Assembly: GCF_004322395.1 (NCBI RefSeq)
Contig: NZ_SCTW01000131.1
Location: 1 to 45,307 of the forward strand
DNA from: Methylobacter sp.
Lineage (GTDB): Bacteria; Pseudomonadota; Gammaproteobacteria; Methylococcales; Methylomonadaceae
DNA length: 45,307 nucleotides
Direction: 5' to 3'
Of this stretch, positions 1-45,307 are shown piece by piece. The position numbers were made by a program, and so were the translations under genes. Position 1 is the first letter of the stretch; every line of letters starts with the position of its first letter. The notes beneath the pieces are model-generated. The model searched no databases, was not told where the DNA came from, and was given only the letters and a program-made list of their open reading frames with translations.

Positions 1-170
1 GATTCCCGTGTCGTGTGACGCTCGTAGACTCTTTAATCATCGGTATGATAATGGACAATATTGAACGGTTGAGGTAAGGCTGTCAATGGCAAACAAAATT
101 GAGCTATTTTTCTAGGGAAGCAATGAACAAATCGCATTCAAGCCATAAACTGCCGGGCAAGTTAATTTTT
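1..170. other. Left-edge non-coding stretch
   Basis: I see no credible gene, RNA or strong repeat here. It lies beyond the C-terminal coding end of the decayed transposase on the minus strand and may include the IS end, but I could not identify a terminal inverted repeat. Confidence 0.3.
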
Positions 171-179
171 TAAAATCGC

Positions 180-537
180 TGTTTGTCAGCACTCAATAAT
201 CTGTTGTTTTTGAAGAACAACAGGCGCATTTTGCCCTCAGCTGCCGCCTGAGCAGGTAAAGATTTGCCGAGCCCACTGAGACAAGTTGACCTGCGATGCA
301 TTTTTCTCCAGACTGCCATAGCGGGTCTTTTCAAAGTCGAATTGTTATTTGATAATCCGGAACACGGGCTCGACCGAGGACTGTTTGCGGTTGCGCTTTT
401 CTGGCCGGACGATAAGTTATTGACGGATTGGCGTTTGTTATCATACCAGCGCATACCCAAACGTTGGACTCCATGCCTGTATTTATCACAGGTATAACCC
501 GCATCCGCAAAAATGAAGCGGCGTTTATTCGTAACAC
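180..537 (-). pseudogene. IS5/IS4-type transposase, C-terminal remnant
   Basis: Reading the minus strand in shifting frames gives a recognisable end of a DDE transposase. One frame has FADAGYTCDKYRHGVQRLGM (the DAGY aspartate region), and after a frameshift near position 415 another has PEKRNRKQSSVEPVFRIIK, which resembles the catalytic-glutamate region of IS5-family enzymes. A stop codon follows shortly after. The N-terminal two thirds are missing: similarity ends at about 537, just before the next gene. It is clearly non-functional. The exact IS family is not certain. Confidence 0.7.
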
Positions 538-564
538 TATCAGTTATAAATTAAAGAGGACTTT

Positions 565-912
565 ATGCCATATTTAAAATTAACAACCAATATTGCAATT
601 AGCAAAGAACAGTCGCCAAAACTATTAACTCAATTTTCGCAGCTGCTTGTCAAAGAAACCGGTAAACCTGAGCGTTATGTTATGGTTGAACTGGAGGGCG
701 GCAAAGACATGCTATTTGGAGGCAGCAATGAACCATTAGCTTATGTTGAGTGTAAGAGTATCGGTCTCAGCACTCAACAAGCTAAGTCGCTTTCGGCTTC
801 CATCCCCCAATTGTTGGCAAGTAGCTTACTGATTTCAGCGGAGCGTGTTTATATAGAGTTTAGCAACTGTCCAGGTAATTTTTGGGGCTGGAATGGTTCT
901 ACCTTTGGATAA
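565..912 (+). CDS. MIF-family tautomerase-like protein
   Basis: This 115-residue protein matches the macrophage migration inhibitory factor / phenylpyruvate tautomerase family in length and pattern. It has MPYLKL at the start with the proline that becomes the catalytic N-terminal base after Met removal, then TGKPERYVMVEL, a FGGSNEP segment, and a C-terminal WNGSTFG ending very like MIF (GWNNSTFA). Family members form trimers and tautomerise keto-enol substrates such as phenylpyruvate; the natural bacterial substrate is usually unknown. The ATG at 565 follows an AGAGGA ribosome site with good spacing. It stands alone next to an IS remnant, so its job cannot be inferred from context. The family call is firm; enzymatic activity is inferred from Pro-2. 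Confidence 0.85.
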   Translation: MPYLKLTTNIAISKEQSPKLLTQFSQLLVKETGKPERYVMVELEGGKDMLFGGSNEPLAYVECKSIGLSTQQAKSLSASIPQLLASSLLISAERVYIEFSNCPGNFWGWNGSTFG

Positions 913-1105
913 GCCGGTGGGCAACGTCTACTATCCATCAATAATGGTATAGTGCGTGAATGGTGAATAATCAGTGATGATTATTCTGAATGCCACCCAT
1001 TTTCCAAATAGTTCATAAATTTTAGTAGTTATTGAGTTAAGAAAATTCAGTGTGCCGGGCTTTAGGCGGTAGTAGGGCTATTTTTGATACTGGGACTTTT
1101 GAGAC

Positions 1106-1486
1106 TTATTCGGCAATTTTTATCAACCAGCCGCCGTTACCCTTACAATTACTTTGACCGTCTGCAGTAATCGCAATTCTGGCATATACACCTTTTAAGG
1201 ATTTTGGTAGCGTTCCACTTACTTGAAAACCCCCTTCATTTCTTGGAGTAACCTTGAGTGCAGTTGGCATTCCTTTTACTGCAACCTTGATGGTATTGGG
1301 AAAGGTGTTTGCAGAAGCTGAAAAAGAAAAGGATGCCCCCGCAGCAACTTCAGTATTTTCAGCTGGAACGAAATTGGTAAATTCAGGTTTGGCACAGGCT
1401 TTTGAACTACTGCTGCTACCGTAAGCCCACGAATTGTTAGTCACAATCATCAATACAAAAAACCATAAACAATTAAATATTTTCAT
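1106..1486 (-). CDS. Exported hypothetical protein
   Basis: A 126-residue product beginning MKIFNCLWFFVLMIV, a typical Sec signal peptide probably cleaved after NSWA. The mature part is rich in Ser/Ala/Thr with two cysteines (near KACAKP and QSNCKG) that could form a disulfide bridging most of the domain. The alternation of short hydrophobic stretches suggests a small beta-sandwich, perhaps an Ig- or cadherin-like fold, but I do not recognise a family. An upstream ATG two codons earlier exists; I chose the second ATG because the GAGG site lies 7 nt before it. Location is probably periplasmic or extracellular. Function unknown. Confidence 0.7.
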   Translation of the reverse strand: MKIFNCLWFFVLMIVTNNSWAYGSSSSSKACAKPEFTNFVPAENTEVAAGASFSFSASANTFPNTIKVAVKGMPTALKVTPRNEGGFQVSGTLPKSLKGVYARIAITADGQSNCKGNGGWLIKIAE

Positions 1487-1781
1487 TATCATGCCTCATC
1501 GTGTTGTAGTGGTTTTACCCATAATTTCTGCATCATTACATTAAAACAATTTATGTTCAAATCCAATAAGTTCAATGGTTGGAAGAATTGCTGAAAACAA
1601 AGGTCAATATTTATCATCTATTATTTACTACACCAAGGTAAACGGTAGCCGCCTGCTGAATCGGATATTCAACGTTAGTTCTCCGACCGTCCGCCGGATG
1701 ATAGTTAAACTCGAAAGTTTTAGGCTGAGTGCATTGGTTGATTGGCGGTCTGTTGAGCGAAAACTGCTTCATAATCCAGTT

Positions 1782-2219
1782 TTAACGATTTTCGACTTCC
1801 CAACCCTTGCAGGCCAAGGCAATGTGGTGCGGAACGGGACGGGCGCCGGTTCCGTATGAGCTCATGGTGCGTGTCGTCATGCCCAATGCTCGTGCCGCCT
1901 CGGCTAACGACAGGCCGTTACGCAGCCGCCAGGCTAGGAAAGTACGGGTGTCTTCGTCGGCGGCGGCTTGATACATAGCTTCCAGCCATAAAGTATCGGC
2001 TCCGATTTGAATATCGTGGTCTGTCCATTCAACCGTCCAACCTACGCTGTTGGTAAGCCGAACTTTGGAGAAAGCATCCGGGTCGCGCAGAGGCGAGAGG
2101 CCAGGTTTGGCGAATATGGCTTCACCTTTATCTACAGTCATTACGCTGCCGTTAATAAAGGTCATCTTTAGCTGATAATTCGGTAAAGGTTCAACCGCTG
2201 CTAAGCGGGGGCGTTTCAT
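1782..2219 (-). CDS. DUF2442 protein fused to a helix-turn-helix domain
   Basis: About 145 residues. The N-terminal ~80 residues (from MKRPRLAAVEPL, with NYQLKMTFINGSV and the DPDAFSKVRL segment) fit DUF2442. The C-terminal part, from about AWRLRNGLSLAEAARALGM through TTRTMSSYGTG, reads as a helix-turn-helix of the Cro/C1 sort. Its start lies inside the end of the upstream DUF4160 gene (overlap about 29 nt), so the two are translationally linked. DUF4160-DUF2442 neighbours are widespread and often described as toxin-antitoxin-like; the HTH fusion would suit an autoregulating partner. That role is inference. A longer start eight codons upstream is possible. Confidence 0.75.
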   Translation of the reverse strand: MKRPRLAAVEPLPNYQLKMTFINGSVMTVDKGEAIFAKPGLSPLRDPDAFSKVRLTNSVGWTVEWTDHDIQIGADTLWLEAMYQAAADEDTRTFLAWRLRNGLSLAEAARALGMTTRTMSSYGTGARPVPHHIALACKGWEVENR

Positions 2220-2442
2220 TGATACCACTATTCCATTCCTCAATCAATTTATCACGGTTTTCCGTAACCCACGCCATTACCTCTTTGCGCAATCCGCGCG
2301 GGAAGGTGCCGGTGCAGTTCAGGGTCTCCAGGTTAATCACTACATCAAAATTGCCTCCGACCAAGTGCGCATGCGCCGGCGGAGAGTCGTCTTCTCTTAT
2401 CTCAAGTCGGTATTTGTTGCGAAAGCGATGCTTCGTAGCCAT
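2191..2442 (-). CDS. DUF4160 domain protein
   Basis: 83 residues. The HRFRNKYRLEIREDDSPPAH segment followed by AHLVGGNFDVVINLETL and FPRGLRKEVMAWVTENRDKL matches the DUF4160 pattern of a PPxxH motif, a short beta hairpin, then a W-containing helix. It is the first gene of a two-gene unit with the overlapping DUF2442-HTH gene. A second, independent DUF4160/DUF2442 pair sits at 11164-11665. Biochemical function is not established for the family; small size and pairing suggest a toxin-antitoxin-type module, which I cannot show from sequence. Confidence 0.75.
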   Translation of the reverse strand: MATKHRFRNKYRLEIREDDSPPAHAHLVGGNFDVVINLETLNCTGTFPRGLRKEVMAWVTENRDKLIEEWNSGINETPPLSSG

Positions 2443-2718
2443 ATTGCAATGTTAGGGAATAATTCGAATATGTCAATTGCGTTGTCGTGAGAGGAACGAT
2501 TAAAAATACGTAAAGCTATTTTATTCCCCTTGGATTTAAAATCGGCTTGCAGTTTGCCAATCGTTTTGTGCCAGCCCAGCGTTGCTGGTGTCGAAACGTT
2601 GGATAACGAACAGATATTTTTATCTGCTTTGATAGCCTGAGCGCCCTGTTACTCAATTTTGATGTCCATCGCCTTGAATGAACGGCGCTAAGGGGCAGCA
2701 AAAACAAGGAGATTAGAT

Positions 2719-3948
2719 ATGAAAGCAGTAGTGTTTCACGCCATCGGCGACATACGATTAGATGACGTTCCTGAACCGAAAATACAAGACCGAACGGATG
2801 CGCTTGTACGCCTGACTTCATCGGCGATCTGCGGTACAGATTTGCACATGATCCGGGGCACGTTCTCAGGCATGGTGCCCGGCACGATCCTCGGTCATGA
2901 AGGCGTCGGCATCGTCGAAGAGGTTGGCAAGGATGTGCGCAACTTGCGGCCGGGAGACCGGGTTGTAATCCCTTCGACGATCTGCTGCGGATATTGTTCT
3001 TACTGCCGTGCGGGCTATCAAGCGCAGTGCGACAATACTAATCCGAATGGCCCAAGTGCGGGCACGTCATTTTTCGGCGGGCCCAAGGCATCGGGACCTA
3101 TTCAGGGTTTGCAAGCCGAATATGCCCGTATCCCGTTTGCACACGCCGGGCTGGTCAAGCTGCCTGAAGAGGTCACCGACGATCAGGCCATTATGTGCAG
3201 CGACATCTTCCCGACCGGGTACTTCGGTGCCGAACTGGCCGAGATCGAGGACGGCGACACGGTGGCAATCTTCGGTTGCGGTCCTGTCGGGCAGTTTACG
3301 ATTACCAGCGCGAAGTTAATGGGGGCTGGGCGTATCTTTGCGATTGACCGTGAAGCATCGCGTCTTAATATGGCTCAGGCGCAAGGTGCGGAGATTATCA
3401 ATTTCGATGAGGAAGACCCGACCGAAGTCATCAAGCGAATGACTGGCGGTATAGGAGCCGATCGCGCAATAGATGCTGTCGGAGTTGATGCTGTGACCGG
3501 GCATGCTGCACCGGTGGCTAAGCAGGACAAAGAGCAGTTCGAGCGGGAGCTTCAGCAAGTCGCGCCGGAGCAGCATCCCCAAGGCGCCAACTGGGTACCG
3601 GGCGATGCGCCGTCGCAAGCCTTAAGATGGGCGGTCGAGGGTTTGGCAAAGGCTGGCACGCTCTCGATCATCGGCGTCTATCCGCCAACTGCTCAGTCGT
3701 TCCCCATCGGCAAGGCGATGAGTAAAAACCTGACGATGCGGATGGGCAACGCCAATCACCGGCACTACATACCGCATCTTATTGATCTCGTGAAAAACAA
3801 CACGGTCGATCCTGAAAAAGTTCTGACGCAATGCGAACCTTTGACGAACGTGCTCGACGCTTACAAGGCATTCGACACACGGCAACCAGGTTGGGTCAAG
3901 GTCGAACTCAAGCCGGGCGCGCAAGCTGCTCGCCGGAAAGCAGCTTGA
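2719..3948 (+). CDS. Zinc-dependent alcohol/formaldehyde dehydrogenase-like protein
   Basis: 409 residues of the medium-chain dehydrogenase family. Catalytic zinc ligands are visible as C38 (SAICGTDLH) and H60-E61 (GHEGVG). The structural zinc set is C90, C93, C96 and C104. A Rossmann motif, FGCGPVGQF, lies near residue 190. The long insert after [12 protein letters not shown] and the overall pattern resemble the branch that includes glutathione-independent formaldehyde dehydrogenase and threonine dehydrogenase. It would oxidise an alcohol or aldehyde hydrate with NAD(P) in the cytoplasm; the substrate is not determined. AAGGAG lies just before the ATG. It is followed by a perfect palindrome and an SDR gene in the same direction; both are more GC-rich than the genes around them, which hints at joint transfer. 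Confidence 0.85.
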
Positions 3949-3958
3949 GTCTAAAAGC

Positions 3959-3991
3959 AAACCTTCCAGGTTTTAAAAACCTGGAAGGTTT
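3959..3991. repeat. Perfect palindrome between ADH and SDR genes
   Basis: Arms AAACCTTCCAGGTTTT and its complement meet around a single central base, giving a near-continuous 33-bp palindrome that ends 19 nt before the SDR start codon. It looks like a mobile REP-type intergenic palindrome rather than a terminator, since no T-run follows. As mRNA it would form a strong hairpin upstream of the SDR ribosome site. Confidence 0.8.
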
Positions 3992-4010
3992 AACGCCAGG
4001 AGATCAAACT

Positions 4011-5048
4011 ATGAAACCAGACATTAAACCCAATGACATCGAACGTGAGCATACTAACCTATGCTCACGACGCCGGTTCGTCGGCGGTATGGCTACAGGT
4101 ATTATCGCAGCTTCTGCAACGCCGGTTCTCGGGCAGCAAGGGAACTCGCGGCAGACGCTCGACCAAACGGCCAAACAGAATCCGGTGACTCAGTATCCGA
4201 GGCCGCCTTTCCGGCGGCAATCTCAGGATTGGCCCGGTCTTGCAGGCAAAATGACTCCGCGCCCGGACCATGGCGAGACAAGTTACGAGGGCAACGGACG
4301 GCTTGCAGGCCGTAAGGCGTTGATCACCGGCGGCGACTCCGGCATCGGGCGTGCGGCAGCTATTGCCTATGCTCGCGAGGGAGCCGATGTCGCGATTAAC
4401 TATTTGCCCGCCGAAGAGCCGGATGCTATTGAGGTGATCCAGCTGATACGTGAGGCAGAGCGCAAAGCAGTCGCGCTTCCGGGCGATATACGCGACGAAA
4501 ACTTTTGCAAGCAACTGGTCGCCGATGCGGTGCGCGAACTCGGCGGCCTCGATATTCTGGTCAACAATGCGGCTAAACAGCATTCCGTCAATTCGATCCT
4601 TGATCTTACCACCGAGCAGTTCGATGCGACTTTTAAGACCAATCTCTACGCAATGTTTTGGATCACTAAAGCCGCGCTGCCGCATTTCACCGCAGGTGCG
4701 AGCATCATCAACACCTCATCGGTTCAGGCTTATAATCCGTCCGAGAACCTGCTCGACTACGCCCAGACCAAAGCGGCAATCGTGTCGTTTACTAAATCCC
4801 TCGCTAAGCAGCTTGGCGAGAAAGGCATCCGCGTCAACGCAGTCGCGCCCGGGCCGGTCTGGACGCCGCTTCAGGTCAGCGGAGGCCAACCGCCAAGTGC
4901 TTTGGAGAGTTTCGGTGAAAATACGCCGATGGGACGCCCCGGCCAACCGGCAGAGCTCGCCGCTGTTTATGTAACGCTGGCTTCACAAGAATCCAGTTAC
5001 GCCAGCGGGCAGGTGTATGGCGTGTCGGGCGGTAGCGGAAATCCTTAA
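4011..5048 (+). CDS. Tat-exported short-chain dehydrogenase/reductase
   Basis: 345 residues. The reading frame is open upstream, but ATG 4011 has AGGAG 8 nt ahead and starts a sensible protein. Residues ~20-45 carry a twin-arginine signal, SRRRFVGG followed by a hydrophobic run ending ATPVLGQQ, so the enzyme is predicted to be folded with its cofactor and exported. The SDR core has [10 protein letters not shown] (cofactor-binding glycine motif), NNAAKQH, the catalytic serine in NTSSVQ and the YAQTK catalytic Tyr/Lys, ending [11 protein letters not shown]. It resembles the YhxC/Gsp39-type SDRs, which are normally cytoplasmic; the Tat signal is the oddity. Substrate unknown. Probably co-transcribed with the zinc dehydrogenase. 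Confidence 0.85.
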
Positions 5049-5260
5049 ACCGTGCATAAGCTGCTTCCGGCTAGGTAGTACTTGTCCTGCATATCAAGCA
5101 GAACAACTTATTCAAAGACCGGTATTGAGGGGCACGAAGGTGGGTTGTCTATAAAAAGGTGCGCGAGCTTTGCATGGCGACATCAATTGAAATCGGCACG
5201 CATCATATGCAATTAATCAATAAACATTAATTAAAACAAAAGGCTAGGTTAAGCTCTATA

Positions 5261-5293
5261 ATCGGCAAGAAAATCGGCAAAATCCGCAGAAAA
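5261..5293. repeat. Three short direct repeats upstream of fic
   Basis: Three imperfect copies of ATCGGCAAGAAA (ATCGGCAAGAAA, ATCGGCAAA, ATCCGCAGAAAA) lie in tandem just after a TATAAT hexamer at 5257-5262. They could be an operator for the downstream Fic gene. The promoter assignment is weak because I see no good -35 box. Confidence 0.4.
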
Positions 5294-5344
5294 TAGTATA
5301 CTTCATCTTATAAAAACAACATCTTGCGTAATTATAAGATCGGC

Positions 5345-6541
5345 ATGCCACTATCTATCGAAACACCTTACCGAATCGAGCCCTGCCTGCTTGAAAACAT
5401 CCCGATTGCAATTACAGACCTGATCGCGAATCTAACAGCGTCGTCGGAAAGACTCGGCGGCCGATTACATCCGCGTACAGCCGCCAGTCTGGCTGAGCTG
5501 GTTCGGATTATGAATTGCTATTACTCGAACCTTATCGAAGGACATCATACCAAACCAAGGGATATTGAACGGGCCTTGGCGGATGACCTGGAAAAAGATC
5601 AAGTGCGCCGTAACTTTCAAATCGAAGCGCGTGCCCATGTCAGCGTACAACAGACGATTGACCGGCTCTATGCGGCAGGGAATATGCCGGAACCGGCATC
5701 GACCGAGTTCTTATGCCGGTTGCACCGTGAATTTTACCGTGATGCCCCGGAAGCTATGCTTTGGGTAGACAATGGGGATCATGGTTTTCGAATGGAGCCG
5801 GGGGCGTTCCGTTCCTTGCCCGAACACAATGTTTCGGTCGGAAGGCATCTTCCGCCCAGCAGTGACCGTGTCGCCGAGTTTATGCGTTATTTCGAGCAAC
5901 GCTATCGCTTGGCTAATATGGGCAAGGGCGAGCGGATTATCGCCATGGCCGCATCGCATCATCGCCTGGCCTATATTCATCCATTTCCGGACGGCAACGG
6001 TCGCGTCAGCCGGTTAATGAGTCATGCAATGGGATTGGCAGCCGGCATTGGCGCATCAGGGCTTTGGTCGGTATCGCGCGGACTCGCTCGCGGCCTGGAA
6101 AGCCGGCAGGATTACAAAAACAAAATGGATTATGCCGATATGCCGAGACAAGGCGATTTGGACGGCCGTGGGAATTTATCCCAAAAGGCATTGATTGAAT
6201 TCATTCGCTGGTTTTTAGAGATATGCCTTGACCAGGTGGGTTTTATGGCGGGCCTATTCGAATTCGACCGATTGGCCGGGCGTCTTAAAGCCTACGTGGA
6301 AAGCCGGGCCTTAAAACCGGAGGCTTTTTATATTTTGGAAAGAGTGCTGATTCAGGGCGAGATGCCAAGAGGCGATGCCGAACGCGTTACCGGCTTGAAA
6401 GAGCGCAGTGCCCGCATGGTTCTTTCAAGCTTGATCAATGACGGAATATTAAAGTCTGAAACGCCTAAAGGGCCGGTATCGTTGCATTTTGGCAGTGAGT
6501 CGGTTGAGTTTTTGTTTCCGAGATTGTTTGCGGAAAATTAG
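5345..6541 (+). CDS. Fic family protein, class II (N-terminal inhibitory helix)
   Basis: About 398 residues from ATG 5345; a TTG seven codons upstream is an alternative start. The Fic core motif HPFPDGNGR lies near residue 212, complete with the catalytic His and the phosphate-binding loop. Near residue 61 the sequence SNLIEG fits the (S/T)xxxE(G/N) inhibitory motif, so the glutamate can obstruct ATP until relieved: a self-contained class II Fic. The C-terminal ~90 residues ([20 protein letters not shown]) form a winged-helix domain that may bind DNA. Most such enzymes AMPylate protein hydroxyls; targets are unknown. It heads the accessory cluster that continues with toxin-antitoxin and defence-type genes. 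Confidence 0.9.
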
Positions 6542-6626
6542 GTTTTGGCTATCAATAATATGCTGGACTTAAGTGCTTGGGTTATGAAGTCATTACACTG
6601 GAACAGATAGCGAGGTTACTAAGATC

Positions 6627-6845
6627 ATGACAACTATATCCATCCGATTACCCGATGATATGGCGGAAAGACTCAAGGACATTGCCAAAGCGCGCGGCAT
6701 TAGTTTAAACAAGCTGATGTTTGAGTTATCCATACAAGCCTTGGCGGAAGAGGAAGCGAAGCAGCGATTCCTGGCAGCGCAATTGCGCGGCAATCCCAAG
6801 CGGGCAGCGCAATTGTTGGATGAGCTGGATGCGTTGGGGCTTTGA
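6627..6845 (+). CDS. Ribbon-helix-helix (CopG/Arc-type) protein
   Basis: 72 residues. MTTISIRLPDDMAERLKDIA is a classic ribbon followed by helix A, and RGISLNKLMFELSIQALAEE completes the ribbon-helix-helix DNA-binding fold. The charged C-terminal tail (LRGNPKRAAQLLDELDALGL) resembles toxin-binding tails of antitoxins. No toxin-sized gene follows before the next module at 6987, so it is either an orphan antitoxin, a regulator of the upstream fic gene, or a stand-alone repressor. ATG 6627 has a GAGG 11-12 nt upstream, a rather long spacing. Confidence 0.75.
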   Translation: MTTISIRLPDDMAERLKDIAKARGISLNKLMFELSIQALAEEEAKQRFLAAQLRGNPKRAAQLLDELDALGL

Positions 6846-6986
6846 AAGTTCGGAAAGAGCCATTTCGAAATAGCAAACCGCCAATCAACTTACAACGCCG
6901 ATTACAATCAGTCGAAGTTCTGGTGCTAATTTTTGGCTTGTTATGCATAGCACTAAGTGCTATAAATAATCAAAAAAGAGGGCGGT

Positions 6987-7382
6987 GTGGCAATCTATAA
7001 AACTCATTGGTTTGATCGTTGGGCAAAAAAGCAGGGCTTAAGCACACAGGCACTTTGCAAGGCTGTACGTGAAATGAGCGATGGCCTTTTTGAAGCTGAT
7101 TTAGGTGGCGGGCTTTTTAAAAAGCGGGTTGCACGCCAAGGTCAAGGCAAAAGCAGCGGCTTTCGGACCCTTGTTGCTACCAACAAGGGAAGCCGATGGA
7201 TTTTTGTCTTCGGTTTCTCAAAAAATGCCCGTAGCAACATCGACAAAGACGAGGAAGAGGCTTTGAAAAATCTTGCCGCGCACCTGTTATCGCTCTCGCC
7301 GCAAGCCATTGAAATAGCGCAGAGTGCAAATGAATTGATAGAGGTAAATTGTAATGAGAAAAACAAAGTCAGCGATACTTGA
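6987..7382 (+). CDS. RelE/HigB-type toxin
   Basis: 131 residues with GTG start behind an AAAAAGAGGGC ribosome site. The pattern (KTHWFDRWAKKQGLS, LGGGLFKKRVARQGQGKSSG, FRTLVATNKGSRWIFVFGFS, EALKNLAAHLL) fits the RelE-like HigB toxin family (Pfam PF06296, also DUF1044). It is predicted to be an mRNA interferase, probably ribosome-dependent. The antitoxin gene overlaps its 3' end by 29 nt, the usual toxin-first order of hig systems. The length is typical, and the basic cluster KKRVARQGQGK supports RNA binding. Confidence 0.85.
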   Translation: MAIYKTHWFDRWAKKQGLSTQALCKAVREMSDGLFEADLGGGLFKKRVARQGQGKSSGFRTLVATNKGSRWIFVFGFSKNARSNIDKDEEEALKNLAAHLLSLSPQAIEIAQSANELIEVNCNEKNKVSDT

Positions 7383-7668
7383 CGCCGTTCATGAAACAGC
7401 CAAGGGGCTTCATAATGCCGGTGTTATGGATCAAGTCACGATGCGGGAATTTGACCGGATGTGCCTGCCGCCGATAGAGCAATTGCGGCCGGAGGAAATC
7501 AAACAAATCCGCGAGGCTTCGCACGTAAGCCAAGCGGTATTTGCCGCGTTGTTAAACACCAGCGTATCAACCGTGCAAAAGTGGGAAATCGGCCAGAAAA
7601 GACCGACTGGAATCGCGCTCAAGCTGCTGCATTTGGTGCAGAAAAAGGGCTTGGAAGTCATTATTTAA
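7354..7668 (+). CDS. HigA/NadS-type HTH antitoxin
   Basis: 104 residues overlapping the toxin gene. The C-terminal half is an XRE-type helix-turn-helix: RPEEIKQIREASHVSQAVFA, then LLNTSVSTVQKWEIGQKRPT, ending in LKLLHLVQKKGLEVI. The N-terminal ~40 residues (ILDAVHETAKGLHNAG) probably contact the toxin. It should neutralise the RelE/HigB-like partner and autoregulate the pair. The call is firm from the motif and the overlapping arrangement. Confidence 0.85.
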   Translation: MRKTKSAILDAVHETAKGLHNAGVMDQVTMREFDRMCLPPIEQLRPEEIKQIREASHVSQAVFAALLNTSVSTVQKWEIGQKRPTGIALKLLHLVQKKGLEVII

Positions 7669-7800
7669 AGCTGCTTTGGCCGAGTTGAAGGCTCATTTAA
7701 AAGTTCATAAATGGGTCCAATGAATCCGTAGCTGAATAACAATCATCAGAAATTAAAAGCCATAATTTAAGTCTAAAACTTAGTAAATGAGAATTTAAAA

Positions 7801-8901
7801 ATGAACACTGAAGACATAAACACTGACAGCGAGGAAATTGAAGGTCTTGATAAAGATGAAGATGCCTCATTGGGTGATTACCCGATCGACACTCTGTTGA
7901 TCAGAAATGAGACACGAACAGTTCATGATGTGCTGCGTCGAATCAAGGCTGGTGCTTTTGTTATGGATCCAGACTTTCAGCGTGATTTTATATGGCCTGA
8001 TGATAAACAGAGTAAGCTTATCGAATCAGTGCTGATGCGGATTCCATTACCCGTGTTCTATCTTGGGGAAGATGATCACGGTCGAATGATTGTTGTGGAC
8101 GGCTTACAGCGGTTATCAACCTTTAATCGCTTTGTGAATAACGAACTCAAATTAAAACTGCCCAATCAATCTGAACTGGATAAAAAAGTATTTAAAGACC
8201 TTTCGCCTAAGTTTCAAAACCGTATCGAAGACTGTAATTTAATACTGTATGTCATTGATGCGAAAGTACCTGAGCGAGCACGTTTGGATATTTTCGAACG
8301 AGTTAATGGTGGGATTGCGCTGAGTCGTCAGCAAATGCGCAACTGTTTGTTCAATGGTAAAGCGACTAAATTTCTTAAGGAGGAGGCAGCGACAACGCTT
8401 TTCAAATCGGTAACCGGAGGCAGTCTTAACATTCAATCGATGCGCGACAGGGAATTTGTTAATCGATTTTGTGCATTTCGATTATTGTCTCTTGATTCCT
8501 ATAAAGATATGGATGAATGGCTTGCATTAGCGCTAAAAAAAATGAATAGCTTGGATGACGAGGCTCTAATCAAACTATCCAATGAATTTCAAAGCTCGCT
8601 ACAAAACAATTACTCTCTTTTTGGCGAACATTCTTTTCGTAAGCATTCTCCGAGACAAGATCGCCGTGGGGTTCTAAACGCGTCTCTATGGGATGTCATG
8701 ATTATAGGACTTGCGCAATTTTCTCATGAACAGGTTGTTAATCACGCTGAAGAACTTAAGCATCGTTTTTATGCGTTGATTAAAGAAGAGAAATTCGTCT
8801 GGGCGATTACTTATGGCCCAAACAGTCCTGATCGGGTGAAGTATCGTTTCAAAGTAACCCAAGAAATGTTTGCGGAGGTCTTTAATGCTCACTCGTCTTG
8901 A
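7801..8901 (+). CDS. DUF262 (GmrSD/ParB-like) protein, first gene of putative defence operon
   Basis: 366 residues. After an acidic ~30-residue leader, residues ~35-230 form a DUF262 domain: DPDFQRDFIWPDDKQSKLIE, PLPVFYLGED, then VVDGLQRLSTF around residue 100, the DGQQR-type signature of ParB/Srx-fold enzymes such as the GmrS half of GmrSD. FERVNGGIALSRQQMRNCLF is the other typical block. The family can hydrolyse nucleotides and often partners nucleases. No HNH/DUF1524 nuclease domain is visible at the C terminus. Its end overlaps the ATPase gene by 17 nt, so the two are translationally coupled. A role in anti-phage defence is inferred from domain content and surroundings. Confidence 0.85.
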   Translation: MNTEDINTDSEEIEGLDKDEDASLGDYPIDTLLIRNETRTVHDVLRRIKAGAFVMDPDFQRDFIWPDDKQSKLIESVLMRIPLPVFYLGEDDHGRMIVVDGLQRLSTFNRFVNNELKLKLPNQSELDKKVFKDLSPKFQNRIEDCNLILYVIDAKVPERARLDIFERVNGGIALSRQQMRNCLFNGKATKFLKEEAATTLFKSVTGGSLNIQSMRDREFVNRFCAFRLLSLDSYKDMDEWLALALKKMNSLDDEALIKLSNEFQSSLQNNYSLFGEHSFRKHSPRQDRRGVLNASLWDVMIIGLAQFSHEQVVNHAEELKHRFYALIKEEKFVWAITYGPNSPDRVKYRFKVTQEMFAEVFNAHSS

Positions 8902-10024
8902 TCTTCAATACTTCAAATGCTTTAAGCAACTTAAGCTCCCGCTAGCCGAGTTAACATTATTGTCTGGCACTAATGCCTCTGGCAAATCATCGGTTATTCA
9001 ATCACTTGTGTTACTGCATCAAACCATACGTGAGCACGAATGGTCGACACGATTGATGCTGAATGGAGATTCCATCAAATTAGGTACTGTGTCTGACGTA
9101 ATCGATAAAGTGCATGGTAGAAGAACATTCGGAATCGGTTTGATAGATCACGAACAAAGTTATTGGTGGCATTTTTTTGGAGAACGGTCCGAAATGTCCA
9201 TGGCCGTTGATTGTGTTAGTGTTGGTCAAGCGTCAAATGAACAGCCGAAATCTTTGCGTTATCTTCTTCCTCCCAATGAAAACGGAATTAAGTCATCGTT
9301 GGCTGAACGTTTATGTGGCCTTACCTATATTACTGCTGAACGAATAGGACCTAGAGAAGTTTATGCCCTTGAGGATCGTCAGATTGCTTCCGTTGTAGGG
9401 CCTGCCGGTGAACATGCAGTTAGCGTACTACATTGGGGGCGGGACAATCCTGTTCTTAAAGAGATTGTGATTCCTGAAGTTGCAAATACATTGTTGCGCC
9501 AGGTTGAAGAGCGTATGCGAATGTTCTTTCCTGGCTGCGCTCTATCGGTACAACAGGTTCCGCAAGCAAATGCAGTGACTCTAGGGCTACGCAATTCGGA
9601 GGATACTGATTTTCATCGTCCGATACATGTTGGCTTTGGCCTGACTCAAGTTTTACCCATTGTCATTGCAGCACTTTCATCAGTGAAAGGGGATATTCTT
9701 CTGATTGAAAATCCGGAAGTTCATCTGCACCCCGCTGGGCAGGCACTCATGGGACAGTTTTTGGCTGATGTCGCTCAGGCTGGGGTTCAGGTTATTGTTG
9801 AAACTCACAGCGACCATGTTCTTAACGGGATTCGCCGTTCAGTTAAGGCTGAACGGATTAAGCCGGAACAAATTGCCATTCATTTTTTTAGGTCGCGTTC
9901 GGAGGAAATAGCTCAGATCACCAGTCCTTCAATAGATAATTCCGGCAATATCGATACTTGGCCGGACGGTTTTTTTGATCAATTCGATAAAGACACAAAC
10001 TATTTCGCCGGTTGGGGAGAATAG
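8885..10024 (+). CDS. AAA-type ATPase with DUF3696 end, second gene of putative defence operon
   Basis: 379 residues from ATG 8885, chosen over an upstream in-frame start because GGAGG lies 5 nt before it. The N terminus has MLTRLDLQYFKCFKQLKLPL, typical of SMC/RecF/OLD-like ATPases, with Walker A in SGTNASGKSS (~28-36). Walker B is ILLIENPEVHLHP near residue 272, followed by a switch segment ETHSDHVLNGIRR. The C-terminal IDTWPDGFFDQFDKD is the DUF3696 signature. It probably senses or loads on nucleic acid and drives the effector. It overlaps the DUF262 gene and is 1 nt from the following gene, so all three act as one operon. Confidence 0.88.
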   Translation: MLTRLDLQYFKCFKQLKLPLAELTLLSGTNASGKSSVIQSLVLLHQTIREHEWSTRLMLNGDSIKLGTVSDVIDKVHGRRTFGIGLIDHEQSYWWHFFGERSEMSMAVDCVSVGQASNEQPKSLRYLLPPNENGIKSSLAERLCGLTYITAERIGPREVYALEDRQIASVVGPAGEHAVSVLHWGRDNPVLKEIVIPEVANTLLRQVEERMRMFFPGCALSVQQVPQANAVTLGLRNSEDTDFHRPIHVGFGLTQVLPIVIAALSSVKGDILLIENPEVHLHPAGQALMGQFLADVAQAGVQVIVETHSDHVLNGIRRSVKAERIKPEQIAIHFFRSRSEEIAQITSPSIDNSGNIDTWPDGFFDQFDKDTNYFAGWGE

Positions 10025-10025
10025 C

Positions 10026-10976
10026 GTGGAACTACTTGTGAACGACCTCTCTATAGCGGGGCAGTTTGCTGATCTTGCTACTTTTCAAGGAGCAATTGAT
10101 CGGGTAATGGCTATGCGTGTGATCGCAAAACAATTTGGTCATGAATTATATTGCCACAAGAATATCGCTCGTGCGCAAGTGACGCAAAATTTATCGATGC
10201 CCCAAGCTATTCAGGCTTTTGAAAGGAATAAGCAGCAAGCCATTATGCAATGGCTTACAAGACATGGGCCTTTTTGGGAAGAGTCTCGGCTTCATAGCCC
10301 CGATGATTATTTGGAATGTAATGGGGAGATTGTCACAGAAACTGCGGTAGGCGAGGCTGCTTTCTGTTCTCATCATGGAGTTCAACGTCACCTTATAAGC
10401 ATGACGCCATCTTCATGGGAATTTTCACCCATAACTGTCGATTGGGTTAGTGATGGCAAAATTCGAAGTTTTGCTGTTGTTAACTATTGGGAAGAGGAGG
10501 AACTGAAATCCAGTCTACGAGCAGCATCCGCACCAATTTCATCGTGGAAGCAATTAGAGGAGGTTGCAAGAAAACGTTTTACTGATCTGACATTTTCTAT
10601 CGATAGCTTTGAACTTCTCTATGGACATCCTTTTGTTCCAAGTGCTTCACGTCAAATACTTACTCTGTTAGAAACTTTAAATCGATTCAAGTGTTGTTTT
10701 GATGGTAATGGCGTGAGGACAGAAGAGGGAGATCAAATTTATCAGAATCATTTCACAGGTAATGAAGCTTGGTTTACTGATTCTTCATCATCGGAAAAAA
10801 ACGAATTTAACGCCGAGTTGACTTTTAAGCATCCCGAATTAGATGGCAAATTTTTATTTTGTTCTTGGCATGGTAAGGTGAACACACCAAAAATACGCAT
10901 CCATTTTTCTTGGCCTGTGCGGTCGGACGAGTCTTTGTATGTGGTTTATGTCGGTCCAAAAATTACTAAACGGTAA
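10026..10976 (+). CDS. Unknown protein, third gene of DUF262/ATPase operon
   Basis: 316 residues starting with GTG one base after the ATPase stop, behind GGGGAGA. I recognise no family. Visible blocks are ELYCHKNIARAQVTQNLSM, ECNGEIVTETAVGEAAFCSH, a WVSDGKIRSF strand pair, and FSIDSFELLYGHPFVPSASR. The C-terminal ~100 residues are rich in His, Trp and acidic positions. There is no signal peptide or membrane helix, so it is cytosolic. Strict coupling to the ATPase suggests it is an effector or specificity subunit; the conserved-looking acidic and His positions could be catalytic, but that is speculation. Confidence 0.8.
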   Translation: MELLVNDLSIAGQFADLATFQGAIDRVMAMRVIAKQFGHELYCHKNIARAQVTQNLSMPQAIQAFERNKQQAIMQWLTRHGPFWEESRLHSPDDYLECNGEIVTETAVGEAAFCSHHGVQRHLISMTPSSWEFSPITVDWVSDGKIRSFAVVNYWEEEELKSSLRAASAPISSWKQLEEVARKRFTDLTFSIDSFELLYGHPFVPSASRQILTLLETLNRFKCCFDGNGVRTEEGDQIYQNHFTGNEAWFTDSSSSEKNEFNAELTFKHPELDGKFLFCSWHGKVNTPKIRIHFSWPVRSDESLYVVYVGPKITKR

Positions 10977-11163
10977 TTGCGCAAGAGCGCAAGGTAATAA
11001 TGCTGTAAAGTATCTAAAGGCGAATCCGCTCTAAGACCTCATCATACAATAACGCATTAATGAAATATCAGTCCATGAAATAGGCTTCACCTTGCACAAA
11101 AGTTGTTGACGAAGCGTTCAGTAAAAGCAAAACATCTTGAAGCAGTGTTTGTAGGAATTGAAA

Positions 11164-11433
11164 GTGCCAGACATTTGTCGATTTTACGGAATTCTCATCA
11201 GGATGTTTTTGATTGACCGTGAGCATCCGCCGCGCCATATTCATATCAAGTATGGTGAGCATGAGGCGGTGATGGAGTTGATAAATCTGAATATCATAGA
11301 CGGAAGTTTACCCAAAAAGTGCCGCCAGTTGGTCAGGGAATGGACGGAACTGCACCAGGATGAATTAATCGAGATGGGGATATTCAAAAATTTCATACTA
11401 TTGCCCCTTTGGAGTAAAGAAAATGAAACTTAA
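11164..11433 (+). CDS. DUF4160 domain protein (second copy)
   Basis: 89 residues with GTG start at 11164; AGGA lies 8 nt ahead and the resulting MPDICRFYGILIRMF start is the usual DUF4160 beginning. A TTG two codons upstream is an alternative. It has DREHPPRHIHIKYGEHEAVM (PPxHxH motif) and QLVREWTELHQDELIE, closer to the family pattern than the copy at 2191-2442. The end overlaps the DUF2442 gene by 11 nt. A role as toxin-like partner is inferred. Confidence 0.85.
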   Translation: MPDICRFYGILIRMFLIDREHPPRHIHIKYGEHEAVMELINLNIIDGSLPKKCRQLVREWTELHQDELIEMGIFKNFILLPLWSKENET

Positions 11434-11665
11434 GCATTTTGAACATTACGACGGTTACCGTTTTTTGCTGACTTTTGAAAATGGCGAGGTCAAAGAGGCT
11501 GATCTAGCCGATTTGATCGGGCAGCATGTTTCTCTGGACGCTTTAAATACTGCCCGTATCGATCCAGAATGGGGATGCCTGGAATTTAATGACGGCCGGG
11601 TGGATATAGAACCTAAGACGTTATATAGGTATGTAACAGGCGGCCGTTATAAAGAGGTCGCATAA
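11423..11665 (+). CDS. DUF2442 domain protein (second copy, no HTH)
   Basis: 80 residues: MKLKHFEHYDGYRFLLTFEN, GEVKEADLADLIG, FNDGRVDIEPKTLYRYV. This is a minimal DUF2442 domain, lacking the helix-turn-helix extension seen in the copy at 1782-2219. It overlaps the upstream DUF4160 gene and is 25 nt from the Phd-like gene, so these three may be one transcript. Probably the binding partner of the DUF4160 protein. Confidence 0.85.
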   Translation: MKLKHFEHYDGYRFLLTFENGEVKEADLADLIGQHVSLDALNTARIDPEWGCLEFNDGRVDIEPKTLYRYVTGGRYKEVA

Positions 11666-11690
11666 TCCTAAAAATAGTAGGATGTCCGTT

Positions 11691-11981
11691 ATGAAGATTT
11701 CCGCAAGCGATGTGGTGCCGTTCTCTCAAGCTCTCGCCAATCTTTTTGAACTGGCTGAGCAAGTGAGAGCGGGTGCCGAGAAGATTATTACCAAAGATGG
11801 CGAAAGCTATGTCGCATTGATTGGCGTGAGTCGTCTTGATTATTATCGCCAACTGGAGCGTGACCGTATTCATTTGCTGCTGATCGACGAAGCTGGCAAA
11901 GGGATGGATGATATTTCGGCTGGGCGTGTACAAGATGCCCGTGAAACTATCCAGCGCTTGAAAATTCATCGTAAGACTTAA
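11691..11981 (+). CDS. Phd/YefM-type antitoxin-like protein
   Basis: 96 residues from ATG 11691 (AGGA 8 nt upstream; an ATG three codons earlier has no spacing for a ribosome site). KISASDVVPFSQALANLFEL followed by GAEKIITKDGESYVALIGV and YYRQLERDRIHLLLIDEAGK is a Phd/YefM fold with a C-terminal toxin-binding helix. No RelE/Doc-type toxin gene follows: the next 150 nt are a repeat and then the lipA fragment. It is an orphan, or its toxin was lost when the repeats inserted. Confidence 0.8.
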   Translation: MKISASDVVPFSQALANLFELAEQVRAGAEKIITKDGESYVALIGVSRLDYYRQLERDRIHLLLIDEAGKGMDDISAGRVQDARETIQRLKIHRKT

Positions 11982-12050
11982 TTCGATGAGCGTGGATTTG
12001 GGTATAGCAAAAAATCCACCGTAACGCTCAATAGCCCCCCGCCCATTTTG

Positions 12051-12115
12051 TGAGCATTCCCGAATCCCGATCATCCTTCGACAAGCTCAGGACGAACGGG
12101 ATTCGGGAATGCTCA
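12051..12115. repeat. 19-bp perfect inverted repeat with interspersed-repeat core
   Basis: TGAGCATTCCCGAATCCCG (12051-12069) is perfectly complementary to 12097-12115, with a 27-nt loop containing CCTTCGACAAGCTCAGGACG, a motif I know as a dispersed palindromic element in many proteobacteria. It sits between the orphan Phd gene and the lipA fragment and marks a likely recombination or insertion point. Confidence 0.75.
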
Positions 12116-12142
12116 ACTGCGATTTTTAGCATCATCAAATAT

Positions 12143-12550
12143 TTAGTCGGGCATTACTCCCTGAGCCTGAAGATCAGCATGGTACGAAGATCGAACCATC
12201 GGCGCGCTGGCGACTTGTTTAAACCCTAAAGCTTTGGCAACTGTGCCGTATTCATCGAACTGTTCGGGCGTGATATAGCTTTGCACCGGCAAATGGGCTT
12301 TGCTGGGTTGCAGGTATTGGCCTATGGTCAGCATTGAGCAGCCGTGGGCTAATAAATCTTTCATGACTTGATGAACTTCTTCCGGCTGTTCGCCGACGCC
12401 GAGCATTAGGCCGGATTTGGTCGGAACTTGCGGTTGGGCTTGGTGGAATTGTTTTAATAGGTCCAGCGAACCTTGGTAGTCGACGCCGGGGCGGGCTTGT
12501 TTGTACAGTCTGGGTACTGTTTCCAGGTTGTGGTTGAATACGTCGCAGCA
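12143..12550 (-). pseudogene. lipA C-terminal fragment (partial duplicate)
   Basis: About 400 bp closely matching the intact lipA at 13960-14970, from the [14 protein letters not shown] region through [16 protein letters not shown] to [16 protein letters not shown], where it stops 16 residues earlier than the intact protein. The radical-SAM cysteines and two thirds of the gene are absent. The break at ~12550 is abrupt: after GAATACGTCGCAG the sequence changes to an unrelated repeat-like stretch. Both copies share orientation. It cannot make an active enzyme. Confidence 0.9.
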
Positions 12551-12728
12551 AGTAGCCTGGATGAAGCGTTGCGGAATCCGGGACTTCGAAGCTACGATCT
12601 GTCGTCAGCACATCCTATGGACTCTATCTGCAGCAAGTCGCCGTGTTGATTTTGCATCCAAATTGGGTTAAAACCAATATAAATGAATACAATCCGCCAC
12701 TCCCAAGTTGAAAAGGATGCGGAACTTA

Positions 12729-12902
12729 ATGAAAGTTTTGATTTGGAAAACAGTGGCAGTTTTCTTAATTTTAAAGGCCAACAATTGCCATGGTGAAGTG
12801 CCATCGCCCCTAGCGAGCAAGTCATCATCGTTAGCCACTAGCCAATCTGGGCAGTTGATCATGAAAAAATCCTTATACCCAAAGGGCATAAGTTTCGTTT
12901 GA
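12729..12902 (+). CDS. Possible small exported peptide
   Basis: A 57-residue open frame starting MKVLIWKTVAVFLILKANNC, which looks like a short signal peptide followed by HGEVPSPLASKSSS and a basic tail. The ribosome site is weak. It lies 50 nt before a second exported hypothetical gene in the same direction, which makes it more believable, but I recognise no family and it could be a chance frame. Confidence 0.35.
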   Translation: MKVLIWKTVAVFLILKANNCHGEVPSPLASKSSSLATSQSGQLIMKKSLYPKGISFV

Positions 12903-12952
12903 GCAGACAAGCTGCTCAACTCAGCTTTAATGTTGAAGCAAGGGAAATCACT

Positions 12953-13381
12953 ATGAAATATAAAAATGCCGAATCTAAAGTGTTTGTTATTCCACGCAGT
13001 AAAGATTTGCAAGATCCTGTGTTTCACAAGAAGGCTGTGTTGCACAAACAGTTGTTTTTTACTTTTGCCGTCGCCATTGGATTTTTTTTCTCCGCATCGG
13101 TTGCCGCCATCAGCAAGGACGTGGAAGCCGCCATTGATTTGATGAAGCAATCGCATACGGAGCAATGCGAAAAAATTAGAATCAAGAAGGAACTTCTGAT
13201 AGCCCACCAGCATCACGACCAAGCCAAACTACAAGCCTTAAGCCCCGATCTCGATGCCATTAACAAACGCCTCAAACCGACGGAAGACAAACTAAAAATT
13301 TTAAAATCCGCCATGATGAAAAACCCCGATGACGAAAGCGATTTTGAAACCGCCATGCTTCACTTGGACGTATGCGAGTGA
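12953..13381 (+). CDS. Exported hypothetical protein
   Basis: 142 residues from ATG 12953, preferred over an upstream ATG because AAGGGA lies 8 nt before it. An unusually long N-terminal region (~30 residues, basic, with VFVIPRSKDLQDPVFHKK) precedes the hydrophobic segment LFFTFAVAIGFFFSASVAAI, which acts as a signal or anchor. The rest is highly charged and helical (AIDLMKQSHTEQCEKIRIKK, LDAINKRLKPTEDKLKILK) with two cysteines. It is likely periplasmic. I do not recognise a family. Confidence 0.6.
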   Translation: MKYKNAESKVFVIPRSKDLQDPVFHKKAVLHKQLFFTFAVAIGFFFSASVAAISKDVEAAIDLMKQSHTEQCEKIRIKKELLIAHQHHDQAKLQALSPDLDAINKRLKPTEDKLKILKSAMMKNPDDESDFETAMLHLDVCE

Positions 13382-13385
13382 GCAA

Positions 13386-13465
13386 GGTCGAGTAGCCCAA
13401 AGGAACTGCCCCTTGAGGCTCTCACAGAACCGGACGTGAAACTCTCGCTTCATCCGGCTCATATC
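13386..13465 (-). ncRNA. Group II intron 3' end (domains V and VI), remnant
   Basis: On the minus strand, 13460-13427 reads GAGCCGGATGAAGCGAGAG, then TTTCACGTCCGGTTC, a classic domain V hairpin. It is followed by a domain VI-like hairpin and the end TACTCGACC at 13394-13386. A second copy with the same terminal sequence occurs at 38569-38645. The 5' domains of this intron are missing, so it cannot splice. Confidence 0.8.
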
Positions 13466-13478
13466 TTCAAGCTTAACC

Positions 13479-13920
13479 CTACCAATGAGCAAACGTTCTT
13501 GGATTTCTTGACTTAAAGGCGTTTAATCGCCTCAGTGCTTGGGTAATCGTTTTAAGCTTCTTGTATTTTCGCTTTGCCCAACGGCTCAGCTTCTTGTCAA
13601 CATGAAATAAAACGTGGTTAAGTTTGCCACGTCCATATTTTCCATAATACCTCTCCCAACCGCGCAACTTGCTTTGGCTATAAGCGATGATGTCTTTCAT
13701 CTCGTCTTGCGGCCATTTTAGCCAGGGCCATGCATTAATCTCGGAACGTATCCTTTTGGCGGCTTTCCGACTAATGGCCGGAAGAAAGCAAACTAATAGG
13801 ATTCCATCCCGGCATTTGTCAATTGGGGACGAAACGTAAATCCCAGAAAGTCAAAGCTGATCTGTGCGTAATCCGCTTGGTTTTTCCAGCTCTTACAATA
13901 GACAATCTGACGGCTCAATG
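13479..13920 (-). pseudogene. Group II intron reverse transcriptase/maturase, C-terminal remnant
   Basis: The minus strand encodes SRQIVYCKSWKNQADYAQIS, then FDFLGFTFRPQLTNAGMES (end of the RT domain). One frameshift near 13800 leads into CFLPAISRKAAKRIRSEIN and KLRGWERYYGKYGRGKLNHV, ending KSRNPRTFAHW (maturase domain X). The YADD-bearing palm and fingers are absent. It lies directly upstream of the intron domain V, as expected for an intron-encoded protein. The truncated 5' end abuts the lipA stop region. Non-functional. Confidence 0.88.
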
Positions 13921-13959
13921 GCCGCCTTTTCCCTGTCGCTCACGACAAAGGCTTTTGAC

Positions 13960-14970
13960 TTATGCCGCAGGGTAGTTTGATTCCAGCGACTGGTCGCCGA
14001 AATCGAGAGCGTCCGGCATCACTCCATGAGCCTGAAGATCGGCATGATAAGACGATCTGACCATCGGCGCGCTGGCGACCTGTTTAAATCCCAAGGCTTT
14101 GGCAAATTCGCCGTACTCGGCAAATTGTTCCGGAGTGATGTAGCTTTGCACCGGCAAGTGGGCTTTGCTGGGTTGCAGGTATTGGCCGATGGTCAGCATC
14201 GAGCAGCCGTGGGCCAATAAATCTTCCATGACTTGATGAACTTCGTCCGGCTGTTCGCCGACGCCTAGCATAAGGCCGGATTTAGTCGGCACTTGCGGCT
14301 GGGCTTTGTGGAATTGTTTCAGCAAGTCCAGTGAGCCTTGGTAATCGGCACCGGGGCGGACTTGTTTGTACAGCCGGGGCACGGTTTCCAGGTTGTGGTT
14401 GAATACGTCGCAGGGCTGTTCGGATAATATGGCTACGGCTTTTTCGATGCGTCCGCGAAAGTCGGGCACCAGGATTTCTATTTTGGTAGTCGGCGTTTGC
14501 CGGCGGATTTTTTTAATGCAGTCGGCAAAATGTCCGGCTCCACCGTCTCTTAAATCGTCGCGGTCTACCGAGGTGATGACGACGTATTTCAAGGCCATGG
14601 CCTGTATCGCATCGGCCAGGTGTTGGGGTTCGTCTTTATCCAGCGGCAGCGGTTTGCCGTGTGCTACGTCGCAAAAAGGGCAGCGGCGGGTGCATAAGTC
14701 GCCCATGATCATGAATGTGGCGGTGCCGTGCTGAAAACATTCGCCGAGGTTGGGGCAGGCGGCTTCTTCGCAAACGGTATGCAGGTTGTTTTCGCGCAGC
14801 AGTTGTTTGATTCGGGTAACTTCATTGCCGCCCGGTACTTTGATCCGTATCCACTCGGGTTTACGTAAAGTGGTTTCGGCAGGCTCCACTTTGATCGGGA
14901 TTCTGGCTAGTTTTTCGCTGTTGCGCTGATGAGAGTCGGGGGTGGAACGGGAAGGCGCTTGATAGGTCAT
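13960..14970 (-). CDS. lipA: Lipoyl synthase
   Basis: 336 residues. LipA inserts two sulfurs into octanoyl groups on E2 and H proteins using radical SAM chemistry. Both iron-sulfur sites are visible: the auxiliary cluster motif [12 protein letters not shown] (CX4CX5C), its C-terminal serine ligand in RSSYHA, and the radical-SAM CTRRCPFC. The start overlaps the lipB stop by 4 nt. It is the last gene of a long minus-strand operon; immediately downstream lies a group II intron remnant and beyond it a partial second lipA copy. The C-terminal tail [17 protein letters not shown] is absent in that copy. Confidence 0.97.
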
Positions 14971-15572
14971 TTCGATACTGCCGTTATGATAGCTTCGGTA
15001 ACAGGGTTGGCGAGTTCAGCATTGCTGACGGTTACGCCCAGGTCGGCCAGTTGGGTTACTGCAAGTCCCGGATAACCGCAGGTGTTGATATGGGCGAATG
15101 GGCGTAAATCCATATGGTTGTTAATACTGAGGCCATGATAACTGCAATTTCTTTTTATGCGTAGACCAATCGACCCGATTTTTTTGTGATCGACATAAAC
15201 GCCGGGGGCGTCGGCTCGGGCGACGGCGGTAATACTGTGCTGGGCCAAAGCGTAGATCATGGCTTGTTCCAGTGCGGTGACCAGTTGGCGGACACCGAGA
15301 TTCAGTCGTTTAATGTCGATCAGTGTGTAAATAATCAATTGGCCGGGGCCGTGGTAAGTGACTTGTCCGCCCCGGTCGGAATTGACGACGGGAATGTCGC
15401 CGGTGTTGAGTAAGTGTTCGCGTTTGCCGTTTAAGCCCAGCGTGTAAACGGCAGGGTGCTCGGTGATCCAGATTTCATCTTCGGTTTCGGCATCGCGATT
15501 TTGGGTGAACCGCTGCATGGCTTGCCAAGTGGATTCATAATCTTGCAATCCTAGGTTGCGTATTACTGCCAT
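14967..15572 (-). CDS. lipB: Octanoyl-[ACP]:protein N-octanoyltransferase
   Basis: 201 residues. It transfers octanoate from ACP to the lipoyl domains that LipA then sulfurates. [16 protein letters not shown] is the family signature; the catalytic pair is the cysteine in INTCGYPG and the lysine in DHKKIGSIG. Translationally coupled to lipA (ATGA overlap). It is separated from ybeD by 266 nt holding a long inverted repeat, so the lip genes may also have their own promoter. Confidence 0.96.
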
Positions 15573-15690
15573 TAAGGTGATTTATCCTGGAAAAATTATT
15601 TCGCGTCCACAAAAAGCACGAAAATATTCAGAGAGATGCCAAACTGTAGATACTTACTCAAAGGATGAGTAATTAAATATAAACACAATG

Positions 15691-15776
15691 GAACGCAGAT
15701 AACGCTGATAGTTATGATGAGCGCAGATAATTAAAAAAATCTTACTTAATCATAACTATCAGCGTTATCTGCGTTC
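15691..15776. repeat. 28-bp perfect inverted repeat
   Basis: GAACGCAGATAACGCTGATA and eight further bases (15691-15718) are perfectly complementary to 15749-15776, with a 30-nt loop that itself repeats GCGCAGATAA. The sequence resembles a dispersed GAACGCAGATNACGCTGAT element known from many genomes. It lies between ybeD and lipB in an otherwise tight operon and would form a very strong hairpin in the transcript. Confidence 0.85.
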
Positions 15777-15838
15777 TATTTTAATAGTTATTGGGTTAAT
15801 CAAATATTTACGATTACCGTGTTGTAGACAATCCCTCC

Positions 15839-16102
15839 CTACAAAGCCATTAAAACATGCGGATGATCGGTTAGATCCTGGTAAATGGCGTCCAGTTGTT
15901 GTTTGCTGGAGGCTTCTACAATGACCGTCACGGCGATGTAATTGCCGTCTTTACTGGGGCGGGTCGTAACAGCGCCTTCATGAATGTCGGGGACATGGCG
16001 ACGCACGATTTCTATCACCAGCAGGTCAAGTTCAAGATCGGTTTTGCCCATTGCCTTGATCGGAAATTGGCAGGGAAATTCTAAAAGGGTTTCTTCACTC
16101 AT
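15839..16102 (-). CDS. ybeD: DUF493 (YbeD-like) protein
   Basis: 87 residues from MSEETLLEFPCQ; a longer upstream reading exists, but this start fits the family length and overlaps the aminotransferase stop by 8 nt. FPIKAMGKTDLELDLLVIEI, VTTRPSKDGNYIAVTVIVEA and QLDAIYQDLTDHPHVLMAL match DUF493, an ACT-like small domain. In enterobacteria ybeD lies between dacA and lipB, the same neighbourhood as here. Function is not firmly known; regulatory binding is suspected from the fold. Confidence 0.9.
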   Translation of the reverse strand: MSEETLLEFPCQFPIKAMGKTDLELDLLVIEIVRRHVPDIHEGAVTTRPSKDGNYIAVTVIVEASSKQQLDAIYQDLTDHPHVLMAL

Positions 16103-16940
16103 GGCAAGATTGCTTGTAAGCCTGGAATAATTGATGCATGTTTTGCCATATGGGGCCGGGTTTGCCGTTTGCAATGGTTTCATTATCAAGTTGAACAACC
16201 GGCACGATTTCCCTTGTAGAACTGGTTAGCCAGATTTCGCTGGCTGTTTGTAAAGCATCCAGTGAGATGATGTCTTCGCTGTGAGGGATGTTGTTTTTCT
16301 CGGCGAGCTCCAGAATGACATTGCGGGTTATGCCCGGCAATATTTCGCAGCCTTGCGGTGGCGTAATCAAGACGCCGTCAATGACCGCAAATATATTGCT
16401 TGCTGCACCCTCGGTTACATAGCCGTCTTTAACGAGGATGGCTTCGGCGCAACCTTTTTCTACGGCTTGTTGTCTGAGCAGAATATTGGCCAGTAGCGTG
16501 GTGGCTTTAACATTGCACAGTTCCCAACGGCTGTCGTCGACGCTGATGGCTTTCACGCCGGATTCCAGGTTTTCAAGCGGCACTATGTTTGAACACATCG
16601 CGAACACTGTCGGCGTGACGTTTTCCGGAAAAGCGTGATCTCTTTTGTCTGAGACGCCGCGGGTAATTTGCAGGTAGATATATTGATCCAGGTTTTTATC
16701 CAGCAAAGGCGTCAAAATTTCCAGCCACTGCGCCCGGTCATGCGGATTAGGTATACGAATCGAAGACAGGCTGTTTTCCAGCCGTTCCATGTGTTCCTGA
16801 AAATGAAACAAATTGCCTGAGTAGGATGGAATGACTTCATAAATTCCGTCGCCAAACAAAAAGCCGCGGTCCATGACCGAAATTTTGGCTTCATTAAGAG
16901 GCAGGTACTGACCGTTCAGATAGACGGTTTTATTGTCCAT
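16095..16940 (-). CDS. dat: D-amino acid (D-alanine) aminotransferase
   Basis: 281 residues of class IV PLP aminotransferases. SVMDRGFLFGDGIYEVIP is the N-terminal signature; the PLP lysine lies in NVKATTLLANILLRQ; EGAASNIFAV and LPGITRNVILELA are the phosphate-binding and C-terminal motifs. The sequence is closer to D-amino acid transaminase than to the branched-chain enzyme. It would interconvert D-Ala and D-Glu/2-oxo acids, feeding peptidoglycan synthesis, which fits its place after the D,D-carboxypeptidase. It overlaps dacA by 11 nt. Confidence 0.92.
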   Translation of the reverse strand: MDNKTVYLNGQYLPLNEAKISVMDRGFLFGDGIYEVIPSYSGNLFHFQEHMERLENSLSSIRIPNPHDRAQWLEILTPLLDKNLDQYIYLQITRGVSDKRDHAFPENVTPTVFAMCSNIVPLENLESGVKAISVDDSRWELCNVKATTLLANILLRQQAVEKGCAEAILVKDGYVTEGAASNIFAVIDGVLITPPQGCEILPGITRNVILELAEKNNIPHSEDIISLDALQTASEIWLTSSTREIVPVVQLDNETIANGKPGPIWQNMHQLFQAYKQSCHE

Positions 16941-18099
16941 CCTGTTTCTCCAGCATCATCATTCCGCTGTCGTAGAGCCGCTGAAAAAAGTTGCCTTGTT
17001 CTACCGATTTTAGCGCTATCAGGTCTTTGACGGCGACAACTTCATCTTTAAGCGTGACGTTGACGGTACCTAGTTTTGTGCCTTCTTTAACAGGCGCGGT
17101 AATTTTTTTATCAATATTAATTACTGCTTTAAGATCGGAGTAACGGCTGCGAGGAATCGAGACATAAAGATCTTCAGCCAAGCCTAGTTGCACGTTTTTA
17201 GTATCGCCCTTCCAGATTCTGGCTTCGGCTAAGGAGGTTTTACCTTGATACAGTTTGTGCGCTTCAAAAAAGCGGAAGCCGTAGTTGAGCAAGGTCTGGT
17301 TTTCATTGGCTCTGGCGTTAGGGCTGCTCGCGCCCATCACTACGGAAATTAGGCGCATGTCGTTTCTTAATGCAGAAGCGACCAGACAATAGCCGGCGGC
17401 GTCGGTAAATCCGGTTTTAACGCCATCCACGGTCTCATCGCGCGAAAGCAGTTGGTTGCGATTATGTTGAACGATGTTGTTAAAGGTGAATTCCTTTTGC
17501 GAAAACCAGCGGTAATAGTCGGGGAATTCTTTGATTAATGCTTGGGTAAGTATCGCCAGATCGCGGGCGGTGGTGTAATGGTTTTCGATAGGCAATCCAT
17601 TGCTATCTTCAAAATGACTGTTTTTCATGCCTAGCCGTTCGGCATGTTGATTCATCATGGCGGCAAAAGTAGTTTCATCTCCGGCGATATGTTCAGCTAA
17701 AGCAACGCTGGCGTCATTGCCGGACTGAATGATAACGCCCATTAACAGGTCTTCAACTTTAACTTGGTTGCCGACTTCGATAAACATACGAGAGCCGGGC
17801 GTTTCCCAAGCTTTCTTGCTGATGGTAACCAAATCGTCTAAATGTAAATGACCATTGCTGATCTCCCGAAACACCACATAAACAGACATAATCTTGGTGA
17901 GACTGGCAGGAGCGAGCTTAACGTCGGCATTGTTTTCCGCTAGCACTTTGCCGGTATCATGACTCACTAGTATGTAGCCGCTGGCAGCAACTGTGGGTGC
18001 TGCCGGGATGCTGAGTTCGGCATCTTCTGCGTTTGCCGGGGTCGCGGCAATCAATAAGCTAAAAAATAAAAAAACGTAAAAATTTTTTAAAAGGATCAT
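16930..18099 (-). CDS. dacA: D-alanyl-D-alanine carboxypeptidase (PBP5/6 family)
   Basis: 389 residues with a signal peptide (LLKNFYVFLFFSLLIAATPA, cleavage near ANA-ED). The three penicillin-binding motifs are intact: SLTK in LAPASLTKIM, SGN in QSGNDASVAL and KTG in DGVKTGFTDAAG. The C-terminal PBP5_C beta domain ends in an amphipathic stretch (FQRLYDSGMMMLEK) for membrane attachment. It trims the terminal D-Ala of pentapeptides in the periplasm. It lies 37 nt downstream of rlpA. Confidence 0.95.
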   Translation of the reverse strand: MILLKNFYVFLFFSLLIAATPANAEDAELSIPAAPTVAASGYILVSHDTGKVLAENNADVKLAPASLTKIMSVYVVFREISNGHLHLDDLVTISKKAWETPGSRMFIEVGNQVKVEDLLMGVIIQSGNDASVALAEHIAGDETTFAAMMNQHAERLGMKNSHFEDSNGLPIENHYTTARDLAILTQALIKEFPDYYRWFSQKEFTFNNIVQHNRNQLLSRDETVDGVKTGFTDAAGYCLVASALRNDMRLISVVMGASSPNARANENQTLLNYGFRFFEAHKLYQGKTSLAEARIWKGDTKNVQLGLAEDLYVSIPRSRYSDLKAVINIDKKITAPVKEGTKLGTVNVTLKDEVVAVKDLIALKSVEQGNFFQRLYDSGMMMLEKQDGQ

Positions 18100-18136
18100 T
18101 GCTCTTTAATGGGGGTAGACTCAATAAAACAAGCGT

Positions 18137-18943
18137 TTATTGTATCACGGAGATTTGTCTTTGATCAGGTCCAGTAACAAATTGAGTCGCCGTTATGCCT
18201 AGTTTTGCCAGTTGCAAGTTTAGCTTGTGGACGCTTTCAGGTGTTTTAATCGGCCCCATTTGAACTTTGTAGAGAGTAGATCCTTTGAGCTTCGATGGAA
18301 GTATTTTAGATTGGGGTAAATGATTAGCGGCAATTTTGTTTTGCAATTTCAGCGCCTTCTTTTTGTTATCGAAACTGCCTACTTGCAAATAGACGCTTTT
18401 TTCTTGTTTTTCAGCTGTGTTTTGCTGTTGCGTTAATGCTTGTTCGGGCGCTATTGCTTTGATTTCAACGGTTCCTGTTCCTGCCTGTTGAAGATCCAGT
18501 TTTTTAGCGGCAGCGTATGACAGGTCCATAACCCGGTTCCCATGAAAAGGTCCTCTGTCATTGATGCGCACGATAACGCTACGCTGATTTTCCAGGTTGG
18601 TGACGCGAGCGTAAGAGGGAATCGGCAGTGTATTATGTGCGGCGGTCATCGCATACATGTCGTATATTTCGCCTGATGCAGTCTTTTTGCCGTGAAACCC
18701 GGGGCCGTACCATGAAGCTATGCCTTGTTTCAGGTATCGGGTAATGCGCGGTAGCAGATTTTCTTCTTCGCCGGTGTTTTGTGCGGCAGCATCGCCAAAG
18801 TGCAACTTTGAGTGATGTCTGAGTTTTTGGTTGATGATGGAGACAGTTGTATCCGGTGGTCTTGAAATGTCGCTGGTTTTTATTTGTTGAGTACTACAAC
18901 TGCATAAAATAACAACTAAAAGTATCGGGATTATTTTATTCAT
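18137..18943 (-). CDS. rlpA: Septal ring lytic transglycosylase RlpA
   Basis: 268-residue lipoprotein. The lipobox VILCSCST places the acylated cysteine near residue 15. The double-psi beta-barrel (QGIASWYGPGFHGKKTASGE through VIVRINDRGPFHGNRVMDLS) carries the RlpA catalytic pattern. A C-terminal SPOR domain (YLQVGSFDNKKKALKLQNKI) binds denuded glycan at the septum. Its start overlaps the mltB stop by 4 nt, making a pair of coupled peptidoglycan lytic enzymes. Confidence 0.95.
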   Translation of the reverse strand: MNKIIPILLVVILCSCSTQQIKTSDISRPPDTTVSIINQKLRHHSKLHFGDAAAQNTGEEENLLPRITRYLKQGIASWYGPGFHGKKTASGEIYDMYAMTAAHNTLPIPSYARVTNLENQRSVIVRINDRGPFHGNRVMDLSYAAAKKLDLQQAGTGTVEIKAIAPEQALTQQQNTAEKQEKSVYLQVGSFDNKKKALKLQNKIAANHLPQSKILPSKLKGSTLYKVQMGPIKTPESVHKLNLQLAKLGITATQFVTGPDQRQISVIQ

Positions 18944-20016
18944 GGGAATGAGCCTTTTTTATTTAAAATAGATAGGCTTAACTGATAAACGGCCATGGCA
19001 TATAAAGGACTGTGGTTGTAGCGGGTAATGACATAAAAATTGTCCAACGCCGCCCAGAGTTCTTCGCCTTGTTGCTGTTCAAAGCTAAGCAGTTTCACTT
19101 TACTGTCGAAAGGTAATTGCCTCGATATAATTAAGTTGAGCGATTCTAACTCGGTAAGACTTAAATCCGGCTTAAGGTCATTTTTGAGAAGTGGTTCATA
19201 GTTTTTATATTTAGCGGTAACGGGAACGGCAATCGCTTTACCAGTATGCCAATGATGTTTGGCAAAATAATTGGCGACACTGGCTATGGCATCGCTGTTG
19301 TTGTGCCAAATGTCGCGGCGATCGTCGTTATCGAAGTCAACGGCATAAGTTCTAAAACTGCTGGGCATGAATTGCGGCAGACCCATCGCGCCGGCGTAAG
19401 AGCCGGTTGGGTCGATAGGATTGATATGCTCATCCCGGCAGAGCAGCAGAAAGTTTTCAAGTTCGCTGAGAAAGAACTTACTGCGTGGCGGATAGGCAAA
19501 AGCCAGTGTAGACAAGGCGTCGATCACGCGGTGGTTGCCGGTGTTTTTTCCGAACAGGGTTTCAACGCCGATAATGGCAACAATAATCTCGGCCGGAACG
19601 CCGTATTGTTTTTCCGCGGCGGCCAGTGCCGGCGCATTGTCCCGCCAGAATTGCACACCGGCGTCGATACGCGCTTCAGTCAGGAATATTTTGCGATATT
19701 TATACCAGGGCAAGCCTTCAGAGGGGGATGCAATTCTTTTGAGTATATCTTGCTTAATCTCGACCGTTTTAAACAAATCATCAAGTTCGGATTCGTCAAA
19801 CCCGTGTTTTGTCGCCATTTGCCCGATAAATGTATTTACCGATTCGGTGTCTTTGATAGGGCTCGTGGTGGTGCAGGCGATGAGTAACAGGCACAAGGTG
19901 AAGGGGGTAAGGCGAAGGGCGAAGGGCGAAGGGCGAAGGAGAAGCGCTATGCTTCTGAGCCAGGGCATAAGCTTTTGCATCTGTGATTTTGTGATCTTAA
20001 TTTGTTTTGGTTTCAT
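18940..20016 (-). CDS. mltB: Membrane-bound lytic murein transglycosylase B
   Basis: 358 residues. The catalytic part is clear: VPAEIIVAIIGVETLFGKNT with the glutamate, DPTGSYAGAMGLPQFMPSSF and the C-terminal TRYNHSPLYAMAVYQL. The lipobox is LLIACTTT. The segment before the lipobox is odd: it is encoded across four tandem copies of a 7-bp unit and reads LLRPSPFALRLTPFTL. Because the unit is not a multiple of three, gain or loss of a copy would shift the frame between the start and the lipobox. None of the possible ATGs (20016, 19980, 19968) has a good ribosome site, so the start is uncertain. Confidence 0.88.
   Translation of the reverse strand: MKPKQIKITKSQMQKLMPWLRSIALLLRPSPFALRLTPFTLCLLLIACTTTSPIKDTESVNTFIGQMATKHGFDESELDDLFKTVEIKQDILKRIASPSEGLPWYKYRKIFLTEARIDAGVQFWRDNAPALAAAEKQYGVPAEIIVAIIGVETLFGKNTGNHRVIDALSTLAFAYPPRSKFFLSELENFLLLCRDEHINPIDPTGSYAGAMGLPQFMPSSFRTYAVDFDNDDRRDIWHNNSDAIASVANYFAKHHWHTGKAIAVPVTAKYKNYEPLLKNDLKPDLSLTELESLNLIISRQLPFDSKVKLLSFEQQQGEELWAALDNFYVITRYNHSPLYAMAVYQLSLSILNKKGSFP
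19911..19938. repeat. Tandem 7-bp repeat (GGCGAAG x4) inside mltB
   Basis: Four perfect copies of GGCGAAG occupy 19911-19938 in the signal-peptide-coding part of mltB (CTTCGCC on the coding strand). A related inverted stretch, CGCCCTTCGCC at 20092-20102, lies between mltB and rodA and is complementary to 19911-19921. Such repeats are prone to slippage; a one-unit change would shift the mltB frame. Confidence 0.85.
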
Positions 20017-20116
20017 GGGCGCGATAGGTATGAATTGAATGTTATAGGGCGAAAGTAGAACGAAAGGTTATATTTCGCATATTTAGCCTTGCGCCCTTCG
20101 CCTTTTGCCTATTTTT

Positions 20117-21247
20117 TTAATGCGGTATAAATTTTTTGTGGGTGTGAATTGACATAAGGATGCCGAAACCGGCCAGTAACGTTACTATGGATGTGCCGCC
20201 ATAGCTGATTAAAGGTAACGGAACCCCGACCACGGGAAGTACGCCGATGACCATGCCGATGTTAACAAAAACGTAAACAAAAAAGGTAAAAGCCAAGCTG
20301 CTGGCTAATAAGCGACTGTAGGTATCCTGGGCTTGAGAGGCAATATACAGGCAGCGGCTGATGATAAGCAGGTATAAGGACAGTAAGCCGACACAGCCAA
20401 AAAGTCCAAACTCTTCGGCAAAGACCGCGAAAATAAAGTCAGTAGAGCTTTCGGGCAAAAAATCCAGTTCCGACTGAGTACTGCCCAACCAGCCTTTGCC
20501 GTAGATTCCGCCGGAGCCGATTGCGATTTTCGATTGGATAATATGGTAACCTCTGCCCAAGGGATCGGCTTCCGGGTTTAAGAAGGTGAGCACCCGGTCG
20601 CGTTGATAGGGGCGCATAAAATGCCAGAGTATCGGCGTCAGTCCTGCCAGTGTAGTGCATATTGCCAACATGAACTTCCAAGAGAGGCCGGCAAAAAAAA
20701 GTACTGCAGCGCCGGAGCTGGCGACCAGTAACGCGGTACCCAAATCGGGCTGTTTGGCAATCAATAAGGTTGGAATGATGATCAGCACGCTGGCTATCAG
20801 CAATTGTTTAGGTCTTGGCGGCAATGCATGTTCTGCCAAGTACCAGGCAATCATCATCGGCGTGGTGATCTTGATCATTTCCGAGGGCTGAAAACGAAAA
20901 ACGCCAAGATCCAGCCAGCGTTGCGCGCCTTTGCCGAATTGCCCCATAATCAATACGGCAACGAGCAACATGATGCCAAAGCCAAACAGCATTGCAGAAT
21001 AGCGTTTAAACTGGTAAGGATCGACATGAGCCAGTGCTGTCATTAAAAGAAAAGCCAATCCGACGCGCGCTGCTTGTCGTACCAATACATCCATTTCCTG
21101 ACTGCCCGCGCTATAAAGGATGACGAAGCTCAATATGGAGATCAGTAATAAGCCGATAAATAAAGGGATATCGATGTGCAGTTTTCTGAGAATATTGCCA
21201 ATCAATGACGGTGGATGAAATTGCTCACTCCGGGTTTCAGTTTTCAT
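20117..21247 (-). CDS. rodA: Peptidoglycan glycosyltransferase RodA
   Basis: 376 residues, SEDS family, about ten membrane helices. It polymerises lipid II during cell elongation together with PBP2. MIMGQFGKGAQRWLDLG, FRFQPSEMIKITTPMMIAWY, the SGGIYGKGWLGSTQSELDFL loop, and LPLISYGGTSIVTLLAGFG are RodA signatures, the last being the C-terminal SEDS block. The start lies within the end of mrdA (11-nt overlap), so the pair is translationally coupled. Confidence 0.97.
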   Translation of the reverse strand: MKTETRSEQFHPPSLIGNILRKLHIDIPLFIGLLLISILSFVILYSAGSQEMDVLVRQAARVGLAFLLMTALAHVDPYQFKRYSAMLFGFGIMLLVAVLIMGQFGKGAQRWLDLGVFRFQPSEMIKITTPMMIAWYLAEHALPPRPKQLLIASVLIIIPTLLIAKQPDLGTALLVASSGAAVLFFAGLSWKFMLAICTTLAGLTPILWHFMRPYQRDRVLTFLNPEADPLGRGYHIIQSKIAIGSGGIYGKGWLGSTQSELDFLPESSTDFIFAVFAEEFGLFGCVGLLSLYLLIISRCLYIASQAQDTYSRLLASSLAFTFFVYVFVNIGMVIGVLPVVGVPLPLISYGGTSIVTLLAGFGILMSIHTHKKFIPH

Positions 21248-23081
21248 TAACGCCCTCTAAATATTGCTTAATAACCTGACCAGCGATGGGGGCTGCGACT
21301 GAGCCGCCATGCCCGCCATTCTCAGCAATAACGGCAACTGCAATTTTCGGATCATCAGCCGGGGCAAAAGAAATAAACAAGGCATGATCGCGTAGTTTGA
21401 AGTCGATGTCATTTTCGTTGTATTTGGCATCCTGCTTAATGTTAAATACTTGAGCAGTCCCGGTTTTTCCGGCGATTTGGTAGTTAATGTCTTTGCCGAT
21501 GCTTTTGGCAGTGCCGTGTGGATCATGAATAACATTCACCATGGCCGAGATGATGGTATTGATATTTGCAGGTTTAAGTTCAATGTCGTCCACATGGTTT
21601 TCCCTCTCAAAGTCGGCTGAATCTGGATCGGCGGCATTTTTAACCAGAAAAGGTGTGACAATTTTGCCTTTATTCGCCAAAGTTGCGGTGGCTCTAGCCA
21701 GCTGTAATGGGGTAACTTGTATAAATCCCTGGCCTATACCTGTGATGAGTGTTTCCCCTGGGTACCAGGATTGGTTGTGCTGACTGCGCTTCCACTCGCG
21801 TGACGGCAATAATCCCGGCTTTTCTCCGGCCAAGTCAATGCCGGATTTTTCACCAAAGCCAAAATGTTGTAAAAAACTATGCATACGGTCTATGCCTAAA
21901 GTTGATGCCAGACTGTAAAAATACACATCGCAGGATTGGGTAATAGCTTCGGTCATATTAACCGAGCCATGGCCGCCTTTTTTCCAATCCCGATAATGGT
22001 GGCTGACATTGGGTAATTGATAATAGCCGGGACAAAAGAGCTTATGTTCAGTACTGATAGCATTGTATTCAAGCCCGGCCAATGCAATAAATGGTTTAAA
22101 TGTCGATCCCGGCGGATATAAACCGCGCAGGGCGCGATTATAAAGCGGTTGGTTCTCCGAGGATTGCAGAGCCTGATATGCGTCGTTGGCAATGCCGATA
22201 ACGAAAGGGTTAGGATCAAAGCCGGGGCGGCTGGCAAAGACCAGTACGCCGCCTGTTTTAACTTCAATAGCAACCACCGCACCATTGAAGTCGCCTAGTG
22301 CATCGTAAGCGGTTTTTTGTAAATCGATATCCAGCGTCAAATAAAGATTTTCGCCCGGTACGGGAGGAACTGAGTTTACCGTATTGATCGCGCGTGCCTG
22401 TACATTGGTTTCTATTTCGGCATAGCCGGTCTTGCCGTGCAGCTCAGTTTCATAGGTGTTTTCTATGCCTATCTTGCCGACATGGGTCGAGCCACGATAT
22501 TCGGCGATGGGCAGAGATTTCATTTCCGTTTCGTTGATGCGGCCGACGTAGCCGACAACATGAGAGGCTAGCTCTGCGTAAGGGTAATGGCGAACCAAGC
22601 GAGCCTGAATATCAACACCGGGAAAATAAGGCCTGACTACCGCAAATTTGGCGAGTTCCTCGTCGTTCATGCTGATTAACAAGGGCGTGCTGACGAAGCG
22701 TTTCTGTCGTTTACGTTGTTTCTGGTATTGGTCGATTTTTTCGTCGGAGATATTGAGCAGTTTTTGTAAGCGCAGCAGGGTGTCGTCAAGATCTTTGATT
22801 TGTTCTGGGATTAGCTCAAGGCTGAAAGATTGTGTGTTGTCGGCCAGGACTCTGCCACGACGGTCATAAATAATGCCCCTAGTCGGTACAAGGGGTTCGA
22901 TTTTAATGCTGTTGTCTTTTGCCAGTGTTGAGTAATGTTCATGTCCGACAATTTGCAGATAAACCAAGCGCACGATCAGGCCTGAAGTTAATAACAGTAT
23001 GACAATAAACGAAGCGATAATACGGTTGAGAAATAGACGGCTCTCTACTAACTTATTTTTAATAGTATAGACGCGGGACAT
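21237..23081 (-). CDS. mrdA: Penicillin-binding protein 2, peptidoglycan transpeptidase
   Basis: 614 residues. One N-terminal membrane helix (FIVILLLTSGLIVRLVYL) is followed by the dimerisation domain with RGIIYDRRGRVLADN. The transpeptidase domain carries the active-site STFK in YPPGSTFKPF, SCD in ITQSCDVYFYS and KTG in IAGKTGTAQVF. It cross-links glycan made by its partner RodA in the elongasome. It begins 17 nt after mreD. Confidence 0.97.
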   Translation of the reverse strand: MSRVYTIKNKLVESRLFLNRIIASFIVILLLTSGLIVRLVYLQIVGHEHYSTLAKDNSIKIEPLVPTRGIIYDRRGRVLADNTQSFSLELIPEQIKDLDDTLLRLQKLLNISDEKIDQYQKQRKRQKRFVSTPLLISMNDEELAKFAVVRPYFPGVDIQARLVRHYPYAELASHVVGYVGRINETEMKSLPIAEYRGSTHVGKIGIENTYETELHGKTGYAEIETNVQARAINTVNSVPPVPGENLYLTLDIDLQKTAYDALGDFNGAVVAIEVKTGGVLVFASRPGFDPNPFVIGIANDAYQALQSSENQPLYNRALRGLYPPGSTFKPFIALAGLEYNAISTEHKLFCPGYYQLPNVSHHYRDWKKGGHGSVNMTEAITQSCDVYFYSLASTLGIDRMHSFLQHFGFGEKSGIDLAGEKPGLLPSREWKRSQHNQSWYPGETLITGIGQGFIQVTPLQLARATATLANKGKIVTPFLVKNAADPDSADFERENHVDDIELKPANINTIISAMVNVIHDPHGTAKSIGKDINYQIAGKTGTAQVFNIKQDAKYNENDIDFKLRDHALFISFAPADDPKIAVAVIAENGGHGGSVAAPIAGQVIKQYLEGVNEN

Positions 23082-23098
23082 AACAGCTATTGAGTGTT

Positions 23099-23584
23099 TT
23101 ATTTAGTGCGTCGTGACAAACGGACACGGCGTAGCACTGTATAGATTAGCGGCCAGCATAGAGTACCGGTAAAAACAGGCAGCCAAAAAGAAAGATGCAG
23201 TTGGTCTGGGTGCTGAATATTCTTTAACCAAAAAAGCAGTACTTGGCTAAACAACAGGCAAGAGAAAATAAACAAGCCTTGTTGAGGCAAAGGGAATTGA
23301 CGCAAACGCTTATGCAGCATCAGACAAAAATAAATAATCAATGAATAGGCCAGTGCATATTGACCGAACATTCTTCCAGTCAATACATCGGTAAGCAACC
23401 CAACTGTCCAGGCATGAAAGATACCGACGCGTTCCGGCACGGCTAGTGCCCAATAGATAAGTACTAGAAGCACCCAGTCCGGATTTATGTTGGATAAGAA
23501 ACCTGGCCAAGGCGCAATTCTTAAACACATCGCCATGATAATAGTGAATATAATGCGGCCCAAGCTGGAGGAGTGGCTATTCAT
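23099..23584 (-). CDS. mreD: Rod shape-determining protein MreD
   Basis: 161 residues, five or six membrane helices with few charges. The RIAPWPGFLSNINPDWVLLV start and RVGIFHAWTVGLLTDVLTGR block are typical of MreD. It is an inner-membrane component of the elongasome. Overlaps the mreC stop by 4 nt. Confidence 0.94.
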   Translation of the reverse strand: MNSHSSSLGRIIFTIIMAMCLRIAPWPGFLSNINPDWVLLVLIYWALAVPERVGIFHAWTVGLLTDVLTGRMFGQYALAYSLIIYFCLMLHKRLRQFPLPQQGLFIFSCLLFSQVLLFWLKNIQHPDQLHLSFWLPVFTGTLCWPLIYTVLRRVRLSRRTK

Positions 23585-24600
23585 CGCGAGTTTGTCCCTG
23601 CCCGCGCGCCTGCGGGCGCTTTGCGTGCCAATCCGCTCCCGGCGGATTGAGTGTTATGAGCTGTTCCGGTTTGTTCTCCTTCGGGTGTTTTGTTTACAGA
23701 TTCGCTATTAGTGGATTGGTCAAGAGGGTGAGTCTCGGAGGCTTTTGATGCTGTTGGTTGCGCGTTGAGCGAAACAGGAGATGAATCGCTCCATACTATC
23801 AGTAGCTCCCTGTTTCGGTCCAGCATGGCTTTAGGAGTGGCGGTAATGTTCACGAAAGGTTTGTTGGTTATCGGAGTAAAATCGTCGATAACACCAACCG
23901 GGTAGCCTGATGGGAAAGTGCCGCCTAAACCCGATGTTATCAGTAAGTCGCCTGGGCGAATATCCGCATTATTAGGTAAAAAAGGCAAGTTAAGCCGGTT
24001 CAGCTGCCCACTGCCTACTGCGATCGTCAAAAGGCCGTTACGATTGACTTGGACGGGGATGGCGTGGTTCGGGTCGGTAATTAACATGATTTCGGAACTA
24101 AACGGCAAGGCGCGAAAAACTTGCCCAACCACGCCGTTCGCATCCAGTACCGGCTGCTGGGGATGGACGCCGAAACGAGTGCCTTTGTTGACCACCACTA
24201 TATTTTCGTAAGGCGCCGTATTGATCGACAATAATTCTGCGATCAATAATTGTTCGCCGAGTTTGAACGAATTTTCCAATAACGCCCGCAGACGAATATT
24301 TTCTTTTTCCAACGAGTCGAATTTAAGCAATCGGGTTTTGTCGATGAACTGTTCTTCGCGCAATTGGATATTTTCGCGCTTTAAAGTCGAATAAGAGCTA
24401 ACAGAGTCGGCGGCTTGTTCTATCAATACTGTCGGTAAATCGACCAGATATTTTAACGGGTCGACAACGACGGATAACGTGGCTCGAAGCGAGTCCAATC
24501 GATGGCTTCTATGCTCAGTTATCAATAAAGCAACTGAAGCAATTATCGCCACAAGCAAACGGGTATTGATGGAAGGGCCGGTAGCAAATAATAGTTTTAT
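23581..24600 (-). CDS. mreC: Cell shape-determining protein MreC (apparent ATA start)
   Basis: MreC links MreB filaments to PBP2 in the periplasm. It has one N-terminal helix, a coiled coil (YSTLKRENIQLREEQFIDKT) and the beta domain (LLITSGLGGTFPSGYPVGVI). The first canonical start in the frame is a TTG at 24558, but the frame continues upstream as IKLLFATGPSINTR, which aligns with the conserved MreC N terminus (E. coli MKPIFSRGPSLQIR). The codon in the Met position is ATA (24600-24598), with AGAGG 9 nt before it. I therefore place the start at ATA, giving 339 residues; a TTG start would cut off the conserved end. The C terminus has a low-complexity Ser/Thr/Ala tail. Confidence 0.8.
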   Translation of the reverse strand: MKLLFATGPSINTRLLVAIIASVALLITEHRSHRLDSLRATLSVVVDPLKYLVDLPTVLIEQAADSVSSYSTLKRENIQLREEQFIDKTRLLKFDSLEKENIRLRALLENSFKLGEQLLIAELLSINTAPYENIVVVNKGTRFGVHPQQPVLDANGVVGQVFRALPFSSEIMLITDPNHAIPVQVNRNGLLTIAVGSGQLNRLNLPFLPNNADIRPGDLLITSGLGGTFPSGYPVGVIDDFTPITNKPFVNITATPKAMLDRNRELLIVWSDSSPVSLNAQPTASKASETHPLDQSTNSESVNKTPEGEQTGTAHNTQSAGSGLARKAPAGARAGTNSR

Positions 24601-24902
24601 AGCGGGATGCCTCTTTTTATCCAGTTAAAAAATGATAGAAGCGCTAAGCTGTCGGTCGGGTTAGGCGCACATTTTGGAGTCATAACCCCAACGGGTGCTG
24701 CATGGGTTTGTTGTCGAGTGATATTAACACTCAGTGCACCGTTATACTGATCCTGAATATACAGATGGATGTGGTGAGTGGAAAGATTGCAAGAACAAAT
24801 ATCTGCCCTTGCAATCGAAGGCCGATCACGCACTCCACTAAGTTTTCGCGTCTTTTTGCTGGCCAAAATAAACGCTTTAAAGGATAACCATTTATTCTTG
24901 AT
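24601..24902 (-). other. mreB-mreC intergenic with nested hairpin
   Basis: 302 nt between mreB and mreC without a convincing gene. On the plus strand GATTGCAAG (24785-24793) pairs with CTTGCAATC (24808-24816), enclosed by AGTGGA (24777-24782) and TCCACT (24834-24839). This could attenuate or process the mreBCD transcript. A 94-codon-scale open frame across it does not resemble any protein. Confidence 0.5.
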
Positions 24903-26024
<1,122 letters not shown>

Positions 26025-26076
26025 TTATAAACGTATTAATATATAGAATCTCTGAAATTTTTATTGGGAGTTAATC

Positions 26077-26364
26077 GTGTCTTTAACGGCGGATGATGTG
26101 AAGAAAATAGCGCATTTAGCGCGGCTGGGAATCGAGGAGCAGGATGTTGCCTCTTATGCAAAAGATTTGTCCGGGATGCTGGATTTGATGACGCAGATGA
26201 GCGATCTTGATACCGATGGCGTCGAGCCTATGGCTCACCCGATGGATCAGGTGCAAAGATTACGAGCCGATGTGGTCACGGAACAAGACAATCGCGAAAA
26301 GTTTCAGGCTATCGCGCCGCAAGTAGAAGACGGGCTCTATCTAGTGCCCAAAGTAATTGAGTAA
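26077..26364 (+). CDS. gatC: Asp-tRNA(Asn)/Glu-tRNA(Gln) amidotransferase subunit C
   Basis: 95 residues with GTG start behind [45 protein letters not shown] and [11 protein letters not shown] are family features. GatC wraps around GatA and GatB in the heterotrimer that amidates misacylated tRNA. First gene of gatCAB. Confidence 0.95.
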
Positions 26365-26381
26365 AGGGAAAAGTAACAACT

Positions 26382-27833
26382 ATGCATAACAAAACAATTG
26401 CGGAATTGGCTAAGGGACTGCGTTCCGGCGAATTTTCAAGCGTAGAATTGACCACGGCTTATTTAGACAGAATCAAACAACACAATTCGCTTAATGCTTA
26501 CATCACTGTCACCGAAGAGCTAGCTTTGCAGGAAGCCAAAGCAGCCGATTCAAGGCTGGCAAAGGGCGATGCGGAACTTTTAACCGGTATTCCGGTTGCG
26601 CAGAAAGATATTTTTTGCACCGAGGGAGTTAAAACCACCTGTGGATCGAAAATGTTGGACAACTTTATTGCGCCCTACAACGCAACAGTAGTCGATAAGT
26701 TTAACAATGCCGGTGCAGTGATGCTGGGCAAGCTGAATATGGACGAGTTTGCAATGGGCTCATCCAACGAAACCAGCTATTACGGCGCAGTCAAAAATCC
26801 TTGGGATGTTAATACGGTTCCGGGCGGATCGTCAGGCGGTACGGCGGCGGCTGTTGCGGCGCGGCTTGCGGTTTGTGCGACTGGCACCGATACTGGCGGC
26901 TCGATCCGTCAACCTGCGGCCCTTTGCGGCATTACCGGATTAAAGCCGACTTATGGCCGGGTATCCCGTTTTGGCATGATTGCTTATGCATCCAGTTTGG
27001 ATCAAGGCGGCCCGATGACCCGCAGTGCCGAAGATGCGGCTATCATGCTGCAAACTATGGCTGGTTTTGATGAAAAAGATTCAACCAGCGTCGATTTGCC
27101 TGTCCCCGATTATACGGCCGGGTTAAGCAACAGCCTCGAAGGTTTAAAAATCGGTCTACCCAAAGAGTTTTTCGGCGAAGGGCTAAACAGCGATGTGGCG
27201 GCAACGCTTGAAGTCGCGATCAACGAATACCGGAAATTAGGCGCGATAGTAACGGAAGTCTCCATGCCCACGCTTAAGCTGGCCATTCCCGCTTATTACG
27301 TCATTGCTCCGGCCGAGTGCTCAGCGAACTTGTCGCGCTTTGACGGCGTGCGTTTTGGCTACCGCTGTGAAAATCCAGTGGATTTGACCGATTTATATAC
27401 ACGTTCGCGAGGCGAAGGTTTCGGTAAAGAAGTTAAGCGCCGCATTTTGATGGGAACTTATGCGCTGTCGGCAGGTTATTACGACGCTTATTATATTAAG
27501 GCGCAAAAAATCCGCCGCCTGATCAGCGAAGACTTTAAAAGAGCGTTGTCTGAAGTCGATGTGATTATGGGGCCGGTAACACCGTCAACCGCGTTCGGTA
27601 TCGGCGAGAAAATCGGCAATCCGATTGAAATGTATCTATCCGATATTTATACAATTGCGATAAATCTTGCCGGCGTTCCGGCTATGTCGGTTCCGGCAGG
27701 GTTTGCTAAAGGCATGCCCGTAGGCTTGCAGATCATCGGCAATTATTTTGCGGAAGACAAATTGTTGAATATCGCCCATCAGTATCAGCAAGTTACCGAT
27801 TGGCATACATATACACCTAAAGGTTTTGAGTAA
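26382..27833 (+). CDS. gatA: Asp-tRNA(Asn)/Glu-tRNA(Gln) amidotransferase subunit A
   Basis: 483 residues of the amidase-signature family. The Ser-cisSer-Lys triad is visible: lysine in IPVAQKDIF, and two serines in [15 protein letters not shown] and [13 protein letters not shown]. It releases ammonia from glutamine, which is channelled to GatB. Lies 17 nt after gatC. Confidence 0.97.
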
Positions 27834-27844
27834 GGAGCAAACAG

Positions 27845-29281
27845 ATGAGCCAACAATGGGAAACAGTAATCGGCTTGGAAATTCACGCCCAACTCGCCAC
27901 CAAATCAAAGATATTTTCCGGGGCGTCCACCGCTTACGGTGCGGAACCCAATACTCAGGCCTGCGCCGTCGATTTAGGTTTGCCGGGCGTACTGCCGGTA
28001 TTGAACGAAGAAGCCGTGCGCATGGCGGTCATCTTCGGCATGGCTATAGATGCGCATATTGCACCGTATTCGGTGTTCGCCAGAAAAAACTATTTTTACC
28101 CGGACTTGCCTAAGGGCTATCAAATCAGCCAAATGGACCTGCCGATTGTCGGTAACGGTCATTTGGATATTAATGTTGACGGAGTCAGCAAGCGTATCGG
28201 CATCACTCGTGCTCATCTGGAAGAAGACGCGGGTAAATCATTGCATGGGAATTTTCACGGCTTGACTGGGATTGATTTAAATCGTGCCGGTACTCCGCTG
28301 CTGGAAATTGTATCCGAGCCGGAAATGAGTTCAGCCAAGGAAGCTGTGGCCTATATGAAGACAATGCATGAACTGGTGCGCTACCTAGGGATTTGCGACG
28401 GCAATATGCAGGAAGGCTCGTTCCGCTGCGACGCCAACGTATCGGTGCGCCCCAAAGGCCAAAAAGAATTCGGCACACGAGCAGAGCTTAAAAATATCAA
28501 CTCGTTCAAGTTTGTTGAAAAAGCTATCAATCACGAAGTCGAGCGGCAAATAGAGCTGATAGAAAGCGGCGGCACGGTGGTTCAGGAAACCCGCTTATAC
28601 GATTCGGTCAAGGATGAAACCCGTTCGATGCGCAGTAAGGAAGAAGCCAATGATTACCGGTATTTCCCTGATCCCGACCTGCTGCCTGTATTGATTGATG
28701 AAAGCTTTAAGTCGCAAATAAAAGCTCAATTGCCTGAATTGCCTCAAGCGAAAAAACAGCGTTTTAAAGATGACTATGCCCTGGATGAAGAGAGTGCCAC
28801 GATACTGACATCCTCCCGTTCGCTGGCGGACTATTTTGAAACGGTAGTCAAAGCGTCGGGCTGCGAAGCAAAAATGTGCGCCAACTGGGTGACCGGTGAT
28901 CTTTTAGCCGCACTTAACAAAGCCGACCTTGAAATTACCGATTCGCCGATCAGTCATGAGCGTTTGGCAGGGCTGTTAAAGCGTATCAGCGACGACACCA
29001 TTTCCGGAAAAATCGGTAAGCAGGTGTTCGAGGAGCTGTGGCAGGGCACCGCTACAACGGATGAAATTATCGAAGCCAAAGGCTTGAAACAGATCACCGA
29101 TACCGGTGCGATTGAAGCTATCATCGATAAAATTATCGCCGACAACCAGGATCAGGTTGAGCAATACCGTAGCGGTAAAGATAAAGTCTTCGGCTTTTTC
29201 GTTGGGCAGGTAATGAAAGAAATGCAGGGCAAGGCAAATCCCGGCGAAGTAAATAAAATGCTTAAAGAAAAATTAAAGTAA
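27845..29281 (+). CDS. gatB: Asp-tRNA(Asn)/Glu-tRNA(Gln) amidotransferase subunit B
   Basis: 478 residues. [45 protein letters not shown] and [11 protein letters not shown] are GatB kinase-like domain motifs. The C-terminal YqeY/tail domain ends [17 protein letters not shown]. It phosphorylates the misacylated aminoacyl-tRNA and transfers ammonia. Starts 11 nt after gatA; a hairpin follows the stop. Confidence 0.97.
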
Positions 29282-29309
29282 ACGGATTAAAAACTAAATA
29301 ACTTGAGTG

Positions 29310-29345
29310 AAGGGCAACCAAGGAATTCGCCGGTTGCCCTTTGCG
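29310..29345 (+). terminator. Probable terminator after gatCAB
   Basis: AAGGGCAACC (29310-29319) pairs perfectly with GGTTGCCCTT (29332-29341) across a 12-nt loop. The following T-run is short. It lies 29 nt after the gatB stop and before the convergent Sel1 gene. Confidence 0.7.
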
Positions 29346-29389
29346 TAAAGTGTAAATGAGTTTTTAGTTACTATTCAGTTTTTTCTCAG

Positions 29390-29848
29390 TTAATTCATAT
29401 GTATCGACTGAATTTGTGAGAGCGCAATCGAATGCCCCAGCGAAGCGGCTTTGGCAATCCACATCATCGCGAGATTATCGTCTTTGGCTAAGCCGTTGCC
29501 AGTTAAATAACAATTGCCCAGCAAGTGCATCGCATCGGCGGCTTGCTGCTTGGCTGCCAATTCCAGCCAATAAACGGCGCTTTTAGGCTTGTTTTGTTCC
29601 AAAAAAAGCAGTGCCAAATCATTTTGCGCGGTTACATTTCCGGCGTCAGCGCTTTCAATCAGCTCAATATCCTCTGGAGCTAGCGCAACGCATATTTCGT
29701 GTTTGATTGAATCGAAACAGATCATTGTCTTGTGATAGGCTTCATTATCGGCAGCGCACCGTAAAGTGCCGTCGGCAAGGCGCCGTCGTATGGTGCGCAT
29801 GCTCCATTCAGTTAAAGTAGTGGCGGCTTGAAGACTGACGTGCTGCAT
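29390..29848 (-). CDS. Sel1-repeat protein
   Basis: 152 residues. The N-terminal ~45 residues (EWSMRTIRRRLADGTLRCAA) look like a small helical, possibly HTH-like element resembling an excisionase/MerR start. Residues ~65-145 contain Sel1-type repeats (AQNDLALLFLEQNKPKSAVY, AMHLLGNCYLTGNGLAKDDN, AMMWIAKAASLGHS). No signal peptide. Sel1 repeats mediate protein contacts; the specific role is unknown. It lies convergent to gatB and divergent from the pilin. Confidence 0.8.
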   Translation of the reverse strand: MQHVSLQAATTLTEWSMRTIRRRLADGTLRCAADNEAYHKTMICFDSIKHEICVALAPEDIELIESADAGNVTAQNDLALLFLEQNKPKSAVYWLELAAKQQAADAMHLLGNCYLTGNGLAKDDNLAMMWIAKAASLGHSIALSQIQSIHMN

Positions 29849-30040
29849 GTTATCCCCTTAAATTCAAATGAGTACAATGTGTTTGGCAGGGTTTTTTAGA
29901 AGGCATTCTATCATGGCAGAGCTTTTGGGGGGGCAGTTCTGTTACTGTCAGCTTTTTTAACACGATTTATTTTTGCCGGATAGAGGCTATTTCCCTATTT
30001 TAACCGCGGTGATAGGCCGCTCTGAAAATGGACTTGTGAT

Positions 30041-30058
30041 TTGGCATGGCTTCTGCAT
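30041..30058 (+). promoter_or_regulatory. Sigma-54 promoter of the pilin gene
   Basis: TTGGCATGGCTTCTGCAT carries the invariant GG and GC dinucleotides exactly 12 nt apart, matching the -24/-12 consensus (TGGCAC-N5-TTGCA). It lies 44 nt before the pilin ATG. Type IV pilin genes are commonly sigma-54/PilR controlled. Confidence 0.85.
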
Positions 30059-30101
30059 AGCTCATGTTGTAGTTTATTTTTACTTCAAAGAGGATTTATT
30101 C

Positions 30102-30560
30102 ATGAATGCATTATCTATTAAAAAAGCACAACAAGGTTTCACCTTAATCGAATTAATGATCGTGGTTGCGATCATTGGTATTCTAGCGGCGATTGCGATT
30201 CCGGCTTATCAGGATTACGTAGTCAAGGCAAAGTTAAGTAAAGTTGCCACAGCAGCGGATCCAGTCAAACTTGCTATTGCTCAATTTGGTCAAGAGCATG
30301 GTGGTTCGGTAACATTTTTAGCGGCCGATGCTTGGACTTCGATGGGGTTACCAGGGGCTCCTACACCAACTAATGAGGTTACTGGTATTTCAGTATCAAC
30401 ATCCGGGGTAATCACAGCGACATTGCAGAACATTAAATCTACGGTTGATACTAAAACGGTAACATGGACGCCAAGTTTTGGTAATACAGCTGTCAAATGG
30501 ACTATCGGCGGTACAGGTGCATCTGCCGAGCCGCTTGTTGCTCAGGTAATAGACAAATAA
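30102..30560 (+). CDS. pilA: Type IV major pilin (prepilin)
   Basis: 152 residues from ATG 30102, with AGAGGA ahead; the frame is open upstream but that part is untranslated. The 12-residue leader ends at Gly12 before Phe13 ([20 protein letters not shown]), with the glutamate at mature position 5, the substrate for PilD cleavage and N-methylation. The globular part is rich in Thr, Ser and Gly and contains no cysteine at all, so the usual C-terminal disulfide loop is missing. The sigma-54 promoter lies upstream, a rho-independent terminator downstream, and a GT-C-like gene follows that could glycosylate the Ser/Thr-rich pilin. Confidence 0.93.
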
Positions 30561-30632
30561 TAGACCTATTCAGCTAGGTAGGGAAGATAACGCTTTTTGC
30601 TTACCCGTTACTTTGCTATCAAATCGTGTTCA

Positions 30633-30668
30633 AACCATCCAATCCTTCGCTGGGTTGGGTGGTTTTTT
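30633..30668 (+). terminator. Rho-independent terminator after pilA
   Basis: AACCATCCAATCC (30633-30645) pairs with GGGTTGGGTGGTT (30652-30664) using two G-U pairs, followed by a T-run. A related GGTTGGGTGGTTTTT copy occurs at 32537-32551 after the next gene. Confidence 0.85.
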
Positions 30669-30773
30669 ATTTATGCTGTCCGGGTTGGGTGGATTAAACC
30701 GTGCTGCCCGGCCGCAATTACAGCTTTTTTAACAGTCAGTAGTAATACACTTGACTGAAAATTAAGGTAACGC

Positions 30774-32435
30774 ATGAATACTTTTTTTTCCATATTGGCC
30801 TTATGTTTTCCGGTTGCCTTGCTTTACAGCCAGTTTTTTTGGAACCCTGTCGTCTTTGATGATATTCATTTTTTCGACGGCTCGGTACATGAGCAATATC
30901 TAGGTAAGGTATTCAGCTTTGATTTGCGCTGGTTACCTTATGCTACGTTTGAATGGACGCGTGCGCTGTTCGGTTTTGAGCTGATCTGGTTTCGACTAGG
31001 TAACTTGTCGTTACATCTTGCCACGACTATCACTTTGTTTCTATTCTTGCGTCGATTGTTTGAACGAATTCTTCCTTCTAATGCTGAAAGCAGCAAGACC
31101 TTGCCCCCACACTGGTTGGCCTTTTTTGGTGCATTGATTTTCGCCTTACACCCGGCCTCTGTTTATGCGGCCGCCTATTTAATTCAGCGTTCCACTTTGA
31201 TGGCAACGTTGTTCGCCTTATTAACTTGGCGTTTGTTTCTTGAAGGTTTGATCAGAGACAACTGCCGCTGGCTGCTGGCATCGGCCATCACTTACTTTCT
31301 GGCTGTATTCTCGAAAGAACATGCGATCATGACGCCAGCGGTAACCATAGCCCTGCTGTTTCTAGTCAACAACCACCCGATCCGGCAACGATTGATGATG
31401 GTTTGGCCAACCTTTGTACTCTATGGCTTGATTGGTGGATTCGTAGTTCTCCAGATCAAAGCTAGTCATATATTGGGGCAGGCTTATGAACCAATAGCCG
31501 AAAGTTATATGTCCTTGCTGGGATCTGGATTCAATGATGATCTGGCTTATCCTATGTCGATGCTGACACAGTCGTTCTTGTTTTTTAAATATTTATGGGT
31601 ATGGATTGTGCCAAGCCCTGCGTGGATGTCGGTTGATATGCCTCAACACTTTGCAAGGAGTCTATGGTCTTGGCCGGAAGTTGCTGGTTTGATCGGGTTT
31701 ATACTTTACCCCATTGTTGCTATTCGCTTGCTGCTGCAAAAAGGGATAAAAGGTTTGCTGGGTTTTGCGCTGCTTTGTCCGTGGCTGTTATTTGCCACTG
31801 AGCTTTCAACTATTAGGATTCAAGAGTCTTTTGTACTTTATCGCAGTTATTTATGGATGTCGGGTACTTTCTCCGCATTGCCTTTTTTATGTCAAAAACT
31901 AAGCGCAAAACAGGCGGCCGTTACTCTGACCTTTGTTGCACTATTGATGATGCCTTTATCTTGGATGCGTTTGACGACCTTTTCTCACCCGTTGTTACTT
32001 TGGGATGATGCGGCTCGACGGGTCGAGAATGTTGAAGGAAAGAGCCCAGGCATCGATAGAATTTTCTACAATCGAGGTAAAGAATTAATCGGAGTAGAAC
32101 ACTATGCCGAAGCGATAGATGATTTAAGCAAGGTAATCGAGCTAAAAGGGCTCTATGTTGGATATGCTTATCAAAACCGCGGCTCGGCCTATTTAGGAAG
32201 CCGACAGTATCAGCTAGCTCTAAGCGATTTTAACAAGGGAATCGAGCTAGTGCCGACGAATAAAGCAAAACTTTATCTAGGTAAAGCGCGTACCTTGGAA
32301 GGACTTAACGACTCTACCGCTGCCATGCAGGCTTATAAGCAAGCTTGTTTGTTGGGGCTGCCAATTGCCTGCCAAAAAACGGGACAATCTGCAGCTCCGG
32401 TCAATTTATTGAACGAATACCTTCTACACCCATAG
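30774..32435 (+). CDS. GT-C-like multi-spanning membrane protein with C-terminal TPRs (candidate pilin glycosyltransferase)
   Basis: 553 residues. About ten membrane helices occupy residues 1-400, beginning MNTFFSILALCFPVALLYSQ. An Asp-Asp motif in the first periplasmic loop (NPVVFDDIHFFDG) resembles the catalytic acidic pair of GT-C glycosyltransferases. LIFALHPASVYAAAYLIQRS and YFLAVFSKEHAIM recur in that superfamily. Residues ~425-530 form TPRs (YNRGKELIGVEHYAEAIDDL, YQNRGSAYLGSRQYQLALSD). Immediate linkage to pilA parallels pilin-linked transferases such as TfpO/TfpW. Lipid-linked sugar transfer to pilin in the periplasm is inferred; the fold call is moderate. Confidence 0.7.
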   Translation: MNTFFSILALCFPVALLYSQFFWNPVVFDDIHFFDGSVHEQYLGKVFSFDLRWLPYATFEWTRALFGFELIWFRLGNLSLHLATTITLFLFLRRLFERILPSNAESSKTLPPHWLAFFGALIFALHPASVYAAAYLIQRSTLMATLFALLTWRLFLEGLIRDNCRWLLASAITYFLAVFSKEHAIMTPAVTIALLFLVNNHPIRQRLMMVWPTFVLYGLIGGFVVLQIKASHILGQAYEPIAESYMSLLGSGFNDDLAYPMSMLTQSFLFFKYLWVWIVPSPAWMSVDMPQHFARSLWSWPEVAGLIGFILYPIVAIRLLLQKGIKGLLGFALLCPWLLFATELSTIRIQESFVLYRSYLWMSGTFSALPFLCQKLSAKQAAVTLTFVALLMMPLSWMRLTTFSHPLLLWDDAARRVENVEGKSPGIDRIFYNRGKELIGVEHYAEAIDDLSKVIELKGLYVGYAYQNRGSAYLGSRQYQLALSDFNKGIELVPTNKAKLYLGKARTLEGLNDSTAAMQAYKQACLLGLPIACQKTGQSAAPVNLLNEYLLHP

Positions 32436-32472
32436 AGAAAAAGGCGCTGAATAGGGGGTAGCGCTTTTCTGT
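32435..32472 (+). terminator. Terminator-like hairpin after the GT-C gene
   Basis: AGAAAAAGGCGCT pairs with AGCGCTTTTCT with a small bulge and an 11-nt loop, directly after the stop codon. A second hairpin-like GGTTGGGTGGTTTTT tract follows at ~32537. Confidence 0.6.
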
Positions 32473-32613
32473 TTATTCACACAATGGATAAACTTGTCAA
32501 ATCGTACTCAACGCGAGCCCTCCAAATCTTCACTAGGTTGGGTGGTTTTTCTGTGTGGTCTTTGAGTATCCAATTCTTTGAGTATCCAATCATGTAATAG
32601 CATTGACCCGGCT

Positions 32614-33378
32614 TTACATCAGAGGAAGCAGCTGGTTAAGAATTTTCCCGTTGGTTACTAGAATCTGTTTTGGAAAGAGCCCTTTATTCCCTTGAAAGTC
32701 GGTAACCGTAGCGCCCGCTTCGCTGGCAATCAATGCGCCGGCAGCAACGTCATACAGGTTTAATTCCTGTTCCCAATACGCATCAACTTGGCCGTCCGCA
32801 ACGAGGCATAGATCTATTGCCGCAGAGCCAAAACGGCGCTGTCCGGTTGTTACTTCGGCTATTCGGCAGAACCTTTGCAGATTGTTTTCTTTTAGGTACG
32901 AGCGTAAGCAGGCGAATCCGGTCGCAATCATTGCATCGGAAAGATTGCTTTCATTGGATACGTTAATCGGCTGGCCGTTCTTCTGCGCTCCTTTGCCTTT
33001 CTCTGCTGCATAGTAGTCATCCAGTGCGGGAGCATAGATGGCGCCGAATACGAGTTCCTGGTTAATTTCAAGTGCTACGCTAATCCCCCAAAAATACTGG
33101 CCTCTAGAAAATGAGTGCGTGCCATCAATCGGGTCGACGACCCAACGGCTGGTTTGGTTTGCGCTTTGTCCGCTTTCTTCTCCCCAAAAACCGAATTGCG
33201 GATACTGTTTGGCAAGAGATTCTTGTAGGAAAGCTTCAATCGCTACATCGGCATCGGTGACTAGGTCGCGAGGACTTTTTTTGGTTACTTCTAAATTTTT
33301 CAGGTCTTTAAAATGGGTCATGGCGATCGATCCGGCGTCACGGATAATCGTTTCAAGAACGGCTAGCGAAATGGGCAT
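32614..33378 (-). CDS. Inositol-monophosphatase family enzyme, histidinol-phosphatase-like
   Basis: 254 residues. The metal-binding motifs are intact: GFWGEESGQ (EE), WVVDPIDGTHSFSRG (DPIDGT), and NLYDVAAGALI in place of the common WDxAAG. Length and sequence are close to HisN-type histidinol-phosphatases and to SuhB-like inositol monophosphatases; DGTHSF after the DP motif favours the HisN branch. It would hydrolyse a small phosphomonoester in a Mg-dependent way. No his genes are nearby, so the substrate is uncertain. Confidence 0.85.
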   Translation of the reverse strand: MPISLAVLETIIRDAGSIAMTHFKDLKNLEVTKKSPRDLVTDADVAIEAFLQESLAKQYPQFGFWGEESGQSANQTSRWVVDPIDGTHSFSRGQYFWGISVALEINQELVFGAIYAPALDDYYAAEKGKGAQKNGQPINVSNESNLSDAMIATGFACLRSYLKENNLQRFCRIAEVTTGQRRFGSAAIDLCLVADGQVDAYWEQELNLYDVAAGALIASEAGATVTDFQGNKGLFPKQILVTNGKILNQLLPLM

Positions 33379-33424
33379 TTAAGATAATCTTGTAGGTAAG
33401 TTCGAAATATGCTGGAAAAGACCA

Positions 33425-33448
33425 GGTGCGTGAGTGATTTCACGCACC
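33425..33448. terminator. Perfect 9-bp hairpin downstream of the lexA operon
   Basis: GGTGCGTGA (33425-33433) and TCACGCACC (33440-33448) enclose a 6-nt loop. It lies past the end of the minus-strand lexA operon and before the start of the phosphatase gene. A short T-rich stretch follows on the minus strand. It could terminate lexA transcription, but the T-run is poor. Confidence 0.45.
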
Positions 33449-33598
33449 AGAAATCAATGGTCTAAAATCAGGGATGTTTAAGATGCAGCGATCAGTCGAT
33501 AAGAAAGTTTAAATAATATATTGTTATCTCGATTTATCCAATTCTTTGTCGATGATTTTTTCAAGTTATATTGGCCGACAAGCAAATTGCGGCCGGTT

Positions 33599-33751
33599 TT
33601 AGATACGAATAAGAAAAATAATGATGGTTACAAATAACAGGGAAGTCGCAAATTCTTCCAGCCGTTCAGTGAGCGGCGGTTTGCCGTTCCCCATGATTAT
33701 TTCAACTCGATTGGTCACTTGGTCGCGCATGTGGATTCGTTGTTGTAACAT
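33599..33751 (-). CDS. 50-residue single-pass membrane protein, second gene of the lexA operon
   Basis: A short gene with ATG at 33751 and stop at 33599. The AGGAG ribosome site overlaps the lexA TAG stop and sits 7 nt before the ATG, so translation is strongly coupled to lexA. The protein begins MLQQRIHMRDQVTNRVEIIM, has a short polar linker with GNGKPPLTERLEEFA, and ends in one hydrophobic helix, SLLFVTIIIFLIRI. The short basic-capped C terminus suggests a tail-anchored inner-membrane protein. As part of a LexA-controlled unit it should be induced by DNA damage. By analogy with other SOS membrane microproteins (SidA, TisB) it might check division or alter the membrane; there is no sequence similarity I can claim. 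Confidence 0.75.
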   Translation of the reverse strand: MLQQRIHMRDQVTNRVEIIMGNGKPPLTERLEEFATSLLFVTIIIFLIRI

Positions 33752-33761
33752 GATATTTCTC

Positions 33762-34397
33762 CTAATGATTTTTAGTATAACTACGCATTTGTCCCACTAA
33801 AACGCCTTGAATTTCCACTTGCGCCGGATTGTAGCGCATTGCTTCCATCGTTGAATTAGCAGGAATAAGTAATGTTTCGTGAGGGTATTGCTCTATAAAT
33901 TTCAATGTGGCTTCGGATTTATTGACCAAAGCCACCACAATCTCGCCATTACGAGCATGACAACGTTGTTCAATGATCACCCAGTCGCCGTCGTAGATGC
34001 CTTGCTCAAGCATTGAATCGCCTTTTACTTTAAGGACGTAACAGGGCTTTTGTGTTTTCAGCTGTTCAGGAATGGCCATGTAAGTGATATTTTCGACGGC
34101 TTCGATAGGTTTCCCGGCGGCAATAAATCCGACAAAAGGTAGTGCACTTTGATCATCGGAAGAGTTGATCATTTGTTTGGCGTACTCGGTTAGGCGAATG
34201 CCGCGCTGTTTGCGTTCGGGTGCTTCAATCAGGCCTTCGCTAATCAAGGCTTTAATGTGATTATGTAGCGAGCCGCGGGACTTCAAGCCCATGCTTGCGC
34301 AAAGCTCTTCCAGTGTTGGAGGGTGTGAAAATCTATCTTGATGCTGCAATAAGAAATCGAAGATTTCCTGCTGTTTCCGAGTGAGTGATTTAATCAT
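33762..34397 (-). CDS. lexA: LexA repressor
   Basis: 211 residues. The N-terminal winged helix covers LTRKQQEIFDFLLQHQDRFS, SMGLKSRGSLHNHIKALISE and RGIRLTE. The self-cleavage site is A94-G95 (FIAAGKPIEA) and the catalytic dyad is S128 (KGDSMLEQG) and K166 (EATLKFIEQ). RecA-stimulated cleavage would derepress SOS genes. The promoter region contains a GTTC-N7-GTTC direct repeat instead of the usual gammaproteobacterial box, implying a divergent binding specificity. A small membrane-protein gene follows in the same unit, and dhaL lies divergently upstream. Confidence 0.95.
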   Translation of the reverse strand: MIKSLTRKQQEIFDFLLQHQDRFSHPPTLEELCASMGLKSRGSLHNHIKALISEGLIEAPERKQRGIRLTEYAKQMINSSDDQSALPFVGFIAAGKPIEAVENITYMAIPEQLKTQKPCYVLKVKGDSMLEQGIYDGDWVIIEQRCHARNGEIVVALVNKSEATLKFIEQYPHETLLIPANSTMEAMRYNPAQVEIQGVLVGQMRSYTKNH

Positions 34398-34402
34398 AAT
34401 GT

Positions 34403-34450
34403 GTTCTCAATTTGTTTTTAAAAAATATAGCAGCAGAACAAATAAAGAAC
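34403..34450 (-). promoter_or_regulatory. Putative LexA operator, GTTC-N7-GTTC type
   Basis: On the minus strand 34450-34436 reads GTTC-TTTATTT-GTTC, an exact GTTC-N7-GTTC direct repeat, the LexA box known from alphaproteobacteria. A near match, GTTC-TCAATTT-GTTT, lies on the plus strand at 34403-34417, next to the lexA start. I find no CTGT-N8-ACAG site in this region. Confidence 0.65.
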
Positions 34451-34568
34451 AAGTAAAAAGTTAAAGTTATTTTTTAACTTACCTTATGGAGCGTTGCTTG
34501 GGGTATGATTCGCCAGATCGGTGAATTGCATATCACCTTAATGACTATTAAAACCGGAGGACGATATC

Positions 34569-35216
34569 ATGCAACTTGTACCTGCATTATTACCCAGCCT
34601 GATTCAGGCGATAGATCATGTAATCGAGAAAAATGCCGAAGAAGTGACGGCTCTGGATCAGGCTATCGGTGACGGCGATCATGTGACTAATCTACAACGC
34701 GGTATCAAGGCGCTGACGGTTCAAAGCGATGAATTGGCGCAACTTGACTGGACAACGGCCTGGCAGAAAATCGGTATGACCATGATGACTGCGGTAGGCG
34801 GCGCATCTGGGTCTTTATACGGCACCTTGTTTGTTGCGATGAGCAAGGCTGCTCGCGACCGGCCTTTGGATCTGCAAGCGTTTGCCGAAATATTCAGTTG
34901 CGGTGTGGATGCGGTAAAGCAGCGGGGAAAGGCGGATGCGGGCGAAAAGACTATGTTGGATGTTCTGATTCCGGTGGCGGCAAGCTTGCGGCAAGCGGCA
35001 GCGGATTCGGTTGCATTGCCTGTAGTTCTGGAAAATGTCGCACAGACAGCAATAGCCGGAATGGAGTCTACCCGGGATATGCTGGCGACCAAAGGACGCG
35101 CTTCTTTTCTGGAGGAGCGCAGTCGCGGGCATATCGATGCAGGGGCTAAAACCAGTCAGTTAATGATTTGTGCGCTGGCCGGTGTGTTGACGGAGCATTT
35201 AACAGCCCCAGCGTAA
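34569..35216 (+). CDS. dhaL: Dihydroxyacetone kinase, DhaL (nucleotide-binding) subunit
   Basis: 215 residues. The ADP/Mg-binding aspartates are in AIGDGDHVTNL, followed by GGASGSLYGTLFVAMSKAA, GEKTMLDVLIPVA and the C-terminal GRASFLEERSRGHIDAGAKT. It phosphorylates dihydroxyacetone bound to DhaK. It is transcribed towards dhaK, the two overlapping tail-to-tail by 18 nt, instead of sharing an operon. No DhaM phosphotransfer subunit is present in the window. A short inverted repeat, AAGTTAAA / TTTAACTT, near 34457-34479 in its promoter could be an operator. Confidence 0.93.
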   Translation: MQLVPALLPSLIQAIDHVIEKNAEEVTALDQAIGDGDHVTNLQRGIKALTVQSDELAQLDWTTAWQKIGMTMMTAVGGASGSLYGTLFVAMSKAARDRPLDLQAFAEIFSCGVDAVKQRGKADAGEKTMLDVLIPVAASLRQAAADSVALPVVLENVAQTAIAGMESTRDMLATKGRASFLEERSRGHIDAGAKTSQLMICALAGVLTEHLTAPA

Positions 35217-36188
35217 AGCTGCGGTATGGACGGGCGCATCCCATAGACGGAGCATTTCTTCATCAAGCAAGCTCAGAGTGATAGAGCAGCCTGCCATATC
35301 AAGTGAAGTGGTATAGTTGCCGACTAAGGAGCGGCAGATGTTAATGCCGCGTTTTTCCCAGTGCCGGGATGCCAGCTCATAAATCAGGTGCAGTTCCATC
35401 AAAGGTGTCGCGCCGAAGCCGTTTATATGCAATAACGCCGATTGGCCTTGTTGCGGTTTCAAGTCTGCATCAATAATCTCGGCCAGATAGTCGACAATTT
35501 CAGTCGCGCTTTTGATTGCAATACGCTCGCGCCCGCGCTCGCCATGAATGCCCACGCCCATTTCGATTTCGTTATCTCCAATGTCGAAAGTGGGCTGGCC
35601 CAAAGCCGGTACGGTGCAGCTGCTCAAAGCAACGCCCATGGATGCAGTGACAAGATTGACCCGATCGCCCAATGCTTTGCAGGCAGTCAGATCAGCGCCC
35701 GCTTCTGCCGCTGCGCCGATGATTTTTTCTACAATCAGCGTGCCTGCAACGCCGCGTCGCCCGGTGCTGTGAGTTTTTGGAAAAGAAACGTCATCGCAGA
35801 CCAGTACGGTTTCGTGCGGGCAATCAAGCATTTCGGCGGCGATTTCGAAATTCATTACATCGCCCGCATAGTTTTTGACGATGAATAAAACTCCGCCGCC
35901 ATTTTCCACGGCTTGAGATGCTGCCAGCATTTGATCGGGAGTAGGGGATGTGAACACTTGACCTGGACAGGCCGCATCAAGCATTCCGAAACCGACAAAA
36001 CCTGTATGTAAAGGCTCATGTCCTGAGCCGCCACCGGAGATCAACGCAACCTTGTTCGGCGCGGTGGGCTTAAGCCGCTTGACAAAGTGAGGTTGGGCGT
36101 TGAATTGAACTATATCGGCATGGGCTTTGGCAAAGCCGCTTAGGCTTTCGTCAAGCAAGGTGTCAACGCTATTGATGAGTTTTTTCAT
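35199..36188 (-). CDS. dhaK: Dihydroxyacetone kinase, DhaK (substrate-binding) subunit
   Basis: 329 residues. SGGGSGHEPLHTGFVG and NYAGDVMNFEIA are DhaK signatures; the histidine that covalently binds dihydroxyacetone is in EMGVGIHGERG. It pairs with DhaL in producing dihydroxyacetone phosphate. The separate, convergent arrangement with dhaL is unusual. The downstream HAD phosphatase could act on a related triose or glycerol phosphate, but that link is only positional. Confidence 0.94.
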   Translation of the reverse strand: MKKLINSVDTLLDESLSGFAKAHADIVQFNAQPHFVKRLKPTAPNKVALISGGGSGHEPLHTGFVGFGMLDAACPGQVFTSPTPDQMLAASQAVENGGGVLFIVKNYAGDVMNFEIAAEMLDCPHETVLVCDDVSFPKTHSTGRRGVAGTLIVEKIIGAAAEAGADLTACKALGDRVNLVTASMGVALSSCTVPALGQPTFDIGDNEIEMGVGIHGERGRERIAIKSATEIVDYLAEIIDADLKPQQGQSALLHINGFGATPLMELHLIYELASRHWEKRGINICRSLVGNYTTSLDMAGCSITLSLLDEEMLRLWDAPVHTAALRWGC

Positions 36189-36276
36189 TGCAGCGGCTCC
36201 GGTGGATCAATTGTTTTAATGGTAGCGGGTACGGTCAGCTTGTTCAATCAGCTTGAATGCGTGGCAGTCGCATGGG

Positions 36277-37104
36277 CTAGCTTTTAAGGGCTTGTGTAAT
36301 GTCGCGGATATCCTGCATAACCCATGTTGGCCGATAATCCGTTGTTTCAAAATCTTCTTCGGTGGATACTCCTGATAAAACCATCAGGCTGCGTATGCCG
36401 GTGCGAACGGCGCCGAGAATATCGGTTTCCAGCCGGTCGCCTATAGCCACTGTGTGGGCTGGATCAATACCTAGCAACGTGAGGGCTTGCTGGTAGATAA
36501 TGGGTTCTGGTTTACCGATGATGGTCGGTACTACGCCGGTGGCGGCTTGTAAGGCTGCCAAGACTGCGCCGTTGCCATGGGTGAGGCCGCGCTCTGTTGG
36601 CAGTGTGGTGTCGGCATTTGTACCAATAAATTTGGCGCCGGCACGGATATTCAAGGTAGCTGTTGCCAGCTTGTCCCACGACAAATGTCTATCCATTCCG
36701 CAGACGACAATGTCGGCACCCATGTTTGGATTATCTTTGTCATCATTCAGTTCATAGAGTCCGGTCAAGGTAAAGCCGCATTCAATGAGCGGCTGTTTGG
36801 CCCCGTCTTCCCCAATGACATATACGCGGCTCTCCGCAGGATTCGTATGCTCGCTCAGATACAGTGCCGTTGCCATGCTGGAGGTCAGGATTTCATCGCG
36901 GCTTACCTCTACGCCCATCTGTGCCAGTTTGGCGACATATTGCTCTTGAGTCAGTCTGGCGTTGTTAGTGGCCAGAATAAATGGGATTTGTTGATCGCGT
37001 AAGGTTTGAAAAAAGTCATTCAGTCCAGGCACTGGTTGATCCCCATGCCATAAAACACCATCCATGTCGATGATGAGTGCTCGTATATTGATAAAAGGTT
37101 CCAT
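36277..37104 (-). CDS. HAD-IIA family phosphatase (NagD/phosphoglycolate-phosphatase-like)
   Basis: 275 residues. The DxD nucleophile motif is IIDMDGVLWHGD, motif II is FILATNNARLTQEQ, the lysine is in IIGKPEPIIYQQAL and the acidic motif is VAIGDRLETDILGA. The C2 cap and length fit the NagD/4-nitrophenylphosphatase subfamily. It hydrolyses small phosphate esters; the true substrate may be phosphoglycolate, glycerol phosphate or a nucleotide. It lies 88 nt upstream of dhaK on the same strand. Confidence 0.88.
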   Translation of the reverse strand: MEPFINIRALIIDMDGVLWHGDQPVPGLNDFFQTLRDQQIPFILATNNARLTQEQYVAKLAQMGVEVSRDEILTSSMATALYLSEHTNPAESRVYVIGEDGAKQPLIECGFTLTGLYELNDDKDNPNMGADIVVCGMDRHLSWDKLATATLNIRAGAKFIGTNADTTLPTERGLTHGNGAVLAALQAATGVVPTIIGKPEPIIYQQALTLLGIDPAHTVAIGDRLETDILGAVRTGIRSLMVLSGVSTEEDFETTDYRPTWVMQDIRDITQALKS

Positions 37105-37706
37105 CGATTTTTCTCTCTTATTTGGGGTTGTTATTATAATGTATAAGACGAATATTTATATGGGCTTCAGCTTGGGCATAGTTCTGGCTTACATATGCGG
37201 GTCGGTTATAAGTGGTCTGATTAGCTCTGGATTAGTGGTTTGATTATCGACTCTTGAATCTTTTGACGACTTAAGCAATAGAAATAGAACATTCAAGCTT
37301 TATTTAATCATACTGGATTTCGTTTGAATCTTGACATAAAAAGCTTAATTTTTCTGGACTCCTGCACCCTTTATATTAACAGTGCATGAAAAGGCTGAGC
37401 GTATTTAGGAGCAATTAGCGCAGGGCTCGCCCATGACTGATTTGCAAATACAGGCTACTCGACTTTACAACACGCTTTAAAGTTGAACGGTTTTAGAATG
37501 AGACTGAAATAATAGGGTAAATTAAAATTACCTGAGATTAATAGTTTTGAAAGCTGGTATTTATTGTGAAAATAATATCTGTTAATATCCAAAATCAACT
37601 GACTTAAGTATGGTTGTTTGGTTAACCCAAAGCGTTAAGTTTCGTAGAACCACCTCAATGCGGAATCTAACTAAACAATAAGTGAGGTGAATTATGGAAA
37701 TATATT
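37105..37706. other. Long intergenic region, no gene recognised
   Basis: About 600 nt, AT-rich, between the HAD phosphatase and the DUF1097 gene. I see only very short frames (for example one starting MTDLQIQATRLYNTL near 37433) and no recognisable RNA, repeat or strong promoter. It may hold remnants of a lost gene. Confidence 0.4.
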
Positions 37707-38225
37707 ATGAACAATCTTACAGCGCTTTCAATAAGTATTGCCGGTCTGGCTGGGTTTGCAACCTTTTTGGCAGTAGGACCTCTTAGCGGTATCTTTCTTA
37801 TATGGGCCGCAACTATTGCATGGGCAGCCTATTTTTTTCTTGGGGCTACTCAAGAGGCTTTGAAAAATACCATCATATGCGGAATTTTCGGTGTTTTTAT
37901 GGCTTGGTTAGCAGCAATTCAACTTACTAATATTCCATCCACAGTAATTCTTGGCTTCCCGCTTTGGGCGGCTGTTACTGTAACTTGTTCCGTTGTGGTT
38001 ATGTGTCTTGCGGCTAATATTCCAGCACTTGCAACAATCCCAGCAAGCGTACTTGGATATTCATCTACTTTTGCTTATTTGCTACAGACTCCCGATAAAT
38101 TGACTAAAGATGTTCTGTTGAGCGCTTCCTTGGACAATCCTTTAATTTTAATATCCATTTCCATTGTCGTAGGGACTTACTTTGGTCAGTTTTCGGGACA
38201 GCTGAGTGCAAAGCTGACCAAATAA
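37707..38225 (+). CDS. DUF1097 family membrane protein
   Basis: 172 residues with five or so membrane helices (ALSISIAGLAGFATFLAVGP, NTIICGIFGVFMAWLAAI, AVTVTCSVVVMCLAANIPAL, ILISISIVVGTYFGQFSGQL), typical of the DUF1097/YcdZ family of inner-membrane proteins of unknown role. The ribosome site GTGAGGTG is 19 nt upstream, too far for this ATG; it fits instead an ATG at 37694 that opens a 30-codon out-of-frame reading (MEIYYEQSYSAFNKYCRSGW) overlapping the start. Either that is a coupled leader peptide or the true start is misplaced. Confidence 0.8.
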   Translation: MNNLTALSISIAGLAGFATFLAVGPLSGIFLIWAATIAWAAYFFLGATQEALKNTIICGIFGVFMAWLAAIQLTNIPSTVILGFPLWAAVTVTCSVVVMCLAANIPALATIPASVLGYSSTFAYLLQTPDKLTKDVLLSASLDNPLILISISIVVGTYFGQFSGQLSAKLTK

Positions 38226-38568
38226 TATAACCAGCGGTTATAAGTTGATTTTCCAATAGTATTGTTCACTTCCGGACGTCTTTCATCATTGTATTTATTT
38301 TACAATATGGGAGGCGGCCGGCGCTTTTTATGCTTGTGCTTTATTTAACAAGATGCTCCTAAAAATGATGTGTCAGCACTTTTCCGGGCACATGGTCTAA
38401 ATAGCTTTGTGCTGTGTGATTCGTAGTTTAACGGTGACAATATTCATTAGCTGAGTGTAGTCGCCCACGTTTAGATAAGATCTCATATATTCATACCGCC
38501 GTTTAGCCGCAGATCGAGTTTTAGACTTATTAGCTTGGTTTTCAGGGTATGTAAAACTTTCTGAAACC
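38226..38568. other. Intergenic region, nothing recognised
   Basis: About 340 nt after the DUF1097 gene with no credible frame, RNA or strong repeat. It leads into a group II intron 3' remnant. Confidence 0.35.
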
Positions 38569-38645
38569 GGTCGAGTAAACGGTGGGGAACTGCCCTTTCA
38601 GTTTCTCACAGAACCGTACGTGAACTTCTTGACTCGTACCACTAA
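38569..38645 (-). ncRNA. Second group II intron 3' end (domains V and VI), remnant
   Basis: On the minus strand the sequence GGTACGAGTCAAGAAG-TTCACGTACGGTTC folds as domain V; a domain VI-like segment follows and ends TACTCGACC. The layout and last bases match the remnant at 13386-13465 (shared GAACTGCCC and CTCACAGAACCG on the plus strand), although the domain V stems differ. No maturase coding sequence is attached, so only ~75 bp of the intron remain. Confidence 0.75.
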
Positions 38646-38659
38646 GTTAATAGCGCTAA

Positions 38660-39082
38660 CTACACATCTTCGTTCAAGGACAGCGCTATTTCCTGGGCCG
38701 ATTTATGATCTATTTTAAAGCCGCGCATTTCCAAAATGCCTTTAGTATTCAGGGAAATAATCAGGTAAAGCGCTTCGGGATAGGACGCCAGCTCTAGGTC
38801 AATGGCTGACGGTGTTGCCGGTGCGCTCGGGTGAGAATGATAGATTGCAAATAATTGTTCTCCTTGATTGCGCATTTTAGCCATGGCTGAAATTTGCTGT
38901 TCGGCATCAAGCTGAAAACGCTGCTGAGGCTGTTCGGCAGTATTTTTAATGGGATAGCAACTGCTCGGTAGGCCGTTTCTACTGCCGATAAGTCCGCATA
39001 CTTCAAAGTTTGGCGAGATTTGCGCAAGATGCAGTAGTTGATTAGCGATTTTGCGGGGAATTTGGATATGGTCTTGGGTCAT
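38660..39082 (-). CDS. M67 (JAMM/Mov34) family metallopeptidase
   Basis: 140 residues. The JAMM zinc site is complete: Glu27 in NFEVCGLIG and the HSHP-x7-S-x2-D motif as HSHPSAPATPSAID. Prokaryotic members act as isopeptidases or C-terminal proteases, for example processing sulfur-carrier proteins such as ThiS or CysO. No ThiF/ThiS-like partner is visible nearby, so the substrate is open. It stands 73 nt after prmC on the same strand and may be part of that transcript. Confidence 0.88.
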   Translation of the reverse strand: MTQDHIQIPRKIANQLLHLAQISPNFEVCGLIGSRNGLPSSCYPIKNTAEQPQQRFQLDAEQQISAMAKMRNQGEQLFAIYHSHPSAPATPSAIDLELASYPEALYLIISLNTKGILEMRGFKIDHKSAQEIALSLNEDV

Positions 39083-39154
39083 ATATTAGGCCTCAGGTTG
39101 ACAATCTGTCCTAACAGATTTGCATTAAATCGAAGAGTGTCAGGCAGGGATAGC

Positions 39155-40000
39155 TTAGCATGAATTCCATTGTCCATAAGTCACACGGGGCTGTCCGGAT
39201 AAGTCTGTATAAGTTTGTACATTTTCATAATGCAAATCTTTAAACAGAATTTGAATCTGTTGCTGTTGATTATAGCCATGTTCAATCAACAAATGTCCGC
39301 ATGGTTTCAGGTAGCGGCGCGCAATGTCGGCGATGATTTTAATGTCTCCAAGCCCTTGCTCTGCGGCGCTCAAGGCCGTTTTCGGTTCAAACCGGACATC
39401 GCCCTGTTGTAAATGGCTGTCATCTTCTGCAATATAAGGCGGATTGCTGATAATCAGGTTGAATTTGGTATCGGGAACATCGGCAAACCAATCGCTTTGG
39501 TAAAATTCAATGTTGTTGATCTGATGTTTATCGGCATTAAGTTGGGCGATGCGCAACGCGGCTAAGCTAAAATCGGTGGCGCTGATCTGTGCTAGCGGGC
39601 GCTCAGCGGCCAGCGTAATGGCAATAATGCCAGAGCCTGTGCCCAGATCGATGACATTGACAGGTTCATCTGCCGGTATCAGTTTTAAGCTGAGTTCAAT
39701 AAGCAGTTCGGTGTCGGGTCTGGGAATTAATACGTCTGGAGTGACCTGGAAATCCCGCGACCAAAACTCCCGGTTGCCGGTGATATAAGCGATAGGTGTG
39801 CCTTTTTGACGTTGTTCGAGCAACGTCTTAAAAGCGGACAGCTGTTCGGGCTGTAGCTGCTGATCCGGCCAAGCGCGAAGATGGGAGCGTGGTTTGTTTA
39901 GCGCTTGGCATAATAAAACTTCTGCATCCAGTAAGGGGGAATCGGAGACTGATGTTAGTGTGTCAACGGCTTCTGCCAGCGCGGATTTTATGCTGTGCAT
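39155..40000 (-). CDS. prmC: Peptide chain release factor N5-glutamine methyltransferase
   Basis: 281 residues. The NPPY active-site motif is in LIISNPPYIAED; SAM binding is VIDLGTGSGIIAITLA; the N-terminal helical domain has DAEVLLCQALNKPRSHLRAW. It methylates the glutamine of the GGQ motif in RF1/RF2, and is fittingly placed 6 nt after prfA. Confidence 0.96.
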   Translation of the reverse strand: MHSIKSALAEAVDTLTSVSDSPLLDAEVLLCQALNKPRSHLRAWPDQQLQPEQLSAFKTLLEQRQKGTPIAYITGNREFWSRDFQVTPDVLIPRPDTELLIELSLKLIPADEPVNVIDLGTGSGIIAITLAAERPLAQISATDFSLAALRIAQLNADKHQINNIEFYQSDWFADVPDTKFNLIISNPPYIAEDDSHLQQGDVRFEPKTALSAAEQGLGDIKIIADIARRYLKPCGHLLIEHGYNQQQQIQILFKDLHYENVQTYTDLSGQPRVTYGQWNSC

Positions 40001-40006
40001 TTAACG

Positions 40007-41092
40007 TTAATCTTCGCCCAACTGGGTAAGTAATTCGGCCTGATGTTCGCTAATTAGCGGTTGTAGAACCTGTTCCAGCCCTCCTTGCATGATGTCATCC
40101 AGTTTGTATAAGGTCAGGTTGATGCGGTGATCGGTCAATCGTCCCTGCGGGTAATTGTAGGTGCGGATGCGTTCGGAACGGTCGCCGCTGCCGACTTGCA
40201 GTTTTCGAGTCGCGGATTGTTCTGCTTGGTGTTTTTCCTGTTCGGCGGATAACAGGCGCGATGCCAATAAAGACATGGCTCTGGCGCGGTTTTTGTGTTG
40301 TGAGCGCTCGTCCTGGCATTCCACGACAACGCCGGTCGGAATATGAGTAATGCGTATTGCCGATTCGGTCTTGTTGATATGCTGTCCGCCGGCGCCTGAT
40401 GAGCGAAAAGTGTCAACTTTAAGGTCTGCCGGATTTATGTCTATGGCGTCAACCTCGTCGACTTCCGGCATGATTGCGACGGTACAGGCCGAGGTGTGAA
40501 TACGGCCTTGCGACTCGGTTTCAGGCACGCGCTGCACACGGTGCGCGCCGGATTCGAATTTTAACTGGGAATAAACATCTTTACCGGTAACGCGCAGGAT
40601 AACTTCTTTATAACCGCCGTGGTCGCCGTGGCTTTCGCTGATGATTTCGGTTTGCCAGCCCTTGCGTTCGGTATAGCGTTGGTACATGCGGGCAAGATCG
40701 CCGGAGAAAATGGCTGCTTCATCGCCGCCCGTTCCGGCACGTATCTCGATAAAAATGTTACGATTATCGTTGGGATCTTTGGGCAGTAATAGCACTTGTA
40801 AGTCATGCTCGATTGCTTCCAGCTGGTTTTCTGCGTCGCTGACTTCTTCTTTAGCCATTTCCCTTAATTCGGGGTCGCTGTCACTGGCCATTTCTTTGGC
40901 CGAAGCCAGATTTTCTAAGGTTTGTTGATAGCGTTTGTAGCAATCGACCAGCGGGTTGATTTGGGCGTATTCCTGGCTTAACGAGCGAAATTTGTTTTGA
41001 TTGCCTTGTACTTCAGGTTCCGAAAGTAAGGCGGCAATTTCGTCATAGCGTTCGCACAGATTTTCGAGTTTATGTTGTATGGATGGTTTCAT
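40007..41092 (-). CDS. prfA: Peptide chain release factor 1
   Basis: 361 residues. The GGQ peptidyl-hydrolysis loop is in [17 protein letters not shown], the substrate of PrmC. The codon-reading domain includes [18 protein letters not shown] with the PET tripeptide that reads UAA/UAG. Overlaps the hemA stop by 4 nt. Confidence 0.97.
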
Positions 41093-42348
41093 TGAGAGTT
41101 GGTTAATTTAAAAATTTCTCGGGCTGCGGCAATCAAATCGTGGCGTTCGTTTTCGGCTGCGGCTCTGATTTGGGTGCTAGGCGTATGGATAAGTTTGTTG
41201 GTTAGGCTGTAGGCCAGCCGGTTAAGGGCAAGTTCTGCCGGGACTCCGCTGTTTAGTAAAGCCAGGGCTTTTTGCAAGGCTTCGTCACGGGCTTGTTCGG
41301 CTTTATGGCGATAATCCTGGATGGTCGATTGAGCGCCTTGGGCGCGTAACCATGCTAAAAAATGATCAACTTGAGTGTCGATTATCTCTTCGGCCTGTTC
41401 TGCCGCGAGGCGGCGGGAATTCATGTTTTGATTTATGGTATTTTGCAGATCGTCAATGGTGTAAAGGTATACATCTCTGAGTTGCTCAACTTCCGCTTCA
41501 ATGTCCCGAGGCACCGCAAGGTCTACCATGAACATCGGTTTGTGTTTGCGTTTTTTAAGAGCGCTTTCAACGCGGCCCTTGCCTAATATCGGGAGCTGGC
41601 TGGCGGTTGACGAGATAACGATGTCGGCTTCGGCCAGATGTGCATGTAACTCGGATAGGGCAATCGCATAGCCGTTAAATTGCATGGCCAGCGCGTGGGC
41701 TTTATCATAGGTGCGGTTGGCGATAATGATGCGGCCTATGCCTTGTTGCGACAAATGCCGTGCGGTCAATTCTATGGTTTCGCCGGCACCTATTAATAGG
41801 GCAGTCTGTTCGCTGAGTTTATCGAAGATTTGCTGAGCTAATTGTACGGCAGCGAAAGCAACCGAAACTGGGCTGGAACCGATGGCGGTGTCGGTGCGCA
41901 CTTTTTTTGCGGCAGTAAAAGTATGCTGGAAAAGTCTGCCCAGGCGCTTGCCCAAGGTTCCTGCTTCATAGGCGGCTTGATAAGCCGTTTTCATTTGCCC
42001 CAGAATTTGCGGTTCGCCCAGAATCATGGAATCCAGGCCGCAAGCCACGCGGAACATGTGGCGAATCAAATCGCTATCGGTATGGCAATAAAGATAAGGC
42101 GTAAAATCGGCGGCACTGATTTGTTTGCTTTGAGCGACCCAGTCAATCAGGACTTGTTTGTTCGCTGTTGTTGAGGTGCAGTAAAATTCAGTGCGATTAC
42201 AGGTCGACAGAATAGCGGCTTCACTGATTTCTTTGATGCGCCACAACTCCTGTAAAGAGGGGCCCAGAATTTCGGCAGGGTATGACAGGCGCTCGCGGAT
42301 AAAGACCGGCGCTGTGTTGTAATTAATCCCAACTGCAAGAAGTGTCAT
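41089..42348 (-). CDS. hemA: Glutamyl-tRNA reductase
   Basis: 419 residues. The catalytic cysteine is C50 in [12 protein letters not shown]. The NADPH domain has [16 protein letters not shown] and [14 protein letters not shown], and the C-terminal dimerisation domain starts near [18 protein letters not shown]. It makes glutamate-1-semialdehyde, the first committed step of tetrapyrrole synthesis. First gene of hemA-prfA-prmC, divergent from the TPR lipoprotein gene. Confidence 0.97.
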
Positions 42349-42358
42349 GTGCTTACGT

Positions 42359-42427
42359 TCAAGGTAAAAGGGTCAAGGTTCAAGACGTAGGCCGGATGTT
42401 TTTTAAATCGCGAACCTTTTACCTTGA
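42359..42427. repeat. Inverted repeat in the hemA/TPR divergent region
   Basis: TCAAGGTAAAAGG (42359-42371) is perfectly complementary to 42415-42427, with a loop containing GTAGGCCGGATG. It begins 11 nt upstream of the hemA start, so it lies in the hemA leader and could affect its expression. Confidence 0.65.
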
Positions 42428-42567
42428 GCCTTAACGTCTGTATTATGTGAGTGTATTCTAAGAAATATAATGGCTTTATCCAAATGGAATAAATCGGCTG
42501 TCTGATTCGATCGATTTTTCTGATAATCTATAACAAAATATTTGTAGGAAATAAATAGGACGATTGT

Positions 42568-44313
42568 GTGTTAATTATTAGATTATTTTCAGTGATAATT
42601 CTTGTTTTTCTTAATAGTTGCGCCAGCTCGCTTGAAAAACCGAGTGCGCTGGAAGAAGTGGTTGAGCCTGTTAAAATAGCTGAACCCAAGGAAAAAACGC
42701 AACAAAGCGAAGCTAAAACAGCAATAGATCCGGATGTGATGTATATGTTGATGGCGGCAGAGATTGCGGGACAAAGAGGGCAATATGCAATTGCGCTGGA
42801 AGGTTATATGGAAGCTGCCAAGCGCGTTAATGACCCCCGGTTTGCGGAAAGGGCAGCAAAGATTGCTATGTATATGAAAGATAGCAATAAAACGGATGAG
42901 GCCGTTTCTTTGTGGTTAAAACAAGACCCTAACAATCTGACGGCAAGAAAAATTGCCGCGCTATCGGCATTGAGAACCGGCAATAAGCAGGCGGCCGTTG
43001 AGCATTTAGATACAATACTGAAGATTGATCCGGCTGGATTTGAAAAAACAGCGCTTGAGCTGGCCAGTGTTCTGCAAAGGGATGGTAAATCGGAATTTTT
43101 TTATGAGGTGCTGGATGCTGTAGCGGTGAAAAATCCTAATCAGGCTGTGGTTTATTTTGTGCAGTCGTTGTTGGCTATGGAAATGAAAAATAATGTACTG
43201 GCTGAAAAGAAAGTACAGCAAGCTTTGGCTATTCAACCTGATTGGGACAAGGCATTAATATTTCAGGCTCAGATAGCGGTATTCTCAGGGGACTTGAACA
43301 AGGCGAAAACCTTGCTAAAAAATGCATCTCTAAAATATCCGGAAAATGACAAGCTTAAAAAATTGTTGGCGCAAGTCTTAATTAAAGCAACGGAATATGA
43401 AGCGGCTGGTGAAATTTATAAGAATATTGTGTTGGCGAATCCGAAGGATGTTGAGAGTCAGATTGCGTTGGCATTGGTGCACTTGCAATTAAAGCGTGAC
43501 GGAAAAGCTGAAGACATTTTTAAGCAGTTGCTCGACCAGCCAGAATGGAAAGACCAAGCCAGTTTTTATTTGGGCAAAATAGAAGAAAAGCGTGGACATA
43601 CCCAAAAAGCATTGGCCTGGTTTGAAAAGGTGACTGAAGGGCCTTTGGTTTTTGAGTCGGCGATTTCAGCAGTTTCTTTATTGGTAAAAGAAAAGAGATT
43701 TGATGAAGCTGATTCGCAGTTGAATCTATTATCAAGCCAATTTCCAAAACAAAAGCTACGCATTATTTTGATGCGGGCCGGACTTTATGGTCAGCAAGAA
43801 CAATATGAAAAAGCTTTTAATCTGTTGACTGACGCATTAGTTGAGCAGCCTGATCAAAGAGATCTGCTGTACAGTCGTGCGTTGATGGCGGAGCGGATCA
43901 ATAAGCCGGATGTATTGGAGACTGATCTGAAGAAGATATTAGCTAAGAATTCCGATGATGCCGAGGCTTTAAATGCATTAGGCTATAGTTTGCTGGATAA
44001 TGCTAATCGTTATGCCGAGGCAGAAACGTATTTGCAGCGTGCGCTTAAATTGCAGCCAAATGAGGCTGTAATTATGGATAGTTTTGGGTGGCTACAGTTT
44101 AAGATGGGGAGGCTTGAGCAAGCTTTGGATTACCTTGAGAGGGCGTATGCAAAACAACAGGAAAGCGAAATAGCAGCTCATCTTGCTGAGGTATTGTGGG
44201 CTTTAGATAGAAAAGAAGAGGCCAAAAAGATATTTAATAAAGCTATCAAAAAAGCTCCTGAAGATGAATATTTAATGGACTTTCAAAAAAGAATATTGAG
44301 CGGCGCAGAATAG
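42568..44313 (+). CDS. TPR-repeat outer-membrane lipoprotein
   Basis: 581 residues with GTG start, AGGA 6 nt ahead. The signal LIIRLFSVIILVFLNSCASS has the lipobox LNSC near residue 18. From about residue 50 nearly the whole protein is TPR helices (AEIAGQRGQYAIALEGYMEA, ALIFQAQIAVFSGDLNKAKT, ALNALGYSLLDNANRYAEAE, AVIMDSFGWLQFKMGRLEQA). It is the conserved gene next to lolB in many gammaproteobacteria. It probably scaffolds an envelope complex; the precise role is unknown. It overlaps lolB by one base. Confidence 0.85.
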   Translation: MLIIRLFSVIILVFLNSCASSLEKPSALEEVVEPVKIAEPKEKTQQSEAKTAIDPDVMYMLMAAEIAGQRGQYAIALEGYMEAAKRVNDPRFAERAAKIAMYMKDSNKTDEAVSLWLKQDPNNLTARKIAALSALRTGNKQAAVEHLDTILKIDPAGFEKTALELASVLQRDGKSEFFYEVLDAVAVKNPNQAVVYFVQSLLAMEMKNNVLAEKKVQQALAIQPDWDKALIFQAQIAVFSGDLNKAKTLLKNASLKYPENDKLKKLLAQVLIKATEYEAAGEIYKNIVLANPKDVESQIALALVHLQLKRDGKAEDIFKQLLDQPEWKDQASFYLGKIEEKRGHTQKALAWFEKVTEGPLVFESAISAVSLLVKEKRFDEADSQLNLLSSQFPKQKLRIILMRAGLYGQQEQYEKAFNLLTDALVEQPDQRDLLYSRALMAERINKPDVLETDLKKILAKNSDDAEALNALGYSLLDNANRYAEAETYLQRALKLQPNEAVIMDSFGWLQFKMGRLEQALDYLERAYAKQQESEIAAHLAEVLWALDRKEEAKKIFNKAIKKAPEDEYLMDFQKRILSGAE

Positions 44314-44909
44314 TGTTACGTTTTAAAATAGAGCGATTGTTCATAGGCTGCCTGATATTTTTACTGTCGGCTTGTGCCGTAGTTCAGGTTGAGCCTGATA
44401 TGCATTACTCAAGGGCTGCAATGCTTCATCTTTATGAGTTGGATCATTGGTCGTTTGAAGGACGGTTGGCATTGACGGGTCAAAATGATTCATGGTCAGC
44501 CAATATAAGCTGGGAGCATAGTCCTGAATCGGAACGAATAAGGTTATCCGGCCCCATGGGACAAGGAGCGGTTGTTATTTCATTAACAGGAAACGTCGTC
44601 ACTATAGATCGAGGTGGTGATGATGTGCAGTCATCAACGCAACCGGAAGAATTTATTAATCAACAATTGGGTATGTTTGTTCCTGTGCATTCATTGCGAT
44701 ATTGGGTAGTAGGTTTACCGGAACCATCTAATTCATATACAGACATCGGTGTCGGTTTTAATCAGTCCGGATGGCTGAGTGAATACAAACAAATGCAACT
44801 TGTAAACAATGATGGGGCTATGCCGCATAAAATGACTGTTATGAATAATCAGGTTAAGTTAAAGCTAATCATTGATCGCTGGGTTTTAAATGATACAAAA
44901 ACAAATTAA
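44313..44909 (+). CDS. lolB: Outer-membrane lipoprotein receptor LolB
   Basis: 198 residues, GTG start sharing its first base with the last base of the upstream stop. The lipobox is [48 protein letters not shown] and [10 protein letters not shown] are LolB features; the exposed-loop region is near VVTIDRG. It receives lipoproteins from LolA and inserts them in the outer membrane. Its 3' end overlaps ispE by 20 nt. Confidence 0.93.
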
Positions 44910-45307
44910 TCAGTCTGCATGGGCAGAAAGATGGCCGGCACCAGCAAAGTTGAACCTGATGTTACGGATTACCGGGCAAAGAGATGATGGTTATCATTTG
45001 TTGCAGACGGTGTTTCAATTCATAGACTTATGTGATTGGATAACATTTCATCCGATTGATGATGGGCAGGTCAGTTTGCAAAGAACAATACCTGGTGTGT
45101 TGGAAGCCGATGATTTGACGATTAGAGCGGCAAAGCTGTTGCAAACAGAAACCGGCTGTAAACATGGGGTATGTATTGAGGTTGAAAAAAACCTACCTAT
45201 GGGAGGAGGGCTTGGTGGCGGCAGTTCCGATGCGGCAACGACACTGGTTGTTCTCAACGAGCTATGGGGGCTAAAGTTATCAACGGAAAAATTGAGATCG
45301 GAAGAGC
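44890..45307 (+). CDS. ispE: 4-diphosphocytidyl-2-C-methyl-D-erythritol kinase, truncated by window end
   Basis: The first 139 codons are present from ATG 44890, inside the end of lol[21 protein letters not shown] and [15 protein letters not shown] are the IspE start, and the GHMP-kinase phosphate loop [14 protein letters not shown] is complete. The enzyme phosphorylates CDP-methylerythritol in the MEP isoprenoid pathway. The rest lies beyond the window. The lolB-ispE order is a common gammaproteobacterial arrangement. Confidence 0.95.

Follow-up and report, generated by a model that had tools for sequence, protein, structure and literature searches.

Menshen is an anti-phage system of three components (NsnA-NsnB-NsnC) that was reportedly described by Millman et al. 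2022, and the title of Li et al. 2025 is said to point to a full analysis of its domains. Li et al. 2025 is cited in PMC12704722 and PMC12839542. In PMC10952713, DUF262 is described as an NTPase; in SspE, it acts as an NTP switch that triggers the nuclease domain, and the switch role is proposed for GmrSD and BrxU. The nuclease of the DUF262 proteins reviewed there is DUF1524, which Menshen lacks. According to the same paper, Menshen and Dazbog no longer defend when their DUF262 genes are mutated or deleted; it also mentions a predicted OLD nuclease/TOPRIM for Menshen.

A similar operon is ptuXYZ. According to PMC11980606, ptuXYZ, like Menshen, encodes a DUF262 protein without DUF1524 and then a PtuA-like P-loop ATPase, in identical order, and its third protein was modelled as a PIN-like plus BECR fold. 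On the basis of the matching order and domains, ptuXYZ and Menshen are probably the same system. PMC11980606 was the sole paper on this operon among those listed for ptuXYZ, PtuX, and PtuZ, and the word Menshen is absent from its main text; thus, the two names look unlinked in the searchable literature. Li et al. 2025 may already have made this link or assigned the domains. PMC10568477 has no occurrence of Menshen, DUF3696, or Nsn, and a literature search for DUF3696 found no paper.

Family assignment and operon layout

The operon analyzed here lies at positions 7801 to 10976 on the forward strand of a 45,307-nucleotide stretch of Methylobacter sp. DNA (the window). PADLOC Menshen models matched all three proteins over nearly their full lengths: NsnA matched PDLC03877 (E = 3.9e-113, 376.6 bits, residues 11 to 362 of 366), NsnB matched PDLC03878 (E = 1.9e-108, 361.3 bits, residues 1 to 374 of 379), and NsnC matched PDLC03896 (E = 3.2e-127, residues 1 to 316 of 316). 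Almost certainly, therefore, Menshen is present here in intact form, which makes the operon part of a known anti-phage system and not a new candidate. An earlier sequence-only reading had called it a candidate defence system and had suggested a resemblance to Menshen. The suggestion was right, and the assignment to defence has strong sequence support from PADLOC; the idea of a new candidate system was rejected, as PADLOC names all three proteins Menshen. Because Menshen is already catalogued, the locus is ordinary, one more Menshen copy. Its gene order is identical to that of Menshen, and it differs only in species, in NsnC subtype (PDLC03896), and in an NsnB without TOPRIM. NCBIfam gave nothing above cut-off for the three proteins (for NsnB, best 25 of 38), and the genome holds a single match to NsnA.

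The first gene, nsnA (7801 to 8901, + strand, ATG start), encodes a 366-aa ParB/Srx-like protein that matches Pfam GmrSD_N/DUF262 (PF03235, E = 2.5e-22) and contains VVDGLQRL, bearing out the DUF262 signature DGLQR claimed for it. DGLQR was invariant in 41/41 systems. GmrSD, BrxU, and SspE likewise have a DUF262 with a DG-x-QR-type NTP motif, but NsnA differs in lacking DUF1524, which had no Pfam match at E ≤ 1 in NsnA, NsnB, or NsnC. Since this HNH nuclease domain is absent, GmrSD-like restriction was rejected. The next-best PADLOC model for NsnA was PD-T4-2_A, which represents a DUF262 protein of similar length but scored 129.5 bits versus 376.6 and is thus not the best model for the window protein. 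The partner proteins of PD-T4-2 differ from those of Menshen. A PDB search with NsnA returned no match.

The second gene, nsnB (8885 to 10024, + strand, ATG at 8885), encodes a 379-aa ABC/OLD-type ATPase. Pfam matches to AAA_15 (E = 1.2e-22), AAA_21 (E = 5e-18), and DUF3696 (E = 2.5e-15), together with Walker A and Walker B motifs, confirmed the ATPase core and DUF3696 end that had been read from the sequence. The window thereby shows the ptuXYZ feature of a DUF262 protein without DUF1524 followed by a PtuA-like ATPase. An ABC/OLD-like ATPase core is shared with Septu PtuA, Gabija GajA, and OLD ATPases; however, these have other partners, and the GajA, Old, and PtuA models listed reached at most 56 bits versus 361 for the NsnB model. 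The next-best PADLOC model was PDC-M55A (133.8 versus 361.3 bits). The nearest solved sequences were the OLD nuclease 6p74 (E = 5.7e-8) and PtuA 8ee4 (E = 1.6e-5), and the resemblance of the NsnB N-terminus to 6p74 would fit an NsnB that is itself an OLD-type nuclease effector under NsnA regulation. With only 379 aa and no Pfam match to TOPRIM at E ≤ 1, NsnB was rejected as such an effector, and we consider this arrangement very unlikely.

The third Menshen component, nsnC (10026 to 10976, + strand), encodes 316 aa from a GTG start. It had been said to carry no recognized domain, which holds for Pfam (nothing above cut-off) and NCBIfam but not for PADLOC, which recognized NsnC. As described earlier, nsnA and nsnB overlap by 17 nt (8885 to 8901), and nsnC starts 1 nt past the nsnB stop. 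This spacing suggests translational coupling, whereas the word "obligately," which the sequence-only reading had attached to it, claims more than spacing can prove. Promoter and terminator scans found 5 and 4 sites, respectively, compared with 7.7 and 3.7 in shuffles.

The three genes in other genomes

The NsnA model matched in 94 of 398 genomes of the phylum at E ≤ 1e-3 (480 down to 19 bits). Thirty-eight listed matches were examined with their surroundings (L036 to L072 and L075), comprising all 27 listed at 323 bits or more outside the window's own genome and 11 at 216 to 259 bits. NsnB adjoined NsnA in 24 of the 27 stronger matches (missing in L044, L057, and L062) and in none of the 11 weaker ones. 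Behind NsnB, 22 of the 24 loci had an ORF of 249 to 347 aa (L051 ends there, and L046 has none close). Seven of these 22 ORFs were similar to the window NsnC by phmmer at 1e-3, and 12 of the remaining 15 (alignment A6) matched another NsnC model, PDLC03879, at 1e-5.

Searches that started from NsnC gave 51 loci in named genomes, and 43 of these had A-B-C at full length and in order, although two of the 43 have a stop in A (L084 and L098) and one has B split over two frames (L085). In four others (L096, L107, L113, and L114), B adjoins C but the contig ends nearby; L096 has a stop in NsnC, and the 520 nt that could be inspected in L114 show no NsnA. Pieces are missing from three (L119, L122, and L125): L122 has no NsnB, and L125 has no NsnA in the 3.8 kb before NsnB. 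The last, L123, has the C-terminal domain alone, fused. Counting the four contig-end loci, NsnC is directly behind NsnB in 47/51, so that the third gene is not routinely found apart from the first two. The search patterns lay inside the NsnC C-terminal domain, and free-standing C-terminal domains were thus not selected against. The records come from Methylococcaceae, Variovorax, Desulfobacteraceae, Acidobacteria, Nitrospirales, Latescibacteria, Verrucomicrobiae, Planctomycetota, and Spirochaetia, among others, and are mostly metagenome assembled.

Leaving out the 11 loci named by number in the preceding paragraph, 40 of the 51 loci were used for counts of spacing and, with the window added (41 systems), of divergence. 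With B starts read off the tblastn matches, the A/B overlap was present in 38 of the 40 intact relatives and measured exactly 17 nt in 19, and B-C spacing was −4 to +17 nt in all 40. Conservation to this degree indicates that the operon layout is more than chance. Across the 41 systems (820 pairs, which are not independent), the median identity of NsnA (0.58) was close to that of NsnB (0.56), and that of NsnC was lower (0.42); the identity of NsnC was below that of NsnA in 817 of the 820 pairs and below that of NsnB in 803. NsnC is the most divergent Menshen component. PADLOC needed many NsnC models, with one each seen for NsnA and NsnB. The A, B, and C distance matrices correlated at 0.91 to 0.93, a level reached by 0 of 999 permutations, which indicates that the genes travel together in this set, itself chosen by NsnC similarity.

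NsnC domains and the candidate effector

NsnC has a variable N-terminal part and a conserved C-terminal domain that begins at about residue 170. Mean conservation over 20 residues was lowest at 141 to 160 (0.36), low at 21 to 60 and 161 to 180 (0.43 to 0.45), and highest at 281 to 316 (0.72 to 0.73). The boundary was placed by the dip at 141 to 180 and by L123, a 618-aa fusion protein without NsnA or NsnB that carries the NsnC C-terminal domain at its end and shares only residues 173 to 315; a Pfam scan of the fusion protein gave only subthreshold coiled-coil matches. Alignment A5, from which closer relatives were profiled, comprises the window and 38 of the 40 loci (L087 and L093 were left out as seemingly near-identical to kept rows). 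Conservation in NsnC peaks in a polar motif of catalytic appearance, WHGK..RIHFSWP..YVGPKITKR (residues 281 to 316; 10866 to 10973, + strand), a candidate active site. Across 62 NsnC proteins, divergent types included, H282 was kept in 62, K284 in 60, R291 in 60, H/Y293 in 61, Y/H308 in 60, and K/H312 in 62. This near-invariant motif picks out candidate residues that bear on the question of an NsnC effector.

RNases of the BECR type that need no metal rely on His, Lys, Arg, and Tyr residues. A wide profile of the NsnC C-terminal domain gave a weak match (hhalign probability of 9%, score of 22.1) to Gp49, which we take to be a HigB-type toxin family, and the aligned region is the pair of strands near R291 and Y308. 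On match columns alone, the score was 21.5; 0 of 150 column shuffles reached this value (mean, 9.1; maximum, 13.8), and reversed columns (12.6) and windows from other profiles (15.7 or less) also stayed below it. Profiles of the closer relatives alone (A5) aligned with Gp49 at the same place with probabilities of 0.4 to 0.7%, and YoeB and PIN profiles gave 0.1 to 0.4% against any part of NsnC. For each of Gp49, YoeB, and PIN, 30 loci were retrieved, and 14 remained after filtering by length and stops. As a control, Gp49 was paired with YoeB, likewise a BECR toxin, and reached only 1.5%, so the profile comparison is insensitive here. When 39 NsnC members were scanned with Pfam, no toxin family and nothing convincing came up, and a PDB search with the NsnC profile returned one chance-level match only.

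The weak Gp49 alignment fits the model of the ptuXYZ third protein given in PMC11980606. That protein, PtuZ, is by its published description like NsnC in having a conserved C-terminal domain; the PIN-like N-terminal fold has no profile support in NsnC (0.2 to 0.4%). The NsnC end may be an RNA-cutting toxin domain.

Gene order, protein families, and the conservation pattern are observations; from here on, the roles of the proteins and the order of events are what we infer. NsnB, as an ABC-type ATPase, would form the scaffold of a complex and respond to a phage cue. NsnA, in the manner of the DUF262 of SspE, would be an NTP-driven switch and not the nuclease, because DUF1524 is absent. NsnC would be the effector: its variable N-terminal part would dock the protein or set specificity, and its conserved C-terminal domain would act as an RNase toxin of RelE/HigB-like (BECR) fold, silenced until infection. 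Once activated, NsnC would halt translation, and the infected cell would yield no phage. We put this mechanism of sensor or scaffold, switch, and toxin forward tentatively. As neither DUF1524 nor TOPRIM was found, the NsnC C-terminal domain is the best effector candidate; the near-invariant motif, the Gp49 alignment, the L123 fusion, and the third-protein model in PMC11980606 point the same way. The earlier reading had made the ATPase the sensor, the DUF262 protein the effector, and the third protein a specificity factor or second effector; we think that NsnC is the better effector candidate. Against the proposal, the OLD nuclease/TOPRIM predicted for Menshen in PMC10952713 is missing from the window NsnB.

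The roles could also be reversed, in partial agreement with the earlier reading, with NsnC sensing the phage or serving as specificity subunit, NsnB relaying the signal, and NsnA, with its ParB/Srx fold, as the nuclease effector. The faster divergence of NsnC and its many PADLOC models favor a sensor. This divergence would suit either a sensor or an effector, and it counts against the toxin reading, as do the weakness of the Gp49 match and the Pfam and PDB searches with NsnC described above. PMC11980606 names the DUF262 protein a putative nuclease. However, in the DUF262 proteins covered by PMC10952713, the nuclease is DUF1524, absent here, and NsnC is most strongly conserved in its catalytic-looking polar motif. 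The evidence does not firmly separate the two, and we regard this reversed arrangement as possible but doubtful. Menshen identity and the NsnC-effector mechanism, taken together, form the best explanation of the locus, one toward which we lean. More broadly, and with reservations that slightly prevail, Menshen may be a three-part toxin system in which a BECR (RelE/HigB-like) RNase end of NsnC sits behind a swappable N-terminal module and NsnA and NsnB provide NTP-gated restraint and a phage sensor; ptuXYZ would be the same system, and the C-terminal domain would also occur outside Menshen, fused to other modules as in L123.

Surroundings and distribution of the operon

Upstream of the operon are a Fic gene (Pfam PF02661; SoFic-like match, E = 6.8e-24), a ribbon-helix-helix gene, and a gene pair encoding a HigB-type RelE (PF06296) and an HTH protein; downstream are DUF4160, DUF2442, and a Phd-like gene. 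The flanks listed in the sequence-only reading were thus recovered except for Phd, which fell below the Pfam cut-off (21.3 versus 29.8 bits). The defence island that they were said to form is a modest one, with a SoFic-like Fic gene and small genes of the toxin-antitoxin type beside lipA.

The 3' side of lipA was compared in 21 members of the genus, several of which end at contig ends. DNA corresponding to window positions 1782 to 2500, which includes a DUF2442/HTH gene (1782 to 2243), is no more than approximately 0.35 kb away from the end of lipA in 5 of the 21 (L219, L223, L227, L229, and L232). In L217 (G407), a distance of 6.2 kb separates it from lipA, taken up by an SDR remnant, a PIN gene, and the gene for a protein of 1429 aa. 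The remaining 15 stretches did not show this DNA. In the window, approximately 11.5 kb that includes Menshen sits between these same neighbours, and the Menshen DNA had no match in any of the 21 stretches. The comparison indicates that the site beside lipA is variable in the genus. NsnC is patchy as well, being present in 3 of 61 relatives (own genome included), all within the genus (3/23). In one carrier, G413, NsnC is split over two ORFs, and its NsnA and NsnB are 76% and 72% identical to those of the window.

Phage protection by this locus is predicted from sequence, which would leave room for an operon of the same families serving a non-defence function in this host. The matches of all three Menshen models at E ≤ 1.9e-108, the patchy occurrence of NsnC with one broken copy, and the variable site argue against such a function, which we consider extremely improbable.

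A scan of viral contigs with NsnC found none, and a plasmid search with NsnC returned three records (27 to 34% identity). The phage search with NsnA gave 155 records, one of which covered at least 80% of the query, with identities of 27 to 30% among the 15 listed.

Duplication, intron remnant, and inverted repeat between Menshen and lipA

The full lipA gene lies on the minus strand of the window (13960-14970), and a second copy of its 3' part was found between the anti-phage operon Menshen and lipA (12145-12548 versus 14011-14310), with 300 nt aligning at 88% identity. The 3' end of lipA also carries a group II intron remnant (13387-14024, minus strand), matched on that strand by the Rfam families RF01999 (13905-14024) and RF00029 (13387-13462). 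Within the remnant, a 73-aa ORF (13479-13700) resembles, as judged by eye, the terminal part of an intron maturase. The start of the intron marks the limit of the window's synteny with its relatives. Downstream of Menshen, an inverted repeat located 3' of the Phd-like gene (12051-12115; 27 nt, 93% complementary, with a loop of 11 nt) is likely a terminator.

The lipA site in other members of the genus

The Fic region of the window (5184-6540) was found again adjoining lipA in G409, a genome of the same genus (locus L223, 588-1944), at 82% identity, and the ribbon-helix-helix region (approximately 6560-6850) also occurred near lipA in genus members (L220, L226, and L229). Menshen was absent from all of these lipA-side recurrences. 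At the corresponding lipA site, the genus member G407 carries a 1429-aa protein (L217, 6996-11285) that contains a Walker A-like stretch, identified by eye, and has no match in Pfam or PADLOC; a PIN gene adjoins its gene. This protein is possibly an uncatalogued defence NTPase.

Menshen components at other loci in the phylum

In a Rhodanobacteraceae genome, the NsnC C-terminal domain forms the end of a 618-aa protein (L123, 3582-5438) and matches NsnC residues 173-315 at 37% identity; the remainder of the protein, ahead of this domain, is unrelated and coiled-coil-like, and neither NsnA nor NsnB was found at this locus. L044, L057, and L062 match the NsnA model strongly and have no adjoining NsnB. 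At the Menshen-like loci L041, L060, and L061, the NsnA ORFs are 576 to 683 aa long, compared to the usual 350 to 430 aa, suggesting that NsnA may have extra domains there.
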